Origin: an uncultured Bacteroidota bacterium | GTDB taxonomy: Bacteria > Bacteroidota > Bacteroidia > B-17B0 > Aurantibacillaceae | DNA: 64,000 nucleotides | Direction of reading: 5' to 3' | Assembly: GCA_903893815.1 (NCBI GenBank) | Contig: CAITNS010000053.1 | Location: 193,826 to 257,825 of the forward strand | Shown: in pieces, positions 1 to 64,000 of the stretch | Numbering within the stretch: the stretch's first letter is position 1 | How the letters are laid out: every line of letters starts with the position of its first letter | The notes under the pieces: generated by a model | What the model was told of the DNA's origin: nothing | The model's input: the letters and a program-made list of their open reading frames with translations, nothing else | Database searches by the model: none | Made by a program: the position numbers and the translations under genes

Positions 1-1266
1 GCTAAGAAAAATGATTTAGGGAAATTAGTTTCATATGAAATGGGTAAATCTTTCCAAGAAGGTTTAGGTGAAGTTCAGGAGATGATTGATATTTGCGATT
101 TTGCAGTTGGAGTTTCTCGTCAACTATATGGTTTAACGATGCATTCTGAGAGAGAGAATCACCGTATGTATGAGCAATGGCATCCATTAGGAATTGTGGG
201 AGTTATATCCGCTTTTAATTTTCCGGTGGCTGTTTGGAATTGGAATACTGCCTTAGCTTGGATTTGTGGAGATGTTTGTATTTGGAAACCATCAAGTAAA
301 GTACCTTTATGCGCTGTGGCTTGTCATAATATTTGGAATGAAGTATCTGCTGCTAATAATTTACCAGAAGGAGTTTCTTGCTTATTAGTAAGTCCTGGGT
401 CTATTGGAGAAAAAATGTGTGAAGATGGTCGCGTACCGTTAGTATCTGCAACTGGCTCTACAAGAGTTGGTCGCATTGTTGGCGCTAAAGTAGCGCAACG
501 CTTTGGTCGTTCAATATTAGAATTAGGTGGAAACAATGCTGTTATTATTTCTCAGCATGCTGATTTGCCAACGGTTTTACCCGGTTTAGTATTTGGTGCC
601 GTTGGTACTGCAGGTCAGCGTTGTACGTCAACGCGTCGTTTAATTATACATGAAGATATTTATGAAGATGTAAAACAAAAATTAGTAAGTGCATACAAGC
701 AATTGCGTATAGGCGATCCTTTAGATGAAAATAATCATGTAGGTCCGTTAATTGATAAAGCTGCAGTGAAAGATTATTTGGTTTCTATTGAAAGAGTAAT
801 TTCTGAAGGTGGAAAAATAATTGTACCGGGCGGAGTATTAGAAGGAAAAGGATATGAAAGTGGTTGTTATGTAAAACCTTGTATTGCGGAGGCAAGTAAT
901 GAATTTTTAATTGTACAACACGAAACGTTTGCTCCTATTTTATATATTATGAAATACAAAACTATTGAAGAAGCGATTGCATTACAAAACGGTGTTCCTC
1001 AAGGGTTATCCTCTTCAATCATGACATTAAATATGCGCGAAGCTGAACAGTTCCTATCTGTAAATGGTAGCGATTGTGGTATTGCAAATGTAAATATAGG
1101 AACAAGTGGTGCTGAAATTGGTGGTGCATTTGGTGGCGAAAAAGAAACAGGTGGTGGACGTGAAAGCGGTTCGGATAGCTGGAAAGCATATATGCGCCGT
1201 CAAACCAATACAATTAATTACGGAACTAAATTAACTTTATCGCAAGGTATTAAATTTGATTTTTAA
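1..1266 (+). CDS. Aldehyde dehydrogenase, ALDH7 (antiquitin)-like, 5' end missing
   Basis: NAD-dependent aldehyde dehydrogenase. The closest family by eye is ALDH7A1/AmaB, which oxidises alpha-aminoadipic semialdehyde (piperideine-6-carboxylate) in lysine breakdown; the substrate here is inferred. The frame is open from base 1, and the codons before the first ATG at 40 read as normal ALDH sequence, so the gene starts outside the window. Visible: the substrate-pocket segment [11 protein letters not shown], the catalytic Glu in LELGGNN (visible residue 174) and the catalytic Cys in [12 protein letters not shown] (visible residue 208). GQRCTSTRR and the C-terminal [15 protein letters not shown] are typical of the ALDH7 group. 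The 421 visible residues suggest about 90 are missing. A degenerate repeat pair follows before the slyD-like gene. Confidence 0.9.
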
Positions 1267-1272
1267 TTTTTT

Positions 1273-1363
1273 TCGCAGATCTCGCTAATCTTGCGGATAG
1301 AAATTTGTAATAACTATTTCTAAACAATAAATAACAATCCGCGGAATCAGCGAAATTTGCGGG
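1273..1363. repeat. Imperfect inverted repeat pair (CGCAGAT-type intergenic repeat)
   Basis: Two 26-base arms at about 1273-1298 and 1338-1363 match at about 19 of 26 positions when one is reverse-complemented. They would fold into a long imperfect hairpin in the 118-bp gap between the aldehyde dehydrogenase and the SlyD-like gene. A third related copy lies at 13494-13520. The function is unknown; it looks like an interspersed intergenic repeat rather than a terminator. Confidence 0.5.
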
Positions 1364-1384
1364 CAAAAAAAACAAACACTATCA

Positions 1385-1897
1385 ATGACTATTAACCAAA
1401 ACAAAGTAGTATCGGTAAATTATCATTTATCATCCTACTTAGAAAACGAAGCTCCTGAATTAGTAGAGCAAACAAGCAAAGAACAACCATTTACATTTAT
1501 TTTTGGAGTAGGGCAATTAATTCCTGACTTTGAAAAGAATTTAGTAAATAAAAAAGTTGGTGATAAATTTGACTTTAAAGTAACTCCTGCAAACGGATAT
1601 GGAATTACGGATCAAGAAATGATTGCAAAAATACCAAAGGAAGCATTTCATGTGGATGGCGTATTTGATTCTGAACGCGTAAAAGAAGGCGAAGAATTAA
1701 TGATGAATGATGCGGATGGAAATGAACTAATGGGCTTTGTTCAGGAAATTGGTGAAGATTTTGTGATCATGGACTTCAATCATCCTTTAGCCGACCATCA
1801 TTTACATTTTGTAGGCGAAGTTTTAGAAATTAGAGATGCAACAGCAGAAGAATTAGACCACGGGCATGTGCATGGACCCGGTGGGCACCTCCACTAA
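1385..1897 (+). CDS. slyD: FKBP-type peptidyl-prolyl cis-trans isomerase, SlyD-like
   Basis: Cytoplasmic prolyl isomerase/chaperone of the SlyD group (170 aa). The FKBP half-domains lie at about residues 1-70 and 115-155 and flank an insert-in-flap chaperone domain. Visible motifs are FGVGQLIPDFEKNL, the loop KVTPANGYG, and DFNHPLADHHLHF, which matches the SlyD hallmark DxNHPLAGxxLxF. The C-terminus is short and His-rich (DHGHVHGPGGHLH), as in SlyD proteins that bind nickel; metal binding here is inferred from composition. There is no signal peptide. An intrinsic terminator follows 8 bases after the stop, so it is probably transcribed alone. Confidence 0.92.
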   Translation: MTINQNKVVSVNYHLSSYLENEAPELVEQTSKEQPFTFIFGVGQLIPDFEKNLVNKKVGDKFDFKVTPANGYGITDQEMIAKIPKEAFHVDGVFDSERVKEGEELMMNDADGNELMGFVQEIGEDFVIMDFNHPLADHHLHFVGEVLEIRDATAEELDHGHVHGPGGHLH

Positions 1898-1905
1898 ATA
1901 AATTT

Positions 1906-1934
1906 AAAGCCGTTCAAATTGAGCGGCTTTTTTT
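1906..1934 (+). terminator. Intrinsic terminator after the SlyD-like gene
   Basis: AAAGCCG pairs with CGGCTTT and the stem continues through TCAA/TTGA, giving about 11 bp, followed by a run of T. It starts 8 bases after the stop codon at 1897. Confidence 0.85.
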
Positions 1935-1946
1935 ATGAGTTCACGC

Positions 1947-2004
1947 TTCTCGACTACGCTCGAACTGACAATAGTACTTGTGTCACTTCGAGCGTAGTCG
2001 AAAA
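1947..2004. repeat. Palindromic repeat element with 24-base arms
   Basis: The left arm (1947-1970) and right arm (1981-2004) are reverse complements at 22 of 24 positions around a 10-base loop. The core is TCGACTACGCTCGAA. The right arm overlaps the last codons of the DUF1294 gene, so that C-terminus is encoded by the repeat. From memory, this core recurs as an interspersed intergenic element in flavobacterial genomes; copy number here was not checked. Confidence 0.7.
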
Positions 2005-2264
2005 CAAATATAAATACAAACCACATTTAAAATAATCAACAAAGGAATTCCCAATTTAAAAGACGCTTTAGCTGCTTTATGATGTATTGGAGTTTTCATT
2101 CCTAAATAAATACCAAGGGCTCCTAATAAAAGTGCAATAAAAAATAAGCTGTTTTCAGGAATGCGACTACCTTTTTTCTTTGATTGATATTTATCAAAGC
2201 ACATTATTATGTAAGCGATGAGATTAATTAAAATAATATAAATAATGAATGCATTTTTAATCAT
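1983..2264 (-). CDS. DUF1294 family membrane protein
   Basis: Small integral membrane protein of about 93 aa with three hydrophobic segments (about residues 4-24, 40-58 and 72-88). The motif FDKYQSKKKGSRIPE followed by a GALGIYLGMKTPIHHK-like segment fits DUF1294, whose function is unknown. I chose ATG 2264 rather than the longer frame to 2297, because the extra codons fall inside the terminator of mscL (2284-2315). The last residues, ICFRLRSK, are encoded by the right arm of the palindromic repeat at 1947-2004, so the original C-terminus may have been altered. It lies downstream of mscL on the same strand, separated by that terminator. Confidence 0.8.
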   Translation of the reverse strand: MIKNAFIIYIILINLIAYIIMCFDKYQSKKKGSRIPENSLFFIALLLGALGIYLGMKTPIHHKAAKASFKLGIPLLIILNVVCIYICFRLRSK

Positions 2265-2283
2265 AATAACTTTTCTGCTCAAT

Positions 2284-2315
2284 AAAAAACCCCTCAATTG
2301 TTGAAGGGTTTTTTT
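2284..2315 (-). terminator. Intrinsic terminator after mscL, T-rich on both strands
   Basis: AAAAAACCC..TCAA pairs with TTGA..GGGTTTTTTT around a 3-base loop, with one internal mismatch. It lies 15 bases past the mscL stop (2331) and just upstream of the DUF1294 start. Confidence 0.82.
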
Positions 2316-2330
2316 GTAATAATTTATGCT

Positions 2331-2708
2331 TTATTTTTTTAATGAATCTCTTATTTCCATTAATAATTTTTCTTGAGCAGAAGGTTCTGCTGGAGCGGCA
2401 GGTGCTTCAGCTTCTTTTTTCTTAGCGGCATTCATTCCTTTTATAATTAAAAATAATACAAAGGCAACTATGACAAAAGAAATAACATTAGAAAGAAAAC
2501 TACCGTATTTTACGGCACCCCATTTTAAATCTGCTATATTATTCAAATTTGCAGCATCTAATGCTGGCTTTAACAATAAGGGCGTAATTACATCGTCAAT
2601 TAATGAAGATACTATTTTCCCAAAAGCTCCTCCAATAACAACCCCGATAGCCAAATCAACCACGTTGCCGCGCATTACAAATTCCTTAAATTCTTTTATC
2701 ATTCCCAT
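2331..2708 (-). CDS. mscL: Large-conductance mechanosensitive channel MscL
   Basis: Inner-membrane channel that opens under high membrane tension and releases solutes on osmotic downshock; MscL works as a homopentamer. At 125 aa it is a usual length. The N-terminal amphipathic helix (MGMIKEFKEFVMRGN) leads into TM1 with VVDLAIGVVIGGAFGKIV, the conserved pore segment. TM2 is at about residues 72-92 (FLSNVISFVIVAFVLFLII). A charged C-terminal bundle (EKLLMEIRDSL) follows an Ala/Pro-rich linker. The neighbour upstream is an OmpA-like lipoprotein on the same strand, 43 bases away. A terminator follows. Confidence 0.97.
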   Translation of the reverse strand: MGMIKEFKEFVMRGNVVDLAIGVVIGGAFGKIVSSLIDDVITPLLLKPALDAANLNNIADLKWGAVKYGSFLSNVISFVIVAFVLFLIIKGMNAAKKKEAEAPAAPAEPSAQEKLLMEIRDSLKK

Positions 2709-2751
2709 AGTTTTACTTTTTTTTGGTTTATTTTATTGGTTTTTATTTATA

Positions 2752-3753
2752 TTAATTACTGCCTAATACTTTTAATAACTCATCTAACTTAGGGGTTAAG
2801 ATGATTTCTGTTCTTCTGTTTTTCTTTCTAGCTTCAGGTGTTTTAGCTCCATCTAAAGGAAAGAATTCGCCTCTACCTGCTGATGTAATGCGAGTAGGAT
2901 CGGTTTTAGAATTTTGCAATATAATTTTTGTTACAGAAGTAGCTCTAATCACACTTAAATCCCAATTGTCTTTAATTTCTCCTCTTCCAACCATTGGCAC
3001 ATCATCAGTATGTCCTTCAATTAAAACATTAATGTCAGCATTTTGCTCTAACACCTTTGCAACATTTTTCAAAGCTTCGATACCTTTTGGTTGCACCGAT
3101 GTTTTCCCACTTTCAAATAATAAAGATTCATCCATACTCACATATACTTTTCCGTTTTTTTGAGTAATCGTTAATCCTTTTCCTTCAAAGCCCATTAAGG
3201 CATCTTGTAATTTCTTTTTTAAATCAGCCGTTGCTTGATCTTTTTTTCTTAATACTTCTTCTAACTCATTTACACGGGCTTCACGTTTTTTAAGTTCAGC
3301 AGATAAAGCGTCCAAATCTTGTTGCTGCTTGTTTAATTTAAGCTCTAAGGCTTTTAACTCATCTTCTTTTTTCAATAACTGTTCTTGAGTCATTTGTAAT
3401 TGTCCACTTAACTTAGCGTTATCTTTTTCTGAGCCAGCTAACATACGGTTGTATTTATCTAATAGCTGATCGTTTACCATATTTAATTTATCATACTTAT
3501 TAGATAATAATCTTAAATTAGTTCCTAAAATAGCTGTATCTCTTTTTAAACCCGCTAAATCTTTTTCATCTTTTGCAATAGTTTCCTTCATTTCTGCATT
3601 TTTAGCTTCCAATTCGGTTGCATTTTTTTTAGCAGCTGCAGATTCTGTTTCGCAGGTTGATAATTTAGCCTTTGTTTCTTCCATTAATCGTTGTGGAACA
3701 CAAGATGATAATGCAACTAAAGCTGTACAAATAATTAAAAATTTTATATTCAT
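2752..3753 (-). CDS. OmpA-family lipoprotein with coiled coil
   Basis: Predicted outer-membrane-anchored, peptidoglycan-binding protein of 334 aa. The chosen ATG (3753) gives a compact lipoprotein signal with lipobox LSSC, so it should be lipidated at Cys18. A long coiled coil follows (about residues 25-195, rich in E, K and L, for example KKEDELKALELKLNKQQQDL). The C-terminal OmpA domain (about 215-325) shows NVLIEGHTDDVPM and the RRTEIILTP end, with the Asp/Arg residues used for diaminopimelate binding. It resembles MotB/OmpA-like proteins of Bacteroidota; the exact partner is unknown. A possible promoter box lies at 3772-3779. It is followed by mscL. Confidence 0.9.
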   Translation of the reverse strand: MNIKFLIICTALVALSSCVPQRLMEETKAKLSTCETESAAAKKNATELEAKNAEMKETIAKDEKDLAGLKRDTAILGTNLRLLSNKYDKLNMVNDQLLDKYNRMLAGSEKDNAKLSGQLQMTQEQLLKKEDELKALELKLNKQQQDLDALSAELKKREARVNELEEVLRKKDQATADLKKKLQDALMGFEGKGLTITQKNGKVYVSMDESLLFESGKTSVQPKGIEALKNVAKVLEQNADINVLIEGHTDDVPMVGRGEIKDNWDLSVIRATSVTKIILQNSKTDPTRITSAGRGEFFPLDGAKTPEARKKNRRTEIILTPKLDELLKVLGSN

Positions 3754-3771
3754 TTTCGTAATTTTATCTAA

Positions 3772-3779
3772 CAAAAATA
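3772..3779 (-). promoter_or_regulatory. Possible -7 box (TATTTTTG) for the OmpA-family gene
   Basis: The minus strand reads TATTTTTG, matching the Bacteroidota -7 consensus TAnnTTTG, 18 bases before the chosen ATG at 3753. No convincing -33 TTG lies at the usual spacing, so this is tentative. Its position supports starting translation at 3753 rather than 3774, which would lie inside the box. Confidence 0.4.
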
Positions 3780-4109
3780 AATGTATTACTTCTCAAAATA
3801 CCATATCTAAATTGTATTTATTAACAAAAGGTATTTGTTAAAATTCATTGAAAATTAAGCTTTACTTACTTTTTTTCCTTGATGAAAAAAAGTAACAAAA
3901 AAAATCAAGACGAAATGCCAACTTCAATCTTTTTCTCCCTCGAAAAGTCTGCGCAACCCCGCCGAAAAAATTGCAGTTCACACCATTTCGCCAAAAGCAG
4001 CCGCACTATTACCAACGTATGATAAATGTGGTATGATAGTCTTTTAAAACACAAAGAAATTAAATGTTAACTTTTAATTCTGCGTTAGAAATCTTGAATG
4101 GAAAGGACT
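3780..4109. repeat. 330-bp gap containing a foldback repeat
   Basis: No gene is seen. At 3878-3909 CTTGAT and ATCAAG flank a GAAAAAAAGTAACAAAAAAA core. A relatively GC-rich stretch (3920-4010) follows that is unlike its AT-rich surroundings. From memory, this arrangement (a CTTGAT...GTAACAAAAAAA...ATCAAG start followed by GC-rich sequence) recurs between genes in Bacteroidota. It probably separates the OmpA gene from the 266-residue unknown gene; no terminator or promoter is clear. Confidence 0.4.
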
Positions 4110-4883
4110 TTATTTCACCAATAAAGCTTTATCAATACGAGCAGCTACAATGTCTGCCAGCTGAGCAAAATAGGTATTGATTATTTTTGTAGGGCTATTA
4201 ACATTAGCAGGCAAACTAACCTCAGCAATACCTGAATTAATCTCTTTAGCATCAACCGTGTAAACGGTATAATGTAAAATTATTTTACGGGCAGGATTTG
4301 TGTTTAAATCTCCAGGAATTCCATTTAATGCTTTAATGTCTAACTCATTAAAAAATAAAAACAAATTAGTTTTATACTTTCCGCTTAAGTAAGGCACTAC
4401 GGTTGGGCTTTTTATCCATGCGTTCATAAAACGGGCATCGCTATTACTTTCAACGGTTAATTGCCCATTATGAACTGTTTTCTCTTCTTTTTCTTTAACA
4501 GGTGGTTTATAATTATCCTGGTTGGGAACTTTTAAATATTGGTAAGATAAATACTGATATACATTTTCTAAATCTTTTTTTGTTTTAGTGGTATCTTCTA
4601 ATAAATCAACCACCGCCATTTTAGACTTTAAACGCTTATAAAACTGCTCATTTAAACCATCACGCATCGTAGCTTTAATTTGCTTGGCATTGAGTTTTGA
4701 TTCTTTATTAATTAAAAAGTCAATCTCACTTAAATACATACGATTCTCAAAGGGAATCAACATGATTTTATGTTTCGAATTTGCAACTGAAGTTGAAGGT
4801 TTATTGCCAGAACTAATGGTTTTATCTTGTCCTTTTAGATTAAGGCACAAGATAAAAGACACAAGACAAAAGATGGATCTCAT
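4110..4883 (-). CDS. Unknown exported protein, last gene of the dxr-rseP operon
   Basis: I do not recognise this family. The ATG at 4883 gives a standard signal peptide (MRSIFCLVSFILCLNLKGQ, cleavage after GQ likely); a longer start at 4910 adds nine residues. The mature part of about 238 aa opens with a low-complexity segment. It then has a beta-strand-like KIMLIPFENRMYLSEIDF, a helical segment ending LKSKMAVVDLLED, a Lys-rich linker (about 130-145), and a C-terminal alpha/beta part with IILHYTVYTVDA. The order of strand, helix and strand recalls CsgG/LpoB-like outer-membrane accessory lipoproteins, but there is no lipobox and the resemblance is weak. It starts 56 bases after rseP (29 from the longer start), so co-transcription with dxr and rseP is likely. 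A periplasmic or outer-membrane role is inferred. Confidence 0.7.
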   Translation of the reverse strand: MRSIFCLVSFILCLNLKGQDKTISSGNKPSTSVANSKHKIMLIPFENRMYLSEIDFLINKESKLNAKQIKATMRDGLNEQFYKRLKSKMAVVDLLEDTTKTKKDLENVYQYLSYQYLKVPNQDNYKPPVKEKEEKTVHNGQLTVESNSDARFMNAWIKSPTVVPYLSGKYKTNLFLFFNELDIKALNGIPGDLNTNPARKIILHYTVYTVDAKEINSGIAEVSLPANVNSPTKIINTYFAQLADIVAARIDKALLVK

Positions 4884-4939
4884 TGTATATTTGAAATTTA
4901 GTTCTCTCATCTAAACTATAATGTAGTTATTACTAAAAG

Positions 4940-6304
4940 TTACTTGAAAAAATGCACGAAATCGTTTAAGTTAGCATAAAGCATCAACAACAACAAAATT
5001 CCCATCCCAACATATTGCGCATAAGTTAATACCTTAACGCTTGGTGCACGGCGTGTAATCATTTCGTATAAGGTAAACACTACATGTCCGCCATCTAAAG
5101 CTGGAATTGGCAATAAATTCATGAAAGCTAAAACCACAGATAAAAACGCCGTTCGGTTCCAGAAATCTTCCCAAATCCATTCTTCGCCAAACATTTTACT
5201 CATCGATTTAAAACCACCAATGTGTTTGTATCCTCCTGTGCTAGGAGTAAAAATCATTTTAAACTGACGAACATAAAAATCTAATTTATCAAATGTCATA
5301 GCAACGCCCGCAGGGAAAGATTCAAAGAAGCCGTATTTTTTTCTTTCGTAAGATATTCCACCAAAAGCTTCAATATCATCATACTTATTTGCAAAATGAA
5401 TTTCCAATTTTCCTATTGAACTAATTTTAACAGGAATATTTACTGCTTCTCCTTTTCTCAAAACATTTAAAGAAGCATTTTCATTTTTGTGGAGCTGTAA
5501 TACATTAGTTAATTCATCAAAATAAGTAATTTTTATGCTGTCATTTAAACCAATAACTTTATCTCCCACTAGTAATCCAGCATTTTTATTAAGGGAAGAA
5601 TCTGCATAGCCAATAAAATAGGTCGGTACACGACTTGTAATAAATCCGAAGTTTTCTGTCTTGGCAATTTGATCAACAAAATCTTTAGGTAAGTTTAATT
5701 CAATTTTATCTCCTGCTCTGTCTATTTGAACGGTGTGTCCTAATAAAATTTCAATTCTTAAATCATCAAAATAAACAATAGGTTTATTATCAACCGAAAG
5801 AATTTTATCTCCCGTTTTAAAACCAACCGAAGTTCCTAATGAATCGGTACAAGCAATTCCATCTTTTAATTGAGTCATCGGTATTTTTTTCTCGCCCCAT
5901 GTAAATAAAATCATCGCATAAATTAAAAATGCTAATAACACATTTACAATAATACCACCAAGCATTACTATTAAGCGTTGCCAAGCTGGATGGGCTCTAA
6001 ACTCCCAAGGCTCAGCTGGTTTTTTCATTTGTTCGGTATCTAAATTTTCATCAATCATACCTGCAATTTGCACATAACCGCCCATCGGAAACCAACCAAT
6101 ACCATACTCGGTATCGCCAATTTTCTTTTTAAATAAAGCAAAATTTAAAACGCCTGGTAAGGGAAATAAAAAATCGAAGAACATATAAAATTTATCCACT
6201 CGTATTTTAAATAGACGTGCTGTAATAAAATGTCCAAACTCATGCAACAAAATTAATAAGCCTAAGCTTGTTATAAATTGTGCTAAATTAATGAAAGTAC
6301 CCAT
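4940..6304 (-). CDS. rseP: Site-2 zinc metalloprotease RseP
   Basis: Intramembrane M50 protease that cuts membrane-embedded substrates such as anti-sigma factors and signal-peptide remnants. At 454 aa it is a typical length. HEFGH at residues 21-25 in TM1 holds the zinc ligands and catalytic Glu. NLLPIPALDGGH at about 396-407 gives the third ligand (LDG). Two degenerate PDZ regions occupy about 130-330. The conserved FGIGWFPMGGYVQIAGMIDE-like loop near residue 70-85 is present. It starts 2 bases downstream of dxr, a pairing seen in many bacteria. Its natural substrate in this organism cannot be read from the sequence. Confidence 0.95.
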   Translation of the reverse strand: MGTFINLAQFITSLGLLILLHEFGHFITARLFKIRVDKFYMFFDFLFPLPGVLNFALFKKKIGDTEYGIGWFPMGGYVQIAGMIDENLDTEQMKKPAEPWEFRAHPAWQRLIVMLGGIIVNVLLAFLIYAMILFTWGEKKIPMTQLKDGIACTDSLGTSVGFKTGDKILSVDNKPIVYFDDLRIEILLGHTVQIDRAGDKIELNLPKDFVDQIAKTENFGFITSRVPTYFIGYADSSLNKNAGLLVGDKVIGLNDSIKITYFDELTNVLQLHKNENASLNVLRKGEAVNIPVKISSIGKLEIHFANKYDDIEAFGGISYERKKYGFFESFPAGVAMTFDKLDFYVRQFKMIFTPSTGGYKHIGGFKSMSKMFGEEWIWEDFWNRTAFLSVVLAFMNLLPIPALDGGHVVFTLYEMITRRAPSVKVLTYAQYVGMGILLLLMLYANLNDFVHFFK

Positions 6305-6306
6305 AG

Positions 6307-7488
6307 TTATTTTTTAATTAATTCTGTTGTCAATAATCGTGTTTCTTTGTCGCATTGCATATAGTCATTTATGCTTGGCGTTTTAATAAACGGCATTTTA
6401 TCTAATGCTTTAGCAATCACATCGCTCATTTCTAAAAACCCAATTTTATCTTCTAAAAATGCTTGTACAACTATTTCGTTAGCCGCATTTAAAACACAAG
6501 GCATATTACCGCCTTTTTCCATGGCTTTAAAAGCTAGTGCTAAGTTAGTAAAGGTTTCTGTATCTGGTTTCTCAAATGTGAGTTGCGGATAGTTAAAAAA
6601 ATCAAAACGCGGAAAATTAGTCTTAATACGCTCAGGGTAGGTGAATGCATATTGTATCGGCAATTTCATATCCGGCAAACCCATTTGCGCTTTCATGCTG
6701 CCATCCGTAAACTGCACAATACTATGTATAATGCTTTGAGGATGCACAATCACATCAATTTGTTCGGCTTTTAAATTAAATAGCCATTTAGCTTCAATAA
6801 CTTCTAAACCCTTATTCATTAAACTAGCCGAGTCAATGGTTATTTTAGCTCCCATCACCCAATTTGGGTGCTTTAGAGCTTGAACTTTGGTAACATTAGC
6901 TAAAAATGCTCTGTCTTTTCCTCTAAATGGCCCGCCAGAGGCAGTTAAATATATTTTTTCAATTTGATTTTCAAATTCGCCCACTAAACATTGAAAAATA
7001 GCTGAATGTTCTGAATCTACTGGATATAAATTTACAGCATTTTCGTAAGCTAGTTTGGTTACAATATCGCCTGCTACAACTAGTGTTTCTTTATTAGCTA
7101 AAGCAATGGCTTTTTTATGTTTGATAGCATTTATAGTAGACGCTAAACCTGCATAACCAACTATAGAAGCTAAAACCGTATCAATGGTTTCCATTTCTAC
7201 AATTTGTTCTATTGATTTTGCGCCTGCAAATACTTTAACATCGTGAGTAAATAAAGCATCTTTTACATACTGATATTTGCTTTCATCGCCAATAACAACG
7301 GCATTGGGCTTAAACTCAATGGCTTGTTTAATTAATAATTCGGCATTTGAATGTGCTACTAAAACCTCCGCCTCAAAATGAGTTGGATTGTCTCTAATAA
7401 CTTCTAAAGCTTGAGTTCCAATACTACCTGTACTCCCCATAATGGCAATACGTTTTGGCTCTTTTTCCTGATTTTGTATTTGATTCAT
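6307..7488 (-). CDS. dxr: 1-deoxy-D-xylulose 5-phosphate reductoisomerase
   Basis: Converts DXP to 2-C-methyl-D-erythritol 4-phosphate with NADPH and a divalent metal, the first committed step of the MEP isoprenoid pathway. At 393 aa it has the normal length. The NADPH-binding loop is GSTGSIGTQALEV (about 18-30). The metal and substrate residues sit in VDSEHSAIFQ and IDSASLMNKGLEVIEAKWLF, and the flexible catalytic loop region carries VHPQSIIHSIVQFTDGS. It is the first gene of the dxr-rseP-unknown operon. It supplies precursors for the polyprenyl synthase encoded at 19682-20659. Confidence 0.97.
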   Translation of the reverse strand: MNQIQNQEKEPKRIAIMGSTGSIGTQALEVIRDNPTHFEAEVLVAHSNAELLIKQAIEFKPNAVVIGDESKYQYVKDALFTHDVKVFAGAKSIEQIVEMETIDTVLASIVGYAGLASTINAIKHKKAIALANKETLVVAGDIVTKLAYENAVNLYPVDSEHSAIFQCLVGEFENQIEKIYLTASGGPFRGKDRAFLANVTKVQALKHPNWVMGAKITIDSASLMNKGLEVIEAKWLFNLKAEQIDVIVHPQSIIHSIVQFTDGSMKAQMGLPDMKLPIQYAFTYPERIKTNFPRFDFFNYPQLTFEKPDTETFTNLALAFKAMEKGGNMPCVLNAANEIVVQAFLEDKIGFLEMSDVIAKALDKMPFIKTPSINDYMQCDKETRLLTTELIKK

Positions 7489-7537
7489 TTAGCCCGTAAA
7501 AATGGCGAAAATTTTAGGATTATGGAAATATTCTTTT

Positions 7538-7676
7538 AACCGCAAAGAAGCAGAGAAAAGTCGCAAAGAACGGAGAGTTTAATCCACGTAAGGCATAAAA
7601 CAAACAATAGTGAATAATCTTTGTTACTTTTTTGCGAACTCTCCTAAAAAAAATAACTTTGCGGTCTTTGCGTTTA
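7538..7676. repeat. Inverted repeat of CGCAAAG type upstream of hemH
   Basis: The left arm at about 7538-7580 contains CCGCAAAGAAGCAGAG and CGCAAAGAACGGAGAGTTT. The right arm at 7634-7676 contains GCGAACTCTCC and CTTTGCGGTCTTTGCG. The arms are imperfect reverse complements. The element fills the gap between dxr and hemH, ends 12 bases before the hemH start and probably displaces or contains the hemH promoter. From memory, CGCAAAGACGCAAAG-like repeats are common between genes in this phylum. Confidence 0.55.
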
Positions 7677-7688
7677 AACAAAAAACAA

Positions 7689-8702
7689 ATGAAACATAAA
7701 ACAGCCATATTACTTTTACAACTAGGAACGCCCGATAGTCCTAAAAAATCGGATGTACGAAAATACTTAACTCAGTTTTTAAATGACGCTCGTGTTATTG
7801 ATATTCCGTGGTTATTGAGAAAAATATTGGTAAACGGCATTATTGTTCCTTTTAGATCAGGTAATTCATCTAAATTATACAAAGCAATTTGGGACGAAAA
7901 AACTGGTTCACCATTATTAAAACACACACTTGATTTACAGCACAAATTGCAAGCTGCTGTTGGAGATGATATTAAAGTTGAAATGGCTATGCGTTATAAA
8001 AACCCAAGTATGGAAAGTGTTTTGGCTCGTATGAAAAAAGAAGGTTATCACAAAATCATTGTGTTTCCTTTATTTCCTCAATATGCTTCAAGTAGCACAG
8101 GCAGTGCTTTACAAGAGTTTATGCGCATCGTGAGCAAATGGTGGGTAATACCTGAAATAAAAATGATTAGTCAGTACTATGATAATGACGATTACATTAA
8201 TTGCATCGTCAATAGAGCTAAGCAACATGATATGAGTAAATATGATCATATTATTTTTAGTTACCATGGTTTACCCGAAAGACAAGTAGATAAAGTGTAT
8301 GAAGATGGTTATTTATGCAAAGATCATCACTGCGAAACAGAATTGTCAAATGAAAATTACTATTGCTACAAAGCTGGATGCTATCAAACAACAAAGGCTT
8401 TAGTTGAAAAATTAAATATACCAGAAGGGAAATACACCTTGAGTTTTCAAAGTAGATTAGATAATAAGTGGTTAACGCCTTTTAGTGATAAAGTGGTTGA
8501 AGAATTGGCGAAAAAAGGGGCGAAAAATTTATTAGTATTTTCTCCTGCATTTACGGCAGATTGCTTAGAAACCATTTATGAAATTGGAACAGAATACCAA
8601 GAAATTTTTCATGAACATGGCGGCGAAAAAATACAATTGGTTGAAAGCTTAAATAGTGGTAATGATTGGGTGGAAACCATCAAGAAGATTACTATCGGAT
8701 AA
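7689..8702 (+). CDS. hemH: Ferrochelatase
   Basis: Inserts Fe2+ into protoporphyrin IX, the last step of protohaem synthesis; 337 aa. I placed the start at ATG 7689, because MKHKTAILLLQLGTPDSP matches the family's N-terminus (LLxNLGTP), while the upstream codons come from the intergenic repeat. The conserved metal/porphyrin His is in FSYHGLPERQ and the catalytic Glu region is SPAFTADCLETIYEI. The segment between, about 205-245, holds several Cys residues (LCKDHHCE, YYCYKAGCYQ). That is more than usual, but not obviously an iron-sulfur site. It converges with the T9SS cargo gene, their ends overlapping by 11 bases. Haem feeds the oxidase genes at the right end of the window. Confidence 0.95.
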   Translation: MKHKTAILLLQLGTPDSPKKSDVRKYLTQFLNDARVIDIPWLLRKILVNGIIVPFRSGNSSKLYKAIWDEKTGSPLLKHTLDLQHKLQAAVGDDIKVEMAMRYKNPSMESVLARMKKEGYHKIIVFPLFPQYASSSTGSALQEFMRIVSKWWVIPEIKMISQYYDNDDYINCIVNRAKQHDMSKYDHIIFSYHGLPERQVDKVYEDGYLCKDHHCETELSNENYYCYKAGCYQTTKALVEKLNIPEGKYTLSFQSRLDNKWLTPFSDKVVEELAKKGAKNLLVFSPAFTADCLETIYEIGTEYQEIFHEHGGEKIQLVESLNSGNDWVETIKKITIG

Positions 8703-10305
8703 AATCTGATACCACTATCTTTTTACTAATCAGTTTTTCATTTGCATTATATACCGATACGTAATAAATAGCGTTCGATACATTACTTAAATCAACTCTA
8801 ATATTATTATATCCTTTAATAGCTAGTATATTTTTAGTTTCTATCAATTGTCCTAAAGAATTGTGAATCTGTAATTCTAATGTTTGATCCATTTTAGAAT
8901 TTAAAATGACTCCTACTTCATTTGTGCCATCATTGGCAATTAAAATAGCACCGCTCAGATCATCACATGAAGCAATGGAAATAACGTTAGATATGCTTTT
9001 CATTCCATGATCATCAGTTGTTGTTAATCTAAAATAAGTAACATCAGAAACAGAACTAGTAATAAATTTATAGCAATGTTTATTACTAGTTGTTCCATTT
9101 CCAAAAACTTGACCAACAGAAACAAAGTTAGTTCCATCTACTGATTGCTCAACTGTAAAATAGCTGTTATTTTTTTCGGAGGCCGTACACCATTCTACAA
9201 CTATTTCATTATTAACGCATGTTGCTTTAAAGTCAATTAATTCAACAGGCAATGGAGCTAATACTAAAGATAAGATCCAAGGACAAAACGTGTTTAAGTT
9301 ATTAGCTACAACGTTACCAACTCCAGTAGTTACAGAAGCAGCGCTTCCGATTGTTGAATTGTTTGGAGTCCATTGAGAACCATTCCAATATTGAGCACCA
9401 ATTAATGCACCGGCAAAATATAATGGATCGTTTAGTGTGTTTTCAGAACCTCTATAACTAAAGGTTGCATCTGCTGTAACAGGATGACTATTTGTAATAT
9501 CCCACCATCTGTCAATTACCGAAGGTATTGTGCCATCTGGAGAAACAGGAGGATTTGGAGAATACATATTACTAACAGCAGCCACGTTACTAGCACCTGC
9601 CCAAGGTAAATTATCCGCTGCTGCTGTAGCACGAGTAGAAACATCTACATATGCTGCTGTATTAGTCATTGGTGTAACGATATTAAAAGTAAATGGGATA
9701 TAAGAACCTGCTACGCCAAAAGGATAAACTTTAGAGCCACCAACCGTGCGATGATACCACCTAATAATACTGGGATTTACAGCAGTATTAGTTTCGCTAA
9801 TAACATAACCGCTTGAACGTGTGATAGCGCCAACAGCACTGTTAGTAACATCCATTCTATTTCCATTCAAATCTAAGGTAGAAGAACCAACCGATAAAAT
9901 GCCAGTAAAAGTAGCTTGACCACCTACAGTTGTTGAATTAACGGCTAAAGTTTTAATACCATTACCAGTTAACGACAAATTGTAAAAAGTAGTAGGTGCT
10001 GAACCACCAATTGTTTGGGCATTACCAGCTAAAACAACTCCTCCGCCATCAGGTGTAGCAAAACCATTATTGCTCGAATTATTTGTCCAATTTTTTAATA
10101 AAGTAATAGTAGAAGTAGAACTTGCAGTGATTGAGCCAGTGCCTGTTGTAAAATAATTCCCATTAGCAACATCATCAATATACATTTGTGCATTACCAGA
10201 AAGAACAATGTTTGCTCCATTGTTATATAAACCTTGTGAAAAAAGGCTCACAAAGCATAAACTTAAAAATATTGTAACTACTATATGTCTTAAACTAATA
10301 ATCAT
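8692..10305 (-). CDS. Large secreted surface protein with T9SS type A sorting domain
   Basis: Exported protein of 537 aa. The signal peptide is at residues 1-24 (VTIFLSLCFVSLFSQ). The next ~310 residues are rich in Gly, Ser, Thr and Asn, as in beta-rich surface proteins. A linker, LAPLPVELIDFKATCVNNE, opens the domain common in T9SS cargo (VEWCTASEKNNSYFTVEQS). The C-terminal ~85 residues form the sorting domain, with IHNSLGQLIETKNI and NAIYYVSVYN ahead of a basic KLISKKIVV tail. Secretion across the outer membrane by T9SS is inferred from this tail. The function of the N-terminal part is unknown. It lies downstream of the gene remnant at 10320-10628. Confidence 0.85.
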   Translation of the reverse strand: MIISLRHIVVTIFLSLCFVSLFSQGLYNNGANIVLSGNAQMYIDDVANGNYFTTGTGSITASSTSTITLLKNWTNNSSNNGFATPDGGGVVLAGNAQTIGGSAPTTFYNLSLTGNGIKTLAVNSTTVGGQATFTGILSVGSSTLDLNGNRMDVTNSAVGAITRSSGYVISETNTAVNPSIIRWYHRTVGGSKVYPFGVAGSYIPFTFNIVTPMTNTAAYVDVSTRATAAADNLPWAGASNVAAVSNMYSPNPPVSPDGTIPSVIDRWWDITNSHPVTADATFSYRGSENTLNDPLYFAGALIGAQYWNGSQWTPNNSTIGSAASVTTGVGNVVANNLNTFCPWILSLVLAPLPVELIDFKATCVNNEIVVEWCTASEKNNSYFTVEQSVDGTNFVSVGQVFGNGTTSNKHCYKFITSSVSDVTYFRLTTTDDHGMKSISNVISIASCDDLSGAILIANDGTNEVGVILNSKMDQTLELQIHNSLGQLIETKNILAIKGYNNIRVDLSNVSNAIYYVSVYNANEKLISKKIVVSDFIR

Positions 10306-10319
10306 TATTTATACTCAAT

Positions 10320-10628
10320 TTATTTTTCTTCAATAGCTTTCTTCGTTGGCCTCAACAGTTTTTCATTCTCTTTTCCTTGAGCTTCTTTTAACGCCCTCCT
10401 ACCAGTTAATTCTTCATCTACTGCGTCATGTCTTACATTTTGCCCATCATACCAAATTGGAGTTCCAGTTGTTTCAGTATCATAATCATTATGCATCACT
10501 CCATTCATATTGGTTTCGTATTGTTTATTTAAAATATCTGGCTCAGTAAATTGCGTGGCATTTTTCAAAGTTCCAGAAATAATAAAGCTAACAGATACAT
10601 TATGCGAGCCATTATTGATTTCTTTGAT
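10320..10628 (-). pseudogene. 3' fragment related to the surface-protein gene upstream (10648-12132)
   Basis: This stretch reads open for 102 codons from just after an in-frame TGA (10631-10629) to a stop at 10320, with no ATG at its head; only a TTG at 10568 could start it. Its first residues, IKEINNGSHNVSVSFIISG, align with VKELQGGNSNISFTYFVSA near the end of the gene directly upstream, which stops 17 bases earlier. The rest (NGVMHNDYDTETTGTPIWYDG and a Lys/Glu-rich end) has no obvious match. I read it as the 3' remnant of a diverged tandem duplicate whose 5' part was deleted. A short expressed protein of 82 aa from the TTG cannot be excluded. Confidence 0.55.
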
Positions 10629-10647
10629 TCATTTTTCGAAAAAACAC

Positions 10648-12132
10648 TTACTTTTTTAATTCTTTACCAACATCTTTTTTGTCAGTATTTTTTACCTCGG
10701 CTTTTGCCGGAGCTTCTCCAAATCTAGCATCCGCATTTTTTGATCCTTTAAAGCCATTCTCATCTTCACCATCTGCTCTGTTTGCAGAAACAAAATAAGT
10801 AAACGAAATATTTGAATTTCCACCTTGCAGTTCCTTTACATCAAACCCAGTTGCAGAATGATTTGTAACAAATACGCCATTGCAATCTCCTTCTAATTGA
10901 ACAATCACCCTTAAAGGATGTTTATCATTAACAGTAATATTTTTCGCGAAATCTTTATCTAATTCAATATGCACAAATCCATTTAACAGTTTACCTTTTC
11001 CAAAATCTTGGAACAAAATTTCTGGGGCTTCGGGGCAATACATGTTTACAATTTCTCCTTTCGTATTTTTTACAATGGTTGAAACAGCTCCTGGTCCATT
11101 AATTTTATAGTCAATACCTCCAATTCTTCCTCCAACGTAAGCGTAACCATTTGCATTACCGTTAGTAAAATACCCACCCCAATTATTATTACCTGCATTA
11201 TTTGCAAAAGCAGCAATACCGATACTTGTGCCTGAAAAAGCTCCACCAGAACCAATTCCTAATGCAGGATATGATGCAACTCCTTGCCCAGAAGCACGAA
11301 TGCCTGTGCCAGTAGCACTTGTTACATTACATACCACCCCAGTTGCAGCGCCAGAAAAGGAACCACCTGATCCAGTTGGTAAATAGGAAGCAACTGCATT
11401 TTGGCCTGATGCCAAAATACCAGTACCTGTTGTGTTTATATTTGTTGCCAATATTCCAAATCCAGCGCTTTGCCCAGTATATCCATAAACTCCACAACCT
11501 GTCCCTGTTCCATTAGCTGCTGTATTTCGTCCAATTATAGCCGCTGTGTTACTAGCGCCACTATTTTCAAATCTTCCAGTATAACTAATTGCAGATGTAA
11601 CTACATGTAAAGGATATAATGGAGCTGATATTCCAATACCTGTAAAGCCAGTAGTCTGTTTCACCCTCATTCGTTCAATATTATTTGTCCCAAAAACTAT
11701 ATCATTTGCATCCGTGGTTCCCAAAAAATGTTCAGAGGATCCAATAGTTGATGTTCCGTATGTTGCTGGTGCTGCGGGAGTTGTATTGCTGGTATTTCCA
11801 TTTAAATACCAAGGAGTTCCTGGCGTAATATTATCAATTAAATTAGCCCATTGCGCTCCTGTCCAATAATAATAGCCAGTACCATTACCACCAGTTGGTG
11901 CAGCTGTTGAGTAAACTAATAACCCATTAACAGCAGTGCCAGTTAATGGCGCGTAAGTACCTACAGCCGTTAATGCAACTCTCGGAACTAACAAGCCCTT
12001 ATCTGTTGCTGCAATATCTAACATAGCACAGTTAGCTGGTGCTGCACCAGAACTATTGATTCCAACATTTTGAGCCAAAATTGTAATTGAACAATTACAA
12101 CAAATAAAAAGTAATACAAATATTTTTTTCAT
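10648..12132 (-). CDS. Secreted Gly/Ala/Thr-rich surface protein, tail-fibre-like
   Basis: Exported protein of 494 aa. ATG 12132 gives the signal peptide MKKIFVLLFICCNCSITILAQ; the alternative start at 12153 adds seven residues. Just after it comes NVGINSSGAAPANCAMLDI, then GLLVPRVALT, a motif set common in Bacteroidota secreted proteins. Residues about 190-345 hold repeats of GTGI(L/R)ASGQ with GSGG(S/A)FSG, suggesting a beta-helix or fibre. The C-terminal ~130 residues form a separate domain (LNGFVHIELDKDFAKNI, VKELQGGNSNISFTYFVSA), and the end is rich in Lys and Ala. No classical T9SS tail is seen. A 3' fragment of a relative follows at 10320-10628. Function unknown; adhesion is only a guess. 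Confidence 0.8.
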   Translation of the reverse strand: MKKIFVLLFICCNCSITILAQNVGINSSGAAPANCAMLDIAATDKGLLVPRVALTAVGTYAPLTGTAVNGLLVYSTAAPTGGNGTGYYYWTGAQWANLIDNITPGTPWYLNGNTSNTTPAAPATYGTSTIGSSEHFLGTTDANDIVFGTNNIERMRVKQTTGFTGIGISAPLYPLHVVTSAISYTGRFENSGASNTAAIIGRNTAANGTGTGCGVYGYTGQSAGFGILATNINTTGTGILASGQNAVASYLPTGSGGSFSGAATGVVCNVTSATGTGIRASGQGVASYPALGIGSGGAFSGTSIGIAAFANNAGNNNWGGYFTNGNANGYAYVGGRIGGIDYKINGPGAVSTIVKNTKGEIVNMYCPEAPEILFQDFGKGKLLNGFVHIELDKDFAKNITVNDKHPLRVIVQLEGDCNGVFVTNHSATGFDVKELQGGNSNISFTYFVSANRADGEDENGFKGSKNADARFGEAPAKAEVKNTDKKDVGKELKK

Positions 12133-12446
12133 GATAATAAAATGATAATTCATAATATTACAAAAAAATTACAAAAAAACGCCTAATTTTACTCACTTAT
12201 TATCAGAAATTTACTCAATAAAATGGAACTTTCGCCATTTTTTAATATTTTAATCATTTTAGATATAATTTTATAACCAAAAAAATAAAGGAAATCAGAC
12301 ACCATTAATATTTACAAAAACGTATAAAAAACATTAAATTCAACAGTTAAAAAATTATTCAAACAATAAATAAATATTTAAAAGAAAACAAATACGTTGT
12401 ATTATTTAAATGTAATGAAAATATAGTTGGCTTTAAAAATACTATT
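12133..12446. other. AT-rich 314-bp divergent intergenic region
   Basis: It separates the surface-protein gene (minus) from pabB (plus). It is extremely AT-rich with A and T runs. I found no TAnnTTTG box, hairpin terminator or RNA gene. From 12351 the frame is open into pabB and may be its true 5' part (see that entry). Confidence 0.5.
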
Positions 12447-13484
12447 TTGATTTCTAACAAGAATTTAGGAACTCATGCAACAGTAAATAAAAAACAGATT
12501 GTCTTTATAAATTATGATTACAAAAACGAGATAGAATCTTTTATAGATAAAAACAACAATCTCATTCAATTTGCGAAACAATTATTTATTGAAGTTGAAG
12601 AAGAAATTGATTTAGAAAATATCAATTTTGAAGAGATTGAATATTCGCCACAAAATATCAATATTAAAGCGACTGTAACTAAAGAAGAATATATTGCGAA
12701 AGTAGAGGCATTAAAAAAACATATACAACAGGGTGATATTTATGAAATAAATTACTGCATCACATTTGAAGCAAATGATGTAACGATTAATCCGCTAGCC
12801 ATATATCAAAAACTAAATGGCATTAGTAATGCACCTTATTCTGCCTTTGCAAAATTTGATTCAAAATATATTATTTCATCAAGTCCCGAATTATTTTTAA
12901 CCAAAAGAGGTAATACAATAATTACCAAGCCAATTAAAGGAACTGCCAAGCGTTCATCAAATAAGCAAGAAGATGATATAATCAAAAACGAATTGCAGTC
13001 AAATTTAAAAGAACGTACTGAAAACGTGATGATTGTAGATGTAGCTAGAAATGATTTATCAAGAATTGCAAAAAAAGGAACTGTTGTCGTAAATAAATTA
13101 TGTAATATCGAATCTTATCAGCAAGTGCATCAAATGGTAAGTACCGTAAGTTGTGAATTAAAAGAAAATATTTCGTTCAACGATATTATTCAAGCTACAT
13201 TCCCGATGGCTAGTATGACTGGTGCTCCAAAAATAAAAGCAATGCAGTTAATTGATGACTATGAACTTTATAATCGCGGACCATATTCAGGAACATTAGG
13301 TTATATCGATGCAAATGGAGACTTTGATTTAAGTGTTTTAATCAGAAGTATTTTTTACGACGAACAAAGACAATATTTAAGTTTTACTGTTGGAAGCGCC
13401 ATTACCGCCATGTGCAATGCAGAAGATGAATATGAAGAGTGTTTATTGAAAGCTAAAGCAATGATACAGGTTTTAAGTTCGTGA
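12447..13484 (+). CDS. pabB: Para-aminobenzoate synthase component I (start uncertain)
   Basis: Chorismate-using enzyme that makes aminodeoxychorismate for folate. The chorismate-binding domain is complete: GDIYEINYCITFEA, SSPELFL, KPIKGTAKR, VDVARNDLSRI, MASMTGAPKIKAMQLID and GPYSGTLGYID. The lone gene and PIKGTAKR fit PabB better than TrpE, but this is family inference. The TTG at 12447 gives 345 aa, shorter than usual. The frame is open from 12351 without ATG, GTG or TTG, and the codons there (KENKYVVLFKCNENIVGF) look like a PabB N-terminus. So the real start may be a rare codon such as ATT or ATA, or an ATG may have been lost. No glutaminase partner (pabA) is in the window. Confidence 0.88.
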   Translation: MISNKNLGTHATVNKKQIVFINYDYKNEIESFIDKNNNLIQFAKQLFIEVEEEIDLENINFEEIEYSPQNINIKATVTKEEYIAKVEALKKHIQQGDIYEINYCITFEANDVTINPLAIYQKLNGISNAPYSAFAKFDSKYIISSSPELFLTKRGNTIITKPIKGTAKRSSNKQEDDIIKNELQSNLKERTENVMIVDVARNDLSRIAKKGTVVVNKLCNIESYQQVHQMVSTVSCELKENISFNDIIQATFPMASMTGAPKIKAMQLIDDYELYNRGPYSGTLGYIDANGDFDLSVLIRSIFYDEQRQYLSFTVGSAITAMCNAEDEYEECLLKAKAMIQVLSS

Positions 13485-13493
13485 TTTCTTGTC

Positions 13494-13520
13494 CCGCAGA
13501 TTTCGCAAATTAACGCAGAT
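13494..13520. repeat. CGCAGAT-type intergenic repeat, single copy
   Basis: CCGCAGATTTCGCAAATTAACGCAGAT resembles the arms at 1273-1298 and 1338-1363. It lies in the gap between the convergent ends of pabB and the M1 aminopeptidase. Confidence 0.45.
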
Positions 13521-13553
13521 GGCTGTTGTATAAAATTAGATAGAATATAAGAA

Positions 13554-15968
13554 TTATTCTACAACAAATGTTTTGGCAGCTACTTTTTTACTCTTATCAA
13601 CCAAGTTCAAAATATATTGACCAGGAGCTAAATCCTCAATCGAAATAGTGTTTTCAGGATTAATAGTAGAAAGATGTTTTACTACTTTTCCTTGCATATC
13701 GTAAATATCTATACTTGAATTTGCAGTTAATTTATAATTTTCAATAGCCACGTTTAAAATGGTTGAACTTGGATTTGGATATAAATTCAATTCAACTACC
13801 TGACTTTGCTTATTTTTTAAGCTAGTCAAAATATTACTATGTCCATTTGCAAAAACATATTCGCCAAATTTTAAAGTATCCACTGTAAAGTTTCCAACTT
13901 TAGCACCAAAGGTCATTTTTGTATAATGACTTACTTCTTTCCAATCGTCACCGGCATTTTTTCTATACAATAAAATAAGACTATCTGAATTCACAATAAT
14001 TAAACTAGTGTCTAAATAACTATTACCCGACTTAACTTTACCACCATCAAAATTAAACCGAAGCTTAGCAACAAATCCATTCGATAAAATGCCATCCACT
14101 TTCCAATAATGCTGTGAGTTTAACCTAAAATTATAAACATTGTTTTGAATTGGATCGGGTGCAGCAATATTATGTTCTATTCTCACAAACGAAGAATCTG
14201 CTCCTTTATTTGACACCATCACTAAAGCTCTTCCTAAAGCATAATTTATGTTTGTATTGGTTTTAATAATTTTATATTCTGATGAAATAGCATCGCTAAT
14301 TTTTGAGTCCACATTCATTCCAGCATAAACTGGCAAAACGTTAGTTTGAACTGTAAAAGATTGCGAAGCTCCCGACATGGTAATTGTTTTTATTTCTTTA
14401 TTCCATGCCGTATTCATAAAACTTACTTCTAATGGCACATTTGAATACAGATTTGGAGCACCAAATAACTTCTGTTTAACAATTACCACAGATGTATAAG
14501 GCGCCACTGAACCCGTTGTTGTTATTGAATCAATAGAAAAATGAGGCCATCCAGCATTCATAACCCAATTGTCAAAAAAATCATGAAGATTTAATCCAGA
14601 AGATGTTTCTAGTAAATCTCTAAATTCAAGACTATTCATATTTTTATAAGCTTTTTGTTGCATTACATATTTTAAGCCTGCAAAAAATGCCGCGTCTCCC
14701 ATATAACTTCTTAAGGTATGTGCCACGTCTGAACCCTTTTTATAAACATGATCTCCGTATGTATATTGATGAGGAACTCCTGAAATAGCTCTAAATCCAT
14801 TTTCTCTTAAATGAATATATTTTACAATATCGTCGTGTATGCTTTTTACTTCAGCAATATATTTTCCGTAATTATATGTCCACTCTAAAAATAAGCGTTC
14901 GCTGTAACTAGCCATACCTTCATTTAACCACATGTCTTCTTGCGTTTCGCAGGTCATTAAATCGCCCCACCAATGATGCGATAATTCGTGCGCCATTAAT
15001 TGAGATTCATAAGCAATACCAGTAGCAGCTTGAGGATATGCAATATTCGTAGCATGTTCCATAGCACCGCTATTAAATGGCACTAGGCAATAGCCTACTC
15101 TATTCCAAACATACGGACCATAATAATTTTCGAAACCTAAAACTGCATTTGGTAAGTGTACAAATCCATTTTTAATAGCTGTTGTATCAGTAGGTCTTGC
15201 AGCTAAAACAACAGGTAAGTTACCATTAGCGGCAGCAATGTTCCAATTAACTTGTGTATAATCAGCTACAGCTACTGAAGCTAAATAGGTAGGAATTTCT
15301 TTATCTAAAATCCATTTACGAGTATGAACTCCTCCATTTGTGATATCCGAAATTAAAGCTCCATTACAAAACGATGTTTTAGCTAAAATAGTTGTAATAT
15401 TAAATTCATACTTAGATTTCTCTACAAAATTATCAAAGCAAGGGAACCAAACTCTGCCATAATTATGCGGATTGGCGCCAAAACCAACACCCAAATTATA
15501 GGCATAATTTCCAATAAACGAAAAACCACCCCAACCTGCTGGGTCGCCTTGCGGAGCACCATGGTAATACACAATTAAATTATTTGTATCAGTTGTATTT
15601 ACCGTTATTGGTAAATTCACTCTTAATAATGTATCATTATACGTATACGTTAATTGTATTGAATTTTGAGTAATGCTATCAATAGTCATTTTCAGTAAAT
15701 CGAGGCTGATTTTTGTTTGTCCGTTTAATTTGGGTGCATAACGCACTATGGTGTTCCCTTTAATTTTTTGATTAGCAAAATCCGTAATATCTAGGTTAAC
15801 CGTATATTTTATAATGTCAAAGGTGTCGCTCCTTAAGTTTTCGGGCGAATAGTAAATTGAACTAGTAGTAGCTGACGATTTGTGTGATTGACAGTTTTTT
15901 ACCTGCGCAAAACAAGGCTCATTTAATATTAGGAATACAATAAAAAGCAAAGAATAAAACGATTTCAT
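13554..15968 (-). CDS. M1 family metallo-aminopeptidase, T9SS cargo
   Basis: Secreted zinc aminopeptidase of 804 aa. The signal peptide is at residues 1-21 (ending EPCFAQ). The N-terminal beta domain is at about 40-240. The catalytic domain has HELSHHWWGD followed by NEGMASYSE, giving the HExxH...E zinc site. The substrate-recognition motif reads GAMEH rather than the usual GAMEN. The C-terminal ~75 residues form a type A T9SS domain (LNLYPNPSSTILNVAIENY ... GQYILNLVD ... KKVAAKTFVVE), so it is probably placed on or released from the cell surface. It has no ERAP1-like helical domain, as in shorter bacterial M1 enzymes. It is divergent from the paralogue pair at 16063-19176. A role in peptide scavenging is inferred. 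Confidence 0.9.
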   Translation of the reverse strand: MKSFYSLLFIVFLILNEPCFAQVKNCQSHKSSATTSSIYYSPENLRSDTFDIIKYTVNLDITDFANQKIKGNTIVRYAPKLNGQTKISLDLLKMTIDSITQNSIQLTYTYNDTLLRVNLPITVNTTDTNNLIVYYHGAPQGDPAGWGGFSFIGNYAYNLGVGFGANPHNYGRVWFPCFDNFVEKSKYEFNITTILAKTSFCNGALISDITNGGVHTRKWILDKEIPTYLASVAVADYTQVNWNIAAANGNLPVVLAARPTDTTAIKNGFVHLPNAVLGFENYYGPYVWNRVGYCLVPFNSGAMEHATNIAYPQAATGIAYESQLMAHELSHHWWGDLMTCETQEDMWLNEGMASYSERLFLEWTYNYGKYIAEVKSIHDDIVKYIHLRENGFRAISGVPHQYTYGDHVYKKGSDVAHTLRSYMGDAAFFAGLKYVMQQKAYKNMNSLEFRDLLETSSGLNLHDFFDNWVMNAGWPHFSIDSITTTGSVAPYTSVVIVKQKLFGAPNLYSNVPLEVSFMNTAWNKEIKTITMSGASQSFTVQTNVLPVYAGMNVDSKISDAISSEYKIIKTNTNINYALGRALVMVSNKGADSSFVRIEHNIAAPDPIQNNVYNFRLNSQHYWKVDGILSNGFVAKLRFNFDGGKVKSGNSYLDTSLIIVNSDSLILLYRKNAGDDWKEVSHYTKMTFGAKVGNFTVDTLKFGEYVFANGHSNILTSLKNKQSQVVELNLYPNPSSTILNVAIENYKLTANSSIDIYDMQGKVVKHLSTINPENTISIEDLAPGQYILNLVDKSKKVAAKTFVVE

Positions 15969-16062
15969 TTCAACAAATTTTAAATAAAGTTAATTAATTT
16001 TAGTTAATTAGTGTAACCAATTAGGAGTTCCATAATTAATCTACTTAAATTGTATTGCTAAT

Positions 16063-17622
16063 ATGAACTTAATTTCAAACAGAGATTTATATGATTTAGT
16101 TAAATCCTTATCTAAATCAGAAAAACGGTTCTTAAAATTAACTGCTTCGGCAAGCGATATAAACCCAAATTTAATTACGCTATTTAATACCATTGAATTA
16201 TCGAACGATTTTAAAGAAGATTTTTACGCCAAAACATCTAAATCAAAAACGGAAACACTTCAAACCAAAAGTCAGACTTCCGAGAATTTATACAACTTTA
16301 TTTTAAAATGTTTACGATCTTTTCATGCCGAAAGTAGCGCCTCTTATGTTATTAAAGATGAAATTACCAATATTTTAAATTTATTTGACAAGGCTCAGTA
16401 TAAACAGTGTCGTAAAATTTTAAATAAACAAAAACAAGAAGCTTATCGTTTTGAACGTTTTCATTTTATTTTAGAGTTAATTGGACTGGAGAAATTATTA
16501 ATTTCTATTGAAACTCAATTCAATATTAAAAATAACACCATTGAGAATTTAGTAAAAGAAGAACTTGATGTGATTGAAAAAGCAAAAAACCTTGGAACCT
16601 ACACCCTTTTGTTTTCGAAAATAAATTTAAATACGCGTCAAAAAAATAAGGCTAAGACGGAGAAAGACATGGAAGTGATTAGTTCATTTCTAAATTCTCC
16701 TTTACTAAAAAACGACAAGCTCATAAAATCTTCAAAGGCATTAATCATTTACCATCATTGTCGTTCTATTTTATTTTGCAGATGCCAGGACAATCAAAGC
16801 AGAGAGGAAGAGTGTCAATTATTGCTGAATTTAATGGATAGTAATAAAGAATTAATTGAAGAAATGCCTAGCCGTTATTTAACTACTTTAAATAACTTAA
16901 TTAATATTGCTTATGAAGAAAGCAAATACAAAAGTTGTGATATCAGAGTAAAACAGCTAGAGGAAAAAGCTGATGTAAAAGCTTTTGGCACCACAGATTT
17001 ACAACTCAAAATAATTACTTCGGTATTAAATGGCAAATTAACAATTAATACCAACAGTGGTAAATTAAAGGAAGCAACAGAAAATGTATTGGAAATAGAG
17101 AAAGCACTTGAAACGTATGAAGGAAAAATAAATAAAGAAGAAGAGCTAGTATTCTATTACAATATTGCTATTATGAATACCTATTTTGGCAATTTCAAAA
17201 AAGCACAACACTACATTTCTTTAATTTTAAATGAAGGAAATAATCTATTACGCGAAGATTTACAATCCTTTGCAAGGATTATCAATATTGGCTTACACTA
17301 CGAGCTAAATAACTTTAAGCAATTAGGCTATATTATCTCAACCATTAAAAATTACTACAAAACTCAAATTTCTTATTTCAAAACCGAAAAACTAATTCTT
17401 TCCTACTTCGAAAAACTATCAGAAGTGAAAGTGAAAAATAAAGAACATGAAAAAGAAATATTTATAAGTTTTAAAAAAGATTTAGAAGAAGTTATGAAAG
17501 ATCCTCACGAAAAAAACGTGAGCTTTTATTTTGACATTGAAGTTTACATTGATTCAAAAATCAATCAAATTCCAATGCACCAATTAATGCAAAAAAAATA
17601 TGCCAAAGCCTGGTTAAAATAA
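16063..17622 (+). CDS. Unknown helical protein, first of a tandem paralogue pair
   Basis: I do not recognise this protein. It has 519 aa, no signal peptide or membrane segment, and is Lys/Glu/Leu/Asn-rich. The pattern is all-helical and resembles tetratricopeptide-type repeats (for example FYYNIAIMNTYFGNFKKAQHYISLIL at about 365-390; that pair of helices looks TPR-like). N-terminus: DLYDLVKSLSKSEKRFLKL. Residues about 85-150 (FILKCLRSFHAESSASYVIKDE onward) align with the next gene. A cytoplasmic scaffold or regulatory role is a guess. The downstream paralogue starts 12 bases after the stop, so they form an operon. It is divergently arranged with the M1 aminopeptidase. Confidence 0.75.
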   Translation: MNLISNRDLYDLVKSLSKSEKRFLKLTASASDINPNLITLFNTIELSNDFKEDFYAKTSKSKTETLQTKSQTSENLYNFILKCLRSFHAESSASYVIKDEITNILNLFDKAQYKQCRKILNKQKQEAYRFERFHFILELIGLEKLLISIETQFNIKNNTIENLVKEELDVIEKAKNLGTYTLLFSKINLNTRQKNKAKTEKDMEVISSFLNSPLLKNDKLIKSSKALIIYHHCRSILFCRCQDNQSREEECQLLLNLMDSNKELIEEMPSRYLTTLNNLINIAYEESKYKSCDIRVKQLEEKADVKAFGTTDLQLKIITSVLNGKLTINTNSGKLKEATENVLEIEKALETYEGKINKEEELVFYYNIAIMNTYFGNFKKAQHYISLILNEGNNLLREDLQSFARIINIGLHYELNNFKQLGYIISTIKNYYKTQISYFKTEKLILSYFEKLSEVKVKNKEHEKEIFISFKKDLEEVMKDPHEKNVSFYFDIEVYIDSKINQIPMHQLMQKKYAKAWLK

Positions 17623-17634
17623 TATGATCGAACG

Positions 17635-19176
17635 ATGAAACCAACCAACCAACTTTTTGACATCATTAAATCACTAACTCCAGAAGAGGAGAAAAAATTC
17701 ATATTACTTTCATCCTTACAACAAGGAGAAAAAAACTATATCAAGCTATATAACTTTATTCAAAAACAAGACAGTTATGATGAAGATGTGGTTAAAAGTC
17801 ATTTTAAAAATGAAATTTTTGTTCAACATTTTGCTTCCGAAAAAAATCAACTGTTACACCATATATTAAAAAGTTTACGCTTTCATCGCCAGGAAACCAG
17901 TGCTAGCGCTAAAATTGACGAAGAAATCAAAAATATACAATTACTATTTAATAAATCACTATACAAACAAGCGCGAAAACAATTAAGTATTATCAAAAAA
18001 ATGGCTCAAGATTATGAGTTATTTTACAGTTTACTTGAAATTGTGGAACTCGAAAAAGTACTGATTGATATGGAAGCTCATTTTGGAGATATCAATTACA
18101 AAACATTAGATGAACTGATTGAAGAAGAAAACGCTTTATTTGCAAAAATCGAAAACTTTGCAGCTTATGAGCTTCAACTAGCAAAATTAAACTCACTGTC
18201 TTCTCGTTTGATTATTGCACGTAGCAAAGATGATGTAAAAGAAATTACAGACATCATCAAGGAAACAAAACGTCTATCTAATCAGGATGGATTTTTATCT
18301 AATAAATCTAAAATTATTTTCTTGTTCATCATTGGCGTAGCAAATATGCTTCAAAATGAAATGGAAGAAGTCCATAAATCTTTTTCGGAATTAATTATTG
18401 AATTAGAAAATAAACCAGAAATCATTTCTGAAATGCCGTATTATTATATTGTTTCTCACGGATACTTAGTGCGCTATTGCGCCATTAAGAAACAATATAA
18501 TGACGGATTTAAAATGATTGATAAATTAAAATCATTGTCGCTAAACGAAATGTTTAAGGCTACTGATCTCCAAATCACTATTTTTTCTCAATCCTACATA
18601 ACCGAGATGGTCTTGTATTCCTATATTGGACAACACGATAAGGCAACCAATGTAATTCCTTATGTTATTAAAGGTTTAGATAAATACGAATCAAAAATTA
18701 ATAACGAAGATTTAGTGAGAATTTACCACACGATAAGTATGGTTTACTTTGGCGTTGGTGAATACAACAAAGCTTTACATTGGCTAAACAGAATTATCAA
18801 TACCAATTACGATGATTTAAGACAAGATGTGATTCGTATCTCGAAGCTTATCAATTTAATTGTACATTTTGAATTGGGCAATGATGATTTACTATCATAC
18901 ATCTATAAATCGAGTGTTCGTTTCTTTAACCAACAAGAAAAACAATATAAATTTGAAACGGTATTTTTAGATTACTTTAAAAAGATTGCTCTTTCTAAGC
19001 GTGATAGCAAGCAAAAAGAAACCTATATTAAATTTAAAGAAGAATTAGAAAAAGTATTTAAAGACAAATACGAAAAAAATGCTTTAGAGTATTTTAATTT
19101 TTATGCGTGGTTAGATTCTAAAATTCATAACATCAGTTTTGCTGATGCCATTAAAATTAGAAGACAGAATATTTAG
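17635..19176 (+). CDS. Unknown helical protein, second of a tandem paralogue pair
   Basis: 513 aa, clearly related to its upstream neighbour along its whole length. LFDIIKSLTPEEEKKFILL matches the neighbour's N-terminus, HILKSLRFHRQETSASAKIDEE matches the middle block, and YKQARKQLSIIKK and LEIVELEKVLIDMEAHF also match. The TPR-like part RIYHTISMVYFGVGEYNKAL sits at about 361-380, the same place as in the first copy. No signal peptide, membrane helix or catalytic motif is seen. The ends also match (KEELEKVFKDKYEKNALEYF against KKDLEEVMKDPHEKNVSFYF), so this is an old full-length duplication with marked divergence. Its stop is 1 base from the convergent MORN gene. Confidence 0.75.
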   Translation: MKPTNQLFDIIKSLTPEEEKKFILLSSLQQGEKNYIKLYNFIQKQDSYDEDVVKSHFKNEIFVQHFASEKNQLLHHILKSLRFHRQETSASAKIDEEIKNIQLLFNKSLYKQARKQLSIIKKMAQDYELFYSLLEIVELEKVLIDMEAHFGDINYKTLDELIEEENALFAKIENFAAYELQLAKLNSLSSRLIIARSKDDVKEITDIIKETKRLSNQDGFLSNKSKIIFLFIIGVANMLQNEMEEVHKSFSELIIELENKPEIISEMPYYYIVSHGYLVRYCAIKKQYNDGFKMIDKLKSLSLNEMFKATDLQITIFSQSYITEMVLYSYIGQHDKATNVIPYVIKGLDKYESKINNEDLVRIYHTISMVYFGVGEYNKALHWLNRIINTNYDDLRQDVIRISKLINLIVHFELGNDDLLSYIYKSSVRFFNQQEKQYKFETVFLDYFKKIALSKRDSKQKETYIKFKEELEKVFKDKYEKNALEYFNFYAWLDSKIHNISFADAIKIRRQNI

Positions 19177-19177
19177 T

Positions 19178-19675
19178 TTAATTCACCAAACCAGTTTCAA
19201 CACCCATTCTGTAAGCTCTTCTGTCAACTTCTTTACCTTTGTCATCATACCAAAACCAAAGACTATCTTTTTGATCTTGCTTATACCAACCCGAATACGT
19301 TAAATTTCCGTTGGGATAAAATACCTGTGTAGAACCATGCTTTATGCCTTTATCATAAAAACATTCACTCCATTTAATTCCATTATCATAAAAAGCCATC
19401 CATTGTCCGTGGCGCTGACCAAATCTAAAAAAGCCAGTAAATTTAATAACGCCATTTGGGTATTTATCTGTGTAATCACCAGTATAATCAGGATCTGGAG
19501 GAGTAATTAAATATTTATTTAGCTCATTTGCAATTTTTAATGAATCAGCTTTTGAAATAGACTTTAAAGAATCTTGCTTTACTTTTTCAGCGTCAGAGGC
19601 ACCACCTTTACAATTTGAAAAAAAGAATGTCAAACAAATTAAGCTCGCTGTTATAACTATGAATATATTTTTCAT
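19178..19675 (-). CDS. MORN-repeat lipoprotein
   Basis: Predicted lipoprotein of 165 aa. The signal (MKNIFIVITASLICLTFFFSNC) ends in lipobox FSNC. A Lys/Asp/Ser-rich linker follows. Residues about 70-150 hold MORN_2-type repeats: YPNGVIKFTGFFRFGQRHGQW, YDNGIKWSECFYDKGIKHGS and YPNGNLTYSGWYKQDQKDSLW. Such repeats are common in Bacteroidota surface and toxin-related proteins; the function here is unknown. It starts 6 bases after the polyprenyl synthase gene on the same strand, so it is probably co-transcribed with it. It converges with the paralogue pair. Confidence 0.85.
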   Translation of the reverse strand: MKNIFIVITASLICLTFFFSNCKGGASDAEKVKQDSLKSISKADSLKIANELNKYLITPPDPDYTGDYTDKYPNGVIKFTGFFRFGQRHGQWMAFYDNGIKWSECFYDKGIKHGSTQVFYPNGNLTYSGWYKQDQKDSLWFWYDDKGKEVDRRAYRMGVETGLVN

Positions 19676-19681
19676 TAGAAT

Positions 19682-20659
19682 TTATTTTTTTCGTTCGATT
19701 GAATAATTAACCAATTGTATTAAACTTTGTTTTGACGGGCTATCCTCAACAGACGCTAACTGCGCTAGTGCATTATCCTTGTATTGGTGCATTACTTTTT
19801 CAGCGTATTTAATACCACCTTTTTCAATGACAAAGGAAATAACTTCTGCTACTTTTTTCGGATCATCGTTATGATTTTTAACGATGTTGATGATTTTACG
19901 TTTCTCTAACCATGTACTATTATTTAGTGCATAAATTAAAGGCAAGGTCATTTTCTTTTCTTTGATATCAATACCTGTTGGCTTACCTATAGAAGTATCA
20001 TCACCAAAATCAAATAAATCATCTTTAATTTGAAATGCTATTCCTGTATTAATTCCGAATTCCTTGAATTGATTAATTATTTTTTCGTCGGTAGTAACAG
20101 ATGCTACACCTGCAGCGCAACAAGCGGCAATTAAGGCTGCTGTTTTTTTAGTAATAATTTCAAAGTATATTTCTTCTGATATATCAAGTTTTCTAGCTTT
20201 TTCTATTTGAAGCAATTCGCCCTCGCTCATTTCACGAACGGCAGTACTCACAATTTTCAGTAAATGAAAATCATTATTATCTAAGGATAATAATAAGCCA
20301 CTTGATAATAAAAAATCTCCAATTAAAACGGCGATTTTATTTTTCCATAAAGCATTTACACTAAAAAAACCGCGACGCTCATTACTATCATCCACTACAT
20401 CATCGTGAACCAAAGTAGCAGTGTGTAATAATTCAATTAAGGATGCCGCTCTGTAAGAACTATCGTTAATCGTTCCTGCACTTTGCGCACTTAAAAACAC
20501 AAACATAGGACGAATTTGTTTGCCTTTGCGTTTGACAATATAATTAGTGATTTTATCAAGTAATGGCACACTACTTTTCATGGATTGTTTGAATTTAATT
20601 TCAAACTCATCCATGTGGTGGTTAATGGGCGCTTTTATTTGATCTACAACGTTACTCAC
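19682..20659 (-). CDS. ispB: Trans-polyprenyl diphosphate synthase
   Basis: Elongates isoprenoid diphosphates with IPP, probably making the side chain of menaquinone; chain length cannot be read from the sequence. It has 325 aa. The first Asp-rich motif is HTATLVHDDVVDDS (DDxxD) with a downstream ERRG. The second is FQIKDDLFDFGDD. GKQIRPMFVFL near residue 45 binds substrate phosphate. The start is GTG at 20659; no ATG is better placed. It works downstream of Dxr in isoprenoid synthesis. The MORN lipoprotein gene follows within 6 bases. Confidence 0.92.
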   Translation of the reverse strand: MSNVVDQIKAPINHHMDEFEIKFKQSMKSSVPLLDKITNYIVKRKGKQIRPMFVFLSAQSAGTINDSSYRAASLIELLHTATLVHDDVVDDSNERRGFFSVNALWKNKIAVLIGDFLLSSGLLLSLDNNDFHLLKIVSTAVREMSEGELLQIEKARKLDISEEIYFEIITKKTAALIAACCAAGVASVTTDEKIINQFKEFGINTGIAFQIKDDLFDFGDDTSIGKPTGIDIKEKKMTLPLIYALNNSTWLEKRKIINIVKNHNDDPKKVAEVISFVIEKGGIKYAEKVMHQYKDNALAQLASVEDSPSKQSLIQLVNYSIERKK

Positions 20660-20981
20660 TTTTTAATTGACGTAAATATATGGTTTAAAAGCCTGATTTT
20701 ACAATACTTATTTCACATTTGTTATGTATTAAGTTTTTTTAACCACATAGATAAATAAGTTTTATCTAGTTAGCTAAAAGCAGAAAAGTAAGGCAACATA
20801 GCAGGTAAGAGGCGCTTCCCTATGTGATACTTATAATTTCAAAAACTCCAATCATCTATCTTATCTATGTAATATATGTGGTTATTTTTTTGCAAAAAAA
20901 ATCCCTCCGCCAGTGGCGGAAGGATTTTTACGCAATTTATAAAAGTTTAACCCTTAATTATACCCTAGTCAATTGCTTATC
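20660..20981. repeat. 322-bp gap with an ACCACATAG inverted-repeat element
   Basis: No gene is seen. AACCACATAGATAA at 20741-20754 and TTATCTATGTAATATATGTGGTT at 20861-20883 are related in inverted orientation. They enclose about 105 bases that hold a GC-richer core (CAGGTAAGAGGCGCTTCCC). This looks like a small non-coding repeat element. The terminator of the next gene (20894-20930) lies beside it. Confidence 0.5.
20894..20930 (-). terminator. Intrinsic terminator after the 145-residue unknown gene
   Basis: AAATCC..TCCGCCA pairs with TGGCGGA..GGATTT, with A and T runs on both sides, so it can act in both directions. It lies 51 bases past the stop at 20982. Confidence 0.85.
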
Positions 20982-21419
20982 TTAATTTAAACTAATAGCA
21001 GGAATTTTTCCTTCTTTAATTAAATTTAATGTTTTTTGTTTATGATCTTCAAAACTTCCAAATGCTAATGCATCTAACATTTCTGTACGAGACATGTTTG
21101 GATTTCCGAATTGTTTTTTGATATCTTCAGAACAACGATCAACGTATTTTTCAAATTTATTTGGAGCCCATAAATAATCTTTCTTTACAGCTTCTTTCTC
21201 AATTTTAAATTCTTCCGGTAAACCACCTTCAATTTTTGATTTAATATCTAAACCTTCATAAGATTTTGGTAATTGACGATTATCAAATAAAAACGGCTTA
21301 GAAATCATGATGACATGTTTCTTACGTTTTGGATCTATCATTGATAAACCTTCGATTCTTAGTCCCTTTTTCTTAAGAGAACCGAATTTACTTTCAAAGT
21401 TTTTTAAAATCTCGAACAT
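20982..21419 (-). CDS. Unknown conserved-looking cytoplasmic protein, 145 aa
   Basis: I do not recognise it. It is a basic, soluble protein without signal peptide or membrane helix. The N-terminal helix MFEILKNFESKFGSLKKKG is followed by a strand-rich part (GLRIEGLSMIDPKRKKHVIMISKPFLF) and a helical C-terminus containing MSRTEMLDALAFGSFEDHKQKTLNLI. It has its own candidate -7 box at 21443-21450, an intrinsic terminator, and a set of repeats upstream (21508-21549). So it looks like a separately regulated single-gene unit. It sits between the polyprenyl synthase and the double Ddl gene, all on the same strand. Confidence 0.75.
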   Translation of the reverse strand: MFEILKNFESKFGSLKKKGLRIEGLSMIDPKRKKHVIMISKPFLFDNRQLPKSYEGLDIKSKIEGGLPEEFKIEKEAVKKDYLWAPNKFEKYVDRCSEDIKKQFGNPNMSRTEMLDALAFGSFEDHKQKTLNLIKEGKIPAISLN

Positions 21420-21442
21420 GGCAGTATAGTTACAGTTATTAA

Positions 21443-21450
21443 CAAAGGTA
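21443..21450 (-). promoter_or_regulatory. Candidate -7 box (TACCTTTG) for the 145-residue gene
   Basis: The minus strand reads TACCTTTG, a match to TAnnTTTG, 24 bases before the ATG at 21419. No strong -33 TTG is evident at standard spacing. Confidence 0.5.
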
Positions 21451-21507
21451 AACGCAAAATTGTTAATAAACTAACTTATTAGACGAAGACATCGAAATAA
21501 CCCTACC

Positions 21508-21549
21508 AAAATATGTTCAAAATATGTTTCTTACGTGTTAATTACACGT
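21508..21549. promoter_or_regulatory. Tandem AAAATATGTT boxes and an ACGTGT palindrome
   Basis: AAAATATGTT occurs twice (21508-21517 and 21519-21528), followed by ACGTGT-TAATT-ACACGT (21533-21549). They lie 58-100 bases upstream of the candidate -7 box at 21443-21450, so they may bind an activator of the 145-residue gene. No regulator is identified. Confidence 0.4.
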
Positions 21550-21634
21550 TAAAAAGAGGTTAATTATATTTATAAATTATTGAATATCAATATTTTATAA
21601 ATAATTAAAGCACTTGTTTAAAACCCAAAATGCT

Positions 21635-24355
21635 TTAACTCAAAACTAGGGCACTTTTTTGAGCTCCGAAGTCTAAAATTCGATCAATAAAACTATAAGG
21701 TTTATATCCATTAATAGCTGCTTGGTGATAAATGCAAGTTGCAGGCGTCATACCTGGTAACGAGTTGACCTCTATGAAGATAACTTCCACATGGTGCACA
21801 TCAAATATTCTCACAAAAGCATCAATTCGACAGTAGCCAACAATATTCAACACCTTTGCAGCGACTCCTAAAGTCTCTTTTACTTTATTAGAAATCAACT
21901 GCCTTTCTTTTTCATCTCGTGAATAACGAGCAGGCGTAATATTTTGTCCTTGACCTGCCAAGAATTTCTCTTCCAAACTTAATATTTCACCACTTGCTAA
22001 TGCTTCTGATGCTTCAAACACCTCATACTCCACTTCTCCTTTTGCGTTCAACTTGGTTAACATACCGCCTGTTATTTCTAAGAAATGCTTAGCGCCATTT
22101 TTACTAATTAATTCTTCAACTAATAAAACAGTTTTTTGAGGAAATTCTTCTTTATCCTTAATGTGCAATATTTCTGCTGACTTAGCATCAAAAGCTTCCG
22201 AACTTCTAAATATCAAAGTTGCAAAGGCTTCAAACTCTTCAAAACTTTTAATCATTTTAACAGCACTACTACATCCATCATCTACCGGTTTTGCAATTAA
22301 GGGATACACGTAATTGTTTTGTAAAGTTAGCTTAACCTTGTCTTTATTATTTTTCCAATCATCATTTGTAATTAAACAATGTTTTGCTGCTAAGAAACCA
22401 TGTTTCATTAAAATTTCGTTGGTTCTAAATTTATCTATGGTAATGGATGAACTTTCTTTTCCAGAACCATTATAAGTTAAACCAACAGCTTCTAATTTTT
22501 CCTGAATAGCACCATCTTCTCCAGGACGGCCATGTAAAGCGATAAACACTTGTTTTACTTCTTTAGCTAAATCCGCATAGCTTAATTGTTTTGGTGCAAT
22601 TAAATTATTTGGTGAACCATATTTATCAGTAATGGTTTTACACTCTGCAATAATTTGTTTGACTACTGGATGTATTTTCCAATTGTTGACTTTATCTTTA
22701 ATATCATCCGCATTATCTTTTAATAAAGCATTGATAGGAATTTGATACATTAAATGATTCGCATTATCACCCGTTAAAAAAACTGGTATTGGCGAATATT
22801 TTTCTGATGATGCTAATTTTTCAAAAATATTTCTTCCGCTTTCAACTGAGATATGTCGCTCAGAAGAATAACCACCTAATATAACCGCTACTGGAATTTT
22901 ATTATTGATCGCATTTTTTTCATCATCTAAAAACGTATCCAATTTATGTAATAATGTTTCGTAAATAAATGCTCCTTTAGAATTTTTAATGCGCTTACTT
23001 AAAGATGTACGAATAATATAAGTCAGGAATTGAGAAGGCGTTAAGCCAATTTCTGCTGCTTGATGAAAGAAGAAAGAAGACGGCATCATTCCAGATGTGG
23101 TGTTTGGATCATTTAAAAATACTTTACCATCAGTACTTAAAAAACCATCAATACGAGCATAAACATCAAAACATAATTCAGAGAATAAACGTTCGCATTC
23201 TTTTCTGATAGCATTAATTTGTTCGTCTGTTGCTTCTATAGGCGTTATCTTGCGAGATAAGCCTGGTAAATATTTGCTACGGTAATCAAATAATTCTTTT
23301 CCTTTTCTGATTTCGGTTGGAGGTAGTGCAACCGCAACATTATTAGAATCCGTATCTTCCAATACAATACAAGAAAATTCTTTCCCTTCAATAAATCCTT
23401 CAATAATCACCGTGCTTTCTCCATCTAATGCTTGTAAAACAACGTTATGAGTATTGCTACAATGTGCATTTAGAAAATCAATTAATTCGTATTGATTGTA
23501 GAAAACTATTTCGTTTACTTTATTGTTACTCAGGCTAACATTTACTTTCACAGGCATTCCAATGCCTTCACGAATATCGGAGACAGTTCTGATGTAATCA
23601 ATTTTAGCCGCGTCGGATAATGATTGCCAATAAGTACCGTCGATCCATTTTAAAAATAATGCTTTTTCGATGGTTGATATAAATAATAATTCGGCTTCGG
23701 TACTTAAAATAGATATACCAATTGACGAACCTTGATTAGCTGGCTTAATAACCATTGGGAAACCAATTTCTGATTTGGCTTTTTCCCAAACACCTTTTGC
23801 ATTTCCACTAATCCAATCGGTTCTATCAATGGTAAAATATTTAGGACTATTAAATCCTGCATTCACCATTAATTTTTTCTGAACGCTTTTATCAATACCA
23901 ATGGCACTTGGCAAAATTCCGCTACCTGAATAGGGAATGTGTAAATATTCTAAAAGTCCTTGTATACGACCATCTTCACCATAAGGGCCATGTAATGCTA
24001 AAAAAGCAAAATCAATTAAAGAGCCTAATTCATGTGCTTGAATTTTTTTTCCAATTTTAGAAATTAACTCGTCTTGTTGCTTAACATTAAGATTACCAAG
24101 GTTTTCGGCGTAGTATTGAAAATCTGTATTAGTAGCTGGAATAAATTCTACTGGAGGATAAAAATCACGAATCGTTCCTTTGTATACAAAGTTCCAATCC
24201 AATAGTACAAAATTTCCAAAAGAATCAACAAATAATGGGATAGCTTCGAAAATAGATTTATTTAAATTATCATAAACAGTTCTTCCACCTGCAAAAGAAA
24301 TTTCACGTTCCTTTGAACGACCACCAAACAGAATTCCAACTTTAATTTTAGACAT
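21635..24355 (-). CDS. ddl: Double-length D-alanine-D-alanine ligase (two fused ATP-grasp Ddl modules)
   Basis: Ddl joins two D-alanines for peptidoglycan using ATP and Mg2+. Usual Ddl proteins have 300-370 aa; this one has 906 and reads as two Ddl modules in one frame. Module 1 (1-455): LFGGRSKEREIS at 9-20, ALHGPYGEDGRIQGLLE at 120-136, KPANQGSSIGIS at 204-215, LPPTEI at 344-349, RID at 401-403 and LNDPNTTSGM at 414-423. Module 2 (487-898): ILGGYSSERHIS at 492-503, ALHGRPGEDGAIQ at 606-618, AKPVDDGCSSAV at 688-699, RID at 843-845 and FIEVNSLPGMTP at 860-871. In module 1 the metal-site Glu is replaced by Asp416 and the PGM turn is changed, so module 2 keeps the more canonical metal site. Module 1 also has an insert at about 235-310. 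Which module is active is unknown. The ATG at 24355 is unambiguous. Confidence 0.92.
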   Translation of the reverse strand: MSKIKVGILFGGRSKEREISFAGGRTVYDNLNKSIFEAIPLFVDSFGNFVLLDWNFVYKGTIRDFYPPVEFIPATNTDFQYYAENLGNLNVKQQDELISKIGKKIQAHELGSLIDFAFLALHGPYGEDGRIQGLLEYLHIPYSGSGILPSAIGIDKSVQKKLMVNAGFNSPKYFTIDRTDWISGNAKGVWEKAKSEIGFPMVIKPANQGSSIGISILSTEAELLFISTIEKALFLKWIDGTYWQSLSDAAKIDYIRTVSDIREGIGMPVKVNVSLSNNKVNEIVFYNQYELIDFLNAHCSNTHNVVLQALDGESTVIIEGFIEGKEFSCIVLEDTDSNNVAVALPPTEIRKGKELFDYRSKYLPGLSRKITPIEATDEQINAIRKECERLFSELCFDVYARIDGFLSTDGKVFLNDPNTTSGMMPSSFFFHQAAEIGLTPSQFLTYIIRTSLSKRIKNSKGAFIYETLLHKLDTFLDDEKNAINNKIPVAVILGGYSSERHISVESGRNIFEKLASSEKYSPIPVFLTGDNANHLMYQIPINALLKDNADDIKDKVNNWKIHPVVKQIIAECKTITDKYGSPNNLIAPKQLSYADLAKEVKQVFIALHGRPGEDGAIQEKLEAVGLTYNGSGKESSSITIDKFRTNEILMKHGFLAAKHCLITNDDWKNNKDKVKLTLQNNYVYPLIAKPVDDGCSSAVKMIKSFEEFEAFATLIFRSSEAFDAKSAEILHIKDKEEFPQKTVLLVEELISKNGAKHFLEITGGMLTKLNAKGEVEYEVFEASEALASGEILSLEEKFLAGQGQNITPARYSRDEKERQLISNKVKETLGVAAKVLNIVGYCRIDAFVRIFDVHHVEVIFIEVNSLPGMTPATCIYHQAAINGYKPYSFIDRILDFGAQKSALVLS

Positions 24356-24360
24356 TGTAA

Positions 24361-24394
24361 GTTTCTAGTTATTAAGTTATAAGTTTCTGGTTAA
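24361..24394. repeat. AGTTATAAGTTTCTGG-type degenerate heptad repeat
   Basis: Just upstream of the double ddl, GTTTCTAGTTATTAAGTTATAAGTTTCTGGTTAA shows a 7-8-base periodicity around AGTT. Similar stretches occur at 45047-45075, and inside the dnaE coding region near 44340-44372. Confidence 0.4.
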
Positions 24395-24497
24395 ACAAAA
24401 ACTATAAAAATATTACAAGAATAAAGTTAAGATAGATACCTAAGGAATTAATTAGGCATAGTAGAAACTATGAACTAAAGAATGTTAAATAAATCCT

Positions 24498-25580
24498 CTA
24501 AAAACACTCTCCAATAGTAAAGTAAAAACCACGGTTATAGTTATCAGAATAACCATAATCTACTCTTAAGTTCAACTTTTCTTTTTCAATGATTGATAAT
24601 CTTAATCCTCCACCAAAACTGCCTTTTAAACTACCAGTGTTTATACTTTTTGGCTGATTATACACATCGCCTACTCCGCCAAATACGCATGCGCTTATTC
24701 GCCAATAAATATGAGCACGGTATTCTACAATAGCGGAATACATCGAATTATCTCTAAATCGTCCGGTATAAAAACCTCTCAAATTTCCAGCTCCTCCAAG
24801 TGTAGCCATCGAGCGATAAGGCGTTTGGCCAAAAGTTGAATAATTATATAACTGACAGGCCAAAATATGTCCTTTAGCTATTTGTTTAAATAAACGTACT
24901 TCGGCGGTCCATTTATTAAACGAATAGGTTGAAGCAAGTTCTTTATTATAAGTTGTAAATTGAGTTTGCAAAAACACCCCTTTAGTTGGCCAAAAGGTTG
25001 AGTTTCGGGTATCATAGCTTGCTGAAACTCCAATACCTGCTTCGTTATAACTTGCTTTCCCAAAAAAAGAAATAGAATCCATTAAACCTCCTTCTGAATA
25101 TTGTATTCTAAATACATTTTGATAATCCGCTAAAATTCCAAAAAAAGTATGTTTAAAAAATTTTCGTTTGATGTGAGATGATACAACTACATTTTCAAAC
25201 ACATAACGCTCTAAGTCTGTGTTTTTTGAATTTTGTCCTATGCCCCAAAAATTATCAGGAAAATAACTATGTGATGTATTAAAGTATAAAATGTATTTTT
25301 CCTTAGGAAAATAAATGGTGGCATCTAAGCCTTGAATATTTTGTTGCCTTTCTGAAAAAATTCCTAAAGCTGTAATAACCGACGTTCTAGTTAAGGTATC
25401 GTTTTTATAACTTGTTTTAAAATTAGCAGATGCGGATAAACCATACGCCCAACCTGTTTCGGGTGTTTTAAACAAGATTGGAATAGCTAAATAATTTACT
25501 CTCCTAGCTGTATCAATCCTAAATTGTGCAACAAGCACAACAGGAAAAAAGATAATGAGTATGAGGAATTTTAGTTGCAA
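24498..25580 (-). CDS. Omp85-type outer-membrane beta-barrel protein
   Basis: Outer-membrane barrel related to the C-terminal (surface antigen D15) domain of BamA/TamA; 360 aa. The signal peptide is at residues 1-19 (ending VVLVAQ). The barrel carries the Omp85 hallmark GGAGNLRGFYTGRFRD (about 262-277), corresponding to the VRGF/RFRD loop motif, and ends in an aromatic YFTIGECF. There are no POTRA domains, so a direct BamA role is unlikely; such short barrels often accompany patatin-like or other passengers. The start is TTG 25580, the only start codon between the signal peptide and the upstream in-frame stop. It starts 41 bases after the nuclease gene on the same strand. Confidence 0.85.
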   Translation of the reverse strand: MQLKFLILIIFFPVVLVAQFRIDTARRVNYLAIPILFKTPETGWAYGLSASANFKTSYKNDTLTRTSVITALGIFSERQQNIQGLDATIYFPKEKYILYFNTSHSYFPDNFWGIGQNSKNTDLERYVFENVVVSSHIKRKFFKHTFFGILADYQNVFRIQYSEGGLMDSISFFGKASYNEAGIGVSASYDTRNSTFWPTKGVFLQTQFTTYNKELASTYSFNKWTAEVRLFKQIAKGHILACQLYNYSTFGQTPYRSMATLGGAGNLRGFYTGRFRDNSMYSAIVEYRAHIYWRISACVFGGVGDVYNQPKSINTGSLKGSFGGGLRLSIIEKEKLNLRVDYGYSDNYNRGFYFTIGECF

Positions 25581-25621
25581 ATTGAATTTAAAGATAGAAA
25601 ATTATAACTCAGAAAAATCAA

Positions 25622-27097
25622 TTACAATCCTAATTTACTGTTAAAGAAATTCAGTAATTGATAAGTAATTAACGCATCCATTTCACAGTAATCAACCAAT
25701 TGCTGTTTAATATGTTCAGACTCAATCGCATTTTGTTCTAACAAACTTTCATAAATATACATGGCACTAATGCCAGACTGTACATCCAAATTATTAAAAC
25801 CTGCTTCTTTATTCACTAAAGGCGCAATACTCTTTAATGTAAAATTACCTTTCATATCTGGATGGTAATAATTTCCTTTTCTAATTGGCTCTGCTAAATC
25901 AATAATCTTGTTTTTGAAATCGGTAATATCATTACTGAATTCAGGATATAATACTGCCAATTGATTCAAAACAGTTTCTTCTAAAGATTTATCAAACATT
26001 AAAATAGATTGAAAATCTTTTGTAACTAATAAAATATGTTCTAAAAATTCTTTTCGTAAATCTTCTTCAATAGGTTTAAAATAACTATAGTTTTTTATAT
26101 CGCCATTTTCCTCAGAAATCATGGAAAACAAAAAGGGAATTTGCTGAAATGGCTTTGTGCCATTATAGTATGGAATAGCAGGCATCCATACTTCAATATC
26201 TAAACTACAAACTGGTTGTTTGATGTTTGATATAAATGCTTTTATTTCTTCTTCAAAAATTTGTTCTTTGTTTTCAATCGCTGCTTTAACCTGAATTTTA
26301 ATTTCTTTATGTTGAATTGTACTTATATCTATTTCATCAATGCGTTTTATGTTTTGATCATACAATTCAAACATAGCTTGCTTGGTTAATTTACCAAGCG
26401 TTAAAACAGAGTTTGGTTCATTGATATTTTTCCAGCAAGTGCCTAAAAAATCACATTCGTAAGGTTGAAAACAATGCGCCCCTATTTTTATATCAGGAAT
26501 TTTATTTTGCTCCAAAGTTAATTTAGCAATTTGTGTTTTATGCGCGAAATAGCTAACGTTTTTTAAAGCATCCTTCATAATAGAAGTTGTTTTAAATAGT
26601 TTTTGAATTTCTAATTCACCCTCTAAAACATATTTAGGATTCATGGTTAGTAAATTAAAATCTACTAAATCGGGTAGACAATTTTTAATCACATAATATT
26701 GAAAGCATGCATCTTTCACATAAGTTTCTGTAATTTTTAAAGAGCTTTTTACTTCATAAGCAATCCATCGATCATCTTGTTTATGAATAATATCAACCAT
26801 TACTAATAAGTCATCAAAAATAAAAGTGGCTTCGTAAATGGTTTTGGTTCCTAGGGCAATTAAGTGTTTTGTTTTTTCGGCAAACATTTGCTGGTCTCTT
26901 TTTTCGCCAGCGGTTACATCAATTCCGTCTGGAAATAATTGTTGCGCAAAAATCCCAACATCTGTTCCTCTTTTAAAAATCAATTGTTTTTCTTTTGACA
27001 AGGAGTCACGTAAATAATAATGATTTTTATAAAGAAAAAAATGTTTTAAACATTGCTCAGCTTTAATAAAAGCAGATTTACTAATTGGTGAACTCAT
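25622..27097 (-). CDS. DUF2779 protein: RecB/Cas4-like nuclease domain fused to an RNase H-like domain
   Basis: Predicted nuclease of 491 aa. The N-terminal part (about 1-220) looks like a PD-(D/E)xK fold: MVDIIHK then WIAYEVKSSLKI holds the D...ExK signature. EQCLKHF near the N-terminus together with HCFQPYECDFLGTCW gives four Cys placed as in Cas4/AddB iron-sulfur nucleases. The C-terminal part (about 285-480) fits DUF2779, an RNase H/DnaQ-like domain: CSLDIEVWMPAIPYYNGTKP, then YCEMDALITYQL near the end. The biological role of the family is not established. I chose ATG 27097, which forms an ATGA overlap with the stop of the upstream glycosyltransferase, over 27121. No cas genes are nearby. 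Confidence 0.82.
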   Translation of the reverse strand: MSSPISKSAFIKAEQCLKHFFLYKNHYYLRDSLSKEKQLIFKRGTDVGIFAQQLFPDGIDVTAGEKRDQQMFAEKTKHLIALGTKTIYEATFIFDDLLVMVDIIHKQDDRWIAYEVKSSLKITETYVKDACFQYYVIKNCLPDLVDFNLLTMNPKYVLEGELEIQKLFKTTSIMKDALKNVSYFAHKTQIAKLTLEQNKIPDIKIGAHCFQPYECDFLGTCWKNINEPNSVLTLGKLTKQAMFELYDQNIKRIDEIDISTIQHKEIKIQVKAAIENKEQIFEEEIKAFISNIKQPVCSLDIEVWMPAIPYYNGTKPFQQIPFLFSMISEENGDIKNYSYFKPIEEDLRKEFLEHILLVTKDFQSILMFDKSLEETVLNQLAVLYPEFSNDITDFKNKIIDLAEPIRKGNYYHPDMKGNFTLKSIAPLVNKEAGFNNLDVQSGISAMYIYESLLEQNAIESEHIKQQLVDYCEMDALITYQLLNFFNSKLGL

Positions 27098-28215
27098 AAA
27101 CACTTGGTAATGCTGTTCCAAAGCAGGTCTGCTGATTTATCCCATGAGAAGCAATCTTTTTGTGTTTTACCTTTTTTAATTAATTGATTTCGCAGATTAA
27201 CATTGTGATATAATTCTATCATTCCATCACTAATGCTTGTCACTTCATAAGGATTAATTAGTAATCCTGCATCACCTGCAATTTCAGGCATACTGGTTGT
27301 TTTGCTGCATATTACTGGAATTTCGCATTGCAATGCTTCCACAATAGGAATTCCGAAACCTTCAAAGTATGGAACAAATGTCAATGCAAAAGCACTTGCC
27401 ATAATTTTTTCTAACTCTTCTTGAGGTTGTCTTCCAGTAAAGATAATATTGTTTTTAAATTTCGATTTATCAATCACTCGCTTCACATCTCCCTCACTCG
27501 AATAAACAGCGCCTACTAATACTAATTTGTAATCTGATTGTGTTTGCTCTTTAAACAAATCAAAAGCAGCAATGAGCCTGTTTAAATTTTTACGTGGACT
27601 TTGAGAACCTACAAATAAAAAATAAGGTTTACCTTGTGAGAATTTATCTCTTATAATTTGTTGTGATGGTTCTGATAAAGGAACAAATCCTTCGTTAATG
27701 CCATTATATACTACATCAATTTTATTTGCATCAATCTGATAGTTTTCCGAAATATCAGCTTTACTATATTCAGATACCGTGGCAATACGTGTAGCTAATT
27801 TTGCATATTTCGGAAAAAAGTGATTATAATATTTACTCGTTAAAGGTTTTAAATCTTTAGGATTGTGTAAAAAATTAATATCATGAATGACTGGCAATTG
27901 TCTGCATTTAGCGCCAGGAGATAAAAAACCGTCGGGAGATAAAAACAAATCTGGATTCATACGGTTTAATAAATTTTTAACCGACATGTGAAACCATGCA
28001 TAATATAAAAAAGGATGGCGTGCTTGAGGTCCTAAAACTAAAGGAGTAATATTGTCAGAGAAAATAAATTCATCATCATAATCTCGGTCAAATAAAAAAA
28101 CAAAATGCACATCCGGATTATTTTGGGTCATGCGTTTTAGTGTTTGATAACTAAACCACCCAATGCCATCTAATTTATTTTTTAGTAATAAGCGAGTATT
28201 GACTACTATTTGCAA
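27094..28215 (-). CDS. Glycosyltransferase family 4
   Basis: Cytoplasmic GT-B glycosyltransferase of 373 aa, using a nucleotide sugar to extend a surface polysaccharide or lipid; the exact substrate cannot be read. The C-terminal donor domain shows YFLFVGSQSPRKNLNRLI, IIFTGRQPQEEL and VPYFEGFGIPIVEAL, which holds the E(x7)E motif of GT4. The N-terminal acceptor domain includes PVIHDINFLHNP. The start is TTG 28215: an in-frame TAA lies two codons upstream and no ATG fits. Its TGA overlaps the ATG of the DUF2779 gene (ATGA), so the two are translationally coupled. Confidence 0.88.
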   Translation of the reverse strand: MQIVVNTRLLLKNKLDGIGWFSYQTLKRMTQNNPDVHFVFLFDRDYDDEFIFSDNITPLVLGPQARHPFLYYAWFHMSVKNLLNRMNPDLFLSPDGFLSPGAKCRQLPVIHDINFLHNPKDLKPLTSKYYNHFFPKYAKLATRIATVSEYSKADISENYQIDANKIDVVYNGINEGFVPLSEPSQQIIRDKFSQGKPYFLFVGSQSPRKNLNRLIAAFDLFKEQTQSDYKLVLVGAVYSSEGDVKRVIDKSKFKNNIIFTGRQPQEELEKIMASAFALTFVPYFEGFGIPIVEALQCEIPVICSKTTSMPEIAGDAGLLINPYEVTSISDGMIELYHNVNLRNQLIKKGKTQKDCFSWDKSADLLWNSITKCL

Positions 28216-28296
28216 GTATTAAATTTTACTGCAAAATAAGGGAAATTTTATACTTAAAAAATTGATTTATCTATTTTATTTACGATAAAAATCATA

Positions 28297-30162
28297 TTAA
28301 ACCAACACTAAAGGTATGTCTATTTTATGACGAACACTTTCTACCGTTGTACCAAACAATAAGTCTTTAAAAGTAGTATGTCCGTGAGTACCCATTACCA
28401 GCAAATCACAGTCTTTTACTAAATCAGGAATGACTGTTTTAGGTCGGCCAAAGCCTAGTTGAAATTCACAAAAATAACCTTGCTCTATTAATTGGTTTTT
28501 ATACGCTAATAGATTCTCACTGTCTTCATTTCGTTCAAAATCATTAGTTTCCTCGCCATACATGACGGCATTGGTACTTTCTAAAACATGGATTAAAACA
28601 TATTGTGCATTTTTACCACCAAGCTGTAAGGCCTTATTAATGGCTTTACTATCACTGCTACTAAAGTCAACTGTAATGGCAATTGAAGAATAGGCTTTTG
28701 GTGTTTCAAATTTAATTTTAGGCACATCTCCATGAAACTGAGAAGATAAGGTTTGTTTATGTTTTTTAAATAATGGCTCAAAAGTGATATATAGTAAAAT
28801 ACCTAAACACAAAATCATAAAAGGAACTACAATTGCGCCAATCAAAATAGCATATTCAGAATCTTGCAACCATTCTTTCACCTTATTAAATAGCATTTGG
28901 CAGTTTAAAAACACAATCACTGAAACAGAAATCCACGAAGCAATTTTTTGCCACATCGGAATCGTAAATTCTCCCATGCGTTTTTTATTACTTACAAAAT
29001 GAATTAAAGGAATAATCGCAAAGCCTAATTGTAAACTTAAAATTACCTGACTTAATACTAATAAGTCGCCTGTTTTTTCTTCGCCTAAAAAATAAATGGT
29101 TAAAAATGCAGGAACAATAGCGATTAAACGTGTCAGCAATCTGCGAATCCAAGGTTGTAATCTCAAATTCAAATAACCTTCCATGATAACTTGTCCTGCT
29201 AAGGTACCCGTAACCGTTGAGCTTTGTCCTGCCGCAATTAAAGCAATAGCAAACAATAAAGGAGCTAACGTACTTCCTAACATAGGTGCCATCATTTTAT
29301 GTGCATCTTGTATTTCTGTGACTTCAACTCCAGTATTAAAAAAAGTACTTGCCGCAATAATTAAAATAGCAGCGTTTACAAACAACGCTAAATTCAATGC
29401 CACAGCACTATCAATGATATTAAAGCGAATGGCTTTTTTTATTTCAACTGGTGTTCGTTCAAACTGGCGCGTTTGAACTAAAGAAGAATGCAGATATAAA
29501 TTATGAGGCATTACCGTAGCGCCAATAATTCCAATAGCAATGTATAGTGCATTTTCGTTAGTAAATCCTGGTATTAAACCTTTCGAAATTTCAACAATAT
29601 CAGGCTTGGCAATTAATAATTGAATAAAAAAGGAAACGCCAATAATCGCTACTAGAGAAATAATAAACGCTTCTAATTTTCGAATTCCTGCATTCAATAA
29701 AAACAAGAGAACAAAACTATCTAGAACCGTAATACAAACACCACCTAAAATAGAAATGGAAGGAAACAATAAATGAATACCGATAGCCATACCCACAACT
29801 TCCGCCAAATCACATGCTGCAATAGCTATTTCGGCTAACACATATAAAAAATAATTGATAAATTTTGAGTAATGGTCTTTAGAAGCCTGTGCTAAATCTC
29901 GTCCAGAAACTACTCCTAATCTTATACAGTGACTTTGAAGCAAGAGAGCAATTAAATTACTCATCACTAACACCCAAATTAAACTGTAGCCGTATTTACT
30001 TCCACCTTCAATATCCGTTGCCCAGTTTCCTGGGTCCATGTAGCCAACACTAATCATGTAGGCTGGACCAATAAAGGCTAATAGTTTTCGGAAACCTCCT
30101 TTCCTAGAAGTGTTTACAGAAGAATGAACTTCATCTAAAGATTTATGTGAATTAGCTGACAA
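28297..30162 (-). CDS. mntH: Nramp-family Mn2+/Fe2+ transporter fused to a UspA domain
   Basis: Inner-membrane proton-coupled divalent metal importer of 621 aa, against about 420 for plain MntH. The Nramp part (about 25-470) has the TM1 metal site in YMDPGNWATDIEGG and the TM6 site in GATVMPHNLYLHSSL, with about 11 helices. From about 490 a universal stress protein domain begins (KAYSSIAITVDFSSSDSKA). It ends with the nucleotide-binding signature MGTHGHTTFKDLLFGTTVESV and VPLVLV-like IDIPLVLV. The soluble domain may sense nucleotides and tune transport; this is inference. The start is TTG at 30162, directly abutting the TAA of lptB, so translation is probably coupled. No ATG precedes TM1. Confidence 0.92.
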   Translation of the reverse strand: MSANSHKSLDEVHSSVNTSRKGGFRKLLAFIGPAYMISVGYMDPGNWATDIEGGSKYGYSLIWVLVMSNLIALLLQSHCIRLGVVSGRDLAQASKDHYSKFINYFLYVLAEIAIAACDLAEVVGMAIGIHLLFPSISILGGVCITVLDSFVLLFLLNAGIRKLEAFIISLVAIIGVSFFIQLLIAKPDIVEISKGLIPGFTNENALYIAIGIIGATVMPHNLYLHSSLVQTRQFERTPVEIKKAIRFNIIDSAVALNLALFVNAAILIIAASTFFNTGVEVTEIQDAHKMMAPMLGSTLAPLLFAIALIAAGQSSTVTGTLAGQVIMEGYLNLRLQPWIRRLLTRLIAIVPAFLTIYFLGEEKTGDLLVLSQVILSLQLGFAIIPLIHFVSNKKRMGEFTIPMWQKIASWISVSVIVFLNCQMLFNKVKEWLQDSEYAILIGAIVVPFMILCLGILLYITFEPLFKKHKQTLSSQFHGDVPKIKFETPKAYSSIAITVDFSSSDSKAINKALQLGGKNAQYVLIHVLESTNAVMYGEETNDFERNEDSENLLAYKNQLIEQGYFCEFQLGFGRPKTVIPDLVKDCDLLVMGTHGHTTFKDLLFGTTVESVRHKIDIPLVLV

Positions 30163-30888
30163 TTACTTTCTTAATTCAAAATTAGCTCCAAGGTACACAC
30201 GACGAACCATTTCATCATTTGCTAAATCTTCGGCTGAACCAGATTTTATAACTTCTCCTGCGTACAACAAATAGGTTCTGTCTGTAATATTTAGAGTTTC
30301 GTGTACATTATGATCTGTAATTAAAATACCAATATTTTTTTCTTTTAATTTACGAACTACGCTTTGTATATCTTCCACCGCAATTGGATCCACACCTGCA
30401 AAAGGCTCATCCAATAAAATAAATTTAGGGTCGGTAGCTAAGGCACGAGCAATTTCTGTTCTTCGTCTTTCTCCACCTGATAATTGATCTCCTAAATTTT
30501 TACGCACATGATGTAAAGCAAATTCATCTAATAAACTTTCCACTTTATGTTCTTGCTCTGCCTTTGTTTTATTGGTCATTTGCAACACTGCTCGTAAATT
30601 ATCTTCAATACTTAACTTCCTAAAAACAGATGCTTCTTGAGGTAAATAACCAACTCCCAATTGCGCACGTTTATACATGGGTTCACTAGTAATATCTTTA
30701 TCGTCTAAATATATTTTTCCTGAGTTTGGCTTTACCATTCCAACAATCATATAAAAAGACGTTGTTTTACCAGCACCATTTGGCCCAAGTAATCCAACAA
30801 TTTCACCTTGTTGCACCTGAACGCTCACGTTGTTTGCAACAGTTCTGTTTTTATATTTTTTTACTAAATTTTCTGAACGTAGTATCAT
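30163..30888 (-). CDS. lptB: LPS export ABC transporter ATPase LptB
   Basis: ATPase of the LptB2FG complex that drives lipopolysaccharide from the inner to the outer membrane; 241 aa. Walker A is [13 protein letters not shown]-loop [12 protein letters not shown], signature [15 protein letters not shown], Walker [14 protein letters not shown] and switch His in [16 protein letters not shown] after the Q-loop and VREVYLGxxF-like [12 protein letters not shown] at the end are characteristic of LptB. Candidate -7 boxes lie upstream. Its stop codon is immediately followed by the TTG of mntH. Confidence 0.95.
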
Positions 30889-30910
30889 GCGCTTAAACTA
30901 ATTTATCTAC

Positions 30911-30927
30911 CAAATATAACAAAGATA
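30911..30927 (-). promoter_or_regulatory. Two overlapping candidate -7 boxes for lptB-mntH
   Basis: The minus strand reads TATATTTG (30918-30911) and TATCTTTG (30927-30920), both matching TAnnTTTG, about 22-40 bases before the lptB ATG. A TTG lies 15 bases beyond the second box and 24 beyond the first. Neither spacing is ideal. Confidence 0.5.
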
Positions 30928-31002
30928 GACGAGGTAAAATTACAAAAAATGTGAAGGGAACTATTCTGATTTTTGGGTGACCAAAAAGATTTTTTCGGAA
31001 GT

Positions 31003-33471
31003 TTAAAATGCTAGCTGAAAACCAAATTTAACTCCAAAATTATCAATGGCTTTTGGTCTTAGGTAGGTAGAACGCCATAAAGCATCTATTCTAAATACTT
31101 TAAATATATTTTCAATACCAGCAGTTACTTCTACGTAAGGCTCGTTACCTAAAGCATTTAAGGTGGTTGGGAAAATTAAAGTTTTTCTGTTTTTTTCGTT
31201 TACGCTACCCCAAAGTGCTTTACAGGTAACCACCTCTCGCCATTTTAATTTTTTCAATAAAGGCACTTTATTAAATAGTAATCCTTCAAAGTGATGAAAT
31301 AAACCAACGGAAGCATATTGATCACTGGCAAACTCATAATATTTCATCATATTAAAACTCATATAATCATATACATACGTTTCGTTACCACCATGTAATT
31401 CCATTAAAGGATAGGGAACTGCGCCAAATATTTTTCCAACTTCAGCTGTATAGTCTGTATATCCTATTAGAGAAATTAATCGCACTCTATCACTTAAATT
31501 CAATACCACTTTTTGATAATCATATTCGCCACGAAATGCATTTTGTAATGACTTAGCGTAGGTTACCTGCATTACTGGCCATTTAGTTCCTAAACTAATT
31601 CTACTAAAATCACCACTAATAAATTTTTCCTTATAGGCAAAACGCATATTTAATCTTACTTCTGTATTTCTAATATTTTCCTTCGTAGCAATGCTTCCAT
31701 CGTTTTTATAATACGTGTAGACATTAGCAATTAAAGGTGTAATTGTTCTTCCTATTAAAGTAACCTTAGAGGTTAATCCATCTACCCACTCTCTTTCATA
31801 CCAAGCATAAGTTTGGTCAACACGCGTTAAATTAGTTAAAGGACTTGTTCTGAATAAAGAGGCAAAAATGTTATCTTGAGAAAAACCATTCTGACTTTGC
31901 CCTAAAATTTCATAATCACTTTTATAAGTCATTCCAATTAATTGGCGGTGTGGTTTTTTAGAAATAAAACTCTTAAATCCTAAACTATACTTAAATTTTT
32001 CGTCTTTAAAACCATATGCTACGTAACCTTGTAATTCGTACCATCTACTAAATTTATTACTGGTTCTGCCACCAAAACGAGTTCTCAAACCCTCTACTTT
32101 ATTATAACTTACCAAGTTAAAATAAGGTCCTATTTCAAAATTATTGACCACTTTATATCCTGATACAAAAATGGTTAACACATCTACCCAAGTTCTATAC
32201 ACAGGCAATGTTTTAATGGTATCAATCATGTGATAAATCTTCTTCTCACGAATCGATAAACTATCATGTCGGTTTTTGTCCCAAAAATCATTTGAATACA
32301 ATAAAGCAGAATCCTCCACCACAATTTTATCCCCAAATTCATAAAACTTCGTTTCCTTTGGCTGATTGATTTTAAAGTCTTTGTAAGAGGTTGTTTTTCG
32401 TCCGTAAATACCCACTTGATTTTTATTCATAGCAAAGTCAATCACCAATCTATCTTTGCTCAACATCCAGGTACTATCAATTTGAGTAAATTCCTGAACA
32501 ATATTAGCGGCGTTAATAAAATTAATGTTCGCATCTTTTGGAATGCTCATCTCTAAACGTTTAACAGCCCATGTTGTGTCTGAAATCCACATATTACCGC
32601 TAAAGCATAACTCTTGCGGACGTTTAGATTTAAAACGAATTTGATAACAACGTGTACTGCCAATAAACAAACTATCTTCTAAATAATATTTATAATAAAA
32701 GAAACCGTTATCCGAAATGGGGCTTACAAAATCTTTATTAAACACTAAAATATGATTATCATACACGTTTATGTTTTGATACATATCTCCCATCACAGAT
32801 GTAACACTGGTGTTTTCAATACCTGTAATTTTATTAGCCTTAATCACTTCTTTTTTGAGAGTAGGATTGCTTCTGAAATACACCTCCGAAATAGCCTCTG
32901 TAATAAAAATGGGTAAGGAAGGTTTTTCACCTGAGTTTAAACTATCTACATTATCAAACACAAATTTAATGGGTTTAAACAATTTCTTTTCTCGCATTTC
33001 TTTGGGAATGCGGTTTAAATCAAACTCCACTTTATTATATGTTTCGTATTGATACGCGTCGAGTTTACGTTTATTATTAAACTCTTTATTGGCAATCACG
33101 TTTCTAATAATGCGATGAGCTGGATTTTCGCCTGCTTTTACAACAACTTCCAATAAATTAACCCCTTCTAAAACCATGGGCATATTCACTACTTGGTTTT
33201 CACCACGCTTAATTGCTCGTGTCAGTTTTTTGTAACTCACATATGTAGCCACAATTGAATCGCCTAATTTTGAGGTGGTTATGGAATAATTGCCGTCAAA
33301 ATCAGTCGTTCCACCAACTGTTGTACCTTTAATCAAGACTGGAACAAAGGGTAAAGGCTCTTTTGACTCAGAATCAAATACTTTACCGCTAATTGTATAG
33401 GTTTGAGCATAAAAAGTCATGCTCACTAATATAAGTAGCAAAAAATAGTAAAAATGGGTCGTCTTTCGCAT
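31003..33471 (-). CDS. DUF5686 / carboxypeptidase-regulatory-like outer-membrane protein
   Basis: Large exported protein of 822 aa. ATG 33471 gives the signal peptide MRKTTHFYYFLLLILVSMTF(YAQ). Residues about 23-105 form a CarboxypepD_reg-like beta sandwich (YTISGKVFDSESKEPLPFVP ... GTTDFDGNYSI), as found at the N-terminus of TonB-dependent receptors. The rest matches DUF5686: AHRIIRNVIANKEFNN, then alternating strands to an aromatic C-terminus (NFGVKFGFQLAF), suggesting a beta-barrel. No TonB plug is seen. It is widespread in Bacteroidota and its function is unknown. It is divergent from the oxidoreductase gene at 33559, 87 bases away. Confidence 0.85.
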   Translation of the reverse strand: MRKTTHFYYFLLLILVSMTFYAQTYTISGKVFDSESKEPLPFVPVLIKGTTVGGTTDFDGNYSITTSKLGDSIVATYVSYKKLTRAIKRGENQVVNMPMVLEGVNLLEVVVKAGENPAHRIIRNVIANKEFNNKRKLDAYQYETYNKVEFDLNRIPKEMREKKLFKPIKFVFDNVDSLNSGEKPSLPIFITEAISEVYFRSNPTLKKEVIKANKITGIENTSVTSVMGDMYQNINVYDNHILVFNKDFVSPISDNGFFYYKYYLEDSLFIGSTRCYQIRFKSKRPQELCFSGNMWISDTTWAVKRLEMSIPKDANINFINAANIVQEFTQIDSTWMLSKDRLVIDFAMNKNQVGIYGRKTTSYKDFKINQPKETKFYEFGDKIVVEDSALLYSNDFWDKNRHDSLSIREKKIYHMIDTIKTLPVYRTWVDVLTIFVSGYKVVNNFEIGPYFNLVSYNKVEGLRTRFGGRTSNKFSRWYELQGYVAYGFKDEKFKYSLGFKSFISKKPHRQLIGMTYKSDYEILGQSQNGFSQDNIFASLFRTSPLTNLTRVDQTYAWYEREWVDGLTSKVTLIGRTITPLIANVYTYYKNDGSIATKENIRNTEVRLNMRFAYKEKFISGDFSRISLGTKWPVMQVTYAKSLQNAFRGEYDYQKVVLNLSDRVRLISLIGYTDYTAEVGKIFGAVPYPLMELHGGNETYVYDYMSFNMMKYYEFASDQYASVGLFHHFEGLLFNKVPLLKKLKWREVVTCKALWGSVNEKNRKTLIFPTTLNALGNEPYVEVTAGIENIFKVFRIDALWRSTYLRPKAIDNFGVKFGFQLAF

Positions 33472-33558
33472 CAATTTTAATGAACTTAAAAGTAACAATA
33501 AGTTCTAAACTCATCAACTTTATTTTGTATTTTTTGTTTATACTTGGGGTAAGATTTT

Positions 33559-35076
33559 ATGGCAAAATACGACGCAGTTATAATAGGAAGTGGCTTAGGT
33601 GGTTTATGTACAGCATATATTTTGGCTAAACACGGAATGAAAGTTTGTGTGCTTGAAAAAAACAGACAAATTGGTGGCTCTATGCAAATTTATAGCAGAG
33701 ACAAAACTATTTTTGAAACAGGCGTGCACTACCTTGGTGGATTAAATGAAGGACAAAACTTGAATCGCTATTTTCAATATTTCAACCTCATGAAAGATTT
33801 GAAATTACAAAAGCTAAATGAAAATGGCTTTGATATGATTTCTTTTGAAGGTGATGAACAATTATATCCACATGCGCAAGGCTATGATAATTTTGTAGAA
33901 CAACTAGCGGCTATTTTTCCTCACGAAAGAGAAGCACTTAAAACATATATTCAAAAGGTAAGAGAAGCTTGTGCTGATTTTCCAATGTATAATTTATCTA
34001 ACGAAAAAAAAGATTTTACAAACGCATGGCATTTACAAGTGGATTCTCAAACCTACATCAACTCCCTTTTTAAAGATGAAAAATTACAAAAAGTAATTGG
34101 TGGCAATAATATGTTGTATGCTGGTGTTGCTGGTAAATCACCTTTTTATGTTCATGCATTGGTAGTTAATTCTTACATCGAAAGTTCTTACCGATGTATT
34201 GATGGTAGTTCACAAATTGCTAAAATAATGAGTAACAACATTAAAGCAATGGGTGGCGAAATTTTAAATTATCACGAAGCCAAACGTTTTGTGTTTAATG
34301 GCGATAGTATTGAATCTGTTGAATTAACCAACGGAGAACGCATTGAAGGAAAAACATTTATTTCGGGCATTGATTTAAGTAAAACCATTGATATGGTTGA
34401 AGGCCCTCAATTAAGAACTGCCTACAAAAATCGTATTAAAGGTTTAGAAAATACCGTTTCTGTTTTTATGTTAAATGTGGTGATGAAAGAACAATCCTTT
34501 AAACATTTAGATCATAATATTTATCACTTAATTAATCCTGACGTTTGGGCTGGTCCGTTTTATGATGAAAAAAAATGGCCAGAATCGGTTGCGGTATTTG
34601 GCAACACAAATTCCAAACATCCAGATTATACCGAAAACTTTACTGCCATGGGTTATATGCGTCATGAAGAATGCGCAAAATGGTGGGACACAAAAAGCAT
34701 TATTCCTAATAACATAAATTATAGAGGTGATGATTACGAAGCTTTTAAAATTGAAAAATCAGAAAAATTGTTAGATGCTCTCGAAAAAAGAATCCCTGGT
34801 GTGAAATCAAAAGTAAAATCTTATACTAGCGCTACGCCACTTACCTATCGTGATTATATTGGAAGCAGAGACGGATCTTTATATGGAGCAATTAAAGATT
34901 ATAAAGAACCATTAAAAACTTTTATTACTCCACGTACTAAAGTAAATAACTTATTTTTAACTGGTCAGAATTTAAATTTACACGGAGTATTAGGTGTAAC
35001 CGTTAGCTCGGTTGTTACCTGCACCGAAATTTTAGGCGACCCAGATTTAATTTCAAAAATTGCTCAAGCATCTTAA
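33559..35076 (+). CDS. FAD-dependent oxidoreductase, CrtI/CrtISO/RetSat-like
   Basis: Flavoprotein of 505 aa in the phytoene desaturase superfamily. The Rossmann FAD motif is IIGSGLGGLCTAYILAKHG (about 9-27), followed by EKNRQIGGSMQIYSRDKTIFETGVHYLGG-type sequence in which the GG and GVHYLGG are typical of carotenoid isomerase and all-trans-retinol 13,14-reductase relatives. The C-terminal FAD segment is NNLFLTGQNLNLHGVLGV. The substrate is unknown, perhaps a carotenoid or other polyene. It is followed 29 bases later by a flavin reductase-like gene, so the two probably form an operon and may share flavin chemistry; that link is inferred. Confidence 0.85.
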   Translation: MAKYDAVIIGSGLGGLCTAYILAKHGMKVCVLEKNRQIGGSMQIYSRDKTIFETGVHYLGGLNEGQNLNRYFQYFNLMKDLKLQKLNENGFDMISFEGDEQLYPHAQGYDNFVEQLAAIFPHEREALKTYIQKVREACADFPMYNLSNEKKDFTNAWHLQVDSQTYINSLFKDEKLQKVIGGNNMLYAGVAGKSPFYVHALVVNSYIESSYRCIDGSSQIAKIMSNNIKAMGGEILNYHEAKRFVFNGDSIESVELTNGERIEGKTFISGIDLSKTIDMVEGPQLRTAYKNRIKGLENTVSVFMLNVVMKEQSFKHLDHNIYHLINPDVWAGPFYDEKKWPESVAVFGNTNSKHPDYTENFTAMGYMRHEECAKWWDTKSIIPNNINYRGDDYEAFKIEKSEKLLDALEKRIPGVKSKVKSYTSATPLTYRDYIGSRDGSLYGAIKDYKEPLKTFITPRTKVNNLFLTGQNLNLHGVLGVTVSSVVTCTEILGDPDLISKIAQAS

Positions 35077-35105
35077 CATATAATTCATATCTTATAACTA
35101 AAAAA

Positions 35106-35951
35106 ATGCTAACACTCACTCCTTCCGAATTAAACGTTCCTCAATTACATCAATATTTATTAGGCGCCGTTGGCCCGCGTCCTATTTGTTTTGCAAGTAC
35201 GGTAGATGCAAAAGGTAATCATAACCTAGCACCCTTCAGTTTTTTTAATGTATTTAGTGCAAAGCCTCCTATTGCTATTTTCTCACCAAACTTGAGCGGA
35301 CGGACTGGTCAAGCAAAAGATACGCACTTAAACATTAAAGAAGTTCCTGAGTGTGTGATTAATATTGTGAACTATAAAATGGTTCATCAAATGAGTTTAG
35401 CAAGCAGCCCTTACCAAAAAGGGGTGAGCGAATTTATAAAGGCAGGCTTTACTCCTATTGCATCCGAATTAGTAAAACCAATGCGTGTTAAAGAAAGCCC
35501 AGTGCAACTAGAATGTAAAGTATTTGAAGTAAAAGAAATTGGTAATTGCAATTTAGTAATGTGTGAGATTATAAAAATTCACATTGATGAATCTATATTA
35601 AACGAACACAATTTAATTGACCAACAAAAAATAGATTTAGTAGCACGCATGGGTGGCAATTGGTATTGCAGAGCGCACGGCGATGCATTATTTGAAATTG
35701 AAAAACCAATTACGACTATTGGAATTGGTTTTGACAATATACCTGCATCTATCAAATCAAGCACAGTTTTAACTGGTAATAACTTAGGCAAATTAGGGAA
35801 CATAGAAGTTTTACCAACTCAAGAGGAAGTGGTTGCTTTTAACAAAACCTTATCGCAAAAATTTTCATCAGATACAGAGAAGCACCAATACGCCAAAGCT
35901 TTATTAGACGCAAATAAAGTAAAAGATGCTTGGTGTGTATTGTTAGGATAA
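35106..35951 (+). CDS. Flavin reductase-like domain protein (DIM6/NTAB family)
   Basis: FMN-binding split-barrel protein of 281 aa. The flavin_reduct domain spans about 10-200: GAVGPRPICFASTVDAKGN and NLAPFSFFNVFSAKPPIAIF are the classic FMN-binding segments. It resembles NADPH-dependent flavin oxidoreductases of Bacteroidota; the electron partner is unknown. It is probably co-transcribed with the CrtI/RetSat-like gene 29 bases upstream. The C-terminal ~80 residues extend beyond the core domain and look helical. Confidence 0.88.
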   Translation: MLTLTPSELNVPQLHQYLLGAVGPRPICFASTVDAKGNHNLAPFSFFNVFSAKPPIAIFSPNLSGRTGQAKDTHLNIKEVPECVINIVNYKMVHQMSLASSPYQKGVSEFIKAGFTPIASELVKPMRVKESPVQLECKVFEVKEIGNCNLVMCEIIKIHIDESILNEHNLIDQQKIDLVARMGGNWYCRAHGDALFEIEKPITTIGIGFDNIPASIKSSTVLTGNNLGKLGNIEVLPTQEEVVAFNKTLSQKFSSDTEKHQYAKALLDANKVKDAWCVLLG

Positions 35952-36016
35952 ATAAAACATGACATTTGTCAGATTGCGAAGTGATTTTTGTTCTTTCATT
36001 TCATTTTCTGTGTTTT

Positions 36017-36024
36017 TAAATTTG
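36017..36024 (+). promoter_or_regulatory. Candidate -7 box (TAAATTTG) for the YdcH-like gene
   Basis: It matches TAnnTTTG, 23 bases before the ATG at 36048. The nearest TTG upstream lies at a longer spacing than usual. Confidence 0.55.
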
Positions 36025-36047
36025 ACTATACTTAAAAAACTATAGCC

Positions 36048-36278
36048 ATGCAAAAACATGATTTATTACACGAATTCCCTGAAATGAAAGATAAAATTCA
36101 TGAGTTAAAAACAACGGATACTCATTTCAGAAAACAATTTGACGAATACCATGACGTAGATCATCAAATTCACAGCTACGAAAGTGGCGCTACTGCAACA
36201 ACTGATGAACATTTAAATGAATTAAGAGCAAAGCGTGTTCATTTAAAAGATTCTCTTTATACAATGTTAAAGAATTAA
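36048..36278 (+). CDS. YdcH/DUF465 family small protein
   Basis: Small helical protein of 76 aa. The motif KHDLLHEFPEMKDKIHELK followed by HFRKQFDEYHDVDHQIHSYE fits DUF465 (YdcH), which forms a two-helix antiparallel hairpin. A second helix (DEHLNELRAKRVHLKDSLYTML) completes the fold. Its cellular role is not established. It has a promoter box just upstream and a terminator 22 bases after the stop, so it is a single-gene transcript. Confidence 0.9.
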   Translation: MQKHDLLHEFPEMKDKIHELKTTDTHFRKQFDEYHDVDHQIHSYESGATATTDEHLNELRAKRVHLKDSLYTMLKN

Positions 36279-36299
36279 TTTTAAATTAGATTTCATAAT

Positions 36300-36333
36300 A
36301 AAGTCATTCGAAAATCTCGGATGACTTTTTTTT
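36300..36333 (+). terminator. Intrinsic terminator after the YdcH-like gene
   Basis: AAAGTCAT pairs with ATGACTTT and the stem continues through a T-G pair and CGA/TCG around a 5-base loop, followed by a run of T. Confidence 0.88.
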
Positions 36334-36426
36334 ATTGTTTATTTGAAGGAATGGAACGCTGATTATTAAGATTCATTAAGATTCTTATGATAAAGAAGCA
36401 AAGCTTCCTATGTATGACTGTTTTCT

Positions 36427-36479
36427 TATATTTGTATGTAGGCAAAAAACTATGTGTCTATCCCGAAATACATTCGGGA
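36427..36479 (+). promoter_or_regulatory. Candidate -7 box and a TCCCGAA hairpin before the small DUF1905-like gene
   Basis: TATATTTG (36427-36434) matches TAnnTTTG. At 36461-36479 TCCCGAA and TTCGGGA form a 7-bp hairpin around 5 bases, which would lie in the 5' leader. Hairpins of this TCCCGA type also occur as interspersed repeats, so a regulatory role is uncertain. Confidence 0.4.
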
Positions 36480-36523
36480 CAAGTTATGGTTAAATTTTAT
36501 AAAACACCATGCATTATTTTTAG

Positions 36524-36739
36524 ATGAAGCCTATTAGTTTTAAAACTCATATTGATAAACTCAGCTATTTAAAAACTTTTTATTTAGAAATACCAGCACC
36601 CATTGTCAAAAAAATTGGGGGTATTGGCAAAGTGCGTTTACTATGTGAAGTGAACAAACAAATTACTTTTCAATGCGGCTTAATGTCGTTGCCCGAAAGT
36701 AAAGCATACATCTCTATCAATAGCAAACGCATGAAATAA
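36524..36739 (+). CDS. DUF1905-like small protein, probably C-terminally shortened
   Basis: 71 aa. LKTFYLEIPAPIVKKIGGIGKVRLLCEVN and then ITFQCGLMSL match the front of DUF1905, a small beta-barrel domain; INSKRMK matches its middle. Family members continue for about 20 more residues, with a helix such as KKLGLKxGDxV, which is missing here. The frames after the stop do not restore it. It may be a naturally short form or a 3'-truncated gene. Function unknown. It lies between the YdcH-like gene and a bidirectional terminator. Confidence 0.65.
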   Translation: MKPISFKTHIDKLSYLKTFYLEIPAPIVKKIGGIGKVRLLCEVNKQITFQCGLMSLPESKAYISINSKRMK

Positions 36740-36822
36740 TTATTGAAATTATTTACGGTCTCAACTACCGATAACACAACCTAAAATCAAGTTTAAAAGT
36801 TTCATTTTAAAAATTAAAGCAC

Positions 36823-36859
36823 AAAAAAAAGGAGGATAATAAATTATCCTCCTTTTTTT
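36823..36859. terminator. Bidirectional terminator between convergent genes
   Basis: A-rich then GGAGGATAAT, AAA, TTATCCTCC and T-rich: a near-perfect stem of 15 or more bp with A/T tracts on both sides. It serves the small DUF1905-like gene on the plus strand and the M49 peptidase on the minus strand. Confidence 0.9.
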
Positions 36860-36880
36860 ATAAGCAATGTACTTATTCTA

Positions 36881-38971
36881 TTAATTAATCACAGGTAAGT
36901 AGCTATAGTTTTTGCTATACTCTAACATTTGTTCTGTAAAGCTTTTTGGATACTCAACTTTTACGTCTGTGATTTTTCCGTCTTTCATTACTGGAATTAA
37001 TTTAGGCTGAATAAATCCTTGATAAGGAGCCATTTCTAATTTTTTGTAACGCTCTAAAACTTCTTTGTGTAAGGCTAAATCTACTTTTACACCGTAGTTT
37101 TCAATTAAGGCTTTACCAGCTTTGTAATCTCCTTGAGATTTGATGCGTTGTAATTCCTTTAATAATTCTCCAAACAACACGCGTAATTTTAAGTAATCGT
37201 TCACAACAAAATACGTTTTGCTATTTTCAAATTTTTGTTCAATCACGTTTTCTTTTTGTCCTTTTTCAAAAGCCCATTTAGCAATCATTTGACGATTACG
37301 CATGTGTGCTTCTTCAATATTATCACCTAATTTTAAACGAGATAATTGAACCATTAAACCTTTCGTAATGTATTCGTCATAAGATGCTATACCGTATTCT
37401 AAAGATGGCATAACACCTAAGTCTACTAATTTTTGATCCATTAAATAATATAAGGCTACTAAATCAGCACGACCTTCTTCTAATGCAGACGCATAATTTT
37501 TCAAGGTTTCGTGTGGTTGTCCAATACCTGGTTCAATTTGTCCACTTGCGTGACCAATTACCTCATGCATATCTGTATGTAATTTATCCGCTAAACCAGC
37601 ATAGTCTAATACATTTTTCTTAATGGCATCATTGTAATAGAATTCGTTCACCACGCTTCCACCAGCTGCTTTTTCATAAGCTTCTACAATGTTTCCTAAG
37701 TTTACTGATTTAGAACCGTGTGTTTCTCTAATCCACTCGTTATTTGGTAAGTTAATACCAATGGGTGTTGATGGAGCCGCATCGCCACTTTCCATCACCG
37801 CATTAATTACTTTAGCTGAAATTCCTTTTACGTTTTTCTTTTTATGTTGAGGCAATAAGGTAGAATTATCTTCAAACCATTGTGCGTTAGCTCCAATCAT
37901 AGCAATACGTTTAGACGCTTCGAAATCTTTAACAGATACAACAGATTCAAAAGTTGCTTTCTTTCCTAATGGATCTTCGTATACTTCAATAAATCCATTG
38001 GTTACATCAATAGCACTTTGTGTATCTTTTACCCAAGCAATGTTATAGGTATCAAAATCTTTTAAAGAACCAGATTTATAAAACGTTACTAATTTTTGTA
38101 AAGCATCTTTTTGTTCTGCATTTTCAGCTACAGTCACCGCTTTCTCTAACCAGTAAACAATTTTCTCAATCGCTTGCGTGTACATTCCTCCTACTTTCCA
38201 AACTTTCTCTACAATGACACCGTTCTGCTTTACTAACTTGCTATTTAAGCCAATCATTACAGGAGTCGTATCTTTTTTATCTACCATTTTCTCATAAAAA
38301 GCAATGGCTTCTTGTTGATTCATACCTTCGTAAAAGTTAACCGCTGAATTTAAAATCAAATCTTTCTTCGAATCTAAACTTACTTTTTTAGGTGCAATTT
38401 TTGGATCGTAAATAATTGGCATTAAACGCGCAATAAATGCTTCTTTAGCTTCCCCTTGATTTAAAGGTAATTGAGCTGCATCAACCTCAGAAATTAATTT
38501 TGAAAATACATCTTGAGAACATTCAGGGAAAAATTTCTCACTACCATAATGGTGGTGAATACCGCGGCTAAACCAAACACGTTTAGCATACACCATAAAC
38601 TTTTTATAGTCTTCGTTATTTACATCGCCTTTATAACCATTTACAATAGCATCAATGGTTTTACGGATCGTTAAATTGAATTTATAGTTTTGATCCCACA
38701 TGATATCTCTGCCACACAATGCAGCTTCAGATAAATAATACAATAACTCTTTTTGTTGAAGAGATAATTGATCGAATGCAGGAATTTCGTAGCGTAAAAT
38801 TCTTAAATCAGAAAATTGTTCGCTCACATATTCAAATGGTTCAGCAGATTCTTTCATGATGGTATCTTGTTTAACAACTACATCATTTGCAATACTATCG
38901 GTTTGATTTGATTTACAAGCCGTAAATAAAAGTCCCGCAGCTAGTGGTAAAATTAAGTGTTTTGAGTTCAT
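36881..38971 (-). CDS. M49 family peptidase (dipeptidyl-peptidase III-like) lipoprotein
   Basis: Zinc exopeptidase that removes dipeptides from the N-terminus of peptides; 696 aa. The N-terminus (PLAAGLLFTACKSN) ends in a lipobox with Cys19, so it is probably lipid-anchored in the envelope, unlike the cytosolic eukaryotic enzymes. The zinc motif is the six-residue HEVIGH (family form HExxGH) in DMHEVIGHASGQIE, and the second ligand motif is EEGRADLVALYY. Length agrees with DPP III. It sits divergently from the unknown secreted protein at 39076. Together with the M1 aminopeptidase it suggests peptide use; that link is inferred. Confidence 0.93.
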   Translation of the reverse strand: MNSKHLILPLAAGLLFTACKSNQTDSIANDVVVKQDTIMKESAEPFEYVSEQFSDLRILRYEIPAFDQLSLQQKELLYYLSEAALCGRDIMWDQNYKFNLTIRKTIDAIVNGYKGDVNNEDYKKFMVYAKRVWFSRGIHHHYGSEKFFPECSQDVFSKLISEVDAAQLPLNQGEAKEAFIARLMPIIYDPKIAPKKVSLDSKKDLILNSAVNFYEGMNQQEAIAFYEKMVDKKDTTPVMIGLNSKLVKQNGVIVEKVWKVGGMYTQAIEKIVYWLEKAVTVAENAEQKDALQKLVTFYKSGSLKDFDTYNIAWVKDTQSAIDVTNGFIEVYEDPLGKKATFESVVSVKDFEASKRIAMIGANAQWFEDNSTLLPQHKKKNVKGISAKVINAVMESGDAAPSTPIGINLPNNEWIRETHGSKSVNLGNIVEAYEKAAGGSVVNEFYYNDAIKKNVLDYAGLADKLHTDMHEVIGHASGQIEPGIGQPHETLKNYASALEEGRADLVALYYLMDQKLVDLGVMPSLEYGIASYDEYITKGLMVQLSRLKLGDNIEEAHMRNRQMIAKWAFEKGQKENVIEQKFENSKTYFVVNDYLKLRVLFGELLKELQRIKSQGDYKAGKALIENYGVKVDLALHKEVLERYKKLEMAPYQGFIQPKLIPVMKDGKITDVKVEYPKSFTEQMLEYSKNYSYLPVIN

Positions 38972-39061
38972 GTTAAGTTATTGTTTAGCAGCACAAGAAT
39001 AGCATAAAAATTGGGCTTTTGCAAGTGGTTTTGGCTATCTTTTTTAATTCCAGATAATGGC

Positions 39062-39069
39062 TATATTTG
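39062..39069 (+). promoter_or_regulatory. Candidate -7 box (TATATTTG) very close to the start at 39076
   Basis: It matches TAnnTTTG but ends 6 bases before the ATG, so the message would be almost leaderless if the box is used. Confidence 0.4.
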
Positions 39070-39075
39070 TAAATA

Positions 39076-40569
39076 ATGGGCAAAAAAAAATACATATTTA
39101 TTGTATTAATAGCTGTTTCATCTTTACTGAAAGGACAGGCTATTAAACAGAATTTATTGCTCGCAAATGCCCTGCCTTTTCATCATAACATTTATACCTA
39201 TGGCTACGAACAAACGAAAGCCAATTTAGTGTTTAAATGTTACGCGTATAATTATCAATTAAAACTACAAGACAGCGTATTGTATGATTTAGGAAAACAC
39301 ACCACCGCTGATTATTTACAAATAAGTGTGGATACCCTTCACGACGTGCTTAACTTTTACTTTCAATTAGCTAACCAAAAAAACCTGGTGAGTTTATTAA
39401 GAGTAAACGACACTTTAGCAAAAATGGCCTCTGCCGAAAATTATGATGCTAATCATATCAATTCTCTGACAGCATTTGATGATGAAAAATATGCGTATAA
39501 AGATGATATGTATATTATCCGCACAAATACAGATACAGCAGGTAAACAATTTTATTTATCTAAGTATCATGTCAAAGATATGACAAAGCCCTTTGAATAT
39601 GATTATAAATGGCAGTATGCCTTTGAAAGAAAATTCATTCACCGTGCTTCGGTGGTTTACGCGGATAGCAACCAAGTAATTGTTTACACGCATGTTTTTG
39701 ACGGACTAAAAAAGGGGCAATGGATATTGCGTATTAATGCCAATACAGGCGAAATTATCAAAGGCACAAAATTAACCGCCAAAGGAGATGCCCGATACTT
39801 TTTAATGTCGAATGTCATTGTTAGTAATAAAGGAAAAAACATAGACGTCATTGGCAGTATTTACGATGCAGCTATGATTGATTTTAAAGCAAAAACACAA
39901 AACTTTACCAATCAATCTAAAGCGCATAAATTATTTTTAGTGTGTATTGACAGTGTTGGTGATGTATTAACAAGAGCAGAGAAACAATTCCCTTTACCCA
40001 TTCAAACGAAATCAGTAGAAGGACTAAAATCGTTTCATGTAAAAGTGCGAGAGTTTAAAAAATTAAAAGATACTAATTTTGATATTTGGTTAGATGTATA
40101 TGAGCAAAGCAAGCCTTTGCAATTTTGTTATTACAGTTCATGGCACATAGATATTGCGCCAGACGATGTAGATTTTGCTTTTACGCCATCCAAGTTTTTA
40201 ATAAGTACTACGGCTATACCAGGCTATATCAGTTTTGAAAAAGGAGACACTTATGGTAAATTTATCTTGAACGACATCAGCGAATATGATAAATTCAAGT
40301 ATCAAAAACCCTTAAATCCATTTGTTATCACAACGGGAATAGATGATTTAGGGAACTCCACTTTTTTGCTTAAAAAAACCACGTTAATGACTGCTACAAA
40401 GTCATACAACTATATTACCATGGGAAAGAAAGCTTTAGAAAATAAAGTAATCTTGAAATCAGAGCAAGGACAAAAAGCAAGTATTTATTTCTATAAAAAA
40501 AATGGCTATATCAGTTTTACAACCAATACAGCCAATACAGAGTTTGAGTTGAAGTTGAATACGCTTTAG
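39076..40569 (+). CDS. Unknown exported protein, 497 aa
   Basis: I do not recognise this family. The signal peptide is at residues 1-21 (KKKYIFIVLIAVSSLLKGQ). The mature part is rich in aromatic residues and alternating strands, for example GQWILRINANTGEIIKGTKL, SVVYADSNQVIVYTHVF and GKNIDVIGSIYDAAMIDF, a pattern suggesting a beta-propeller. No lipobox, T9SS tail or catalytic motif is seen, so a periplasmic or outer-membrane location is most likely. It is divergent from the M49 peptidase gene, and its last four bases overlap the end of dnaE on the other strand. Confidence 0.7.
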   Translation: MGKKKYIFIVLIAVSSLLKGQAIKQNLLLANALPFHHNIYTYGYEQTKANLVFKCYAYNYQLKLQDSVLYDLGKHTTADYLQISVDTLHDVLNFYFQLANQKNLVSLLRVNDTLAKMASAENYDANHINSLTAFDDEKYAYKDDMYIIRTNTDTAGKQFYLSKYHVKDMTKPFEYDYKWQYAFERKFIHRASVVYADSNQVIVYTHVFDGLKKGQWILRINANTGEIIKGTKLTAKGDARYFLMSNVIVSNKGKNIDVIGSIYDAAMIDFKAKTQNFTNQSKAHKLFLVCIDSVGDVLTRAEKQFPLPIQTKSVEGLKSFHVKVREFKKLKDTNFDIWLDVYEQSKPLQFCYYSSWHIDIAPDDVDFAFTPSKFLISTTAIPGYISFEKGDTYGKFILNDISEYDKFKYQKPLNPFVITTGIDDLGNSTFLLKKTTLMTATKSYNYITMGKKALENKVILKSEQGQKASIYFYKKNGYISFTTNTANTEFELKLNTL

Positions 40570-43500
40570 GTCAACTCATAAGTTAAACTACTTATCTTAT
40601 CTAATTCGTTCATTAAATCAGTACTTACAGCGATTTTTTGAGATTTAGAAAACAGCTTCACGCTTAAATTTTCTGCTGGATCTTCTACGAAAAATTCTAC
40701 ACTACATTTTCCTTGCGACGAATTAAAAATAGCTTCAATGTTTGCAATTAATTCTTCATTAATGGCATTCGCATCTAATTTTAATTTCATGGTAGAGAAA
40801 ATATTTTCTTTCACCAACTCTAATAATTCAATTTTTTGAATTTTCAATTCTAAACTTCCTGGTTGTCCGTAACGCTCTTGAACCTTTGCTTTTACATACA
40901 CAAATAATGGTGATACCATAAATTTACTGTACTCCACAAAGTCTTTACCAAACAACATCAATTCAACAGAACCATGATAATCCTCAATAATTAATTTACC
41001 AAAAGCATTACCGGTTTTACTTGTTCTATTTTCAAAACCAGTAATGACTCCGCCAAAAGTTACATCTTTACCTTTAAATGGCTCTAACCCTGCTTTTAAC
41101 TGCGCACAGTTTGCATTACATTTATGATCAATAATTAATTTATAAGGATCCAATGGATGACCAGAAATAAAGAAACCAACCACTTCTTTTTCGCGAGCTA
41201 GTTCTTCTAATTTCCCCCATGCTTCAATTTTTAGAGGCAATTGTGGTTCTGTAATTTGAATTTCATCATCACCACCAAATAAACTTGCTTGCGATGTATC
41301 ATTCCCCAAACTCATCTGATTACTATACTTAATCATACGATCAGTTAGTGTTAGTCCGTCTGTATCAGGTGTAAAAAACATGGCGCGGTGAATGCCTTCA
41401 AAACTATCAAAGCCTCCTGCTAAAGCTAAACCTTCTAACGATTTTTTATTAACGCATTTACTTTCCAAACGTTTTGCTAAATCAAAAACAGAGGTATATT
41501 TTCCATTTTCATTACGTTCGTTGATAATATTTTCAACGGTGTTTTCTCCAACACCTTTAATAGACGCCATTCCAAAACGAATATCTGTACCGCCTGGTAT
41601 TACAGCGAATTTTGCAAAACCTTCATTAATATCTGGCCCCAGAACTTTAACGCCCATGCGTTTACACTCTTCCATTAAAAATGAAATAGAATCGATACTT
41701 CCTGCATGATTTAATACAGAAGCCATAAACTCCGATGGGTAATGCGCTTTAATGTATGCTGTTTGAAATGCAACGTAAGCGTAACAAGTAGAATGTGATT
41801 TATTGAAAGCGTAACTCGCAAAAGCTTCCCAATCTTTCCAAACTTTTTCGGCAACAACAGGATCATGATTATTGGCTTTGCAATTATCAATGAACTTGCC
41901 TTTCATTTTATCAAGCGTTGCTCTGTCTTTTTTTCCCATTGCTTTACGCAAGGTATCAGCATCACCTTTTGTAAAGTTTGCCAATTTTTGAGACAATCGC
42001 ATTACCTGTTCTTGATAAACTGTAATACCATACGTTTCTCCTAAAAATTCATCCATCCCTTCTAAATCCATCACCACAGGCTCTCGGCCATGTTTACGAT
42101 TAATATAGTTTGGAATGTAGGCAATTGGTCCCGGACGATACAAGGCATTCATTGCAATTAAATCGTTGAATGAATCGGGCTTTAAATCCTTTAAAGATTT
42201 TTGCATACCAGCACTCTCATATTGGAACACCGCATTTGTTTCGCCTCTTTGAAATAACTCGTAAGTTTTTTTATCTTCTAAATCAATCCCATCGATGTCA
42301 ATATCAATCCCATGATTTTGTTTAATATAACGTAGTGCGTCCTTAATAATCGTCAAAGTTCTTAAACCCAAGAAGTCCATTTTTAATAAACCAGCGTTTT
42401 CTGCTACAGAGTTATCAAATTGGGTTACCAACATTTCACTATCTTTTGCCTTGGTAACAGGCACAAACTTTACCATATCATCAGGTGTAATGATGATACC
42501 ACAAGCATGTATACCAATGTTTCGTAAGCAACCTTCTAATTCGTATGCTTGTTTTAAAACAGTGGCTTGAGGTGTGTTTCCTTCTGCTAATTTTCTAAAG
42601 TTGTGCGATTGCTCAACCACTTCGCGCTTATCTTTAATACCATCTAAATATTTTTGATCGATGCCTCCTGGTTTTAATAGCTTTTTCAATTTAGCATCTA
42701 AACTATCAGGAAATGCTTTCGATAAATTATTAGAATCTTCTAATGGCAGGTCTAATACCCTTGCGGTATCCTTAATCGCAGACTTACCACCCATAGTACC
42801 ATAGGTAATAATTTGCGCTACTTGATTGGAACCATATTTATTAATCACGTAATCGATTACCAAACCACGTCCCTCATCATCGAAATCAATATCTATATCG
42901 GGCATGCTAATACGATCTGGATTTAAGAAACGCTCAAATAGTAAATCGAACTTAATAGGATCTACATTTGTAATCCACAAACAATAAGCAATAGCAGAAC
43001 CAGCAGCAGAACCACGACCTGGCCCAACGGCCACTCCCATTTTACGAGCTTCGGCAATAAAATCAGCAACAATTAAAAAGTAGCCCGGGTAACCCATTCG
43101 CTCAATCGTTGCTAATTCAAAAGCAATACGTTCTTTAGTAGAATCCGACATGTCTGGATAACGCTTGTGCGCTCCTTCCCATGTTAAATGGGACATGTAA
43201 ATAAACTGCTCAGCAATTACGCGCATCTCAGCCTTTTGAACCTCAATCGCTTCGGTAGATAATTTTTTCTCTTCCCAACCTTTTTCTTTTAAAGCAATGA
43301 TGCGTTGATGTGAAGATTGAATTTCTGCTTCGTTAGCTTCGATAAACGATTGAGCAATTTCAAATTTTGGCAATAAAATATCACGACCTAATTTAAATTG
43401 TTCAATTTTAGAAACGATTTCGTTAGTTGCTTCAATTGCTTCTGGCATATCAGCAAACAGAGCCCTCATTTCTTTAGGAGATTTGAAATAGAACTCTTTG

Positions 43501-45038
43501 TTTTGAAGTCCATATCTAAATCCTCTGCCTTTACCAACAGGAGTTGCCTTTTTCTCATTATCCTTTACACATAATAAAATATCATGCGAATCGAATCCAT
43601 TTTTATTTAAATAGTAATTACTGTTTGCTGCAAAATATTTTACATTGTGTTTAGCCGCAAAACGAAGTAATACATCATTCACGTGATTTTCATCTCCCAA
43701 ATCATGGCGATTTAATTCGATATAAAAATCTTCTCCAAATAATTCTTTATACCACAAAAATGCATCTTCTGCTTGTTCTTCACCAACATTTAAAATTAAG
43801 TTAGGGATTTCTGAAGACAGAGAACCTGTGGTGGCGATTAAACCATCTTTATATTCAACTAATAAATCTTTATCAATACGTGGTACATAGTAAGCGCCAT
43901 CAATTAAACCGATAGAACTTAGTCGCGATAAATTTTCATAACCTAGTCTGTTTTTTGCAATTAGTACTTGCGTGTATCCATTGTCTTGTTTGGTCTTATC
44001 TTTATGATCTTTACAAACAAATAGTTCGCAACCAATAATGCATTTTAATTCTGTTTGCTTGTCTTCTGTCTTTTCACCTTTATCAACAGCTTCATTATGA
44101 GACTTAACACCTTTGTTGTGTTTATCAATTGCTTGCCAGAATAAAAAAGCTCCATACATATTACCGTGATCGGTTAAAGCAACCGCCGGCATATTATATT
44201 CAATGGCTTTTTTTACTAAGTCACCAACATCGCTAGTAGATTGTAGTACAGAGAACTGAGTATGATTGTGTAAGTGCGAGAAAGCCCCTCCCAGCCTCCC
44301 CGAAGGGGAGGAGTCTGAAGTAATAGATACTTTTTGACTTTCAACTTTTAACTTAGTACTTTCTAACTTACGTTCTTTCCAAGCTTGTTCGTGTTTGTAA
44401 AGTTCAGTTAAATCGGGAGCAACGTAATTTATCGTTTGTAAATCTGTTACTTCAGCAACTTTAGTAATTCCGCGTTTAATAATCTCGAAGAATACTTTAC
44501 CAGTTGCTAAAACGTCAAATGCCGCATTGTGGGCTTCTTCGAATGAGGCATTAAATAATTTAGTATAAAGTTCGGTTAAGGTTGGCCATTTAAATTTACC
44601 GCCTCTTCCTCCTGGAATAGCACAGTATTCCGTTGTTTGGTCATTCTTAGTATCAATGAAAGGTTTAGCGGCTAAACTATTTTCTAAACCACAGCGTAAT
44701 AATTCGGAGCCAATAATATTATTATCAAACTCTATGTTATGTCCGCATAAGTATTGACATTGATATACAACGTCCACAAATTCCTGTAAAACTGTTTTTA
44801 AATCTTGCCCTTCTTCAATAGCACGTTCATTGGTAATACCATGTATTTGAACAGCGTTGAAAGGAATGGTGTAACCTTCAGGTTTAATAATAATAGAATT
44901 ACTATTAATTAAATTTCCTTGAGCATCGTGTAATTGCCAAGCTACTTGCACCATTCGTGGCCAATTATCAAAATCGGTTAGTGGTGCGCTGTAACTGCGT
45001 GGTAAGCCTGTTGTTTCGGTATCAAATATTAGGAACAT
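40566..45038 (-). CDS. dnaE: DNA polymerase III alpha subunit with fused N-terminal proofreading exonuclease
   Basis: Replicative polymerase of 1490 aa. Domain order: DEDDh exonuclease (1-195) with DTETTGLP, CGHNIEFDNNIIGSE and HNAAFDVLATG; a linker (about 200-252); PHP domain from about 253 (HLHNHTQFSVL, TDHGNMYG); polymerase core with VGPGRGSAAGSA and PDIDIDFDDEGRG (about 710-725), which holds the metal-binding Asps; helix-hairpin-helix region; and an OB-fold near 1320 (VTFGGVITGFENRTSKTGNAFGKL). The fusion puts proofreading in the same chain, as reported for DnaE of some Bacteroidota. The linker at residues 223-253 is odd: its DNA carries two repeat types normally found between genes (see 44281-44372). 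The gene converges with the gene at 39076, overlapping by 4 bases. Confidence 0.96.
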   Translation of the reverse strand: MFLIFDTETTGLPRSYSAPLTDFDNWPRMVQVAWQLHDAQGNLINSNSIIIKPEGYTIPFNAVQIHGITNERAIEEGQDLKTVLQEFVDVVYQCQYLCGHNIEFDNNIIGSELLRCGLENSLAAKPFIDTKNDQTTEYCAIPGGRGGKFKWPTLTELYTKLFNASFEEAHNAAFDVLATGKVFFEIIKRGITKVAEVTDLQTINYVAPDLTELYKHEQAWKERKLESTKLKVESQKVSITSDSSPSGRLGGAFSHLHNHTQFSVLQSTSDVGDLVKKAIEYNMPAVALTDHGNMYGAFLFWQAIDKHNKGVKSHNEAVDKGEKTEDKQTELKCIIGCELFVCKDHKDKTKQDNGYTQVLIAKNRLGYENLSRLSSIGLIDGAYYVPRIDKDLLVEYKDGLIATTGSLSSEIPNLILNVGEEQAEDAFLWYKELFGEDFYIELNRHDLGDENHVNDVLLRFAAKHNVKYFAANSNYYLNKNGFDSHDILLCVKDNEKKATPVGKGRGFRYGLQNKEFYFKSPKEMRALFADMPEAIEATNEIVSKIEQFKLGRDILLPKFEIAQSFIEANEAEIQSSHQRIIALKEKGWEEKKLSTEAIEVQKAEMRVIAEQFIYMSHLTWEGAHKRYPDMSDSTKERIAFELATIERMGYPGYFLIVADFIAEARKMGVAVGPGRGSAAGSAIAYCLWITNVDPIKFDLLFERFLNPDRISMPDIDIDFDDEGRGLVIDYVINKYGSNQVAQIITYGTMGGKSAIKDTARVLDLPLEDSNNLSKAFPDSLDAKLKKLLKPGGIDQKYLDGIKDKREVVEQSHNFRKLAEGNTPQATVLKQAYELEGCLRNIGIHACGIIITPDDMVKFVPVTKAKDSEMLVTQFDNSVAENAGLLKMDFLGLRTLTIIKDALRYIKQNHGIDIDIDGIDLEDKKTYELFQRGETNAVFQYESAGMQKSLKDLKPDSFNDLIAMNALYRPGPIAYIPNYINRKHGREPVVMDLEGMDEFLGETYGITVYQEQVMRLSQKLANFTKGDADTLRKAMGKKDRATLDKMKGKFIDNCKANNHDPVVAEKVWKDWEAFASYAFNKSHSTCYAYVAFQTAYIKAHYPSEFMASVLNHAGSIDSISFLMEECKRMGVKVLGPDINEGFAKFAVIPGGTDIRFGMASIKGVGENTVENIINERNENGKYTSVFDLAKRLESKCVNKKSLEGLALAGGFDSFEGIHRAMFFTPDTDGLTLTDRMIKYSNQMSLGNDTSQASLFGGDDEIQITEPQLPLKIEAWGKLEELAREKEVVGFFISGHPLDPYKLIIDHKCNANCAQLKAGLEPFKGKDVTFGGVITGFENRTSKTGNAFGKLIIEDYHGSVELMLFGKDFVEYSKFMVSPLFVYVKAKVQERYGQPGSLELKIQKIELLELVKENIFSTMKLKLDANAINEELIANIEAIFNSSQGKCSVEFFVEDPAENLSVKLFSKSQKIAVSTDLMNELDKISSLTYELT
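44281..44372. repeat. REP-like palindrome plus heptad repeat inside the dnaE linker
   Basis: CCTCCCC-GAA-GGGGAGG (44295-44311) is a perfect 7-bp palindrome inside GCCCCTCCCAGCCTCCCC. Beside it (44331-44372) the coding strand reads AAGTTAGAAAGTACTAAGTT and AAAAGTTGAAAGTC, the heptad pattern seen between genes at 24361-24394 and 45047-45075. Both are read in frame as residues about 223-253 of DnaE (VESQKVSITSDSSPSGRLGG). The palindromic core closely resembles interspersed CTCCCCTTCGGGGAGG elements known from Bacteroidota intergenic regions (from memory). Confidence 0.6.
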
Positions 45039-45046
45039 TTATATTA

Positions 45047-45075
45047 GTTATGAGTGTTGAGTTATAAGTTATGAA
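45047..45075. repeat. AGTTATGAGTGTTGAGTTATAAG heptad repeat
   Basis: Degenerate 7-base periodicity (AGTTATG, AGTGTTG, AGTTATA, AGTTATG) in the 37-bp gap between the PH-domain gene and dnaE. It is similar to 24361-24394 and to the dnaE linker. Confidence 0.45.
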
Positions 45076-45645
45076 TTAATCAGCTTTGTTTTTTAAAGCA
45101 TTTTTGATTTCTATTAATTCGTTTTTAATGTCGGTTAAAAGTTGTGTATTATCTATCACTTGAGATTGCTTTGCTTCGCTTGCCATATTGTTACCGTAAC
45201 CATGTTTTTGATTGATGACTTTTTCGCGTTGCGCTAAAATTTGTGTTTTAAAACTTTCGGCATCGTTTATTCCTAACATGCTCATCATATTTTGATGATT
45301 TGGACCGCCGCCGCCACCGGCTGTTTCTATTTTAATTAATGTTAAACCAAAATAGCGAAGTATTGGTCCGCCAACAAAAGATAAATCCTGAATATTTTCT
45401 ACAGGAATTGTTTTTTCGATATGCACGATTAAACCTTTAGAAAATTTTAAATTCTTATTGGTAATTTGACAAGACAAGGTTGTGAAATATTTTCCACTCA
45501 ACCATTGTCCCAATCCAAAAATCCAAAAAGGAATTAATATCCATCCAATTACTGTAGTAATTAAAACTCCTAACACTACAAAAAAGATATAGGTTTTTAC
45601 TCTTGGGCTAAAGGTGGCTTCCCTTAAAACAATTTCTTCTGTCAT
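45076..45645 (-). CDS. Membrane protein with bacterial PH domain (YdbS/bPH2-like)
   Basis: 189 aa. Two adjacent hydrophobic segments lie at about 18-52 (YIFFVVLGVLITTVIGWILI). A bPH2 domain follows (about 55-125): LSCQITNKNLKFSKGLIVHIEKTIPVENIQDLSF is the usual signature, and the tail has a short Gly run (AGGGGGPNHQN). A C-terminal helical part includes TQLLTDIKNELIEIKNAL. Membrane-associated; function unknown. It may be co-transcribed with dnaE, since it lies upstream with a 37-bp gap. Confidence 0.85.
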   Translation of the reverse strand: MTEEIVLREATFSPRVKTYIFFVVLGVLITTVIGWILIPFWIFGLGQWLSGKYFTTLSCQITNKNLKFSKGLIVHIEKTIPVENIQDLSFVGGPILRYFGLTLIKIETAGGGGGPNHQNMMSMLGINDAESFKTQILAQREKVINQKHGYGNNMASEAKQSQVIDNTQLLTDIKNELIEIKNALKNKAD

Positions 45646-45766
45646 ACACTAAATTTAAATAATTTTTAAATGAATATTATCCATCGTTAATATAAACTCA
45701 TAAACTCTTTAAAATTTTATTAATTTGATTTACAGTACTTTAAGTATTTTTTTAAGCATAATAGAT

Positions 45767-45794
45767 AGATACATTAGATTCTTATGTATCTTTG
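45767..45794 (+). promoter_or_regulatory. PadR operator-like palindrome overlapping a -7 box
   Basis: AGATACAT and ATGTATCT (45767-45774 and 45784-45791) are perfect 8-bp inverted repeats 9 bases apart. The right arm overlaps TATCTTTG (45787-45794), a match to the -7 consensus TAnnTTTG, 24 bases before the padR ATG. ATACAT/ATGTAT arms are typical of PadR-family operators, so autorepression by blocking polymerase is likely. Confidence 0.65.
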
Positions 45795-45818
45795 TCTTAA
45801 GTATTAACTTATAACATC

Positions 45819-46160
45819 ATGATCTACTCTTCAGAATTATTAAAAGGAACGCTTAAAACAATTGTTTTAAAGCTTTTAGCCGACAATAAAAAAATGTATG
45901 GTTACGAAATTACTCAAAAGGTAAAAGAACTAACCTTAGATAAAATTCAAATTACAGAAGGAGCTCTATATCCAACATTGCACTCACTAGAAGCTGATGG
46001 ATTAGTAACTACCGAAACAGAATTTATTGGAAAGCGCGTTAGAAAATATTACAGTTTGAGCCCCAGTGGTAAAAACAAAACCAAAGAAAAAGTGAGCGAG
46101 TTAGCTGACTTTATGGAAACCATGAAGTTTTTATTAGACATTAAACCGAAAACGGCATAA
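45819..46160 (+). CDS. PadR-family transcriptional regulator
   Basis: Winged-helix repressor of 113 aa. The N-terminal domain reads LLKGTLKTIVLKLLADNKKMYGYEI then ITEGALYPTLHSLEADGLVT, the PadR HTH signature. RKYYSLSPSGK forms the wing, and the C-terminal helix is a short dimerisation segment (subfamily 2). The inducer is unknown. A palindromic operator-like site overlaps its own promoter, and a GldL-like membrane protein gene follows 91 bases later. PadR regulators of this type commonly control the membrane gene next to them. Confidence 0.93.
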   Translation: MIYSSELLKGTLKTIVLKLLADNKKMYGYEITQKVKELTLDKIQITEGALYPTLHSLEADGLVTTETEFIGKRVRKYYSLSPSGKNKTKEKVSELADFMETMKFLLDIKPKTA

Positions 46161-46185
46161 ACAAGTTATTTGAGAAAAGTTATTG

Positions 46186-46222
46186 GTTGTTTGAATTATG
46201 TAGTATTGCAAATTCAAACAAC
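46186..46222. other. Perfect 12-bp inverted repeat between padR and the membrane gene
   Basis: GTTGTTTGAATT (46186-46197) and AATTCAAACAAC (46211-46222) are exact reverse complements around a 13-base loop. No T-run follows, so it is not a standard terminator. It could be an RNA hairpin that stabilises or modulates the downstream message, or a second protein-binding site. Confidence 0.6.
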
Positions 46223-46251
46223 TGTTATTAAACAACAAAAATCTTTTTTAA

Positions 46252-47484
46252 ATGTACCAAATCAGTGATCAACAAATAGACTATATACTTAACGACATCG
46301 GTGCACGTGGCGTTGAGATGGAGAGCCTGCAGCAAAACCTATTAGATCATATTTGTTGTGTTATTGAAAATAATCTCGAAGCGAATGGAGACTTCGAGAG
46401 CTTCTACAAAAAAACCATACAAACATTTTATAAGGATGCATTATGGGAAATTGAAGAAGAAACGATCCTATTACTAACCTTTAAAAACTATTACACCATG
46501 AAAAAGATAATGATCATCAGCGGAACCTTTTCTGCTATCGTAATGAGTATTGGAATACTATTTAAATTTATGCACTGGCCAGGAGCTGCCATATGCATTC
46601 TACTAGGAATAGTTGTATCAAGCCTAGTATTTCTTCCACTATTATTTACATTAAAAGCCAAAGAAAAACAAAGTATTAAAGACAAATTGATATTGGGACT
46701 AGCAACAGCTTCTGGGATATTAATAAGTTTTGCAGTGCTATTTAAAATTATGCATTGGCCTGGTGCAAATTTGATGGGGTTAATTTTTGTAGGTATTATG
46801 TTAGTTTTGTATATTCCTTTATATTTTTTCTCAGGAATAAAAAATCCAGAAGCTAAAATTAATACCATTGTCACAACCATTATTATGATTATGGGTTGCG
46901 GATTGTTTTTAACTCTTGTAAACGCTAAACCAACAACCAGAAATTTAGATAATTCAGAAATAGAATTTATGGCGGATGATCAAATAATGATTAAAAACGA
47001 GGCGGAAAGTTTATACGCAATGTCAGAAAACGATACCTCTTTAAGTAAATCAATCATCAGAGTTAAGGAGATTTACACAATTTGTGAGGAGTTAAAAGCT
47101 GATATATTAGAATTTGAAGTTGGTCATCGAATCATTACTAAAGATTTAAAAGATAAAAACTTACATGTTAGTAATGCTTTGGTTAGTCAATTTTTCGGGT
47201 CAAACAGAGCGTTATATGAAAAAAAAATTGAGCTCTTAAATAAATTGGTAAACGAACAATATACCGCATGTTGGCTAGAAAAAATAAGGCTTTTGAAAAA
47301 AGAAAACGTTGGCATGAGATCTATTTTTTCACGTTCTTCAATCTTAACTGGAGATTTTGACTTCATTTATTATAACAATACCACATTAGGTGCATATAAA
47401 GATATATATGAAATTCAACTTAATACTATAGAAGACTTAAAAGAATTAGCTGAACTAAAGCAAGAATATATTAAATCAAACTAG
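46252..47484 (+). CDS. GldL-like HWPGA-repeat membrane protein, PadR partner
   Basis: 410 aa. Residues 1-80 form a soluble N-terminal domain (QIDYILNDIGARGVEMESLQ, QNLLDHICCVIE) seen in Bacteroidota membrane proteins beside PadR regulators. Four or more membrane helices follow (about 85-225). Two of them end in FKFMHWPGAA and FKIMHWPGAN, the motif of the gliding-motor protein GldL, repeated here. The C-terminal ~180 residues are soluble and helical (ESLYAMSENDTSLSKSI onward), without a recognised domain. It is not GldL itself, which has a different layout. Coupling to PadR suggests a stress- or ligand-regulated envelope function; that is inference. Confidence 0.8.
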   Translation: MYQISDQQIDYILNDIGARGVEMESLQQNLLDHICCVIENNLEANGDFESFYKKTIQTFYKDALWEIEEETILLLTFKNYYTMKKIMIISGTFSAIVMSIGILFKFMHWPGAAICILLGIVVSSLVFLPLLFTLKAKEKQSIKDKLILGLATASGILISFAVLFKIMHWPGANLMGLIFVGIMLVLYIPLYFFSGIKNPEAKINTIVTTIIMIMGCGLFLTLVNAKPTTRNLDNSEIEFMADDQIMIKNEAESLYAMSENDTSLSKSIIRVKEIYTICEELKADILEFEVGHRIITKDLKDKNLHVSNALVSQFFGSNRALYEKKIELLNKLVNEQYTACWLEKIRLLKKENVGMRSIFSRSSILTGDFDFIYYNNTTLGAYKDIYEIQLNTIEDLKELAELKQEYIKSN

Positions 47485-47515
47485 GTAAATTCTAATTAAA
47501 CAACAGAATAACCTT

Positions 47516-47550
47516 AACCCTGCTAGGATTATATTCTGGCAGGGTTTGTT
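47516..47550. terminator. Terminator between the GldL-like gene and hddA
   Basis: AACCCTGC (47516-47523) pairs with GCAGGGTT (47539-47546), followed by TTGTTTTAT. It serves the converging plus-strand gene, and weakly hddA, whose stop is at 47551. Confidence 0.75.
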
Positions 47551-48576
47551 TTATAAACTCGTCCAAGTTGTTAAACCTTGTTGAGTAAATTTAAAAGATT
47601 GTACTCTACCACCTAAACCTTCAATGGCCCCAGCTACTTTTACTTTAGTAACACCAGGACAATAAAAAAACATAAAACCACCTCCACCAGCACCAGATAT
47701 TTTTCCACCTGTGGCGCCTGTATTAATGGCTGTTGTATAAACTTTATCAATTAACTCATTACTGATTGAATGTGCGATTTGTTTTTTGTTGGTCCAACCA
47801 AAATGCAAAATCTCACCAATTTTGTTTAAGTCGCCACGCAATAAACTATCTTTCATTTGCTGCGCTTGCTCCTTTAAATTATGCATGGCATCAACCGATT
47901 TTTCGTTTTTATCTTTTACGTTCTTTACCTGCTCGTTAATAATAGTAGCAGATAAACGTTGTGTAGCTGTAAAGTACAATAGTAAATTAAATTCTAATTC
48001 ATAAAGCACTTCATCCTTTAATTGTAATGGATTTACAATCACTTTATCATCCGCTAAAAACTCCATAAAATTAATTCCACCAAAAGTTGCCGCATACTGA
48101 TCTTGCTTTCCTCCACTCATTCCTAAATCAATACGTTCAATTTCGTATGCTAAACGAGCAATATCGTATTTTCCTAAAGGCAACTTCAACCATTCCACAA
48201 AAGCACCAATTAACGACACTACAATTGTAGAAGAGGTTCCTAATCCAGATCCTTGAGGTGCTTCGATGTATGATGTTAAACGAAAGGATAAAGGTTTTAA
48301 CTCAAATTCTTTAACTAAACGATTATACACTCCAATAAATAATTCGAAGCCATCAACCAATTGCAATTGATTTTCTGAAGCAACTGATAAAGATTTATCC
48401 GTACCATCAATGCAAAATTCTATCTTTCCATTATCTAATGGTTCTAAACTAGCGTATGCGTATAAATCAATAGTAGCATTTAAAATAGCGCCGCCATAAA
48501 TATCACTATATGGCGAAACATCTGTTCCACCACCTGCCAAACCAATCCGTAAGGGCGCTTTACTTCTTATTATCAT
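47551..48576 (-). CDS. hddA: GHMP kinase, D-glycero-alpha-D-manno-heptose 7-phosphate kinase-like
   Basis: Phosphorylates a heptose 7-phosphate on the way to GDP-heptose for surface polysaccharide; the substrate is inferred from similarity to HddA. It has 341 aa. IRSKAPLRIGLAGGGTDVSPY is the GHMP N-terminus characteristic of the HddA/Fkp-like group. The ATP loop is EAPQGSGLGTSSTIVVSLIGA and the C-terminal motif is GATGGKISGAGGGGFMFFYC. It is the last gene of a unit that includes the nucleotidyltransferase pair; its start overlaps the end of the upstream gene by 17 bases. Confidence 0.88.
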   Translation of the reverse strand: MIIRSKAPLRIGLAGGGTDVSPYSDIYGGAILNATIDLYAYASLEPLDNGKIEFCIDGTDKSLSVASENQLQLVDGFELFIGVYNRLVKEFELKPLSFRLTSYIEAPQGSGLGTSSTIVVSLIGAFVEWLKLPLGKYDIARLAYEIERIDLGMSGGKQDQYAATFGGINFMEFLADDKVIVNPLQLKDEVLYELEFNLLLYFTATQRLSATIINEQVKNVKDKNEKSVDAMHNLKEQAQQMKDSLLRGDLNKIGEILHFGWTNKKQIAHSISNELIDKVYTTAINTGATGGKISGAGGGGFMFFYCPGVTKVKVAGAIEGLGGRVQSFKFTQQGLTTWTSL

Positions 48577-49027
48577 TATCTAAATTCTCAAGGTCGTTTA
48601 AATCTTTTGGTCTGCCACTCGCTTTTTTGTTTTTAATCAAGTCCTTCAACTGAATTACCTTAACTGGAATTTCTTCTATTTCAGTATCTAAAGAATTACT
48701 GTATACCTCCTCAAATGTAAGTCCCGAAATTTCTTTTAATATTTCAATAGATACCGGAGCTCTTCCAAAGGAAAAAACAGTCATGTTTTTATTATATAAA
48801 AAATTTTCTTCCGTCATATCAAAAACAGATAACCCAAATTCAAAAAAGGCTTCACTTAATTTTTCATAATTTTCTTTTGACACTTCTACAAAAATATCCA
48901 AATCACCAGTTGTTCTAGGAAAGCCATGAAAAATAACTGAATATCCTCCAACCAAAACGTACTTAACTTTCGAGCCGTTGATTGATTTTATGAAATCCTG
49001 AAAATCTTCATTAAATATATTACCCAT
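48560..49027 (-). CDS. DUF6036/MNT-type nucleotidyltransferase-like protein
   Basis: 155 aa with the nucleotidyltransferase-fold motif KYVLVGGYSVIFHGFPRTTGDLDIFVE: GG followed by DLD supplies the metal-binding Asps, and VSIEILKEI may give a third acid. Such proteins occur as the enzyme part of toxin-antitoxin and abortive-infection-like pairs (MNT, AbiEii relatives). Whether it transfers nucleotides to RNA, protein or something else is unknown. The small gene just upstream (5-bp gap) is its likely partner. The C-terminus is highly charged (NDLENLDNDNKK) and overlaps the start of hddA. Confidence 0.8.
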   Translation of the reverse strand: MGNIFNEDFQDFIKSINGSKVKYVLVGGYSVIFHGFPRTTGDLDIFVEVSKENYEKLSEAFFEFGLSVFDMTEENFLYNKNMTVFSFGRAPVSIEILKEISGLTFEEVYSNSLDTEIEEIPVKVIQLKDLIKNKKASGRPKDLNDLENLDNDNKK

Positions 49028-49032
49028 ATCTA

Positions 49033-49221
49033 TTAGCGAACAGAAAATACTGTTCTATCCATTTTCAATGGCTGATTAATCGAATAATTATAAGAAACAC
49101 TTTGAAGATAAGCGAACACCTCTCCAATTTGTAATAAGTTCATGTTTTTATAATTATCAGACTCTTTTTTGAAATCTGTAATTTTTCCTGATGAATGAGC
49201 GGTTCTATCTAACTTAAACAT
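49033..49221 (-). CDS. Small LDRT-motif partner of the nucleotidyltransferase
   Basis: 62 aa. It opens with FKLDRTAHSSGKITDF and ends with LKMDRTVFSVR. The repeated (L/M)DRT motif at both ends, with a central helix (LLQIGEVFAYLQSVSYNYSIN), is seen in small proteins encoded directly before DUF6036-type nucleotidyltransferases (from memory of such pairs). It could be the antitoxin or specificity partner. It lies 5 bases from the nucleotidyltransferase and 9 bases after the glycosyltransferase gene, so all are in one transcription unit. Confidence 0.7.
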   Translation of the reverse strand: MFKLDRTAHSSGKITDFKKESDNYKNMNLLQIGEVFAYLQSVSYNYSINQPLKMDRTVFSVR

Positions 49222-49230
49222 AATATAAAT

Positions 49231-50361
49231 TTACAATTTTTTATATAAATCAATGACTTCATCCACAAAAATTTTCCAATCGTATTTTTGTTTTTCTTTA
49301 ATCATACCTTCTGTGAAAAGATGCATTCTGTTATTTTCAAAATAATCTTTTATGCCATCAGCTATAGCCTTACCGTTTGATTCAACCACATAACCTGCTA
49401 CTTTATCAGGAATAATTTCCCCTAATCCTCCAACATTGGTTACTAAGGTAGGCACTTCAAAATGAAACGACACCTGCGTCACTCCGCTTTGTGTGGCGCT
49501 TCTATATGGCAATGCTACTAAGTCAGCGGCTGAAAAATATAATTTCACATCTTCATTAGCAATAAATTTACCATGTAAAATAACCTGATTTTCGATTCCA
49601 TATTTTTTTATCAAATCTAAATAGGGTTGTTTATCTTCATAAAATTCACCAGCTATAACTAAAATTATATTTGGATTCGCTTTTAATTCATTGAACGCGT
49701 CCAACAACATATCTAATCCTTTGTATTTTCTAATTAATCCAAAAAATAAAACAAGTTGTTTATCAGTTGGAAGTTCTAAAGCTTTTCTTGCATCCATTTT
49801 ATTTAACTTCTCACCAAAAGAAGTATATAAAGGATGTAATAAATATTTTTTGTGTACTGTGCTTGTAAATTTCTCTAGGTCTTTCATCACCGCTTTACTC
49901 ATGGTAACAAAACCATCGCAAGCATTAATAAAATATTTTGCAAAGGCAACGTCGCCTGGTCGCGTTTCGTGGGGAATAACATTATCCGTAATGGCTAGCA
50001 CCTTCACTCCACTTTTACGAACCATACGAGCAATACTTCCCAATGCTGGCCCCATGAACGGAATCCAAAAACGGAAGACAATAAAATCAGGTTTTTGTTT
50101 TTTAATAAAACGTGCTGTTTTAATCCACGATAAGGGATTCACTGAATTAATTAACGTATGAATTTTAATGTTTTTAGGCGCATTCCCACTAGTATCAAAT
50201 TGTGTACTTCCAGGAAATAAAAAATTAGGATATTGTAAACTATAAGAAATAATTTCGCAATCATGTCCTTGCTCATTGAATGCTTTACAGAACAATTCGT
50301 CAAACGTGGCTAAACCACCACGTAAAGGATATGCAGGACCTATGATAAAAATTTTTGCCAC
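49231..50361 (-). CDS. Glycosyltransferase family 4
   Basis: GT-B glycosyltransferase of 376 aa. The N-terminal motif FIIGPAYPLRGGLATF with PLRGG is typical of GT4 acceptor domains. The donor domain shows LVLFFGLIRKYKGLDMLLDAF, VILHGKFIANEDVKLYF and LPYRSATQSGVTQVSFHF. The start is GTG 50361. It probably works on surface polysaccharide together with the HddA sugar kinase downstream; the acceptor is unknown. It lies 6 bases after the M16 homologue gene. Confidence 0.87.
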   Translation of the reverse strand: MAKIFIIGPAYPLRGGLATFDELFCKAFNEQGHDCEIISYSLQYPNFLFPGSTQFDTSGNAPKNIKIHTLINSVNPLSWIKTARFIKKQKPDFIVFRFWIPFMGPALGSIARMVRKSGVKVLAITDNVIPHETRPGDVAFAKYFINACDGFVTMSKAVMKDLEKFTSTVHKKYLLHPLYTSFGEKLNKMDARKALELPTDKQLVLFFGLIRKYKGLDMLLDAFNELKANPNIILVIAGEFYEDKQPYLDLIKKYGIENQVILHGKFIANEDVKLYFSAADLVALPYRSATQSGVTQVSFHFEVPTLVTNVGGLGEIIPDKVAGYVVESNGKAIADGIKDYFENNRMHLFTEGMIKEKQKYDWKIFVDEVIDLYKKL

Positions 50362-50367
50362 TTAATT

Positions 50368-51651
50368 TTATTTTTTTCCTACAACTAATTCTATTAAATC
50401 TTTTTCTTGTAAATACATATTTGCTAAAGATTTTATTTCTTCGGGAGTAATAGTTTTAACGGCTTCAAAATATTTTTCAAAATAATCGTATCCAAAATCA
50501 AATTCCCAAATAGCTTTAAATTTATCTGCTAATGAATAAGGTCCGTCAACACTTCTTAAAAACTGCCCTAATACATAATTACGAACGGTTTCTAATTCAT
50601 CCGCATCTACTAACTCTTCGCGTAATAATTTTATTTCTTTATAAATTTCTTTTAAAGTATCATTGGTTACATCTGTTCCCACTTCGGTTGAAATATAAAA
50701 GAATCCTCCATTTACCAAAGATGCTAATCCGCTACCAATACCATAGGTATAGCCTTTATCTTCGCGAATATTTGCCATTAAACGTGAACCAAAATAACCT
50801 CCAAGAATGGTATTTAATACTTGGAATTTAAAGTAGTCTGGATTTTTTTTATTAAACATTAATCGTCCAACTCTAACAGCTGATTGAATAGCGTCTGGTT
50901 TTTCAATAAAATGTTTTTGTTGCTTAGTTGTATCAATTTCTAATTTAGGAACTGGAATAGCTTGTAAATGTCCCCAAGTTGTTTTTCCAAAAAAACGATT
51001 TAAGGTTTCAATTAAATCTTTTGATAATTTACCTGAAGCAATGATAGTGCAATTACCCGAATGATAAAACGTTTTATAAAACTCAATCACACTTTCTAAA
51101 GTCAATTTATCAAAGTCGTTATCCTTTACGGTTACACCATAAGGATGCTCTTCTCCAAACACTAATTCAGAAAAACGACGACGCGCTAACACGTTTACTT
51201 TCTCTGAATTCACTAAATGCTTTTGTTTTTTATTAGAGATATAAATATCAAATTCATCTTTTGGGAATGTTGGATTTTTGATAATATCCTCCACGTAATG
51301 TAAACTCTTATCTAAATATTTATTTAAGCTAAACAATGCTAAGGATGCAAAATCTTGTTCAACAGAACATTCAAAGAATGAACCGAAAAAATCAATATTA
51401 TCCGATAGTTCGTTAGCTGTATAATTTTTAGTACCTGTCTCCAACAAATTATTTGCAGCTGAAGCTAATAATGGTTGCGATTGGTAATACATGCCCGCTT
51501 TGAACAAAAACTCAATCTTGGTGAGTTCTTGCGAACCACTATCAATTGTATATACTTTAATGCCATTATCTAGAGTATTTTCAACAGCGCGTTGAATATG
51601 AATTTTGTCAATGGTCTTAAAATCGGGAGCTTGTTTTCTGTTTAAAGTCAT
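50368..51651 (-). CDS. M16 (insulinase-like) peptidase homologue lacking the zinc motif
   Basis: 427 aa with two M16 half-domains: about 20-210, then a second half with FNKKNPDYFKFQVLNTILGG and NIREDKGYTYGIGSG, the R/Y motif of the non-catalytic half. The position of the HxxEH zinc site reads ASAANNLLETGTKNY, so the site is missing. Bacteroidota usually encode an active and an inactive M16 protein side by side; here no active partner adjoins, since the upstream gene is merR. No signal peptide is obvious. It may act as the inactive subunit of a complex with a partner encoded elsewhere. Confidence 0.85.
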   Translation of the reverse strand: MTLNRKQAPDFKTIDKIHIQRAVENTLDNGIKVYTIDSGSQELTKIEFLFKAGMYYQSQPLLASAANNLLETGTKNYTANELSDNIDFFGSFFECSVEQDFASLALFSLNKYLDKSLHYVEDIIKNPTFPKDEFDIYISNKKQKHLVNSEKVNVLARRRFSELVFGEEHPYGVTVKDNDFDKLTLESVIEFYKTFYHSGNCTIIASGKLSKDLIETLNRFFGKTTWGHLQAIPVPKLEIDTTKQQKHFIEKPDAIQSAVRVGRLMFNKKNPDYFKFQVLNTILGGYFGSRLMANIREDKGYTYGIGSGLASLVNGGFFYISTEVGTDVTNDTLKEIYKEIKLLREELVDADELETVRNYVLGQFLRSVDGPYSLADKFKAIWEFDFGYDYFEKYFEAVKTITPEEIKSLANMYLQEKDLIELVVGKK

Positions 51652-51721
51652 GGTTTAAATTTACAGAAATTACTGGGGATAACGTAGCAAAGTATTTACA
51701 ATTTATGAAATTTTGCTAATT

Positions 51722-51840
51722 TTGAAAGAGGTCTTGGTCGTTTCCGTCAGCTGGCGCACCGAGCTTTGCGCTACAATCTTTTTTTATAAAAGAGGTACAA
51801 AAAGAATTTTCGCTGCAATCCCTACGCGGGTAAAGGTTAA
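51722..51840. repeat. Intergenic repeat with CGCTACAATCT / CGCTGCAATCC boxes
   Basis: In the gap between merR and the M16 gene, CGCTACAATCT (51769-51779) and CGCTGCAATCC (51810-51820) are near-identical direct repeats separated by a T-rich and A-rich stretch. The gap is more GC-rich than its surroundings. From memory, this is a widespread intergenic repeat type in Bacteroidota. Confidence 0.45.
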
Positions 51841-51848
51841 GAAAAAAA

Positions 51849-52187
51849 CTAAAGTGAATCTTTCATTTTAAGCAGCTGTGCTTTGATATCTTTTAATTTA
51901 TCAATCACCTCCACTTTTACCTGATCAGCTTCTTTATTGCCGCCTTTTAGCTTGTCTTTAGCGCCTTGAAGTGTGTAGCCTTTTTCTTTAACGAAATGGA
52001 AAATCAATTTAAAATTCTCGATGTCCTTTTTTGTAAAAAGACGATTTCCTTTTTTGTTTTTGGAAGGAGTAATCACATCGAATTCTTTTTCCCAAAAACG
52101 AATTAACGAAGTGTTTACATCAAACATCTCAGCTACTTCGCCAATAGAATAAAATAATTTTTCGGTTTCTTTTTCCAATAATGCCAT
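51849..52187 (-). CDS. MerR-family transcriptional regulator
   Basis: 112 aa. The HTH reads YSIGEVAEMFDVNTSLIRFWEKEF, then NRLFTKKDIENFKLIFHFVKEKGYTLQGAKDKL, the complete MerR DNA-binding domain. The C-terminus (DKLKDIKAQLLKMKDSL) is a coiled-coil dimerisation helix without metal-binding Cys, so it is not a metal sensor of the classic kind. The ligand and targets are unknown. A TATATTTG -7-like box (minus strand, 52199-52192) lies only 4 bases from the ATG, which would make the message nearly leaderless. Confidence 0.9.
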   Translation of the reverse strand: MALLEKETEKLFYSIGEVAEMFDVNTSLIRFWEKEFDVITPSKNKKGNRLFTKKDIENFKLIFHFVKEKGYTLQGAKDKLKGGNKEADQVKVEVIDKLKDIKAQLLKMKDSL

Positions 52188-52260
52188 TATTCAAATATAA
52201 ATAACTAAAAGCCTATCGGCTTTAGAGTTTTTCAACAAAACTGACAAAGGAATTAACATT

Positions 52261-54627
52261 TTACTTCTTCTCACTCACTACCTCAAAAGGAATATTGAGT
52301 GTCTCGCCAGTGTTATCAGATAACGACAACATGTGTTTGCCTTTAGTAGGATTTAATCCCAATTGATGAATGTCTCTAGTTGTTCCAATCAAAGCGCCAT
52401 CCAAATGCCAAAAAACCATATTGGAAGGCTGACGATGAGCAATTTCGAAAATTGTTTTTCCTTGCTCTCCGCTTAATTCATAAGGAATATAAATGACTGT
52501 TCCTGCTTTTGGATAAATCATTTCCATCGACTTTTCAATCTCTGGCTCACAGCCAAGCTTGTAAGGCGGTAATGATTTATACATCGGATTTTTTGTTTTA
52601 AAATAATATTCTTGCACAGGCGGTAATACAAACCATGAAACCGTTTTCATATCTATTGGCGATACGCAATCATCAGTCACTCTGTATTTCTCTGTTGCAT
52701 CTAAGTGTATTGGTTTATGATAAGAACAAGTAATTGATACGTTACTGTTTTTAGGAATCCATTCTTTTTTAGTATCGCTACAATATTGCGAGGCTAAGCA
52801 ACCGCTTTGTTTACAAACGACTACTTGTTTTAAATCATTCACAGGCATTTTAAACCAATCTGTTTTAGGCAGTGAACCAAAAATTTCAAACAAAACAGGT
52901 GCAGCTGCCGAAATGCCTGTAAGCCCTGGACGACCTTCTCCATCGGCATTTCCAACCCACACACCAACAACGTAATTTCCAGAAATACCAATTGCCCAAC
53001 CATCTCTAAACCCAAAACTAGTTCCAGTTTTCCAAGCAATTTTTTGTGCATTTCCTAAACGTTTCCAACTGGCATCTATATCAGGGCGACCAACCTCAGC
53101 CATGGCTTCAAAGGTTAACCAAACCGAAGAAGCTGATATTAAGTTTGATGTTAGAGATTTAAAGTTTGAAGTTGAAGTCTGTACATTTGATAAATAGTTT
53201 GGTTTGTTCCAGTCGTCAGAATTATATTTTTGTGAACTATTGTAATGATTTAAAACTCTAGCCATGCTCGCATAAGCAGAACACATATCCCACAAATTCG
53301 CTTCTCCTCCTCCTAATATTAAAGACAAGCCATAATTATCGGCAGAACGATTCATGCTTGATAAACCAATTTGTCGGAGTCTATCTAAAAATTTATCAAT
53401 GGTATATTGCTGTAACATTTTTACAGCTGGGATATTTAAACTTCGTGATAAAGCTTGTTTAGCTGGCACTGCTCCATCATACGTAAAATCAAAATTTTGA
53501 GGAACATAACCTGCAATTTGTGATGGTATATCAGGCACTAACATATTTGGAAGTAGTTGCCCATCGTTTAACATAAAACCATATAAATATGGCTTTAATA
53601 AGCTACCTGTACTTCTATTTGCCGTAATCACATCCACAGCTTCCCCATGTGGTTCTTTATCTTTTAATGGGGTATTACCAACATAAGAAATCACTTCGTT
53701 TTTATTTACGTTTAATACTAAAGCACAAATATTATGAATTTCGTTTTGTTTTAATTGCAAAGCATGCTTCGTTAATATATCCAATACTTTATTTTGAAGC
53801 TCTGCTTGAATGGTTGTGCGAAAATTATTTTCCATGTTATTTTCAACTACTGCTCTATTTAATAAATGTCGTGATAGATTTGGCAATGGAAAAGGCTTTT
53901 GTGGCAAGGGTTCTTGAATTGCCAATTGATAAGTTTCTGCATCAATGTTTTTTAACGTCAATAACTTAAATAATAATTTATCTCGTTTTCGCTTTAACCG
54001 ATCTTGATTTTTTCCAGGATAAATAATAGATGGCGAATTTGGCAATACAGCCAAAGTAGCACATTCTGCCCAAGATAATTGAGGTAAGCCTCTTCCAAAA
54101 TAACGCCAAGATGCAGCATCAACTCCAACTACGTTAGTTCCAAAAGGAGCATGAGAGGCGTATAATTTTAATATTTCATCTTTAGAATAAGTTAATTCTA
54201 CTCGAAGAGCCATAATCACTTCGATTAATTTTTCACCGTAAGTTCGCTTTTGATTTTTGCGCATTAATCTTGTTAACTGCATGGTAATGGTGCTTCCACC
54301 ACTTACCACTTTACCCGCTTTATTATTTTGTTTAATAGCTCTCCAAATAGAAACTGGATTAATGCCAGGATGCTTATAAAAATATTCGTCTTCAAAAGCT
54401 AAAATGCAAGTATTAAATTTTGGACTTACACTATCGCTTTCAGGAAATCGCCATTGGCCATCTTTTGCAATTTTAGCCGATAATAATTTGCCTTGACTAT
54501 CATTTAAAACAATAGAATACGAATCATTAAATAATTTATTGGGGAGACATAACAAAAACCATATCAATAGCACAAAGCCAATAATACATGCAATTGATTT
54601 TTTTTTATGTTGTTTAAATTGATACAA
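52261..54627 (-). CDS. pbpC: Penicillin-binding protein 1C
   Basis: Bifunctional peptidoglycan synthase of 788 aa. One N-terminal TM helix (about 12-28) precedes the GT51 glycosyltransferase (EDEYFYKHPGINP, GGSTITMQLTRLM). The transpeptidase has SxxK as STGSLLKPYLYGF, SxN as SRSLNIPAVK and KTG as KTGTSFGFRDGWA. A C-terminal BiPBP_C domain (about 690-780) identifies PBP1C. The start is TTG 54627, the best available before the TM; no ATG fits. This TTG directly follows the T-run of the porP terminator (54629-54655), so transcripts reaching it from upstream would first have to pass that terminator. Confidence 0.93.
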   Translation of the reverse strand: MYQFKQHKKKSIACIIGFVLLIWFLLCLPNKLFNDSYSIVLNDSQGKLLSAKIAKDGQWRFPESDSVSPKFNTCILAFEDEYFYKHPGINPVSIWRAIKQNNKAGKVVSGGSTITMQLTRLMRKNQKRTYGEKLIEVIMALRVELTYSKDEILKLYASHAPFGTNVVGVDAASWRYFGRGLPQLSWAECATLAVLPNSPSIIYPGKNQDRLKRKRDKLLFKLLTLKNIDAETYQLAIQEPLPQKPFPLPNLSRHLLNRAVVENNMENNFRTTIQAELQNKVLDILTKHALQLKQNEIHNICALVLNVNKNEVISYVGNTPLKDKEPHGEAVDVITANRSTGSLLKPYLYGFMLNDGQLLPNMLVPDIPSQIAGYVPQNFDFTYDGAVPAKQALSRSLNIPAVKMLQQYTIDKFLDRLRQIGLSSMNRSADNYGLSLILGGGEANLWDMCSAYASMARVLNHYNSSQKYNSDDWNKPNYLSNVQTSTSNFKSLTSNLISASSVWLTFEAMAEVGRPDIDASWKRLGNAQKIAWKTGTSFGFRDGWAIGISGNYVVGVWVGNADGEGRPGLTGISAAAPVLFEIFGSLPKTDWFKMPVNDLKQVVVCKQSGCLASQYCSDTKKEWIPKNSNVSITCSYHKPIHLDATEKYRVTDDCVSPIDMKTVSWFVLPPVQEYYFKTKNPMYKSLPPYKLGCEPEIEKSMEMIYPKAGTVIYIPYELSGEQGKTIFEIAHRQPSNMVFWHLDGALIGTTRDIHQLGLNPTKGKHMLSLSDNTGETLNIPFEVVSEKK

Positions 54628-54628
54628 A

Positions 54629-54655
54629 AAAAGTCGGGTTTAAGCCCGACTCTAA
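54629..54655 (-). terminator. Intrinsic terminator of the CotH-PorP operon
   Basis: On the minus strand GTCGGG pairs with CCCGAC (full stem AGTCGGG/CCCGACT) around TTAA-type loop bases, followed by seven T. It starts 23 bases after the PorP/SprF stop and ends at the pbpC start codon. Confidence 0.88.
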
Positions 54656-54677
54656 TTTAAATATAAAAAAGTGAAAA

Positions 54678-55718
54678 CTAATTCAAACCATGTTCGCGTT
54701 TGCGTTTAAATAAGGCATCGTCTAACGACATAAATTTCAAATAGATTTCGAAACCACCATTTAAATTGCTTACTTGTTTGAATTTAGAAATGTTTAAATC
54801 ATAAGCAACGCCAATTGCATATTTACCCATATCTAAATTTACTTGAGGAATAATGGCATCATTTAATCGATAATACACCCCAATATTAATACCCGTTTCA
54901 GATTTAACACCTGTAACCTTAGTTGGGTTTTTAAAACGATAACGCAAATGTGTTCCAACTGTAATTTCTGATGCAGTTGCTTGTTTTAAATAAATAACAC
55001 TTGGTAAAATAGCTAACTTGGTTCCTTTAATATCAATACGAGCTTGAACATTTCCAACAAAACGCATAGGTAATTTATACGTAGAGCCTGAAGCAAACTT
55101 TTGCACTGGTTGATTTAAATGATGGGCAGCTGCTCCAATTTTTAAACTAAAAATATCGTCACGTAACATATCAATATTAGCTGATGAAAACTCGTAATTC
55201 AACCCCGCGCCAACATCAGTATTTATGAAGGACTCATAAGTAACAGCCTCTCCACTTCCTAAAGTGTTATCAATTTCTTTTCCGTTATATTGATTAGCAT
55301 AGGTTAAAGATGCGTAGTTAGCCGAATTTTGATTAACCCCAATATATACAGCTCCACCTAATTTACTTTTTTTACTAGTTTTAATAATAGCATTAATATG
55401 AATTTGACCTTGAGTATTTCCCATTTTTGCAACACCGGCTCTATCATTAAAAACAAATAATCCTAAACCTAAATAGGCTTTACTTTTTTTTGTTTTTAGC
55501 ATAGAGGCATCAACAGAAATCGCCATCGTTTGATAAGCATTTCCCATGGCCATCCACTGATTCCTGTAATTAGCTACTGCTCTAAAATAACCGTCCATAA
55601 AACCTGCATTAGCAGGATTTAACCATAAGGGTGATTCTTGGATTTGAGAAAAATGAACGTCTTGAGCAAAACCAAACGACGAAATAAATAAAGCAATTAT
55701 TAATAAATATTTTTTCAT
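54678..55718 (-). CDS. PorP/SprF family type IX secretion membrane protein
   Basis: Outer-membrane protein of 346 aa. The signal peptide is at residues 1-18 (KYLLIIALFISSFGFAQ), followed by DVHFSQIQESPLWLNPANAGF, the defining PorP/SprF opening. Antiparallel strands follow to a charged tail. Family members hold or help secrete T9SS type B substrates, and are often encoded next to their cargo. Here the CotH cargo gene ends 35 bases upstream, so they form a matched pair. Confidence 0.93.
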   Translation of the reverse strand: MKKYLLIIALFISSFGFAQDVHFSQIQESPLWLNPANAGFMDGYFRAVANYRNQWMAMGNAYQTMAISVDASMLKTKKSKAYLGLGLFVFNDRAGVAKMGNTQGQIHINAIIKTSKKSKLGGAVYIGVNQNSANYASLTYANQYNGKEIDNTLGSGEAVTYESFINTDVGAGLNYEFSSANIDMLRDDIFSLKIGAAAHHLNQPVQKFASGSTYKLPMRFVGNVQARIDIKGTKLAILPSVIYLKQATASEITVGTHLRYRFKNPTKVTGVKSETGINIGVYYRLNDAIIPQVNLDMGKYAIGVAYDLNISKFKQVSNLNGGFEIYLKFMSLDDALFKRKREHGLN

Positions 55719-55753
55719 AAGAATAATATAAATGAGGTCTTTGTTATAAACTA

Positions 55754-58273
55754 CTATCTAACTAATGTAACGTTACCTTTAATAACTTTTTCTTCGTTAC
55801 CAGTAGTTGTATATTTTACGAGGTAAGCATATACTCCTGTTTGAGCTGGCGTACCTTGAAAATTTCCATCCCATCCCTTTGTTGGATCTGATGAACTAAA
55901 CACTTGCTGACCCCAACGGTTCCATACTTCCATGGTCATATTTTTAATGAATCTGATTCCTAACGGGGAAAATACATCGTTTCGACCATCTCCATTAGGC
56001 GTAAAACCTGTTGGAAGAACAACTTCTTGTGCTTTTTCTCTGTAATGAGCAATAACATTATCACCTGTTGTTAGCTGGATTGAGACACTATCATTTGTTG
56101 TATTAGGTGTTGGGATATGATTTGCAAATTCCCAATAATCAAACTCGTATAATGCCGTATCGGCAACAGTTTGCTGAAAAGTCATTTTAACTCCACCAAA
56201 ATAACTGCCCGACCATATGTAGTTAGTTAAATTCAATGAATTTAATTTTACATTACCTGCTCCTGGAGGCTGAACATCTACAGTAATATTAAAGGGACCA
56301 GTAACGTTATAGCAATTTACAATAGCAGATTGAATATAAGTACATCGTCTGTTAATTTTAGCTTCCAAAGTGTCCATGTTTTTATTCCACTCAACCATCG
56401 TTCCTCCCCATTTAGCTATCTGACGTGGCATTTCTGGAGTAAGAATAGTTTTGAAATAATCAAAGTGAGGCATAATTTTATCGCATTTTAAAGCCGTATT
56501 AATTAAATCAGCATATCGGTTAATGTAATATGCTTTAAAATCAGGATTAGTTAATAGCTTATCTAAAATATCGGGATGGCCCATATTTGGTCCGGCATTT
56601 TGAAACTCGTTTGTATAGTCGCATGGATCTGAATTCATGTCCGTTGTAGGCAATCCGGAAAAATTTTCTCCTAAATCATATACGTTATCCATATCCCAAC
56701 TCCAATAACGCCATTTCTTTTTATCACCTTGTGTTGCTCTACCTCTCCACCAAGCAGAGTTCCAGTTAATAAAATCAGAGTTAACTACATAGGAATTATA
56801 AACCATATAGTCCACTAAGCTTTTGAAATTTAATTTGCTATCAACATAAGCATAATTAGCAACGTTAGTCATAGAGTTTGCCATAATGAAATTATATAGG
56901 TTAACCCAACCCGTATCGCTACCGTTTCTTATTTGCAAACCACCCCAATACGCTAAATTATCAATACTGTCTTTTGGTTGATCATAATAATAATCTGTAT
57001 AATCTGCCTCAAACGCTTCGCGTAATTCATAAATACCCCAATAGGAACCATTTTTGAATACAATCACATGTTTGTTTCTTCTACCATCTAATTCTAATCC
57101 ACTTTTAAATTGATAAGATTGAACAAAAGCATCACGCATATGGCAAGATGGTTTACCAACATTGTTAGATGAAGAATAATTATCAGAAGCTGCTGCTTTT
57201 AATATCACATGCTGAAACTCTGCACGTGGACTAACATCGTTCATATTTGCATCTGTAAAAAATTGATGTTTATAAGCATTGTTGTATCCATATTCATCAA
57301 ACGTTTCAACATCAATTCCTCTCTGATTATAAGCCCACGAATCATTACCATGTTTATTAGCTGTACCATAACCTTCTGTTTTAAACGTTTGGTTTTCGTA
57401 ATATTCCAAATGTGTATTTGGAATATTTTGTGTACCTCCAAATAATTGATTTAAAGTCGCGCCTCCACTCACAGACACAACGCCATAATGAGAATCAATA
57501 GTTTCGTTAATAAAATAAGTATTTGTTTCCATAAAACTTGGCAAAATAGTGGCATCGCTACTGACAGCATAAGCTCTGATAACTGTGGTTGTAGCTGTAC
57601 TGATTGGAGTAGAAACGTAAACATTTGAACTAGTTGTAGGTTCCGAACCGTCTGTTGTGTAATAAATCGTTAAACTATTTGAGGGTGTTACACTTAGTGC
57701 CACTAATTTAGTTCCTGTGTAAAATCCCGGAGGAAGGTTCATTACGGGGCAAGGAGCATATCGTGCATAACCAGTGCCCGAATTTGTTGCATTAGGACTT
57801 GGTGAAGTAAATACATTCCAAGTGGACGAACCATCTGGCTTACGTCCCATCGAATGAGTAGCCTGCGTTCTGCGCATTTGAATAGAGTCTTTTAAAGCAC
57901 CGCCGTTAGATAAAATAATCCAATCTCCTTTACATTGTGTCAATTTAAAACTAGCGTGTGTATGACCTACAGCATCTGCTGGATTTCCTTTTCCACTGCA
58001 CCAAATTCTCAAAAAGCCATTAGGTGAGATTGTTATACCAGAAGGTATAGTATATTTATTTAAATTAGCAGGATTATCGCTTAAACTCCATCCACCAAGG
58101 TTTACAGCGGTTGCAGTGGTATTATACAATTCAACCCAATCCGAGTTATCACCAGTATTATCTAGTATGCCTGCGCCTGAGTTTGACGCAGAATATTCGT
58201 TTATTTTAACCTGAGCATTTACGTTACTCAATAAAAATAAAAGTGAAAGTGATGTCAGTATTTTTTTTAACAT
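55754..58273 (-). CDS. CotH-kinase-like, lamin-tail, T9SS type B surface protein
   Basis: Exported protein of 839 aa. ATG 58273 gives the signal peptide MLKKILTSLSLLFLLSNVNAQ. Domains in order: lamin-tail domain (about 22-140; KINEYSASNSG, WVELYNTTATAVNLGGWSLSD); a chitobiase/HEX_C-like segment (about 190-255; YYTTDGSEPTT); a CotH-like kinase domain (about 275-640; RGIDVETFDEYGYN, LDGRRNKHVIVFKNGSYWG, YWSWDMDNVYDLG); and a C-terminal type B sorting domain (LPTGFTPNGDGRNDVFSP, WNRWGQQVFSS, WDGNFQG). CotH of spore-formers phosphorylates secreted proteins; an extracellular kinase function here is inference. It is encoded with its PorP/SprF partner downstream. Confidence 0.9.
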   Translation of the reverse strand: MLKKILTSLSLLFLLSNVNAQVKINEYSASNSGAGILDNTGDNSDWVELYNTTATAVNLGGWSLSDNPANLNKYTIPSGITISPNGFLRIWCSGKGNPADAVGHTHASFKLTQCKGDWIILSNGGALKDSIQMRRTQATHSMGRKPDGSSTWNVFTSPSPNATNSGTGYARYAPCPVMNLPPGFYTGTKLVALSVTPSNSLTIYYTTDGSEPTTSSNVYVSTPISTATTTVIRAYAVSSDATILPSFMETNTYFINETIDSHYGVVSVSGGATLNQLFGGTQNIPNTHLEYYENQTFKTEGYGTANKHGNDSWAYNQRGIDVETFDEYGYNNAYKHQFFTDANMNDVSPRAEFQHVILKAAASDNYSSSNNVGKPSCHMRDAFVQSYQFKSGLELDGRRNKHVIVFKNGSYWGIYELREAFEADYTDYYYDQPKDSIDNLAYWGGLQIRNGSDTGWVNLYNFIMANSMTNVANYAYVDSKLNFKSLVDYMVYNSYVVNSDFINWNSAWWRGRATQGDKKKWRYWSWDMDNVYDLGENFSGLPTTDMNSDPCDYTNEFQNAGPNMGHPDILDKLLTNPDFKAYYINRYADLINTALKCDKIMPHFDYFKTILTPEMPRQIAKWGGTMVEWNKNMDTLEAKINRRCTYIQSAIVNCYNVTGPFNITVDVQPPGAGNVKLNSLNLTNYIWSGSYFGGVKMTFQQTVADTALYEFDYWEFANHIPTPNTTNDSVSIQLTTGDNVIAHYREKAQEVVLPTGFTPNGDGRNDVFSPLGIRFIKNMTMEVWNRWGQQVFSSSDPTKGWDGNFQGTPAQTGVYAYLVKYTTTGNEEKVIKGNVTLVR

Positions 58274-58432
58274 AAGTTCTCTATTTAACAACCTTAAATA
58301 TACAAATATTAAGTGATATAAACCAAATTACAAATAATCTCCATTTTATCATCAAAATTAGATTCTTAAGCTAATAGTTAAAAACAAATACGCATAAAAT
58401 CCAACTAAATTGTAAATTTATGGTCTGAGATT

Positions 58433-60334
58433 ATGAGCGATAATATACAACACGAATGCGGAGTTGCTTTAATAAGATTATTAAAGCCTTTGAGTTTTTA
58501 TAAAGAGAAATACGGTAGTAGCAGATACGGTTTACACAAAATGTATCAGCTCATGGATAAAATGATTAACCGTGGGCAAGACGGGGCTGGTATAGCTACT
58601 ATCAAATTAGATGTAGAAGCTGGAACGCCCTATATCGACAGATTAAGATCCATTGAACCAAAGGCCACACAAGATATTTTTTCGCAAATAAATGACTTGT
58701 ATATTAACGCCAAGCAAAAAAATCCAGAAGCTTACAACGATATTGAATGGCAGAAAAAAAACATTCCATTTATGGGGGAACTCATATTAGGACATTTACG
58801 TTATGGAACTTACGGAGGCAATAATATCCAAAGTTGTCATCCTTTCCGCCGTCAAAACAACTGGATGGCTCGTAATTTATTAGTAGCTGGTAATTTTAAT
58901 CTTACAAATGTTGATGAGCTTTTAGAGCATTTGGTGGAGCTTGGTCAACATCCTACTGTAAAAGCAGATACTGTAACGGTGATGGAAAAAATTGGTCACT
59001 TTTTGGATAAAGAAAACGACCGATTATTTAAACAGTTCAAAGAACAAGGCTTAAATAATTTTGAGATTTCGAAAGAAATTCAAAAAAACATTGATGTTGC
59101 CTCTATTTTAGTAGAAAGTAGCAAACGTTGGGATGGTGGTTACGTGATGGCTGGTATGATGGGACATGGTGATGCTTTTGTGTTGCGTGATCCTAATGGT
59201 ATTCGCCCAGCGTATATGTACAAAGATGATGAAGTATTAGTAGTAGCTAGTGAAAGACCAGTGATTCAAACCGTATTTAATTTAGATATTAAAGATGTAA
59301 CTGAGTTGAAACCAGGGTATGCAGCCATCATTAAAAAAGACGGAACATTTACAGAGCAACAAATTATTGAACCTTTAGAGAGAAAAGCTTGTTCCTTTGA
59401 ACGTATATATTTTAGTAGAGGAAATGATGCTGATATTTACCGAGAGCGTCAGCAACTAGGACGTTACTTAGTACCGCAAGTATTAAAAGCTATAGATTAT
59501 GATTTAGAAAATACGGTGTTTAGTTATATCCCTAACACTGCCGAAGTAGCATTTGGTGGATTAGTAGAAGGTATTGACGAACACGTCAATAAAATAAAAG
59601 CAACCGAAATTTTAAAATTAGGCGCTAACGTTTCTGAGCCTAAATTAAGTCAAATATTATCTAGGCATCCTCGTATTCATAAAATTATTTTAAAAGATGC
59701 GAAACAACGTACTTTTATTACTGATGATGAAAGCCGTGATAATTTAGTGAACTTAGTTTATGATATTACTTACGAAACCGTAAAAAAAGATGTAGATACA
59801 TTGGTGGTACTAGATGATAGTATTGTGAGAGGTACTACTTTAAAGCAAAGTATTTTAAGAATATTAGACAGATTGCACCCTAAGAAGATTGTGATTATCT
59901 CTTCGGCGCCTCAAATTCGTTACCCTGATTGTTATGGTATTGATATGGCTATTTTAAGCAAGTTTATTGCTTTTGACGCTGCCATTTCTTTAATCAAAGA
60001 AACAGGAAAAGAATCGATTTTAAATAACTTATACGAAAAAACAAAAGCCGAATTATTAAAACCAAAAGAAGAGCAAATAAACGTTGTACAAGAAATTTAC
60101 AGAACCTTTACCAACGAAGAAATTTCTAAAAAAATAGGCGATTTATTAAAACCAATAGATTTAAAGGCCGACTTGCAAATTATTTACCAAACCATTGAAG
60201 GCTTGCACCTATCTTGTCCTGATAATTTAGGCGACTGGTATTTTACAGGCAACTACCCAACACCTGGTGGTAACAAGGTAGCCAACAAAGCCTTTGTAAA
60301 TTTTATGGAAGGTAGAAATGAAAGAGCTTACTAA
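58433..60334 (+). CDS. purF: Amidophosphoribosyltransferase-like protein, long form
   Basis: Transfers ammonia from glutamine to PRPP, the first step of purine synthesis. At 633 aa it is longer than the usual ~500. The class II glutaminase starts with ECGVALI: Cys9 would become the N-terminal nucleophile after removal of a short propeptide (MSDNIQHE), as in Bacillus-type PurF. NRGQDGAGIATI and GHLRYGTYGG are glutaminase motifs, and the PRPP-binding loop is LVVLDDSIVRGTTLKQS. Extra sequence lies in the glutaminase half (about 70-105 and 190-215) and at the C-terminus. A second, diverged role cannot be excluded. A terminator follows. Confidence 0.88.
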   Translation: MSDNIQHECGVALIRLLKPLSFYKEKYGSSRYGLHKMYQLMDKMINRGQDGAGIATIKLDVEAGTPYIDRLRSIEPKATQDIFSQINDLYINAKQKNPEAYNDIEWQKKNIPFMGELILGHLRYGTYGGNNIQSCHPFRRQNNWMARNLLVAGNFNLTNVDELLEHLVELGQHPTVKADTVTVMEKIGHFLDKENDRLFKQFKEQGLNNFEISKEIQKNIDVASILVESSKRWDGGYVMAGMMGHGDAFVLRDPNGIRPAYMYKDDEVLVVASERPVIQTVFNLDIKDVTELKPGYAAIIKKDGTFTEQQIIEPLERKACSFERIYFSRGNDADIYRERQQLGRYLVPQVLKAIDYDLENTVFSYIPNTAEVAFGGLVEGIDEHVNKIKATEILKLGANVSEPKLSQILSRHPRIHKIILKDAKQRTFITDDESRDNLVNLVYDITYETVKKDVDTLVVLDDSIVRGTTLKQSILRILDRLHPKKIVIISSAPQIRYPDCYGIDMAILSKFIAFDAAISLIKETGKESILNNLYEKTKAELLKPKEEQINVVQEIYRTFTNEEISKKIGDLLKPIDLKADLQIIYQTIEGLHLSCPDNLGDWYFTGNYPTPGGNKVANKAFVNFMEGRNERAY

Positions 60335-60362
60335 ATTTATTTTTTAATACTAAATCTGAAAA

Positions 60363-60466
60363 GTCTCAAAAAAACAGGCTGACACAATAGAAAAAGCCCG
60401 CAATATTTAGGATTAGCGGGCTTTGTATTCGATTAAAAACTGACAAAATTACTTTTGAGACAGCCT
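60363..60466. repeat. Inverted-repeat element around the purF terminator
   Basis: GTCTCAAAA (60363-60371) and TTTTGAGAC (60453-60461) are exact inverted repeats, the right one extended as AGCCTC. CTGACA(C/A)AAT occurs on both sides in direct orientation. GAGGCTGTCTCAAAAG resembles the ends of some insertion sequences, but there is no transposase. It may be a non-autonomous remnant or repeat. Confidence 0.4.
60393..60424. terminator. Intrinsic terminator between purF and the T9SS cargo gene
   Basis: AAAGCCCGC (60393-60401) pairs perfectly with GCGGGCTTT (60416-60424) around a 14-base loop, with A-rich and weak T-rich flanks. It lies between two convergent genes and could serve both. Confidence 0.75.
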
Positions 60467-60488
60467 CTTTTTTATTGAATAAAACTTA

Positions 60489-61502
60489 CTACTCAATAAT
60501 TAATTTCTTCACCGACACTTTATTACCTAACGTAGTTTTTACCAAATACATTCCTGAAGTTAAATTAGAAATTGAAATCGTATTTAAAATTTCGGAATCA
60601 TTACCTAAACTATTTGTTTGAACTATTTGTCCTATTGCATTTAAAATATCAACAGTACAATTAGCATTGCTTGAGTTTTGTAACTTTATAGTTAAATTTG
60701 CTTTAGCGGGATTAGGAAACATAGTAAATGAATTATCAAGTTTCAAATCTTTTAGTCCAACAGCAACATAGCTGTTAATTCTAATGGTTGCAGAACTATT
60801 TGAAAACACTCCACTAATTTCGCTATAACTTACTGTTAGTAAAGGAAACTTTTGTGAAGAATGGTAATAAGTATAATCGGTGTTAACTACAGTAATATTA
60901 AAAAAACCACCGCCTAAACTAACATCTACAGTTTGCAATGCCTTTACTTGTAGCACATTTGCATAAGAAGCTCCACCAGGAAGAATTAATGTTCCTGTTC
61001 CAGATGCAACCGTTGTAATTGTTCCAGTAGCAGGTCCAGAACCAGCTTGCGATGAAGTCGCAGTTCCCGAAAACACATCTGTATTTGAGTAACCCATTGT
61101 AATTGGCCAAATAGCTGCAATAGCCGTATTTGATAAATTAATAGAAAGATTAGGATCATCAATCCCAACTAATTCGTATTGAGTGCCAGTGGATTTATAA
61201 TAATTATAAGTGCCTTGTCCATCTGAATCTGCTAACGTAGACCCCGCATAATTTGTTCCATTCGGAGTAGAAGCAACAGTTGTAAAAGTAGTTACATCAA
61301 CGATTGTATCTCCTGCCAAAGAAGAGAAGTCCCATGTTTGATTTGCACCTGTGTTTAATGGCAAAACACCAACAGAGTCAAATGCCATTTTAGTGTTTAC
61401 ATCGCCTACAACTGGTTCATTAAAGGCTTGAGTTAGTGATAATTGCGCTTGTGCAGAAAACATCAACACTACTGCGAAAATTGATAAGTAGATTTTTTTC
61501 AT
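60489..61502 (-). CDS. Secreted protein with T9SS type A sorting domain
   Basis: Exported protein of 337 aa. The signal peptide is at residues 1-19 (KIYLSIFAVVLMFSAQAQ). The middle part is a Thr/Ser/Gly-rich beta protein (TGANQTWDFSSLAGDTIVDV near the front, a recurring opening in such cargo). The final ~75 residues are the sorting domain (NSFTMFPNPAKANLTIKLQN, SGMYLVKTTLGNKVSVKKLIIE). Its substrate or function is unknown. It converges with purF and lies downstream of the cox operon terminator. Confidence 0.85.
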   Translation of the reverse strand: MKKIYLSIFAVVLMFSAQAQLSLTQAFNEPVVGDVNTKMAFDSVGVLPLNTGANQTWDFSSLAGDTIVDVTTFTTVASTPNGTNYAGSTLADSDGQGTYNYYKSTGTQYELVGIDDPNLSINLSNTAIAAIWPITMGYSNTDVFSGTATSSQAGSGPATGTITTVASGTGTLILPGGASYANVLQVKALQTVDVSLGGGFFNITVVNTDYTYYHSSQKFPLLTVSYSEISGVFSNSSATIRINSYVAVGLKDLKLDNSFTMFPNPAKANLTIKLQNSSNANCTVDILNAIGQIVQTNSLGNDSEILNTISISNLTSGMYLVKTTLGNKVSVKKLIIE

Positions 61503-61584
61503 GTATATATTTTTAATTGTTTGTTTAATATACTAGTAAAAATAACTAAAAAATTTAGAGAAAATAATTTAAATACATATTTAA

Positions 61585-61621
61585 CAAAAAAAAGCCCATT
61601 TCTTATCTAAGAAATGGGCTT
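61585..61621 (-). terminator. Intrinsic terminator of the cytochrome oxidase operon
   Basis: AAGCCCATTTCTTA (61592-61605) pairs perfectly over 14 bp with TAAGAAATGGGCTT (61608-61621). A run of T on the minus strand follows. It lies 17 bases after the subunit IV stop. Confidence 0.93.
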
Positions 61622-61637
61622 CAATGAGGTGTAAAAG

Positions 61638-62120
61638 TTAGTGATGAGCTTCTTCTGCGTGTTCTGGTCCGTGTCCTTCGGCAGCGGCTGCATGATGTCC
61701 ATGACCTGCTTTTAAATCTTCTTGCTGTTTAATTAATAATGGATCAACCTTAGTTCTATTTTGAGGATCTCCACTATATACACCTTCATCTAAAATAATA
61801 AATATGGCATAAGACATAAAAATAACGTAGGGTAATAGAATTGCGTACTTCATAAATGTTAATTCATGCCCTAAATGCATGAAAGCCATTACAATGAAAC
61901 CTGCTTTTACGATTGTTAAACCAATAAATAATACTTTAAGTCCTAAAGTACCACTCCAACCTTGACTTGGTGCCATTGAACCTACTACTAATTCGAAAAT
62001 AGTAATGGCTAACATATACCAAAACACTCTCCATAAATTTTTTCTAATTGGTTTTCCTTCTTCTTCGCTATGATGAGCTAAAGTTTCGTATGATGGATAA
62101 TCGTCGTGAAATTCTGACAT
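61638..62120 (-). CDS. Cytochrome c oxidase subunit IV-like membrane protein
   Basis: 160 aa. It has three membrane helices (about 30-110; VFWYMLAITIFELVVGSMAP, LKVLFIGLTIVKAGFIVMAF, ILLPYVIFMSYAIFIIL) with the family motif KAGFIVMAFMHLGHE. The C-terminus is His/Ala/Glu-rich (KAGHGHHAAAAEGHG). It belongs to a caa3-type oxidase and ends the operon before a strong terminator. It starts 53 bases after the subunit III gene. Confidence 0.9.
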   Translation of the reverse strand: MSEFHDDYPSYETLAHHSEEEGKPIRKNLWRVFWYMLAITIFELVVGSMAPSQGWSGTLGLKVLFIGLTIVKAGFIVMAFMHLGHELTFMKYAILLPYVIFMSYAIFIILDEGVYSGDPQNRTKVDPLLIKQQEDLKAGHGHHAAAAEGHGPEHAEEAHH

Positions 62121-62173
62121 AATAATTTAATTTGAGAGTTTGTGAATTATTGAGTTTATGAATTTTAAATAGG

Positions 62174-62899
62174 TTACAATAAGTAGAAGAAGGTAAATAC
62201 GAATACCCAAACTAAATCTACAAAATGCCAATACAATCCTACTTTTTCAACCATTTCATAATGACCGCGTTTTTCGTAGGTACCTTTTAATACATTCAAG
62301 AAAATTACTAAATTAATAATTACTCCTGAGAATACGTGGAATCCGTGGAAACCAGTAATAAAGAAGAAATAATTTGCAAATTGAGGAACACCATATTCAT
62401 TAACTGTCATATTTGCTCCATAAACCGTTTGCTGAACATAAGTATGCAACTCCTCGCTCCATACATTACGTAATGCACCAGTCTCTGTACCAATAATAAA
62501 ATGATACCACTCCCAAGCTTGAGAGCCAACGAAAGTAGCGCCTCCAACAATTGTCCAAAACATCCAAATAGTTACCTTTTTTCTGTCGTTTCTATGACCA
62601 GCTTCAACCGCTAGTACCATAGTTACTGAAGACATAATTAGAATGAAGGTCATTAAACCTACATAAGCTAATGGTAAATGTTGCTCAATAAACGGGAAGT
62701 GAGTAAACACATTCTCAGCTTTTGGCCAAACATCAACGTATTTATGACGGATAAAACCATAAGACACTAATAAACCTCCAAAGGTTAAAGCATCCGAAAC
62801 TAGGAAAAACCACATCATCATTTTTCCGTAGCTTACACCAAATGGTGACGTGCCGCCATCCCAGGCTTGTTTTGAATCGATTTCTGTACTGTGAGACAT
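62174..62899 (-). CDS. Cytochrome c oxidase subunit III
   Basis: Seven-helix core subunit of the haem-copper oxidase, 241 aa. It has FFLVSDALTFGGLLVSYGF, GFHGFHVFSGVIINLVIFL and YWHFVDLVWVFVFTFFYLL, the last being the diagnostic C-terminal motif (YWHFVDxVW). A second subunit III-like gene lies just upstream, an arrangement common in Bacteroidota. It is co-transcribed with the subunit IV gene. Confidence 0.95.
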   Translation of the reverse strand: MSHSTEIDSKQAWDGGTSPFGVSYGKMMMWFFLVSDALTFGGLLVSYGFIRHKYVDVWPKAENVFTHFPFIEQHLPLAYVGLMTFILIMSSVTMVLAVEAGHRNDRKKVTIWMFWTIVGGATFVGSQAWEWYHFIIGTETGALRNVWSEELHTYVQQTVYGANMTVNEYGVPQFANYFFFITGFHGFHVFSGVIINLVIFLNVLKGTYEKRGHYEMVEKVGLYWHFVDLVWVFVFTFFYLL

Positions 62900-62944
62900 A
62901 ATAAATTTTACGTTTTAACGATTTTTACAAATAATGGTGCAAGT

Positions 62945-63544
62945 TTAACGAATAAAATACAAAAATAAAAACAAATACACCCATAAAATATCAAGAAAAT
63001 GCCAATAAATTGAACAAAGTTCTAAACCAAGGGTATTTTGTGCAGTATATCGCCCTTTAATACTGTTTTTAAGAGTTATCAACACAACTATTAACCCCGC
63101 AAATAAGTGCAATAAATGCATAAAGGTTAAAACATATAAAAACGACCCAGAAGCATTAGCTGATTTTCCAGCAAAAAAGATATGTTTATCCATTAACTCA
63201 CCATATCCAACAAACTGAGAATAAGTAAAAACTAGTCCCAAAACAAAAGTTACCAATAAACCCAAAATAGTACCTTTTTTATTGTCCTTTTTGGCCATTT
63301 GAAGTGCAAAAAACAATGTAATACTACTTGTGATTATTACTGCAGTGCTCAAATAAAACGCATTCGGTAAATTAAAAATCAACCAGTTACCATTGTCTGC
63401 TCTGACAACATAACCACTTGTTAAGCCAGCAAACATCATTGTGATACTAATAATCCCTACCCATAATAAGGGTTTAGAAGCTTTATTATATGCTGCTTTA
63501 ATATCAGCTTTGTAGGTTGGACTAGGTTTAACTTTTTCTTCCAT
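62945..63544 (-). CDS. Cytochrome c oxidase subunit III-like protein, second copy
   Basis: 199 aa, five helices. LLWVGIISITMMFAGLTSGYVV and FMHLLHLFAGLIVVLITL show the family, and the end YWHFLDILWVYLFLFLYFI matches the same diagnostic motif as its neighbour. It is shorter than the 241-residue copy, lacking its N-terminal two helices. It probably shares the oxidase complex, or a second one, with its paralogue. It starts 6 bases after ctaB and 45 bases before the other subunit III gene. Confidence 0.92.
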   Translation of the reverse strand: MEEKVKPSPTYKADIKAAYNKASKPLLWVGIISITMMFAGLTSGYVVRADNGNWLIFNLPNAFYLSTAVIITSSITLFFALQMAKKDNKKGTILGLLVTFVLGLVFTYSQFVGYGELMDKHIFFAGKSANASGSFLYVLTFMHLLHLFAGLIVVLITLKNSIKGRYTAQNTLGLELCSIYWHFLDILWVYLFLFLYFIR

Positions 63545-63550
63545 CGTGAG

Positions 63551-64000
63551 TTATATTAAAAATTTGTGGCCAATCATTAATGCTATTTGCACTAATGGTA
63601 AGTAAACAAAGGAACCAAACATTAGTTTTCGTGCATCTACTATTGTTCCTGATTTAAATAAATTATAAGCCTGAATGATAAAAACTAAACCCATGCAACT
63701 TAGAACCGTAGCAGACATCCAGCCGGTGAAATTGAAAATAAATGGTGTTAAAGCAATTGGAAATAAAGATAATGTATATACTAATATTTGTGATCGAGAA
63801 CTTTTATCTCTTCCTCCTTTTGATGGCAACATGAAAAATCCTGCGCGTTGATAATCATCATGGCTTACCCAGGCAATAGCCCAAAAATGAGGAAATTGCC
63901 AAAAAAATTGAATACAAAATAATAATATTGCAAAAAAAGATATATGTCCAAAACCATCCGTAGCGGCTATAGCACCAATTAAAGTAGGAAGCGCTCCTGG
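63551..64000 (-). CDS. ctaB: Protoheme IX farnesyltransferase CtaB, 5' end missing
   Basis: UbiA-family membrane enzyme that adds a farnesyl chain to haem to make haem O for terminal oxidases. The frame is open to base 64000, and the visible 149 residues begin with PGALPTLIGAIAATDG, then WQFPHFWAIAWVSHDDYQRAGF, a near-invariant CtaB segment. At least four hydrophobic helices follow. About 150 residues lie outside the window. It is the first visible gene of the cox operon and links the HemH product to the oxidase. Confidence 0.95.
   Translation of the reverse strand, partial: PGALPTLIGAIAATDGFGHISFFAILLFCIQFFWQFPHFWAIAWVSHDDYQRAGFFMLPSKGGRDKSSRSQILVYTLSLFPIALTPFIFNFTGWMSATVLSCMGLVFIIQAYNLFKSGTIVDARKLMFGSFVYLPLVQIALMIGHKFLI

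Follow-up and report, generated by a model that had tools for sequence, protein, structure and literature searches.

We found that the D-Ala-D-Ala ligase (Ddl) encoded in the window, by which we mean the whole stretch of 64,000 nucleotides analysed here, is a single chain of two complete Ddl modules with different active sites, and that this difference is fixed among the two-module proteins (doubles) of other genomes. Such a fixed active-site difference between the modules is new here. Our preferred reading, to which we give a probability of about one half, is that module 1 makes D-Ala-D-Ala and that module 2, which is conserved, is probably an active ligase whose second substrate has changed. 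Ddl is an essential and heavily studied antibiotic target and, to our knowledge, the bacterial enzyme has been described with a single Ddl module per chain. The survey indicates that a sizeable fraction of the sampled families of a single class use a two-module Ddl with fixed differences in substrate residues.

The gene occupies 21635..24355 on the minus strand, the strand of all features given below. Its reading frame starts with an ATG at 24355 and ends with a stop at 21635-21637 (906 codons plus the stop); the plus-strand reading of the same interval contains many stops throughout. The earlier note had claimed two complete Ddl modules in one 906-residue protein, and the ORF, all motif positions, Pfam and the predicted folds agree on this. 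Three motifs are present in two copies each: GG(x)SxER(x)IS, ending at residues 20 and 503, LHGxxGEDGxxQ, at residues 121-132 and 607-618, and RID...N, at residues 401-418 and 843-864. In the whole protein, Pfam detected Dala_Dala_lig_N in two stretches (E 1.4e-48) and Dala_Dala_lig_C in four (E 1.2e-52). When the halves were searched separately against the NCBIfam Ddl models, as that note had suggested, both matched, the N half at a best E of 1.7e-67 and the C half at 5.9e-42, with either half alone scoring under the curated Ddl cut-offs. A structure prediction of the full chain, likewise suggested there and made with 43/58 non-redundant relatives in the alignment, gave two modules, each with a predicted Ddl fold, and was confident overall (pTM 0.85). 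From the alignment and the predicted fold, module 1 covers residues 1-463 (22967..24355) and module 2 residues 485-906 (21638..22903). They are joined by a helical linker (residues 464-484, 22904..22966; predicted helix 463-485). The fold-match rows of the two modules held no tandem enzyme like CarB, which is not evidence of absence.

Module 1 keeps the equivalents of DdlB E15, H63, K97, K144, S150, K215, Y216, R255, D257 and N272, and its predicted fold matched 7u9k (Z 34.9, rmsd 2.4, 326 aligned). Ser150 of DdlB corresponds to Ser210 (23726..23728) and Tyr216 to Tyr362 (23270..23272), and both residues are present in 121/121 doubles. At the metal site, D257 and N272 are kept and Glu270 is replaced by Asp416 (23108..23110), as had been noticed earlier; the residue is Asp in 121/121 doubles and Glu in 30/30 single Ddls. 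This is a conservative ligand change, and module 1 could be slow owing to it. Two other peculiarities pointed out beforehand in module 1 were also recovered in the alignment: the changed PGM turn, which reads TSGMM, and the insert expected at about residues 235-310, found in the ATP-grasp region at about residues 234-310 (23420..23659), 77 residues long compared with DdlB.

Module 2 keeps its ATP- and metal-binding residues while its second-substrate residues are changed. Across the doubles, K97, K144, E180, E187, K215, R255, D257, E270, N272 and G276 (DdlB numbering) are invariant in this module. The canonical metal site proposed for it is in place, with Glu862 (21770..21772) at the position of the metal ligand Glu270 and Glu in 121/121 doubles. 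Its 'altered middle' was confirmed as two inserts, residues 526-584 and 717-738, to which must be added two substitutions that the earlier note had not named: Cys695 (22271..22273) in place of Ser150, and Phe798 (21962..21964) in place of Tyr216. Positions 281 (Thr) and 212 (Leu) are also changed. The predicted fold of module 2 alone, with 38 relatives in the alignment, matched 3i12 (Z 33.1, rmsd 2.9, 323 aligned). We then compared the constraint on the two modules by dN/dS (NG86). Seven pairs were run, and the two used (L081 and L046) had a synonymous rate below 1 in both modules; L013 gave no module-2 value. Against L081, module 1 gave a dN/dS of 0.086/0.789 and module 2 one of 0.020/0.714; the values against L046 were 0.095/0.978 and 0.023/0.642, respectively. 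Constraint on module 2 is thus equal to or stronger than that on module 1. All the tested ATP- and metal-binding residues are kept as well, so module 2 cannot be regarded as a dead copy.

For the comparison among doubles, 132 proteins were reduced to 121 distinct sequences, 100 clusters at 85% and 53 clusters at 70%, the window protein standing outside the 121. The alignment omitted L154 and partial copies under the coverage limits, and two proteins of family f66, described below, were added separately. In 121/121 distinct doubles, module 1 has Ser150, Tyr216 and Asp270, whereas module 2 has Cys150, Phe216 and Glu270. E15, H63, R255 and N272 are kept in both modules, with Ser or Thr at position 281. 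An excerpt of PMC7691350 describes Ser150 and Tyr216 as conserved among Ddls restricted to D-Ala-D-Ala synthesis and reports that DdlB gained weak D-Ala-D-Lac activity when they were replaced; an excerpt of PMC5996685 states that Phe or Tyr at the Tyr216 place sets depsipeptide or dipeptide activity. Module 2 therefore lacks the Ser150-Tyr216 pair of dipeptide-forming Ddls (Cys/Phe in 121/121) and carries the Phe of the Phe-type depsipeptide ligases (121/121). Different active sites in two full modules make different substrates or roles likely, an idea already put forward for this protein and sharpened here by the 121/121 pattern. In a tree made from 27 of the 53 representatives of the 70% clusters and the window protein, the module 2s formed one clade and the module 1s, together with f66, another. 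The best explanation is that the two-module form descends from one old fusion.

Strong matches were found in 130/296 genomes of the class draw, belonging to 37/72 families by a tally read by eye from the survey rows, some copies being cut by contig ends and two truncated. In the phylum draw, 198 genomes yielded 5 strong matches, all in the same class and one of them from the genome of the window itself; the 25 rows listed for that draw were of this class too. The draws were composed differently, and neither gives a natural frequency. The double form is thus ordinary in this clade, where it is the common Ddl of many families. The earlier note had held that an ordinary and already characterised double form would undo its claim: the form is indeed ordinary, and the literature matches listed contained no description or characterisation of a bacterial two-module Ddl. 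We also looked at the Ddl content of whole genomes, as had been proposed. Eleven PF07478 matches were found in the window genome, four being the double Ddl itself and seven other ATP-grasp proteins (two biotin carboxylases, PurT, cyanophycin synthetase, RimK, PurK and PurD). The double Ddl is therefore the organism's only recognisable D-Ala-D-Ala ligase. With TIGR01205, 46 picked genomes of the class comprised 34 with the single form, 11 with the double or f66 form, one with neither and none with both. In one genome (G013), the double is accompanied by a single-type Ddl located on another contig. Single and double Ddls are mixed within three families (f42, f51 and f61).

Family f66, which may be Saprospiraceae, amounts to a natural deletion experiment in which module 2 is worn to a stump. 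Its catalytic ATP-grasp part is lost in 59/61 genomes, and the sole part left is the N-subdomain (window residues 485-585 with the 526-584 insert, 22601..22903), itself eroded. The tree contained two f66 proteins, and these fell within the group of module 1s from doubles (98/94). Asp270 is found in 32/32 of them, and 15/15 other catalytic positions checked are kept. A further NF002378 match above 59 bits was absent from 17/22 f66 genomes, so that module 1 with the fragment is apparently the sole Ddl there; the other 5/22 have an extra Ddl-like ATP-grasp protein, by NF002378 matches above 59 bits.

As for genomic context, across 81 loci a PASTA-like gene was placed downstream of Ddl 27 times, at a median of +3 bp. 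It was found at 14/32 single-Ddl loci and, in the class, at 17/65 loci of doubles other than f66; none of the 32 f66 loci, with their short flanks, had PASTA, RdgB or RluD neighbours. One genome (G460) has a PASTA domain fused to its double Ddl in a single ORF of 1200 residues. The window genome carries MurF plus a MurF-alanine racemase fusion, a combination usual in the phylum. VanX-like dipeptidases (PF01427) were present in 10/37 double-Ddl, 11/32 single-Ddl and 7/7 f66 genomes. Since they were not commoner in double than in single genomes, an argument for a D-lactate product from genome context was rejected.

In the preferred reading, both modules would be active. Module 1 would make D-Ala-D-Ala, and its sufficiency is supported by f66, which retains it without the catalytic part of module 2. 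Module 2 would most likely take D-Ala, or a D-amino acid like it, and join it to a second substrate that is not D-Ala, with D-lactate or another D-hydroxy acid as the first candidate. Cys150 weighs against D-lactate, the D-lactate ligase LmDdl2 having Ala there according to an excerpt of PMC7691350. Because f66 has lost module 2 and singles and doubles are mixed within families, the module 2 product is not indispensable. The extra Ddl-like proteins in 5/22 f66 genomes, the lack of PASTA, RdgB and RluD neighbours at the f66 loci and the single-type Ddl of G013 also count against this reading. An active module 2 would mean that a step of cell-wall building so far undescribed takes place in these bacteria. 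With clearly lower probability, module 2 may have a regulatory or structural role while still binding ATP and D-Ala: it would sense substrate or support the fold of module 1, and its own ligation would be weak or absent. This would fit the E15-S150-Y216 network, which is without both hydroxyls in module 2, the confident two-module model, and f66, where the retained N-subdomain, 526-584 insert region included, seems to serve module 1 as a structural partner. However, a pure scaffold would not need the invariant ATP- and metal-site residues, and constraint on module 2 is at least that on module 1. If true, there would be a natural two-site control over the D-Ala-D-Ala supply.

That both modules make D-Ala-D-Ala, the fusion raising only dosage or stability, seems quite unlikely to us. 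E15, H63, R255 and N272 are kept in both, with Ser/Thr at 281, and the three mixed families contain singles and doubles, so that an ordinary Ddl can take the place of the double, or the double that of an ordinary Ddl. Nevertheless, S150C and Y216F are fixed in 121/121 at positions that, according to PMC7691350 and PMC5996685, bear on substrate choice, which would be unexpected for redundant copies. Very improbable is a sequential action of the modules like that of the ATP-grasp halves of carbamoyl-phosphate synthetase, with a product larger than a dipeptide. Although CarB, an internally duplicated ATP-grasp enzyme according to an excerpt of PMC11915815, is a precedent and the ATP residues are kept at both sites, growth does not seem to require a special product, since module 1 with the fragment is apparently the sole Ddl in 17/22 f66 genomes and singles and doubles replace one another within families. 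Finally, it is hardly credible that an assembly artefact or a missed stop has joined two ordinary ddl genes. Almost nothing speaks for this except that in some genomes a copy is broken across contigs or stops at a contig edge. Against it, 121 distinct full-length doubles besides the window protein come from many assemblies and families, and their module 2s form one clade and their module 1s, with f66, another. The missed stop between two genes, which the earlier note had raised against itself, is thereby refuted.

That note had also supposed that the fusion fixes a heterodimer of the usual Ddl-dimer kind. We compared the dimer-face positions given in an excerpt of PMC6899670, converted to DdlB residue numbers with an alignment-derived offset of 7. 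At DdlB 74, 88 and 92, 53 representative module 1s have Gly in 51, Ile in 45 and Ala in 44, respectively; in module 2 these positions are variable and often charged at 74. Single Ddls are themselves no more than partly conserved there (Gly 21/30, Val 17/30, Ala 21/30). Because module 2 is without the dimer-face residues, a heterodimer by analogy with the Ddl homodimer was rejected as stated, on residues alone; this residue comparison is compatible with another packing of the modules.

Both modules match ordinary Ddl (E. coli DdlB, PDB 2dln/1iow; TIGR01205, PF01820 and PF07478) in sequence and predicted fold and share its ATP and most of its metal residues, and a PASTA-like gene adjoins part of the single-Ddl loci and likewise part of the double loci. 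Unlike ordinary Ddl, the chain has two modules and larger inserts (57-77 residues), with Asp at Glu270 and Ser at Pro275 in module 1, and Cys150, Phe216, Leu212 and Thr281 in module 2. Module 2 shares Phe at Tyr216, described in excerpts of PMC5996685 and PMC8807649 as a mark of depsipeptide ligases, with the Phe-type D-Ala-D-Lac ligases (LmDdl2 of Leuconostoc, PDB 1ehi; Lactobacillus Ddl). However, it has Cys at Ser150, is fused to a Tyr-type module and is not nearer to LmDdl2 in fold (Z 32.2 versus 33.1 for DdlA, a tie) or in sequence, 1ehi standing far down the match lists. A VanA/VanB/VanC-type resistance ligase was rejected, since the whole protein scored under the curated NCBIfam Van cut-offs among the 25 families listed (best VanG, 251.3 versus 495; VanA, 155.5 versus 775). 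In bifunctional MurC-Ddl (NF011171), known from chlamydiae, Ddl is also fused to a cell-wall enzyme domain, but the partner is MurC and not a second Ddl; the window protein scored 168.6 versus a cut-off of 1015 bits. The plastid DDL of plants (Arabidopsis, Physcomitrium) is, from published descriptions, a fused double like the bacterial form: in an excerpt of PMC9954125, two putative DDL enzymes are fused across the plant lineage, and an excerpt of PMC9434261 reports the moss Ddl as nearest to homologues of the Fibrobacteres-Chlorobi-Bacteroidetes group. It is unlikely, though conceivable, that module 1 makes D-Ala-D-Ala and module 2 D-Ala-D-X (X being D-lactate or another D-hydroxy or D-amino acid), giving two constitutive peptidoglycan termini from one protein in many bacteria of the class, and that in addition the plastid double DDL of land plants derives by gene transfer from the bacterial fusion. 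The double Ddl offers a testable bacterial counterpart to the fused plant DDL, which may even have originated from it.

The gene for the two-module Ddl runs from 24355 to 21635 on the minus strand, starts with ATG and encodes 906 residues, with module 1 at residues 1-463 and module 2 at residues 485-906. Dala_Dala_lig_N was found by Pfam in two stretches of the protein and Dala_Dala_lig_C in four, and both Ddl halves are complete. Searched separately, the N and C halves both matched NCBIfam Ddl models, under the model cut-offs; none of the NCBIfam matches listed for the protein reached the cut-off of a Van ligase. The fusion of two Ddl modules in one protein, as claimed in the earlier note, is a real feature, and the motif positions reported there are exact on the ORF. 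We also compared the Ddl content of the window's genome. Among PF07478 matches, the double is its only Ddl, each of the seven others being another ATP-grasp enzyme (two biotin carboxylases, PurT, cyanophycin synthetase, RimK, PurK and PurD). The cyanophycin synthetase-like protein lies at L007:802-3252 (contig C59 of this genome, G000). The genome also encodes MurF both as a separate protein and fused to alanine racemase (loci L224 and L225; contigs C66 and C58).

We looked at the distribution of the double form. It was detected in 24 of 25 genomes of the genus and family, the window's own included, some of these copies being interrupted by a contig end; the only genome without it, G019, is 76% complete. 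The same search in 16 genomes of other families gave seven with the double and nine with single-type matches only. In a draw from the class Bacteroidia, 130 of 296 genomes, across 37 of the 72 drawn families, gave a strong match (E at most 3.5e-93, with 1.4e-25 for the next match below). Two of these (G236 and G273) carry a truncated form of the type of family f66, and in several others, such as G204, G257, G248, G290, G144, G081, G041 and G064, contig ends truncate or divide the gene. A draw from the phylum gave five strong matches in 198 genomes, all in the same class. The fetched loci held 132 full doubles, corresponding to 121 distinct sequences and 53 clusters at 70% identity. Recurrence across genus, family and class genomes rules out an assembly artefact; for many families the double is the usual Ddl and not an oddity of a single genome. 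When 46 picked genomes were searched with TIGR01205, 34 carried a single (one-module) Ddl and 11 carried either the double or the f66 form derived from it; one genome had neither and no genome had both. The genome with neither is G046 (family f23, 91% complete); a single Ddl is present in G087, which belongs to the same genus. An exception elsewhere is G013, which combines a double with a single-type Ddl on a different contig (C52:44-787, near a contig end), either contamination or a genuine second Ddl. Families f42, f51 and f61 each include both single-Ddl and double-Ddl genomes, suggesting that the double covers the ordinary Ddl function.

Both modules were mapped on E. coli DdlB, whose numbering is used here, and the pattern was fixed over all 121 distinct doubles. 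Module 1 retains Ser150, Tyr212, Lys215 and Tyr216, while Glu270 is replaced by Asp and Pro275 by Ser. Module 2 retains Lys97, Lys144, Glu180, Glu187, Lys215, Arg255, Asp257, Glu270, Asn272 and Gly276 and shows Cys for Ser150, Leu for Tyr212, Phe for Tyr216 and Thr for Ser281. All 30 singles compared have Ser150, Tyr216, Glu270, Pro275 and Ser281. Both substrate-choice positions (150 and 216) are altered in module 2, but neither in module 1. According to an extract of PMC5996685, an active-site Phe or Tyr decides between depsipeptide and dipeptide activity, as in F261Y of the Leuconostoc enzyme, and an extract of PMC8807649 likewise has the Phe/Tyr choice set this activity. Judged by family membership, module 1 is a Ddl in which a single metal ligand is conservatively replaced, and module 2 is a Ddl-superfamily ligase that departs from the residues tested for a dipeptide ligase. 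Over the 53 representatives, mean pairwise identity was 0.508 among module 1 sequences and 0.537 among module 2 sequences; the two modules of the same protein shared 0.248 on average. Module 2 was under stronger constraint than module 1 in the two nearest pairs (dN/dS 0.020/0.714 versus 0.086/0.789 against L081, and 0.023/0.642 versus 0.095/0.978 against L046).

A natural deletion of most of module 2 was found in family f66. In 59 of its 61 genomes, the match spans module 1 and stops in the first part of module 2, between query residues 523 and 606 (open frames of 555-677 aa; one stop inside the matched stretch flagged in six rows); the remaining two genomes are less complete (66% and 88%). 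The search returned no separate gene for the remaining part of module 2 in these genomes. In the tree, module 2 (100/100), module 1 with f66 (100/99) and singles (99/95) group apart, and two f66 rows fall inside the module-1 clade (98/94). Since f66 is nested there, it would most simply have arisen by loss of the remainder of module 2. Asp270 and 15 other catalytic positions are retained in each of the 32 aligned f66 proteins, with Pro at 275. Their tails form a gradient, at one end a strand that can still be recognised although its GG motif is broken and at the other almost nothing, and the region of the module 2 N-subdomain insert (526-584) is mostly retained. In an NF002378 search of 22 f66 genomes, five had an extra Ddl-like ATP-grasp protein, roughly 330 residues long (L227:299-1279, L228:659-1636, L229:184-1191), with PF07478 and ATP-grasp_3 matches, no Dala_Dala_lig_N, and scores well short of the Ddl cut-offs. 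In the remaining 17, nothing but the f66 protein scored above 59 bits. Module 1 with its stump therefore seems to be enough to supply D-Ala-D-Ala in most f66 genomes, and the reaction of module 2, if any, is dispensable there.

The earlier note had proposed that the fusion fixes a heterodimer, and that the modules may differ in substrate, for example D-Ala plus another D-amino acid or D-lactate. The full-chain model (mean pLDDT 82.8, pTM 0.85) suggests a defined mutual arrangement of the modules. At the face through which Ddls usually dimerise, module 1 has mostly kept the residues whereas module 2 varies, making a copy of the homodimer within one chain unlikely; the chains may dimerise via module 1. 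The module 1 model matched Ddl chains with Z up to 34.9, and module 2 modelled alone with Z up to 33.1. The Leuconostoc D-Ala-D-Lac ligase LmDdl2 (PDB 1ehi) ranked near the top for module 2 (Z 32.2), tied with D-Ala-D-Ala ligases, and the DdlB Y216F mutant (PDB 1iow) was its second best PDB match, narrowly above wild type, a small effect. A VanX-like dipeptidase would remove D-Ala-D-Ala. One is present in the window's genome. Of the genomes tested, 10 of the 37 with a double, 11 of the 32 with a single Ddl and all seven of f66 carry such an enzyme. As it is spread alike in doubles and singles, genome context does not support D-lactate.

The neighbourhood agrees in part with the Ddl identity of the double. 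Among 81 double loci, a PASTA-like gene had 27 placements downstream (median distance 3 bp), and genes that we take from their sequences to be RdgB-like and RluD-like lie upstream in 36 and downstream in 21, respectively. The PASTA domain was confirmed by Pfam in G460 only, the neighbour genes being linked to it by phmmer. In G460, the double Ddl, a hydrophobic stretch, probably a membrane segment, and the PASTA domain form one 1200-residue ORF (L190:2742-6338). With mostly short flanks, PASTA-like ORFs were seen at 14 of the 32 loci with a single Ddl and at 17 of the 65 other loci with a double, but at 0 of 32 f66 loci. No PASTA neighbour of the window's gene was found within 16000-30000; it is adjoined by an Omp85-superfamily gene and a conserved 145-residue ORF (20982-21419, minus strand, no Pfam match), which lies downstream of the double in 14 of the 81 loci, the window included.

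Whether the double was the already characterised Ddl of its clade had been raised in the earlier note: it is ordinary there, but no description of a bacterial two-module Ddl was found among the matches listed from open-licence literature. The protein is a clear variant of a central enzyme, one that seems to be undescribed and can be put to the test. The novelty lies in how strictly the residues are divided between the two modules, and also in a family that appears to have shed most of the second. Plants are known to possess a fused double DDL as well; in the extract of PMC9954125 describing it, whether the Arabidopsis protein is active is not settled. Moss Ddl is reportedly closest to the Fibrobacteres-Chlorobi-Bacteroidetes group (extract of PMC9434261).
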